This document shows, in pieces, positions 1 to 16,963 of a DNA stretch of 16,963 bases. Each line of letters begins with the position of its first letter. The stretch's first letter is position 1. The translations under genes were made by a program, and so were the position numbers. The stretch is taken from the NCBI GenBank assembly GCA_902792495.1, contig CADBAC010000004.1:1-16963 (forward strand). The letters are read 5' to 3'. Under the pieces are notes generated by a model. That model saw only the letters and a list, made by a program, of their open reading frames with translations. It was not told where the DNA came from and did not search any database. The DNA comes from Ruminococcus flavefaciens (lineage in GTDB: Bacteria > Bacillota > Clostridia > Oscillospirales > Ruminococcaceae).

Positions 1-1029
1 AGCAGGCTGATTGGGCTGAACAGGCTGCTGCCATCCCCATCCGGGATTCTGCTGGCCACTGCCCTGATTGTATACATTTCCCAGTACATAGATGCCCTTT
101 TCCGCATCGAAAAGGTTGTCGGGATCTGTTACAAGTGAGACTACCTTCATGCTTTTGTAATAAGAAGAAGCTGTAGTTCCGACGAAATATGTCTTTGTAG
201 CAACAGGACTTATCCTGCCCTGTGAATCAACAGCTATGGCACGAACAACTGCTGCCTTGTCGATAAGTTCCTTCGGAGCGGCAACATTGTTTGTAGAGAT
301 ATCCCTTCTCATGCTGAGACGGTTCTCTGTATTTGTCATATCGTCGATCCTGATGGGAGCGGTATACTGATCCGATTCTGTAGTAGGATCGCTTCCGTCA
401 GTTGTGTAGTAAACAGTAGTACCCTGCGGTACTGATATAGTAAGGTCAAAGCCGCTGTTGTAGAAGCCGCTTTCCTGTGAAAATTCCGGTTTCTTTACTG
501 CATTGCTGCCCTCGGGAGCGGTATTTGCAGCCTTTGGAGTAGCGCTCAGCACGAAGAATTCACTTGCGCCGTCGGGGTAGCGTCCGAAAGAAGCATCCGA
601 AGCCAGCGGATCAACTGTTACATTGTCAGCAGCAGCACCGCCTTTATCGGTAAGTATAAGAGTCTCTCCGCTTGCAGAAAGTCCGAAGGGAGCAATAGAT
701 GTATTGTTAAGTCCTGCATCACCGTCGCAGAAGACAATGATATGTCCGTTAGCAGGAACAGAAGTGCCCTGCGGGAAAGTGAAGCGGTAAGGATTTGAGT
801 CCTTGTCGGAAAGTCCCCATCCGCTGATATCAACAGCTGACGAGGAGTTGTTGAAAATTTCCACCCAATCGTAGAAGCCTCCGTCGGGGGCAGGATAGGT
901 GGTGTTCTTTGTACAAACCTCATTGATAGTAATGCTGCCTGCTGCCGATACCGGGACAGCAGGAATGAGCCCTGCAAGCACAGCAAAGCTGAACACGCCT
1001 GCAGCGGTCCTTCTGAAAAATTTTTTCAT
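1..1029 (-). CDS. Secreted lamin-tail / chitobiase-like / CotH-like protein (N-terminal part, runs off left edge)
   Basis: I translated this minus-strand frame by hand; it is open from ATG at 1029 to base 1 (343 codons) with no stop, so the C-terminus is missing. The N-terminus is a signal peptide (MKKFFRR, then a hydrophobic stretch and PVSAA near residue 30). Residues about 31-160 look like a lamin-tail domain (INEVCTKN, DWVEIFNN, ISGWGLSD). Residues about 185-225 resemble the chitobiase C-terminal-like fold (FYNSGFDLTIS, VYYTTDGSDPT). From about residue 285 the text (KVVSLVTDPDNLFDAEKGIYVLGN) resembles the start of a CotH kinase-like domain, interrupted by a Gln/Pro/Trp-rich insert at the window edge. 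Such proteins in gut Firmicutes are secreted and often carry dockerins or cell-wall anchors, but that end is not visible. The ribosome site GTGAGGG lies about 6 nt upstream. Domain calls are by eye; the CotH call is the least certain. Confidence 0.8.
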   Translation of the reverse strand, partial: MKKFFRRTAAGVFSFAVLAGLIPAVPVSAAGSITINEVCTKNTTYPAPDGGFYDWVEIFNNSSSAVDISGWGLSDKDSNPYRFTFPQGTSVPANGHIIVFCDGDAGLNNTSIAPFGLSASGETLILTDKGGAAADNVTVDPLASDASFGRYPDGASEFFVLSATPKAANTAPEGSNAVKKPEFSQESGFYNSGFDLTISVPQGTTVYYTTDGSDPTTESDQYTAPIRIDDMTNTENRLSMRRDISTNNVAAPKELIDKAAVVRAIAVDSQGRISPVATKTYFVGTTASSYYKSMKVVSLVTDPDNLFDAEKGIYVLGNVYNQGSGQQNPGWGWQQPVQPNQPA

Positions 1030-1174
1030 GTTTTTCCCTCACATTCATTTTAATATTCCCATTTCCGTTCTCTGTATTTATCATTTTCTCAATTCTGATT
1101 GTTTTTATATTTATCATCCTCAGATCAGTTAAACACGAGAAAATGAACATAGTTTTCTGTAATTCTCTATTATG

Positions 1175-1203
1175 AGTATAACACCCTGACGAAAAAAAGT
1201 CAA
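1175..1203 (-). promoter_or_regulatory. Sigma-A-like promoter for the lamin-tail/CotH-like gene
   Basis: On the minus strand a TTGACT -35 box (1198-1203) and a TATACT -10 box (1175-1180) are separated by exactly 17 bp. Each box matches the consensus at five of six positions. Transcription would start near 1168, giving a leader of about 140 nt that is A-rich and shows no convincing structure. The rest of the 1030-1321 gap holds only this promoter and the terminator of the next gene. Confidence 0.75.
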
Positions 1204-1279
1204 CAGATTCCGCTTAAATCAGCAAAAATTGAGGATTACGCAAATCTTGCTGTTGCTCAGGAGGAGCATTATCCATATC

Positions 1280-1312
1280 AAAAAAGAGCCTGCGGATCTC
1301 TCCGACAGGCTC
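1280..1312 (-). terminator. Rho-independent terminator of the TPR gene
   Basis: Read on the minus strand, GAGCCTG (1306-1312) pairs with CAGGCTC (1286-1292). An inner CGGA/TCCG pairing continues the stem, with one bulged base. The stem is followed at once by six T (1280-1285). It begins about 10 bp past the stop codon of the TPR gene. Confidence 0.9.
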
Positions 1313-1321
1313 CCCTCCGCT

Positions 1322-2413
1322 TTATTTAAGTTCCTCGTTCACAGTCTGTGTGATATTGGGCTTTCCGCCCTCCTCAACAGGAGTCTGGTTCGGAACAAGA
1401 CGCTCTGCATTCGGATCATACTTGAGTATGAGTTCCTTGACCTTTTCATCTCTTGTAAGATTATAGGTCATCTTCATTGCCTGAAGAGCGTTCGGGATGT
1501 CCTTCTCACCGAGGTAGTGAACCGAAAGCTGTGCACAAACAGATACTACGTCCTCGTTAGGGCCGAATTCGATATCATACTTCTTCATTGCCTCAACGAT
1601 CTGCTCACGCTCAGGACGTACTATCGGACTGCCTTTCTTATTGGCAAGTGCCTGCATTTCGTAAGGTATCATAGGATGAGGTGCGAAAATAACACTTGCT
1701 GTATAGAAAGCAGCAGCGTCATCGTACTCGCCCATGTCTGTAAGAATGTATCCCATATTAGCGTAGCATCTTGCGATAGCTACAGGTGAAGAAGCGAGTT
1801 CGAGAGTTTTCTTTGTGGTCTCGATGACCTGACGCTTGTTCTTGAGAAGCTTGTACACCTCTGCAAGTTCAAAGTAAGGTCCGCAGTCCACAGGATTGTA
1901 CTCTATTGCCTTTTCAAGTACAGGTATAGCGTCAAGAGGCGAACCTGTCTCTACTAACAGATAAGCATAAGAAGTGATATACTCTGCGAAATCGAAAGGA
2001 GTACGGTTCAGCACCTGCTCAGGCTTGAACTTGAGCTGGTAGAAATTATCCTCAAAAGGATTTCTCAGCGATACGAACTTTGACTTTTCAGTCTGAGGAT
2101 AATCAGTGATTATCTTCTTATAGAGCTTTTCTGCTATCGGCTTTGCTTCGGTGATCTTCTTATCGTTGATAAGCTTTACAACTTCATCATAGATCTCATT
2201 GAGCGGTCTGCCGTCGATCTGAGTAAGTCTTTCTATCTCGTCCTTCTGGTTCTGAGGCATATTCTCAAGTATGAGCGTACCAGCGGCTTCGATGCCCTCA
2301 GCGTTGCCCTCCTTGATGAATCGCTCTGTTTCCTTTTTCAGGAATGCCGCATTCTCTTCGGGAGAATCACCCAGTTTGCTTCTGAGTTCTTCAAGTATAT
2401 CTTTCTTTGCCAT
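1322..2413 (-). CDS. Tetratricopeptide-repeat (TPR) protein
   Basis: This 363-residue soluble protein has no signal peptide or membrane segment. Residues about 145-250 form three helix-turn-helix units of TPR type: ASYLLVETG-like text around 148-178 (ITSYAYLLVETGSPLDAI), CGPYFELAEVYKLLKNKRQ (177-195) and ARCYANMGYILTDMGEYDDA (214-233). The last has the typical small/large residue spacing and is followed by AAFYTASVIFAP. A further helical stretch lies near 285-320. The N-terminal 110 residues are charged and helical, and the last 25 are Pro/Gly-rich and probably disordered. TPR domains normally bind other proteins; no partner can be named. The ribosome site GAGGA lies 8 nt before ATG. It lies downstream of the Pro/Gln-rich protein on the same strand, 94 bp away, so the two may be co-transcribed. 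I do not recognise a specific family. Confidence 0.85.
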   Translation of the reverse strand: MAKKDILEELRSKLGDSPEENAAFLKKETERFIKEGNAEGIEAAGTLILENMPQNQKDEIERLTQIDGRPLNEIYDEVVKLINDKKITEAKPIAEKLYKKIITDYPQTEKSKFVSLRNPFEDNFYQLKFKPEQVLNRTPFDFAEYITSYAYLLVETGSPLDAIPVLEKAIEYNPVDCGPYFELAEVYKLLKNKRQVIETTKKTLELASSPVAIARCYANMGYILTDMGEYDDAAAFYTASVIFAPHPMIPYEMQALANKKGSPIVRPEREQIVEAMKKYDIEFGPNEDVVSVCAQLSVHYLGEKDIPNALQAMKMTYNLTRDEKVKELILKYDPNAERLVPNQTPVEEGGKPNITQTVNEELK

Positions 2414-2446
2414 GGAATAGTCCTCGTTTCTCTTTTTATTATGCTA

Positions 2447-2483
2447 AGCGCCGCAAAGCCAGTGCTTCAGGTCTTGCGGCGCT
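2447..2483 (-). other. Perfect 10-bp hairpin between the two minus-strand genes
   Basis: AGCGCCGCAA (2447-2456) and TTGCGGCGCT (2474-2483) are exact inverse complements around a 17-nt loop. It lies between the stop of the Pro/Gln-rich protein and the start of the TPR gene. On the minus strand no clean T-run follows (TAGCATAATAAAAAG), so it may be a weak terminator, an mRNA-stabilising hairpin or a processing site rather than a strong terminator. On the plus strand GTTTTAT follows, but no plus-strand gene ends here. Confidence 0.6.
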
Positions 2484-2507
2484 GTTTTATATGGTTGTGT
2501 CAGGGGA

Positions 2508-4502
2508 TCAATATCCGCCTCTCTTAGCCATTTCCTTCTTGAATTTAGCTTCGATCTTCTCCTGCTTCTTGTAAGCCTTGAGTTCTGACTTAGTCATAGC
2601 ACGGGGATCTCTCTGCTGCTGTGAAGGTGTATTTCTGAACTGAGGAGGTACAGGTCTGCGGTTAGCCTGAGCTGTAGGTCCCTTGTATTCGCTGAATGCT
2701 GTAACTGTCTTTTCCTTCTGAGCTTCTGCCTGAGCAGCAAGAAGTCTCTGCTTTGCCGAGTCGTCGCCCATTGTGGAGAGAACGTCCTCAACCGATGAAA
2801 GGATAGGAGTATTTGCTCTCAGACCCTGTGTATCGATAAGGTTCTTGTCTGCGTACTCCTTGGAGCTTGCGATAGCATTGATGAATGCCTGTGAAGTCTG
2901 CTTAGCGTGAGGATGAACAGCGATCTTTGATACGTTTGCCTTCGGAGCGCCTGTATTGGCAACGGGACGGCGTGGTACAACGGGTCTTGGCTGAACAGGC
3001 TGAGCTGCGAAGTTCTGCTGAACGGGAGCAGGTGCAGGCTGTCCTTCGATAGGAGCGAAGATAGGCTGACCGTTGGGATCGAGACCTGTCATTCTCATCT
3101 GTATGTAGTTATAGACAGGCTGGCCGTTCTGGTCATAACCTGCAAGCTGCGGAACAGAGATGATCTGAGGATGCTCGGGAGCTGCCTGCTGAACAGGTGC
3201 TGCCTGAGGCTGTACAGGAGCGGGCTGCTCCATTGTCTGCTGAGGTGCAGCGCTGATCTCCTCGGGCTCCTCCTTGAAGAGGTCTGCCTTTGGTGCAGGA
3301 GCAGAAGGAGCTGCCGGTACCTCGGGAATATCGAACAGATCGTCAAGTCCGAGAACTTCGGGCTTGTCATTTGAAACTGAAGGTATCTCAGCTGTGATGT
3401 CCTCGAATACGGGAGCTGCATTCTGTACGGGAGCAGCGATGTCATCTATAACAGGTGTGCTCGGAACAGGAGCGATATCCTCGAATACGGGAGCGCTGTT
3501 CATTCCGTAAGGAGCAGATGGCTGAGGTACTGAAATATCGTCTAAAACAGGAGGAGCTGCAGGTGCGCTCTGCTGAGGTGCAGGCTGCGGAACTCCGCCG
3601 AATATCTGGTCTGCAACAGAATCCCACTGATTAGCATTGCCCATGCCCTGTGCAGGCTGTGGTGCAGGTGCAGCTGAGAATCCGTTGTCAGCAGGTGCAT
3701 TATTGCTGAAAGCAGGTGAAACAGGTACGCCCTGTGAAGCAACATTCTCTACAGAGAACATAGAGAGTATGTCGTCAACATTGTCGATAACAGGGGACTG
3801 TGCAGGCTGCGGTGCAGGCTGAACGGGCTGCTGCATCATTGGCTGAGGTGCAGGCTGTGCAGGTGTATTTGCTGAAGGTACAGCGAACTGTGCAAGGAAA
3901 TCATCCTGTACAGCAGGCTTTTCTTCTGTTTCGGGCTTCTGGAAAGCGAACTGTGATGCGAAATCATCCTGCTTCGGCTCTTCAGCGACAGGCTTGTTGA
4001 TAGCAAATGCTGCAAGGCTGTTGTCGATAGCAATGCCTGTTCCCGGGATAGTCTTTGCAGGTTCGGGCTGAGGCTGAGGCTGAACAGGCTGAGTATTCTG
4101 CACGGGAGGAGCCTGTGGAGCAGGCTGGTTAGTTCCGGCAGGAGGAAGTCCGTATCTTGCTCTCTGCTCATCCTGACGGATCTGCTCGGGTGAACGTGTT
4201 ATCTTTGCTGTGGTATTGCCGAGCGGAACGATACCCTCATCGTCCATGCCCATTTTTGCACGCTGCTTCTCTTCCTTGAGAAGACGTGACATTTCTTTCT
4301 TGTCGGCTTTTATCATTTTCTTTGCAAGGCTTGCCTTGCACTTTTCACAGGTGATCTCCTTCAGGTCGGTCATTCTTCCGATCCTTCTGTAAACTGTGAC
4401 ATTCTCGCCTCTGAGCAGGTTGATACCGCAGCCGGTCTTTTTATCGTTGTCGGTTCCGTGTACTTCCTTGCTGTTTGAAGCAGTTACCAATGTGATATCC
4501 AT
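2508..4502 (-). CDS. Pro/Gln/Ala-rich multi-motif protein with a possible zinc-binding N-terminus
   Basis: This 664-residue protein is not recognised as a known family. It has no signal peptide or membrane helix. Residues 1-60 look folded and contain H15, C25, C52 and C55 (TGCG and CEKC), a spacing compatible with one zinc site. A charged helix follows at 61-120. Residues 125-520 are low-complexity Pro/Gln/Ala linker with repeated short motifs: four of type D-[DN]-x-[LA]-[AS]-x-F-[AS]-hydrophobic (160-168, 179-187, 200-208, 243-251), five of type P-V-[ILF]-[DE]-[DN]-[IV] (237, 318, 338, 350, 364), and two G-x-D-x-N-G-Q-P units (455, 473). Residues 525-600 look folded and helical, and the C-terminus is very basic. 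This layout suits a scaffold that presents many short binding motifs; that role is inference. The ribosome site GGAGAGG (4506-4512) supports the start. A promoter and structured leader lie upstream. Confidence 0.8.
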   Translation of the reverse strand: MDITLVTASNSKEVHGTDNDKKTGCGINLLRGENVTVYRRIGRMTDLKEITCEKCKASLAKKMIKADKKEMSRLLKEEKQRAKMGMDDEGIVPLGNTTAKITRSPEQIRQDEQRARYGLPPAGTNQPAPQAPPVQNTQPVQPQPQPEPAKTIPGTGIAIDNSLAAFAINKPVAEEPKQDDFASQFAFQKPETEEKPAVQDDFLAQFAVPSANTPAQPAPQPMMQQPVQPAPQPAQSPVIDNVDDILSMFSVENVASQGVPVSPAFSNNAPADNGFSAAPAPQPAQGMGNANQWDSVADQIFGGVPQPAPQQSAPAAPPVLDDISVPQPSAPYGMNSAPVFEDIAPVPSTPVIDDIAAPVQNAAPVFEDITAEIPSVSNDKPEVLGLDDLFDIPEVPAAPSAPAPKADLFKEEPEEISAAPQQTMEQPAPVQPQAAPVQQAAPEHPQIISVPQLAGYDQNGQPVYNYIQMRMTGLDPNGQPIFAPIEGQPAPAPVQQNFAAQPVQPRPVVPRRPVANTGAPKANVSKIAVHPHAKQTSQAFINAIASSKEYADKNLIDTQGLRANTPILSSVEDVLSTMGDDSAKQRLLAAQAEAQKEKTVTAFSEYKGPTAQANRRPVPPQFRNTPSQQQRDPRAMTKSELKAYKKQEKIEAKFKKEMAKRGGY

Positions 4503-4687
4503 AATCCTCTCCCAACTTGCGGCGGTGCCGCATTTCCGCTTTTCGGCAGCGGAAAGCCGATTTCACGGGTCGCATATCAGCCCTGAAAAGTCGGGCATAA
4601 GCATGGGAAGCGGTTATACGGTGCAGCTGAAGGCACTGTGTATAATGAGAGCCGCTCGTTCACGCATTATCTTATGCGATTATTCAC
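4503..4687 (-). ncRNA. Candidate structured leader RNA upstream of the 664-residue protein
   Basis: The predicted transcript from the promoter at 4694-4722 starts near 4687, giving a leader of about 185 nt. Complementary segments (plus-strand coordinates) nest into one long arm: 4595-4601 with 4671-4677 (7 bp), 4609-4613 with 4652-4656 (5 bp), 4614-4619 with 4640-4645 (6 bp) and 4621-4624 with 4633-4636 (4 bp, 8-nt loop). Further hairpins are 4533-4539/4549-4555 (7 bp), 4580-4583/4593-4596 (4 bp) and 4518-4522/4528-4532 (5 bp). The last sits 5 nt from the ribosome site. A local hairpin at 4663-4667/4674-4678 would compete with the outer stem of the long arm. The stretch looks more GC-rich than the AT-rich sequence upstream. 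I could not match it to a riboswitch class I know. Folding was done by eye. Confidence 0.45.
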
Positions 4688-4693
4688 ACTAAT

Positions 4694-4722
4694 ATTATAC
4701 ATGATATTTCAAAAAAAATCAA
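4694..4722 (-). promoter_or_regulatory. Promoter for the Pro/Gln-rich protein gene
   Basis: On the minus strand a perfect TATAAT -10 box (4694-4699) stands 17 bp from a TTGATT -35 box (4717-4722), which matches four of six consensus positions. A T-rich tract lies between them. It would direct transcription into the structured leader. Confidence 0.75.
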
Positions 4723-4985
4723 CACCTTCTCAAAAAATTCCACGAAAAATTATACCCATTTTAAAATTTTCAGTAAAAATAACAAATCGTTATTGATTTT
4801 TTTGTCAAAAACAGCACAGCATTGTGAACCGTTAATGTATACATCATATGTTTTTCACGTTTTTCCTCCACTTAATGTCGATTTTTCATGCCTTTCCGTT
4901 CACTGGTAAAATGCACAAATTCACAGCGAAAAGAAAGTGATTTTCCAAAACCGCAAAAATTATTGAGAAAATAATCATTTTTCTC
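4723..4985. other. AT-rich divergent intergenic region; no gene seen
   Basis: This stretch separates the divergent promoters. I see no coding frame with a ribosome site and no tRNA. It contains two short inverted repeats, AATAAC/GTTATT (4778-4783 and 4789-4794) and GAGAAAA/TTTTCTC (4965-4971 and 4979-4985). The second directly abuts the -35 box of the plus-strand promoter. No purine-riboswitch core was recognised. Confidence 0.6.
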
Positions 4986-5014
4986 TTGCATTATCTGCTG
5001 ATTTGTTGTATTAT
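4986..5014 (+). promoter_or_regulatory. Promoter for the glycosyltransferase gene and possibly the purine cluster
   Basis: TTGCAT (4986-4991) and TATTAT (5009-5014) are separated by 17 bp. The -10 box matches five of six consensus positions and the -35 box matches four. Transcription would start near 5021, giving a leader of about 48 nt. No comparably clear promoter was found between this gene and purE, so this promoter may feed purE and later genes. Confidence 0.6.
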
Positions 5015-5054
5015 TAATAGTGTATTGGTTTGTGAAATACAGACCCAACTTCTT

Positions 5055-5062
5055 AAAGGAGG
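5055..5062 (+). promoter_or_regulatory. Ribosome binding site that selects the GTG start of the glycosyltransferase
   Basis: AAAGGAGG lies 6 nt before the GTG at 5069. The overlapping ATG at 5067 is followed immediately by TGA, so GTG is the usable start. Confidence 0.85.
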
Positions 5063-5068
5063 AATAAT

Positions 5069-6061
5069 GTGAAACTCGTTTCAGTAGTAGTACCGTGCTA
5101 TAATGAACAGGAGGTTCTCCCCATGTTCTATGAGGAGATAACAAAGGTCACAGGACAGATGTCAAAAACCTATCCCGAACTCACTTTTGAATACCTCTTC
5201 ATCAACGACGGTTCAAAGGACAAGACTCTTGAGATACTCCGCTCTCTCGCAGAAAATGACAGCAGAGTCAGATATATCTCATTTTCAAGAAATTTCGGTA
5301 AGGAATCAGGTATGTACGCAGGCCTGAAAGGTGCCAAGGGCGACTATATCGTCGTTATGGACGCAGACCTTCAGCATCCCCCCGCTTTCCTGCCTGAGAT
5401 GTACAGCTATGTGAGAAACGGCGAATACGACTGCGCTACAACAAGGCGTGTCAGCCGTAAGGGCGAATCAAAGATACGCTCGGCTTTCGCAAGACTGTTC
5501 TATAAAATAATGAATAAGATCTCACAGACTGAGATAGTGGACGGCGCTCAGGATTTCCGCTTCATGACAAGACAGATGGTGGACGCTATCCTCGATATGA
5601 CAGAGTACAACCGCTTCTCAAAGGGTATATTCAGCTGGGTGGGCTTCCACACACGCTATATCGAATACGAGAACGTTGAAAGACCTGCCGGCACTACCTC
5701 ATGGTCGTTCTGGGGACTCTTCAAGTATTCACTGGAAGGCATCATGGCTTTCTCGACTGCTCCCCTTGCTATAGCTTCAATGCTGGGTATACTTACCTGC
5801 GCTATAGCTTTCATCCTCATTATTATAACGATCATCAAGAGCCTTCTCGGACTCAATGATTCTCCTGACGGATACCCGACTATCATCTGCCTGATATTCC
5901 TTTTCAGCGGACTTCAGCTCTTCAGCACAGGTATCCTCGGACAGTATCTCTCCAAGACTTACCTTGAGACCAAGAAGCGCCCTGTGTTCATCACAAAGGA
6001 GACAGAGGAGATATACCTCAGCAGAAAGAAAGAAGCCGAAGCTTCCGGGAAAAAGGACTGA
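5069..6061 (+). CDS. Family 2 membrane glycosyltransferase (GtrB/DPM1-like)
   Basis: The 330-residue protein is a GT-A-fold glycosyltransferase of the polyprenyl-phosphate type. It begins with SVVVPCYNEQE (5-15), then FINDGSKDKT (44-53), which binds the nucleotide, and the metal-binding DADLQ (98-102). QDFRFMTRQ (161-169) and RFSKGIFSWVGF (182-193) are typical of the family. Two C-terminal membrane helices (about 231-260 and 271-293) match the GtrB arrangement and the usual length. Relatives transfer a sugar from UDP- or GDP-sugar to undecaprenyl or dolichyl phosphate at the cytoplasmic membrane face; sugar and acceptor cannot be read here. No flippase (GtrA) or GtrC-type gene is adjacent. 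The next gene starts 20 nt after the stop, so the two probably share a transcript. Confidence 0.9.
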   Translation: MKLVSVVVPCYNEQEVLPMFYEEITKVTGQMSKTYPELTFEYLFINDGSKDKTLEILRSLAENDSRVRYISFSRNFGKESGMYAGLKGAKGDYIVVMDADLQHPPAFLPEMYSYVRNGEYDCATTRRVSRKGESKIRSAFARLFYKIMNKISQTEIVDGAQDFRFMTRQMVDAILDMTEYNRFSKGIFSWVGFHTRYIEYENVERPAGTTSWSFWGLFKYSLEGIMAFSTAPLAIASMLGILTCAIAFILIIITIIKSLLGLNDSPDGYPTIICLIFLFSGLQLFSTGILGQYLSKTYLETKKRPVFITKETEEIYLSRKKEAEASGKKD

Positions 6062-6065
6062 TATC

Positions 6066-6073
6066 AGGAGGTG
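6066..6073 (+). promoter_or_regulatory. Ribosome binding site that selects a TTG start
   Basis: AGGAGGTG ends 8 nt before the TTG at 6082. The first in-frame ATG (6094) is 20 nt away, too far for this site, so TTG is the likely start of the WG-repeat protein. Confidence 0.7.
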
Positions 6074-6081
6074 CGGCTTGA

Positions 6082-7248
6082 TTGAATAAGCATATGAAGC
6101 TTCTGTTTTCCGCACTCTTCATCATTGTCATCGTCCTTGCCGTTGCTATCACACGCTTCTTTTCCGATACGGGAAAAAACACCTATGAAGGCGGCGCTCA
6201 GTCTGTAATCGCAAAAAAACTCAGCACCGATGACAGCGGCAACTTCCTGTTTCAGGATACCGCAGGCAAATACGGCCTTGCAGACATCAGTGAAAGAGTG
6301 ACTGTTTCTCCCGAATGGGATAACCTCTCTTTCGCAGGTCCGGGGCTGTGTATTGCGGAAACACAGATCAAGGGCAGCAAGCTGCTCGGCTGTATCGACT
6401 ATGAGGGAAATGCAGTCGTGCCTTTTATATATGACAGTATAGAATCCCACACTATTAACGATCTGAAATTCTATACCGCCACCGCTCACTCAGACGGTTC
6501 ATGCGTTATATATAATAATGATCTCACCCCTGCTTTCACAAGATCATGGGTTTCCTTTGAAGCAGAAGGCAACGAGGTAACCCTTACCACAGACAAGGGC
6601 TCTTACATTTACTCAGTAAGCAAAAACGGATTCGCTCTCAAAAATGCCGTAGTCCACGGCAAAGCGGATACCTCTGAATACAAAATAGACATCACCAGCA
6701 AGCTCCTGCTCTCGAAGCTGAGCGTTTCAATGCTGGAAATAATGTCGGAAAACGCAGGCAGATATATACGGTATGCATTCTCCGAAGATGAGACTGTCCT
6801 TGCAGACATACCGCATTCGGACAATGCTGTATTCACTCCGCTCTTTCCCGATGACCCTCAGCTGGTCTCGAAACGCCTGAGAGGAGTGCCCGATATCTTC
6901 CTCTATTCCACCCGTTCAGATGACGATATACCGCATTTTGCAGTTGCCGTCACTGCGGATACCGAGCTTACCTATCACGACGATAACGGAAAGCTCAGCC
7001 ATATGAATGAGAAATACAAAGCGGTTATCGAATTCTGCGGCGGCTCGGCAGGCGAACTCAAAGCCCTTTCAGGCGGCTTTGAAGCCATAAGGCCTGAATA
7101 TCCGCCTCCGGAGCCCGAACATCCTCCCATCAGCGAACAGGCCGCCGGTGAAAACGGCTACACTTCGGGAGGCACCGCATCTCCTGCCATTGAAGATAAT
7201 TCCGATGGCAGCAGCATATTACAAAAAGGAGAACAAGAAAATGTCTAA
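6082..7248 (+). CDS. Membrane-anchored WG-repeat protein
   Basis: The 388-residue protein starts at TTG and has one N-terminal membrane segment (about residues 5-27) with no clear cleavage site, so it is probably anchored with its bulk outside. Residues about 50-122 contain WG-type beta repeats (KYGLADISERVTVSPEWDNLSF, then LLGCIDYEGNAVVPFIYDSIE). The middle and later parts are not recognised. The C-terminus is Pro/Glu-rich (PEYPPPEPEHPP) and then Gly/Ser-rich, probably disordered. WG repeats occur in many surface and secreted proteins of Firmicutes and Bacteroidetes; their role is generally unclear. Its last codons overlap purE by 8 nt and contain the purE ribosome site, so the two genes are very likely translationally linked. 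The connection to the upstream glycosyltransferase is positional only. Confidence 0.8.
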   Translation: MNKHMKLLFSALFIIVIVLAVAITRFFSDTGKNTYEGGAQSVIAKKLSTDDSGNFLFQDTAGKYGLADISERVTVSPEWDNLSFAGPGLCIAETQIKGSKLLGCIDYEGNAVVPFIYDSIESHTINDLKFYTATAHSDGSCVIYNNDLTPAFTRSWVSFEAEGNEVTLTTDKGSYIYSVSKNGFALKNAVVHGKADTSEYKIDITSKLLLSKLSVSMLEIMSENAGRYIRYAFSEDETVLADIPHSDNAVFTPLFPDDPQLVSKRLRGVPDIFLYSTRSDDDIPHFAVAVTADTELTYHDDNGKLSHMNEKYKAVIEFCGGSAGELKALSGGFEAIRPEYPPPEPEHPPISEQAAGENGYTSGGTASPAIEDNSDGSSILQKGEQENV

Positions 7249-7741
7249 AAAAGTTGCAGTTATCATGGGAAGCGACAGCGATTTCCCTGTTGTTAAATCA
7301 GCTCTCACAGAGCTTAAAAAGTACGGCGTTGAATTTGAATGCCGTGTAATGAGCGCTCACAGAACTCCCGCAGAAGCTTGTGAATTTGCTTCAAACGCAA
7401 GAGCAAACGGCTTCGGTGCTATCATCTGTGCCGCAGGTATGGCCGCTCACCTTGCAGGTGTTGTTGCAGGCCACACAACTCTCCCTGTTATCGGTATCCC
7501 TATGAAGTCAAAGGCTCTCGAAGGTGTCGATGCTCTTCTCGCTACAGTTATGATGCCTCCCGGAGTACCTGTTGCTACTGTTGGTATCGACGGCGCTAAG
7601 AATGCAGCTGTACTGGCTGTTCAGATGCTTGCCATATCAGATGAGGCTCTCGCCGAGAAGCTTGCTGCCGAGAAGAAGGCTATGGCTGACGGCGTTATCG
7701 CTAAGGACAAGGCTTTACAGGAGCAGATCGCTGCACTGTAA
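7241..7741 (+). CDS. purE: N5-carboxyaminoimidazole ribonucleotide mutase (PurE, class I)
   Basis: PurE converts N5-CAIR to CAIR in de novo purine synthesis; class I enzymes receive N5-CAIR from PurK. The 166-residue protein (MSKKVAVIMGSDSDFPVV) has the nucleotide-binding GSDSD at 10-14, the class I signature SAHRTP near 38-43, CAAGMAAHLAGVVAGHT near 63-79 and MPPGVPVAT. The length is typical of the catalytic domain alone. Longer in-frame starts upstream (from 7148) lie inside the WG gene and lack the usual PurE N-terminus. AAAAAGGAG just before 7241 supports this start. No purK lies within the window, so it must be elsewhere if the class I chemistry holds. Confidence 0.96.
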   Translation: MSKKVAVIMGSDSDFPVVKSALTELKKYGVEFECRVMSAHRTPAEACEFASNARANGFGAIICAAGMAAHLAGVVAGHTTLPVIGIPMKSKALEGVDALLATVMMPPGVPVATVGIDGAKNAAVLAVQMLAISDEALAEKLAAEKKAMADGVIAKDKALQEQIAAL

Positions 7742-7762
7742 TTTTCCTCAGGAGGATGATCT

Positions 7763-8419
7763 ATGACACCACAGGAAAGAAAACAACGCACCGAAAACAT
7801 ACTCAGAGAAAAAGGTATCAGCTTCTTTGACGGCCTGCCGATGACCGAATCAGCAGATCAGGTAAAACTCAAGGATTTCGATACCGTTTGCAGAAGAGCC
7901 GTTGCCGCTCTGCTGTGTACGCAGATGGCTATCGAGCTCAACGAGAACAACACCGAAAATGCAGGAAGATTCGCAAATCTCATCGCTTACTTCGATGTGA
8001 ACAAGTCGCTGAACGCCAGGGAATCCAAACTTTTTGACGGCACTGCAACAAAGCAGGATATAACCGATATCGTCTGGGAATACGAATGCTACTGGGCTCT
8101 GGTATGGGCTCTGGGTCTCATTGATGATATCAGCGATGCAAGCGATATCTGTGACTGCCGCAAGGCTATACAGTTCGTTTCAAAATGCGAAGGTCTAGAT
8201 GACTTCAAGTCAAAGTGCAGTCTCCGCAGCGCTGACGAAATACTGGATATGCTGGATCTTTACTACCGTTATCACTGGGCTGTTGTTCAGCATCAGCACG
8301 TTGACCCGAACTGCTCTGTCGGCGATCTGAACGGTGAAGTCGTTTTCGAGCGCAGACGTGGTCTTGAATGGCTCATCTGCGATACTGCGGACTGGCATGA
8401 CATCTCCCTGCATACATAA
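7763..8419 (+). CDS. DUF4272 domain protein
   Basis: This 218-residue soluble protein matches DUF4272 by pattern: an N-terminal R/K-rich start with a GLPM motif (RKQRTENILREKG, FFDGLPM), CRRAVAALLCTQMA (about 47-60), WEYECYWALVWALG (112-125), LDLYYRYHWAVVQ (about 164-176) and a C-terminal VVFERRRGLEWLICD...DW. The biochemical role of DUF4272 is unknown. AGGAGG (7750-7755) lies 7 nt before ATG, 21 nt after purE stops, so it is in the purE transcript. The HAD gene starts 1 nt after its stop. Its place between purE and purC suggests a housekeeping or purine-linked role, but nothing in the sequence shows one. Confidence 0.85.
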   Translation: MTPQERKQRTENILREKGISFFDGLPMTESADQVKLKDFDTVCRRAVAALLCTQMAIELNENNTENAGRFANLIAYFDVNKSLNARESKLFDGTATKQDITDIVWEYECYWALVWALGLIDDISDASDICDCRKAIQFVSKCEGLDDFKSKCSLRSADEILDMLDLYYRYHWAVVQHQHVDPNCSVGDLNGEVVFERRRGLEWLICDTADWHDISLHT

Positions 8420-8420
8420 T

Positions 8421-9074
8421 ATGGATAGATTTACTGCTCTTCTTTTTGACCTTGACGGAACTCTTACAGACTCCGCTGAGGGCATAATCAACTGCATGAA
8501 ACACGCTCTTACCGCTATGGGACGTGAGATCCCCGACGATATGAACCGCTTTCTCGGTCCGCCGCTTTATGAGTCTTTCGATAAATTCTGCGGAATGAAC
8601 GAGGAGGAGGTCCTCGAAGCGGTAAGGATATTCCGTGAAAGATACAGCACTGTCGGCCTTTTCGAGAACCGTGTCTACGACGGCATCCCCGAAATGCTGG
8701 AACGTCTCAGTCAGGGCGGCAAACAGCTCTATGTAGCCACAAGCAAGCCTGAAGTCTACGCAAAGCGCATACTGGACAAGTTCGGGCTTTCATGGTATTT
8801 CCCAGTTATCGGCGGTGCTGATATAAACGGCACACGCAATAACAAATGGGAAGTCATCGAGTACGTTCTCGCCCGGGCAGGCATCACCGACAGGAGCGGC
8901 GTACTTATGATAGGCGACCGCAGACAGGATGTGCTGGGGGCTCATAAAACAGGGCTGAAATGTCTCGGCACTCTCTGGGGCTACGGTCCCATAGAAGAAC
9001 TTACTGAGGCAGGTGCGGACTTCATCGCACATACGCCGCAGGAAGCCGCTGATATGCTGCTCGGAAAGGAATGA
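8421..9074 (+). CDS. HAD-family phosphatase (phosphoglycolate phosphatase-like)
   Basis: The 217-residue protein has all four HAD motifs: DLDGT with nucleophile D10 and acid D12, ATSKP (T107/S108), K142 in NNKWEV and GDRRQD (D166 and D170). An alpha-helical cap sits between motifs I and II (about 18-85), as in the Gph/subfamily I group. The expected activity is phosphate-ester hydrolysis with magnesium; substrates in this group include phosphoglycolate, nucleotides and sugar phosphates, and the purine setting makes a nucleotide plausible but unproven. I chose ATG 8421 because the protein then opens directly with MDRFTALLFDLDGT; an upstream GTG (8334) would lie inside the DUF4272 gene. No strong ribosome site precedes it, and the 1-nt gap from the DUF4272 stop suggests termination-reinitiation. 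Confidence 0.9.
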   Translation: MDRFTALLFDLDGTLTDSAEGIINCMKHALTAMGREIPDDMNRFLGPPLYESFDKFCGMNEEEVLEAVRIFRERYSTVGLFENRVYDGIPEMLERLSQGGKQLYVATSKPEVYAKRILDKFGLSWYFPVIGGADINGTRNNKWEVIEYVLARAGITDRSGVLMIGDRRQDVLGAHKTGLKCLGTLWGYGPIEELTEAGADFIAHTPQEAADMLLGKE

Positions 9075-9079
9075 TAGCT

Positions 9080-9304
9080 ATGTTCGGAAAAAACGAAGAA
9101 AAAACATACGATGAAAAGCCCAGGAAAAAGGAAAAGCCAAAGCCACGCTTCATTATAAAGAATGACGAATATGCAGGCCCTTATCACCTGACGGTCATCG
9201 TTGATACCGAAACAGGTGTGAACTACCTTGTTTCCGACGGCAACATCACCGAACTGAAAGGCAGCGACGGCAAGACTGTCATTGATCCTTTACCCGTACA
9301 GTAA
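9080..9304 (+). CDS. Small DUF6440-like protein
   Basis: The 74-residue protein has a basic, Lys/Pro-rich N-terminus (residues about 1-24) and a compact second half with LTVIVDTETGVNYLV and a final DGKTVIDPLP. The VDxETGVNYL pattern is characteristic of small proteins annotated as DUF6440; function is unknown. An in-frame ATG at 9071 overlaps the HAD stop as ATGA, but GGAAAGGA (9063-9070) is placed correctly only for ATG 9080, 9 nt downstream, so I use that. It is soluble, without signal peptide or membrane segment. It lies in the same run as the HAD gene, 85 bp before purC. Confidence 0.75.
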   Translation: MFGKNEEKTYDEKPRKKEKPKPRFIIKNDEYAGPYHLTVIVDTETGVNYLVSDGNITELKGSDGKTVIDPLPVQ

Positions 9305-9316
9305 TCAGATTACAAT

Positions 9317-9366
9317 TTCCGCAAAGAAGCGGAGTTGCATATATACGGTAATTTACCGCAATTTTT
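9317..9366 (+). other. Hairpin and palindrome in the gap before purC
   Basis: Two inverted repeats fill the gap upstream of purC. TCCGC/GCGGA (9318-9322 and 9329-9333) can form a small hairpin. CGGTAA-T-TTACCG (9346-9358) is a perfect 13-bp palindrome, followed by CAATTTTT. The second could be an operator for a dimeric regulator or part of a weak terminator/attenuator. No clear promoter boxes with proper spacing were found here. Confidence 0.4.
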
Positions 9367-9389
9367 AATATCTCAGGAGGAATTTAAAA

Positions 9390-10109
9390 ATGGAAAACAT
9401 CGAAAAAAAGGAACAGCTCTATGAGGGCAAGGCTAAGAAAGTCTATGCTACAAACGATCCCGACCTCGTTATCGTTGACTACAAGGATGACGCTACCGCT
9501 TTCAACGGCGAAAAGAAGGGTACTATCGCAGGCAAGGGTGTCATCAACAACAAAATGACAAACTTCATGTTCAAAATGCTCGAAAAGGAAGGCGTTCCTA
9601 CTCATCTCGTTGAAGAGATCAGCGACCGTGAAACTATCGTAAAGAAGGTCTCCATCGTTCCTCTTGAAGTTATCATCAGAAACGTTGCAGCAGGCAGCTT
9701 CTCAAAGAGAATGGGCGTTGAGGAAGGCAAGCAGCTCCTCTGTCCTATCCTTGAATACAGCTACAAGAACGACGACCTCGGCGATCCTTTCATCAACGAT
9801 TACTATGCTCTCGCTCTCGGTATCGCTACAAAGGAAGAACTCGACACTATCGCTAAGTACGCTTTCAAGGTAAACGAGTTCATGGTAAAGTTCTTCAAGG
9901 GACTCAACATCGACCTCATCGACTTCAAGATCGAGTTCGGTAAGACTTCAGACGGCACTATCATCCTCGCTGATGAGATCTCTCCTGATACCTGCCGTTT
10001 CTGGGACAGCACTACTCACGAAAAGCTTGATAAGGACCGTTTCCGCAGAGATATGGGCGGCGTAGAAGAAGCTTATCAGGAAATCATGAAGAGACTTATG
10101 GGAGAATAA
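9390..10109 (+). CDS. purC: SAICAR synthetase (PurC)
   Basis: PurC joins CAIR and aspartate with ATP to form SAICAR, the step directly after PurE. The 239-residue protein is the usual bacterial length. It shows [15 protein letters not shown] (ATP-binding start, about 10-24), FNGEKKG (about 38-44), [18 protein letters not shown] (about 90-107), [10 protein letters not shown] (about 176-185) and [14 protein letters not shown], which is the family's C-terminal active-site signature. CAGGAGG lies about 9 nt before ATG. The next gene starts 4 nt after its stop, so translation is probably coupled. Nothing unusual is visible. Confidence 0.97.
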
Positions 10110-10113
10110 TTGT

Positions 10114-11538
10114 ATGGGCGGTTTTTTCGGTGCAGCTTCTAAAAACGACTGCGTGACAGACGTTTTCTTCGGTACTGACTACCACTCACACCTCGGCACA
10201 CGCAGAGGCGGTATGACTTCATATTCAGAAGACTGCGGATTTCAGAGAAATATCCACAGTATCGAGAATTCTCCTTTCAGAACCAAATTTGAAAATGACG
10301 TTGTAAGGATGAAGGGCAAGCTCTGTATCGGATGTATCAGCGATACAGACCCACAGCCTATCCTCGTTCGTTCAAAGATGGGACTTTACGCTGTATGTTC
10401 AGTGGGTATCATCCGCAATGCCGATACTCTTGTTGATGAACTTCTCGAAAAGGGATGTGCCAACTTCGAGACAATGAGCAGCGGAAAGATAAACTCAGGC
10501 GACCTCATCGGCGCTCTCATCGCTCAGAAGGACAACTTCGTTGACGGTATCCGCTACGCTCAGAGCAAGATAGAGGGTACTATGTCACTTATCATTCTCA
10601 CTAAGGACGGCATCATCGCTGCCCGTGACGAATTCGGAAGGCTCCCTATCATCATCGGCAAGCGCTCCGACGGCTACTGCCTCTCGACCGAGTCTTTCGC
10701 TTTCCAGAAGCTGGGTTACACAACTTACAAGGAGCTTGCGGCAGGCGAGATAGTAAAGCTTACTGCTGACGAATGTCAGGTAATGGCTGAGGGCGATCCT
10801 TCAAAGATGAAGATATGTACCTTTCTCTGGACCTACTACGGCTACCCGAATGCTGTATACGAAGGCGTGAACGTTGAAGTCATGCGTACACGCAACGGCG
10901 AGATAATGGCCGAAAACGATATCAACGCAGGCAGACTTCCCGATGTTGACTATGTCTGTGGAGTTCCCGATTCAGGTACTCCTCACGCTATCGGCTATGC
11001 TAACCGCAGCGGTATCCCATTTGCACGTCCGTTCATCAAGTATACTCCCACATGGCCGAGAAGCTTCATGCCTACAAACCAGAGCATGAGAAATCAGGTA
11101 GCTAAGATGAAGCTCATTCCTGTTCATGAACTTATCGAAGGCAAGCGTCTCCTCTTCGTTGACGACAGTATCGTAAGAGGTACTCAGATGAGAGAGACCG
11201 TTGAGTTTCTCTATGAGAACGGCGCTAAGGAAGTACATATGCGTTCTGCTTGTCCTCCTATCATGTACGGCTGCAAGTACCTCAACTTCTCACGCAGCCA
11301 TTCAGAGCTGGAGCTTATCGCAAGACAGATCATCGACGAATTTGAAGGCGCTGAAGGCGTTAAGTACCTCGCTGAGTACAGCGATACAAATACCGAAAGA
11401 GGCAGACGTATGCGTGATGAGATATGCCGCAGACTCAAGCTCACTTCACTGGAATTCCAGTCGCTCCCGGGCAAGGTAAAGGCTGTGGGACTTCCACAAT
11501 GTCAGCTTTGTACTTATTGCTGGGACGGAAACGAATAA
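10114..11538 (+). CDS. PurF-like amidophosphoribosyltransferase lacking the glutaminase nucleophile
   Basis: The 474-residue protein aligns by eye along its whole length with Bacillus PurF, which makes phosphoribosylamine from PRPP and glutamine. The phosphoribosyltransferase half is intact: GVPDSGTPHAIGYA (283-296) and the PRPP loop FVDDSIVRGT (348-357). Cysteines aligned with the Bacillus 4Fe-4S ligands are present (C235, C387, C466, C469), plus C463. The glutaminase half is not intact. The canonical N-terminal CGxFG is GGFFG here, so the nucleophilic Cys is Gly2. HRGQExAG has become TRRGGMTSY, the RYxTAG motif is ISDTDP (75-80), and the HNGNL loop is SVGIIR. The fold is retained but glutamine hydrolysis is not expected. 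It could use free ammonia, an ammonia partner, or be a non-standard paralogue. I left the symbol blank for that reason. GGGAG within the purC end serves as ribosome site. Confidence 0.85.
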   Translation: MGGFFGAASKNDCVTDVFFGTDYHSHLGTRRGGMTSYSEDCGFQRNIHSIENSPFRTKFENDVVRMKGKLCIGCISDTDPQPILVRSKMGLYAVCSVGIIRNADTLVDELLEKGCANFETMSSGKINSGDLIGALIAQKDNFVDGIRYAQSKIEGTMSLIILTKDGIIAARDEFGRLPIIIGKRSDGYCLSTESFAFQKLGYTTYKELAAGEIVKLTADECQVMAEGDPSKMKICTFLWTYYGYPNAVYEGVNVEVMRTRNGEIMAENDINAGRLPDVDYVCGVPDSGTPHAIGYANRSGIPFARPFIKYTPTWPRSFMPTNQSMRNQVAKMKLIPVHELIEGKRLLFVDDSIVRGTQMRETVEFLYENGAKEVHMRSACPPIMYGCKYLNFSRSHSELELIARQIIDEFEGAEGVKYLAEYSDTNTERGRRMRDEICRRLKLTSLEFQSLPGKVKAVGLPQCQLCTYCWDGNE

Positions 11539-11540
11539 AT

Positions 11541-11661
11541 CAATTCGTAATTCATAATGCGTAATGCGTAATTATTGTGTTCGCTTTGCTCACATTTTTA
11601 ATTTGTCTGCCGTCAGGCAGACACCGCAATTACGAATTACGAATTAAGCATTACGCATTAA
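11541..11661. repeat. Heptad-repeat palindromic element between purF-like and purM
   Basis: The left arm (11541-11575) is five 7-bp units of CAATTCG / TAATTCA / TAATGCG / TAATGCG / TAATTAT type. The right arm (11627-11661) is five units CAATTAC / GAATTAC / GAATTAA / GCATTAC / GCATTAA. The arms are roughly inverse complements, best when shifted by two units. Between them is an 8-bp perfect hairpin TGTCTGCC-GTCA-GGCAGACA (11604-11623). The arrangement resembles small non-coding interspersed palindromic elements (MITE/REP-like). It ends 8 bp before the purM ribosome site. No transposase gene or clear target-site duplication is visible. Confidence 0.8.
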
Positions 11662-11669
11662 AAAAATAT

Positions 11670-11674
11670 GGAGG
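11670..11674 (+). promoter_or_regulatory. Ribosome binding site that selects the purM start
   Basis: GGAGG lies 8 nt before ATG 11683. A slightly earlier in-frame ATG (11668) would overlap this site and add five residues not expected for PurM. Confidence 0.85.
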
Positions 11675-11682
11675 ATTTTTAT

Positions 11683-12720
11683 ATGAACAACAGTTTTTCC
11701 GAAAGCTACAAGAAGGCAGGCGTTGACGTAACCGCAGGCTACAAGTCAGTTGAGCTTATGAAGGAGCATATCGCCCGCACTATGATAAAGGGCGCTCTCT
11801 CAGGCATCGGCGGATTCGGCGGTCTCTTTGAGCTGGATATGACAGGTATCAATAAGCCTGTTCTCGTATCAGGCACTGACGGCGTCGGCACTAAGATCAA
11901 GATCGCTTTCATCATGGATAAGCATGATACTGTAGGTATCGACTGCGTTGCTATGTGCGTCAACGACATCATCTGCTGCGGCGCAAAGCCACAGTTCTTC
12001 CTCGACTATATCGCCTGCGGCAAGAACTATCCCGAAAAGATAGCTACTATCGTTTCAGGTGTCGCTGAGGGCTGTGTACAGGCAGAATGCGCTCTCATCG
12101 GCGGTGAAACTGCTGAACATCCGGGCCTTATGCCTGAGGATGAATACGACCTTGCAGGCTTCTCAGTAGGCGTTGTTGACAAGGACAAGATCCTCCAGCC
12201 CGATACACAGAAGGCAGGCGATGTACTTATCGCTATCAAGTCAAGCGGTGTACATTCAAACGGCTTCTCTCTCGTAAGAAGCGTTTTCGATGTAAACGAG
12301 CAGAACCTTTCCATGCATTTCGATGACCTGGGCGCTACTCTCGGCGAGACTCTCCTCACTCCTACACGTATCTACGTTAAGGCTGTGATGAGCCTCCTTG
12401 ACGCTGTAAAGGTAAAGTCCATCTCACACATCACAGGCGGCGGTTTCTATGAGAACATCCCACGTTCACTTCCAAAGAACCTTGCTGCAAAGATCGAAAG
12501 AAACGCTGTTCAGGTACTCCCTATCTTTGATCTTATCAAGAGAACAGGCGATATCCCTGAGCGTGATATGTTCAATACATTCAACATGGGCGTAGGTATG
12601 ATCGTTTCCGTAGACAAGAACGATGCTGACAAGGCTGTTGCCGCTATAAAGGCAGCAGGCGAGGATGCTTACATCCTCGGCGAGCTCGTTGAATCAGAGG
12701 AAGGCGTTATCATCTGCTGA
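11683..12720 (+). CDS. purM: Phosphoribosylformylglycinamidine cyclo-ligase (AIR synthetase, PurM)
   Basis: PurM closes FGAM to AIR using ATP. The 345-residue protein has the usual length and the family pattern: [14 protein letters not shown] (about 8-21), GGFGGLFEL (about 43-51), [15 protein letters not shown] (about 61-75), the metal/ATP-site [18 protein letters not shown] (about 91-108), [10 protein letters not shown] (about 139-148) and [13 protein letters not shown] (about 248-260). The C-terminal half is complete, ending in [13 protein letters not shown]. Its substrate enzyme PurL is not in the window, but PurN downstream supplies FGAR upstream of it in the pathway. A terminator-like hairpin follows the stop by 8 bp, so purM probably ends one transcript segment. 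Confidence 0.97.
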
Positions 12721-12727
12721 TGCATTG

Positions 12728-12773
12728 AGGTGTCAGGGGCAGAGCTCCTGCCGCTGACACCTTTCCCTTTTCC
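12728..12773 (+). terminator. Terminator-like hairpin after purM
   Basis: AGGTGTCAG (12728-12736) pairs with CTGACACCT (12754-12762), and an inner GGCAG/CTGCC pairing extends the stem towards an AGCT-containing loop. It is followed by an interrupted T-run (TTTCCCTTTTCC). It lies only 8 bp after the purM stop and just before the expansin ribosome site. Confidence 0.7.
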
Positions 12774-12776
12774 ACG

Positions 12777-12782
12777 AAGGAG
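12777..12782 (+). promoter_or_regulatory. Ribosome binding site that selects the expansin GTG start
   Basis: AAGGAG lies 8 nt before GTG 12791. An earlier in-frame GTG (12782) overlaps the site itself and is unlikely to be the start. Confidence 0.75.
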
Positions 12783-12790
12783 TGGTATAT

Positions 12791-13684
12791 GTGAAAAGCA
12801 AGAATTTCGTATTATCGCTTATCGCTGCGGCTGCTGTATGCTTATCACCTGCATACGCCTTTGCCGCTTCATCCATCTCCATGGATTACTGTCCCGATGA
12901 GGTCATTGACTGCTTTGATGTAATCGCCGCCCGTAAGCAGGGTGCTTCAAAGGATGAACTGCGCAAGGTGCAGGATTTCGTCCTCGGCAAAAAAGTAAAA
13001 ACAGACAGCGGTACGTCCTCATCGTCATATGTCCCCGATGAAGTCCCTATAGACGAAAGCTGTATCCTCGAACCAAAGGGTACGGTACATACAGGCGAGG
13101 GTACTTTCTACGGAGGCGGATACACAGGCGGTCATGCCATGCTTGACCCTGTTTCCCATGACTACTGGATAGTCGCCATGAACCATTCCGATTACAACGA
13201 AGCCCAGCTTGCAGGCGCTTATCTTGAAGTTACAGGCGAACTGGGTACCATAAAAATGCTGGTAACAGACGAGCTCCCCGAAGGCAAAAAAGGCGACCTC
13301 GACCTGTATACCGATGCTTTTCCGCTTATTGCTCCCGTAGAAAAAGGCAGAGTCCCCGTTAGCTGGAAGATAATCCCGCTGGACAGCGCCGAGGATGCTC
13401 CCATCTCCTTCAAATACAAGGAAGGAAGCACCGAATTCTGGTGCGGTGTCCAGGTAAGAAATCACCGATATCCCATCACTAAGCTGGAATATCTGGATGA
13501 AAACGGAGACTTCGTTGAAATACCAAGACGTCCCTACAATTACTTTGAATCCCGTGACATGGGCAAAGGACCGTTTACCTTCCGCATTACGGATATCTAC
13601 GGTCAGGTCATTATCGATAAGGACATCCCCCTGTCTTACGACGATACAGAGATAATCCCGGGACACGTTCAGTTCCCCGAATAA
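12791..13684 (+). CDS. Secreted bacterial expansin with an N-terminal dockerin-like loop
   Basis: The 297-residue protein has a signal peptide (cleavage probably after AFA, residue 25). Residues about 101-200 match the expansin D1 double-psi barrel and about 201-297 the D2 domain. Compared with Bacillus EXLX1, aligned key positions are TFYGGGYTGG (105-114), the VTD of VTDELPEG (D160), the catalytic-type Asp in GDLDL (D171), and D2 aromatics F216/W217 and Y249. QVRNHRYPI and the last residues PGHVQFPE are nearly identical to EXLX1. Expansins loosen cellulose and plant cell walls without hydrolysis. Between signal peptide and D1, residues 32-43 (DYCPDEVIDCFD) place Asp at positions 1, 5, 9 and 12 of a dockerin-type calcium loop, followed by VIAARKQ. 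It is a single, degenerate repeat. The gene sits between purM and purN behind a terminator-like hairpin. Confidence 0.93.
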   Translation: MKSKNFVLSLIAAAAVCLSPAYAFAASSISMDYCPDEVIDCFDVIAARKQGASKDELRKVQDFVLGKKVKTDSGTSSSSYVPDEVPIDESCILEPKGTVHTGEGTFYGGGYTGGHAMLDPVSHDYWIVAMNHSDYNEAQLAGAYLEVTGELGTIKMLVTDELPEGKKGDLDLYTDAFPLIAPVEKGRVPVSWKIIPLDSAEDAPISFKYKEGSTEFWCGVQVRNHRYPITKLEYLDENGDFVEIPRRPYNYFESRDMGKGPFTFRITDIYGQVIIDKDIPLSYDDTEIIPGHVQFPE

Positions 13685-13716
13685 TATCCATCTTACTATA
13701 AAACAGGTAAAAGATC

Positions 13717-14181
13717 ATGAAAGTTGATATTACTGATATTTTATGGGCGATAACGTCCATGTTCATCGTCGGCTGGTCATACAGCCACGGATGGCTTATC
13801 TACGGAATAGTTCTCATCTATGTCATTATGGCGGTCATCTTCTTCTTTCACATTGCAAGAAAAAGAGCTACCCTTTCAAGAGGTATCTCCGCTTTTGCAA
13901 CTGTCAAGGAATATCATGAAAAGGACAAGGGACAGCATTACTATCCCGTAGTCACTTATACCACAGAAGAAGGCCGTAAGATCACTTCAACATACACAGT
14001 TCAGGACAGAAAAAAACGCTATGAGATAGGAGAAGAGGTCATGGTGTGCTATGATCCCGATGATCCCGTTTTCTTCTATTTTCCCGAACGTGAAGGCGAT
14101 ATGACCAAGGAATACACTGTTTTCATCGTTGCAGGAGGTATTGCTGCCGTTATCCTGCTCATAATCGCACAGTTCATATGA
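13717..14181 (+). CDS. DUF3592-type small membrane protein
   Basis: The 154-residue protein has two N-terminal membrane segments (about 8-25 and 27-48), a beta-rich middle with PVVTYTTEEGRKITSTYTV and GEEVMVCYDPDDPVFFYF (about 66-125), and a C-terminal membrane helix (about 132-154). The middle part, with its GxxVxVxYDPxDP pattern, is typical of DUF3592, a domain of unknown function found in membrane proteins. The ribosome site is weak (AGGTAAAAG). It begins 32 nt after the expansin. The next gene has the same type of middle segment, so the two look like diverged tandem paralogues. Confidence 0.75.
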   Translation: MKVDITDILWAITSMFIVGWSYSHGWLIYGIVLIYVIMAVIFFFHIARKRATLSRGISAFATVKEYHEKDKGQHYYPVVTYTTEEGRKITSTYTVQDRKKRYEIGEEVMVCYDPDDPVFFYFPEREGDMTKEYTVFIVAGGIAAVILLIIAQFI

Positions 14182-14195
14182 AAGGAGTTTACTGA

Positions 14196-14603
14196 ATGGC
14201 TTTTTTCATAACGCTCGGTGCTCTGCTTATCCTCATAGGCGCTCTTATCTGCCGAAGCTACCGCATAAAATATGCAAGATACAAAGGCGTTACCGCTGAA
14301 GTCCTCGGCTACCGCTCGGATTTCCGTATGCACGGCGATGAGGAAGTGGAATACTACTGCGTTGTAGTAAACTATAATAACAACGGTGAGGATGTCCGTG
14401 CGGACCATGACGGATACGTTCCTGCCGATACTGTTACCGTTCAGAGAGGCGACAGCGTATCGGTTAGGATAGACCCTATGGTCCCCGATAAATTCCTTTT
14501 CACCGACGAGATAAAGGGTACTTCCTCTTTCGGCTCAGGCCTTGTTATCGGCGGAGCGCTGACTGTGGTTTTCCACCTTTTATCCGAACTGCTGTTCAAA
14601 TAA
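14196..14603 (+). CDS. Second DUF3592-like small membrane protein
   Basis: The 135-residue protein has an N-terminal membrane helix (about 3-20), a beta-rich middle (VEYYCVVVNYNNNGEDVRA, then VQRGDSVSVRIDPMVPDKFLF) and a C-terminal hydrophobic segment (about 113-133). The pattern GDSVSVRIDPxxPDKF corresponds to GEEVMVCYDPDDPVFF in the gene before it, so a shared DUF3592-like domain is likely. AAAGGAG lies about 8 nt before ATG and begins within 5 nt of the preceding stop, so the two genes are co-translated. Function unknown. purN follows after 15 nt. Confidence 0.7.
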   Translation: MAFFITLGALLILIGALICRSYRIKYARYKGVTAEVLGYRSDFRMHGDEEVEYYCVVVNYNNNGEDVRADHDGYVPADTVTVQRGDSVSVRIDPMVPDKFLFTDEIKGTSSFGSGLVIGGALTVVFHLLSELLFK

Positions 14604-14618
14604 TGGAGGTCTGACTTA

Positions 14619-15221
14619 ATGAAAAATATAGTTGTGCTCGTTTCGGGCGGAGGTACTAATTTACAGGCACTTATAGATGCCGAGAAAAGCGGTATCATCA
14701 AGGGCGGAAAAATAACCTGCGTCATCGCTTCAAAGGACGGCGTTTACGCTCTGGAACGTGCTAAAAATAACGATATCCCCACAAGAGTCATCCCACGCAA
14801 GGAGTACTCAGACAGCGTAAGCTACAGCAAAGCTATCCTTGAAGCTCTCAATGATGAGAAAGCCGACCTTGTGGTGCTTGCAGGCTTCATGACAATTCTC
14901 GATGAATGCGTCACAAAGGCATACGCTTATAAGATAATCAACGTTCACCCTGCACTTATCCCGTCATTCTGCGGCGAAGGCTACTACGGACTGAAAGTCC
15001 ATGAAGCCGCTCTCGCTTACGGTGTAAAGGTCAGCGGTGCTACAATTCATTTCGTCAACGAGAAAGCAGATGCAGGTGCTATCATCCTTCAGGGCACTGT
15101 TGAAGTGCAGAAGGACGATACCCCGGAAGTTCTCCAGAGACGTATCATGGAAAATGTGGAGTGGAAGCTTCTTCCGAAGGCTGTATCACTTTTCTGTCAG
15201 GACAGGATAGAGATAATATAA
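14619..15221 (+). CDS. purN: Phosphoribosylglycinamide formyltransferase (PurN)
   Basis: PurN transfers a formyl group from 10-formyl-tetrahydrofolate to GAR, giving FGAR. The 200-residue protein is of normal length. It begins with VLVSGGGTNLQAL (7-18), the phosphate-binding loop, and carries the catalytic triad N108, H110 and D151 in INVHPALIPSF (107-117) and NEKADAGAII (147-156). The loop after the HP motif (CGEGYYGLKVHEAAL) lacks the PGLHA-type text of the E. coli enzyme; this variant is one I associate with Clostridia. TGGAGG lies 9 nt before ATG. The following gene begins 1 nt after the stop. Confidence 0.96.
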   Translation: MKNIVVLVSGGGTNLQALIDAEKSGIIKGGKITCVIASKDGVYALERAKNNDIPTRVIPRKEYSDSVSYSKAILEALNDEKADLVVLAGFMTILDECVTKAYAYKIINVHPALIPSFCGEGYYGLKVHEAALAYGVKVSGATIHFVNEKADAGAIILQGTVEVQKDDTPEVLQRRIMENVEWKLLPKAVSLFCQDRIEII

Positions 15222-15222
15222 T

Positions 15223-15690
15223 ATGAATAAAGAAACAACCAATTCCCATAAAGGTGCAGCCGCTCTGCTGTTTCTGCTTACCCTTCCTTTCGTTGTCATT
15301 TTTTCGGATAGCGAATATAAATTCGTACTTGCTCTGGTGATAATAACTGCGCTGGCATTGGCCTGTCTTTTCGTAAAAGAAGGATTTATCGCCAATGACA
15401 GCGGCATAACATTCTGGAAATGGTGGAAGATCCGTACTCACTTCGACTACAATTCCATACATTCGATCGATGTAAAGGTTAAATTCCAACGTGTCGGAAA
15501 GGGCGGCTATCTTTTCCATCCTGTCTTTACTATGGTCATGACCACTGACAGAGGAAAATTCAGATTCATGGACAGTCCTAACGATTATTACGACCGGAAG
15601 GAATGCAAAGATCCCGACAAAATCAATGCTATACTTGAAAATTCAGACCTTATGCGTCTGAAAGAATACATTGAGGAGCACAAAAAATAA
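15223..15690 (+). CDS. Small membrane protein of unknown family
   Basis: The 155-residue protein has two adjacent membrane helices (about 11-27 and 34-51) and then a cytosolic, beta-rich domain (GFIANDSGITFWKWWKIRTHFDYNSIHSIDVKV) that looks like the bacterial PH-type fold found behind paired helices in small membrane proteins. This fold suggestion is by general appearance only. The C-terminus is charged. It starts 1 nt after purN with only a weak ribosome site, suggesting coupling. I do not recognise a named family. Confidence 0.7.
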   Translation: MNKETTNSHKGAAALLFLLTLPFVVIFSDSEYKFVLALVIITALALACLFVKEGFIANDSGITFWKWWKIRTHFDYNSIHSIDVKVKFQRVGKGGYLFHPVFTMVMTTDRGKFRFMDSPNDYYDRKECKDPDKINAILENSDLMRLKEYIEEHKK

Positions 15691-15739
15691 TCGACTGTCA
15701 TCAGAAAATAAATCTCGTTTTTATTAAAGCAGGTTATTT

Positions 15740-16291
15740 ATGAAATTAAAAGAAAACCAGACCATTCAGAAACTGTTTCTCTGCTTCTGGATGTATGCGG
15801 TGCTTGGCTGGCTTTATGAGGTCTTTCTTGAAGTGGTGGTCTATCACTGGGGATTCACCAACAGAGGCGTATTATTCGGCCCCTACTGCCCCGTTTACGG
15901 TGTGGGAGCGATCACGTTCCTGCTGTGCTTCGGCAAACTTATGCGCAAAAAGGACAACAGGACGCTGAACATCGTCAAACCCCTTCTCATCTTCCTCGGG
16001 TGCATGGCTGTGGCTACGCTTATCGAACTGGTCACAAGCTACATCCTCGAAGCCGCAACAGGCGCATGGCCGTGGCAGACCTACGCAGACTACAAATACA
16101 ATTTCCAGGCAAGAATAGCCCTTTCCACTTCGATAAGATTCGGTCTGGGAGGTGCATTCTTCCTCTACATCGTTCAGCCATTCTACGACTGGCTGCTGAA
16201 AAAGCCTTCACGCAAGGCTCTCAATATCATCGCTTTGACTGTCCTGATAATCGTTATCACGGACTGTATATACACTTTCTTAATTAAGTAA
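15740..16291 (+). CDS. Putative ABC-transporter permease of the CmpB family (PF06541-like)
   Basis: The 183-residue protein has about five hydrophobic segments and the family's signature near the N-terminus: FWMYAVLGWLYEVFLEVVVY (about 13-32), then FTNRGVLFGPYCPVYGVGA (about 36-54), which is the NRGxLxGPxxPxYG pattern of this group. A second conserved part is IELVTSYILEAATGAWPW (about 97-114). Despite the family name, a transport substrate has not been shown for it, and no ATPase gene is adjacent. The ribosome site is weak (AAAGCAGG). A gap of 49 nt precedes it, with no clear promoter. The IMP cyclohydrolase starts 13 nt after its stop. Confidence 0.8.
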   Translation: MKLKENQTIQKLFLCFWMYAVLGWLYEVFLEVVVYHWGFTNRGVLFGPYCPVYGVGAITFLLCFGKLMRKKDNRTLNIVKPLLIFLGCMAVATLIELVTSYILEAATGAWPWQTYADYKYNFQARIALSTSIRFGLGGAFFLYIVQPFYDWLLKKPSRKALNIIALTVLIIVITDCIYTFLIK

Positions 16292-16304
16292 AGGAGTAAA
16301 AATT

Positions 16305-16963
16305 ATGAAAAAACTTGATCTTGCTCAGGAACTCAGCTCAAACGCTTACCCCGGAAGAGGTATCGTTATCGGTAAGTCCGAGGACGGAAAATATGCCGTA
16401 ACTGCTTACTTCATCATGGGCAGAAGCGAAAACAGCCGCAACCGTGTATTCGTTGAGGACGGCGACGGTATCCGCACTCAGGCTTTCGATCCTTCAAAGC
16501 TGACTGATCCCCACCTTATCATATATGCACCTGTACGTGTACTCGGCAACAAGCTCATCGTAACAAACGGCGACCAGACCGATACTATCTATGAGCTTAT
16601 GGACAAGCAGCAGACATTTGAGCAGTCTCTCCGCACAAGAGAATTCGAGGACGATGCTCCTAACTTTACTCCCCGTATCTCAGGTATCCTCCACTTCGAG
16701 GGCAAGGGCTTCAACTACGCTATGTCGATCCTGAAGAGCGCTAACGGCAATCCCGATTCATGCCAGAGATATACATTCAGCTTCTCCAATCCTATCGCAG
16801 GCGAGGGACGCTTCATCCACACTTACATGGGCGACGGCAATCCGCTCCCGAGCTTTGAGGGCGAGCCTAAGCTGGTAGGAATCAGCGGCGATATCGACAG
16901 CTTCACAGATATGCTCTGGACTAACCTCAACGCTGACAACAAGGTTTCTCTCTTTGTACGCTA
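16305..16963 (+). CDS. purO: IMP cyclohydrolase, PurO type (3' end beyond the window)
   Basis: I translated 219 codons from ATG 16305, preceded by AAAGGAG; no stop appears before the right edge. The text SSNAYPGRGIVIGKSEDGKYAVTAYFIMGRSENSRNRVF (residues about 12-50) matches the N-terminus of the archaeal-type IMP cyclohydrolase family, and LVGISGDIDSFTDMLW near the end is consistent. This enzyme closes FAICAR to IMP, the last step of the pathway. It replaces the cyclohydrolase half of the usual bacterial PurH. A stand-alone AICAR formyltransferase would be needed and may lie just downstream. The symbol follows the family; bacterial members are often annotated only as IMP cyclohydrolase. Confidence 0.85.
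   Translation, partial: MKKLDLAQELSSNAYPGRGIVIGKSEDGKYAVTAYFIMGRSENSRNRVFVEDGDGIRTQAFDPSKLTDPHLIIYAPVRVLGNKLIVTNGDQTDTIYELMDKQQTFEQSLRTREFEDDAPNFTPRISGILHFEGKGFNYAMSILKSANGNPDSCQRYTFSFSNPIAGEGRFIHTYMGDGNPLPSFEGEPKLVGISGDIDSFTDMLWTNLNADNKVSLFVR

Follow-up and report, generated by a model that had tools for sequence, protein, structure and literature searches.

A PurF-type gene lacking the catalytic cysteine in a purine cluster

The window analysed here is the whole stretch of 16,963 nucleotides from Ruminococcus flavefaciens contig CADBAC010000004.1, part of a 2.57 Mb assembly of 531 contigs that is 79.6% complete. It carries a gene for a Cys-less PurF-type protein, referred to here as MGG PurF, whose residues we number along the 474-aa product from the MGG start. 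As an earlier, sequence-only reading had stated, the gene lies inside a purine cluster, with purE and purC upstream and purM and purN downstream (Table 1). Near-identical proteins are mostly labelled Ruminococcus where the source gives a name.

Between purE and purC (window 7763-9074) lie genes for a DUF4272 protein and a HAD-family hydrolase; among the purine loci of relatives, both occur in L041 and L052, and the HAD gene alone in L038, L053, L092 and L101. The gap between MGG PurF and purM (window 11540-11665) is AT-rich, and inspection by eye suggests that it contains an imperfect palindrome, TAATTCGTAATT...AATTACGAATTA. This may be a small repeat element, although the repeat finder did not report it at the settings used.

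Table 1. Positions of genes and motifs in the window, and of riboswitches and pepT-linked regions in other loci
Feature	Sequence	Position	Strand	Remark
purE	window	7241..7741	+	TIGR01162; ATG start likely, inside ORF 7148-7741
purC	window	9390..10109	+	stop 4 bases before MGG PurF start codon
MGG PurF	window	10114..11538	+	Cys-less PurF-type protein, 474 aa, starts MGGFFG
GGFFG	window	10117..10131	+	replaces catalytic CGxFG (alignment)
TRRGGM	window	10198..10215	+	residues 29-34; paired with HRGQE in the sequence-only reading
ISDTDP	window	10336..10353	+	residues 75-80; RYxTxG glutamine-binding loop deleted here
SVGIIR	window	10399..10416	+	residues 96-101; replaces HNGNL
Cys235	window	10816..10818	+	aligned with B. 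subtilis PurF Cys236; C in 147/147
YTPTWPRSF	window	11041..11067	+	remodelled flexible loop, replaces NRYxGRTF
VDDSIVRGT	window	11158..11184	+	PRPP-binding loop, kept (alignment)
Cys387	window	11272..11274	+	aligned with B. subtilis PurF Cys382; C in 147/147
C466-T-Y-C469	window	11509..11520	+	aligned with canonical C-terminal CxxC; C in 146/147, one row gap
purM	window	11668..12720	+	
purN	window	14619..15221	+	
ZMP/ZTP riboswitch	L107	6605-6687		
ZMP/ZTP riboswitch	L111	2839-2917		
ZMP/ZTP riboswitch	L126	7329-7428		
ZMP/ZTP riboswitch	L137	7337-7418		
ZMP/ZTP riboswitch	L139	7310-7390		
ZMP/ZTP riboswitch	L149	6640-6727		
ZMP/ZTP riboswitch	L150	6635-6729		
pepT-linked region	L192	8001-10800		
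pepT-linked region	L193	8001-11783		
pepT-linked region	L194	8001-11904		
pepT-linked region	L197	3001-6855		

The glutamine site is lost across the relatives

Canonical PurF uses as its nucleophile the Cys that follows the initiator Met or a propeptide (CGxFG), and its glutamine site also includes a glutamine-binding Arg, an oxyanion Asn and an Asp. To follow these positions we aligned 209 sequences, 147 MGG PurF relatives and 62 canonical PurFs. The pattern that collected the sequences, for this alignment and for the family-versus-canonical tree below, requires DYHSH; Bacteroidota members, which have DYNSH, were left out and read by eye.

The nucleophile column (Cys1) is Cys in 62/62 canonical sequences versus Gly in 138 and Ser in 9 of the 147 relatives. 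The window protein has Gly2 there, as first read, and Cys occurs in none of the relatives. The in-frame stretch from the start back to the preceding stop (RDLWENNC) contains no ATG, GTG or TTG codon, excluding an upstream start that would supply a Cys. The RYxTxG loop is gone where the sequence-only reading had placed ISDTDP, its R, Y, T and G columns being gaps in 147/147 relatives. That reading was also right to see HNGNL replaced by SVGIIR: the oxyanion Asn104 column holds Val in 105 relatives and Ile in 42. The Asp129 column has Asp in 0/147. TRRGGM, which the sequence-only reading set against HRGQE, is present as quoted; in the alignment, canonical HRGQE pairs with HLGTR (residues 26-30). 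With Gly or Ser at the Cys1 column in all 147 relatives, the suggestion of a family rather than a single mutation stands; on this alignment, the lost glutamine site is a trait of a distinct family, neither decay nor a lone mutation.

PRPP-loop residues, Fe-S-type cysteines and the predicted fold are retained

The phosphoribosyltransferase (PRT) half retains the PRPP site, as had been claimed: the DDSIVRGT loop is present, and D350, D351 and S352 occur in 147/147 relatives. The flexible loop is remodelled and conserved in its new form, with Y310, W314, R316 and F318 in 147/147; in the predicted model its residues 312-318 have pLDDT below 50. Of 68 PRT-domain columns that are invariant in canonical PurF, the family keeps only 37, so the chemistry may differ. 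Our guess is that the altered loop and PRT residues could fit changed ammonia access or a loss of nucleotide control.

The four Fe-S ligand positions of B. subtilis PurF align with Cys235, Cys387, C466 and C469, so that by alignment position all four Fe-S-type cysteines are kept in MGG PurF. The predicted model has the PurF two-domain fold, in line with the claim that the fold is kept. Pfam matches in the protein are a GATase_7 domain plus a phosphoribosyltransferase domain below its cut-off, and the nearest solved structures by sequence are the B. subtilis PurF chains 1gph and 1ao0.

MGG PurF is separate from canonical PurF and under purifying selection

The NCBIfam purF model TIGR01134 matches MGG PurF over residues 77-422 with 191.9 bits, against a cut-off of 350. 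We built a tree of 128 sequences, for which thinning at 80% identity had reduced 179 MGG PurF sequences to 91 and 84 canonical ones to 37 (one of them a Paracoccus PurF). The two groups fall on opposite sides of one branch (SH-aLRT 100), whose length is 2.1 plus 2.5 changes per column. Because the tree is unrooted, it speaks to separation and not to order of origin, and a fast rate may contribute to the distance.

For 12 MGG PurF pairs, dN/dS is about 0.09 in the N domain and about 0.05 in the PRT domain; the calculation used pairs with dS below 1.2, which are 12/91 family pairs and 3/190 canonical pairs. In the N domain, 47 of 232 columns are at least 97% identical over the 147 sequences, and the residues DYHSHLGT, IHxIEN, FR(T/A)KF and ISD are invariant and specific to the clade. 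The sequence-only reading had called the glutaminase domain dead: its glutamine site is indeed lost, but the word is too strong for a domain under purifying selection with invariant motifs of its own.

MGG PurF is often the only PurF found

In the window's own genome, a profile search of the 80%-complete assembly found no canonical PurF; PurD and PurL are present, PurL being cut by a contig end. Three other, weak matches to the purF profile are GlmS (over the GlmS cut-off), an asparagine-synthase-type fragment and a third class-II-amidotransferase-like protein. The normal PurF that had been imagined beside MGG PurF is thus not seen in this assembly, incomplete as it is, although 29 of 35 congeners have one. 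All 35 relatives searched in the genus carry MGG PurF. The six that are missing canonical PurF all have PurD and PurL, with PurL in two pieces in one of them.

We extended the search across the order to 396 genomes, each at least 95% complete apart from the window's own. MGG PurF alone was found in 94, both forms in 135, canonical PurF alone in 142 and neither in 25; canonical PurF is therefore absent by profile search in 94/229 MGG PurF genomes of the order and present in 135/229. The purF profile scored over its cut-off in 277 genomes and gave any match at 1e-38 in 371, and each genome with only a sub-cut-off match is an MGG PurF carrier. The family profile hit 229 genomes, at 1e-167 or better among the matches listed. 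One genome counted as MGG PurF-only (G203) has two purF-profile matches (best 1e-71) that perhaps represent a canonical fragment, making 93 the safe count.

In a sample of the phylum, MGG PurF was found in 28/398 genomes; 23 of the carriers lie outside the order, and 21 of these 23 also have canonical PurF. Among the named isolates with MGG PurF that were searched, 8/12 have canonical PurF. By purF profile search, Evtepia gabavorous KLE1738 has MGG PurF only; Flavonifractor sp. An112 and Frisingicoccus caecimuris DSM 28559 have both forms. Homologs at 50-54% identity occur in Peptoclostridium acidaminophilum, Parabacteroides distasonis, Bacteroides finegoldii and Phocaeicola massiliensis, bearing out what the sequence-only reading said of such proteins in Clostridia and Bacteroidetes. 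Spread by plasmid appears unlikely: two of the three Bacteroidota "plasmid" records have annotation near MGG PurF, and these hold housekeeping genes (rplU and rpmA; eno) and look like pieces of chromosome.

MGG PurF is linked to the purine pathway

PurD consumes 5-phosphoribosylamine (PRA), the product of PurF. We searched for PurD in 60 of the 94 MGG PurF-only genomes, all listed as at least 97% complete, and in 20 of the 25 genomes with neither form, finding it in 58/60 versus 5/20 (Fisher p 2.7e-10, a value that is too small given that related genomes are not independent). MGG PurF and purD lie at most 10 kb apart on one contig in 46 of the 58 MGG PurF-only genomes with PurD. Within the order, a pur cluster is the usual setting of MGG PurF. 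Among the 80 closest named loci (the best 80 of 592, and so biased to close relatives), purE or purC precedes MGG PurF and purM follows it in 76. Sixty of those 76 show no canonical PurF, the search being confined to the locus for most of these genomes; the remaining 16 have it in the locus. In seven MGG PurF-only genomes (L239-L245; G129, G327, G370, G303, G155, G083 and G066), a pur cluster with purE, purM, purN and purD has no purF, and MGG PurF lies elsewhere with no pur genes near. ZMP/ZTP riboswitches occur shortly upstream of purE in 7 of the 18 MGG PurF sources scanned (Table 1); none was found in the window at gathering score.

Exceptions were seen on both sides. G321, one of the two MGG PurF-only genomes without PurD, has purE, purC, purM, purN and purH around MGG PurF, and PurD may just be missing from its assembly. 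G053 (locus L045) carries the protein in an MSGFFG form; PurD, PurL and canonical PurF were not found there, and MGG PurF may have another role in it. PurD was also seen where neither kind of PurF was found (G054, G080, G081, G309 and G337), some of which cases may reflect assembly gaps or an unknown source of PRA.

On a tree of 51 MGG PurF members whose canonical-PurF status is known, 11 gains or losses of canonical PurF are required, and well-supported branches force at least seven of these, a pattern that points to repeated replacement of canonical PurF by MGG PurF. Shuffled labels need 13.9 changes on average, and 23 of 500 shuffles were as low as observed, so the trait is weakly clustered; since shuffling gives nearly as few changes, the repeated changes say nothing on cause.

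A second context adjoins pepT

Outside the order, none of the 13 regions read (about 16 kb each) had pur genes close to MGG PurF. The gene next after it is pepT in Peptoclostridium and in three Bacteroidota, followed in the latter by gcvT (Table 1). A neighbor search around solitary copies, covering 35 loci (with the family gene itself recovered in 34), found pepT alone to recur in the adjacent position, in three loci plus L197. An ABC-transporter ATPase appeared in seven solitary-copy loci at scattered positions. The pepT and gcvT neighbors suggest a link with peptide or glycine catabolism, and they are compatible with MGG PurF having, or having once had, another role in ammonia-generating peptide catabolism.

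A proposed ammonia-dependent PRPP aminotransferase

We propose that MGG PurF does the job of PurF as a PRPP aminotransferase that would make PRA directly from PRPP and ammonia, a reading to which we give a probability of roughly two in three on the sequence evidence. It is the best fit because 94 of the 396 order genomes have MGG PurF and show no canonical PurF by profile search, and 58 of the 60 tested keep PurD. The gut and rumen are rich in ammonia. In the proposed scheme, MGG PurF would form PRA, the first purine step, with ammonia entering from solution at the remodelled YTPTWxRSF loop and not via a glutaminase tunnel; the former glutaminase domain would be retained as a structural or regulatory part. 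PMC3261824 reports that E. coli PurF whose Cys has been replaced can still use ammonia but no longer glutamine, which implies that a PRT domain can work without glutaminase activity. According to PMC3485032, PurF-independent routes had in no case given enough PRA for purine needs, so PurD-bearing genomes with only MGG PurF very likely depend on it.

MGG PurF is not simply a replacement, as canonical PurF coexists with it in 135 of the 229 carriers in the order, side by side in some. The coexisting forms may be a division of labor, as ammonia- and glutamine-dependent isozymes or as mixed oligomers. A possible though speculative extension is that the former glutaminase domain was rebuilt, with its clade-specific invariant residues forming a new site for a ligand, where some nitrogen donor different from glutamine is delivered or sensed. 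The family would first have served the ammonia-rich breakdown of peptides and amino acids (pepT/gcvT context); its recruitment as PurF, in place of the glutamine-dependent enzyme and on several occasions in Clostridia, would have followed.

Other accounts must be set against this proposal. MGG PurF could be a PRPP aminotransferase that receives its ammonia from a glutaminase in a different protein, either a neighboring canonical PurF, present in the same locus in 16 of the 76 pur-cluster loci, or the domain of PurL, which has a glutaminase of its own; of the 60 loci lacking canonical PurF, 25 have a large ORF, PurL-like by eye, within the cluster or close to it. We consider this unlikely, as 94/396 genomes have no canonical PurF and inspection of the recurring cluster ORFs by eye showed no separate glutaminase: when the 258 unmapped ORFs in and around the 60 clusters were grouped, the six groups present in at least 4 loci were, by eye, a PurL-like protein, three pyrimidine genes and two small proteins. 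Coexistence in 135/396 genomes, with the genes adjoining in some, would also suit an inactive regulatory partner that forms mixed tetramers with canonical PurF and alters its feedback or stability. Such a role, raised by the sequence-only reading, cannot be the full account where canonical PurF is missing; it is made quite improbable by the 94 genomes in which canonical PurF was not found, with PurD still in 58 of the 60 tested, and by the invariance of the PRPP-loop residues. A different phosphoribosyl transfer, for example to another amine, might instead serve peptide or amino-acid breakdown, the pur-cluster place being a side role and PRA being made otherwise. That idea draws on the four records in which pepT adjoins (with gcvT too in Bacteroidota), on the presence of MGG PurF in G053, and on a flexible loop and other PRT residues unlike those of canonical PurF. 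The pur-cluster position in 76 of the best 80 of 592 named loci and the strong PurD link weigh against it, as does the lack, according to PMC3485032, of a known PurF-independent route with enough PRA for purines, and we judge it improbable.

Continued use of glutamine through another nucleophile, whether the Ser found at the Cys column in 9/147 relatives or Cys13, present in 115/147, is very improbable: the column is Gly in 138/147, position 13 is Ala, Val or Ser in 32/147, and none of the 147 retains the glutamine-binding Arg, the oxyanion Asn or the Asp. Cys13, the alternative nucleophile considered, is thus not conserved; an alignment that placed another Cys in that role is what the sequence-only reading had named as refuting it. 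As for a decaying pseudogene, the lost active site might suggest one, but the open frames among the matches listed, the low dN/dS and the conserved N-domain columns leave it with virtually no credence, and purifying selection together with N-domain conservation rules decay out.

Implications and comparison with known systems

MGG PurF is a real, ordered and widespread variant whose function is strongly suggested by the genomes that carry it. Teaching has it that purine synthesis depends on glutamine at its first committed step. If the ammonia-dependent reading is true, glutamine would not be needed to begin purines in many Clostridia, which by their record titles include rumen and gut organisms; these bacteria would be insensitive to glutamine analogues at the PurF step, and their purine output would depend on the supply of ammonia. 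The label "amidophosphoribosyltransferase" covers two different proteins.

One of the closest known systems is canonical PurF (EC 2.4.2.14) of the B. subtilis Fe-S type, to seven examples of which MGG PurF is 29-32% identical. Canonical PurF has the catalytic Cys, the RYxTxG loop, the oxyanion Asn and the Asp, whereas MGG PurF is without all of these, and the canonical NRYxGRTF loop corresponds to YTPTWxRSF.

In a literature search that lay mostly outside subscription journals and preprints, the only Cys-less PurF recognized among the papers listed was that of PMC3261824. There, a crenarchaeal PurF paralog without the N-terminal Cys, PurF', is described near purine genes (2011), and its authors propose, without a test, that it is an ammonia-dependent PRPP aminotransferase. 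In the papers listed we recognized no account of a bacterial family that in many genomes is the one PurF found, of its recurrence in genomes where canonical PurF is missing, or of the pepT context. The many MGG PurF-only genomes offer material to test the proposal left open for the archaeal protein in 2011. PurF' of Crenarchaeota resembles MGG PurF in having no N-terminal Cys and in lying near other purine genes. By contrast, the archaeal protein is reported to accompany PurF in each Crenarchaeon studied, whereas the bacterial one is the only PurF found in 94/229 order carriers; many PurF' proteins are described as having Ala or Val at the Cys position where MGG PurF has Gly or Ser. The E. coli PurF Cys-to-Ala/Ser mutants (Mei and Zalkin 1989, cited through PMC3261824), which do not use glutamine and accept ammonia, provide the other parallel: they are laboratory point mutants, whereas MGG PurF has naturally lost its entire glutamine pocket.
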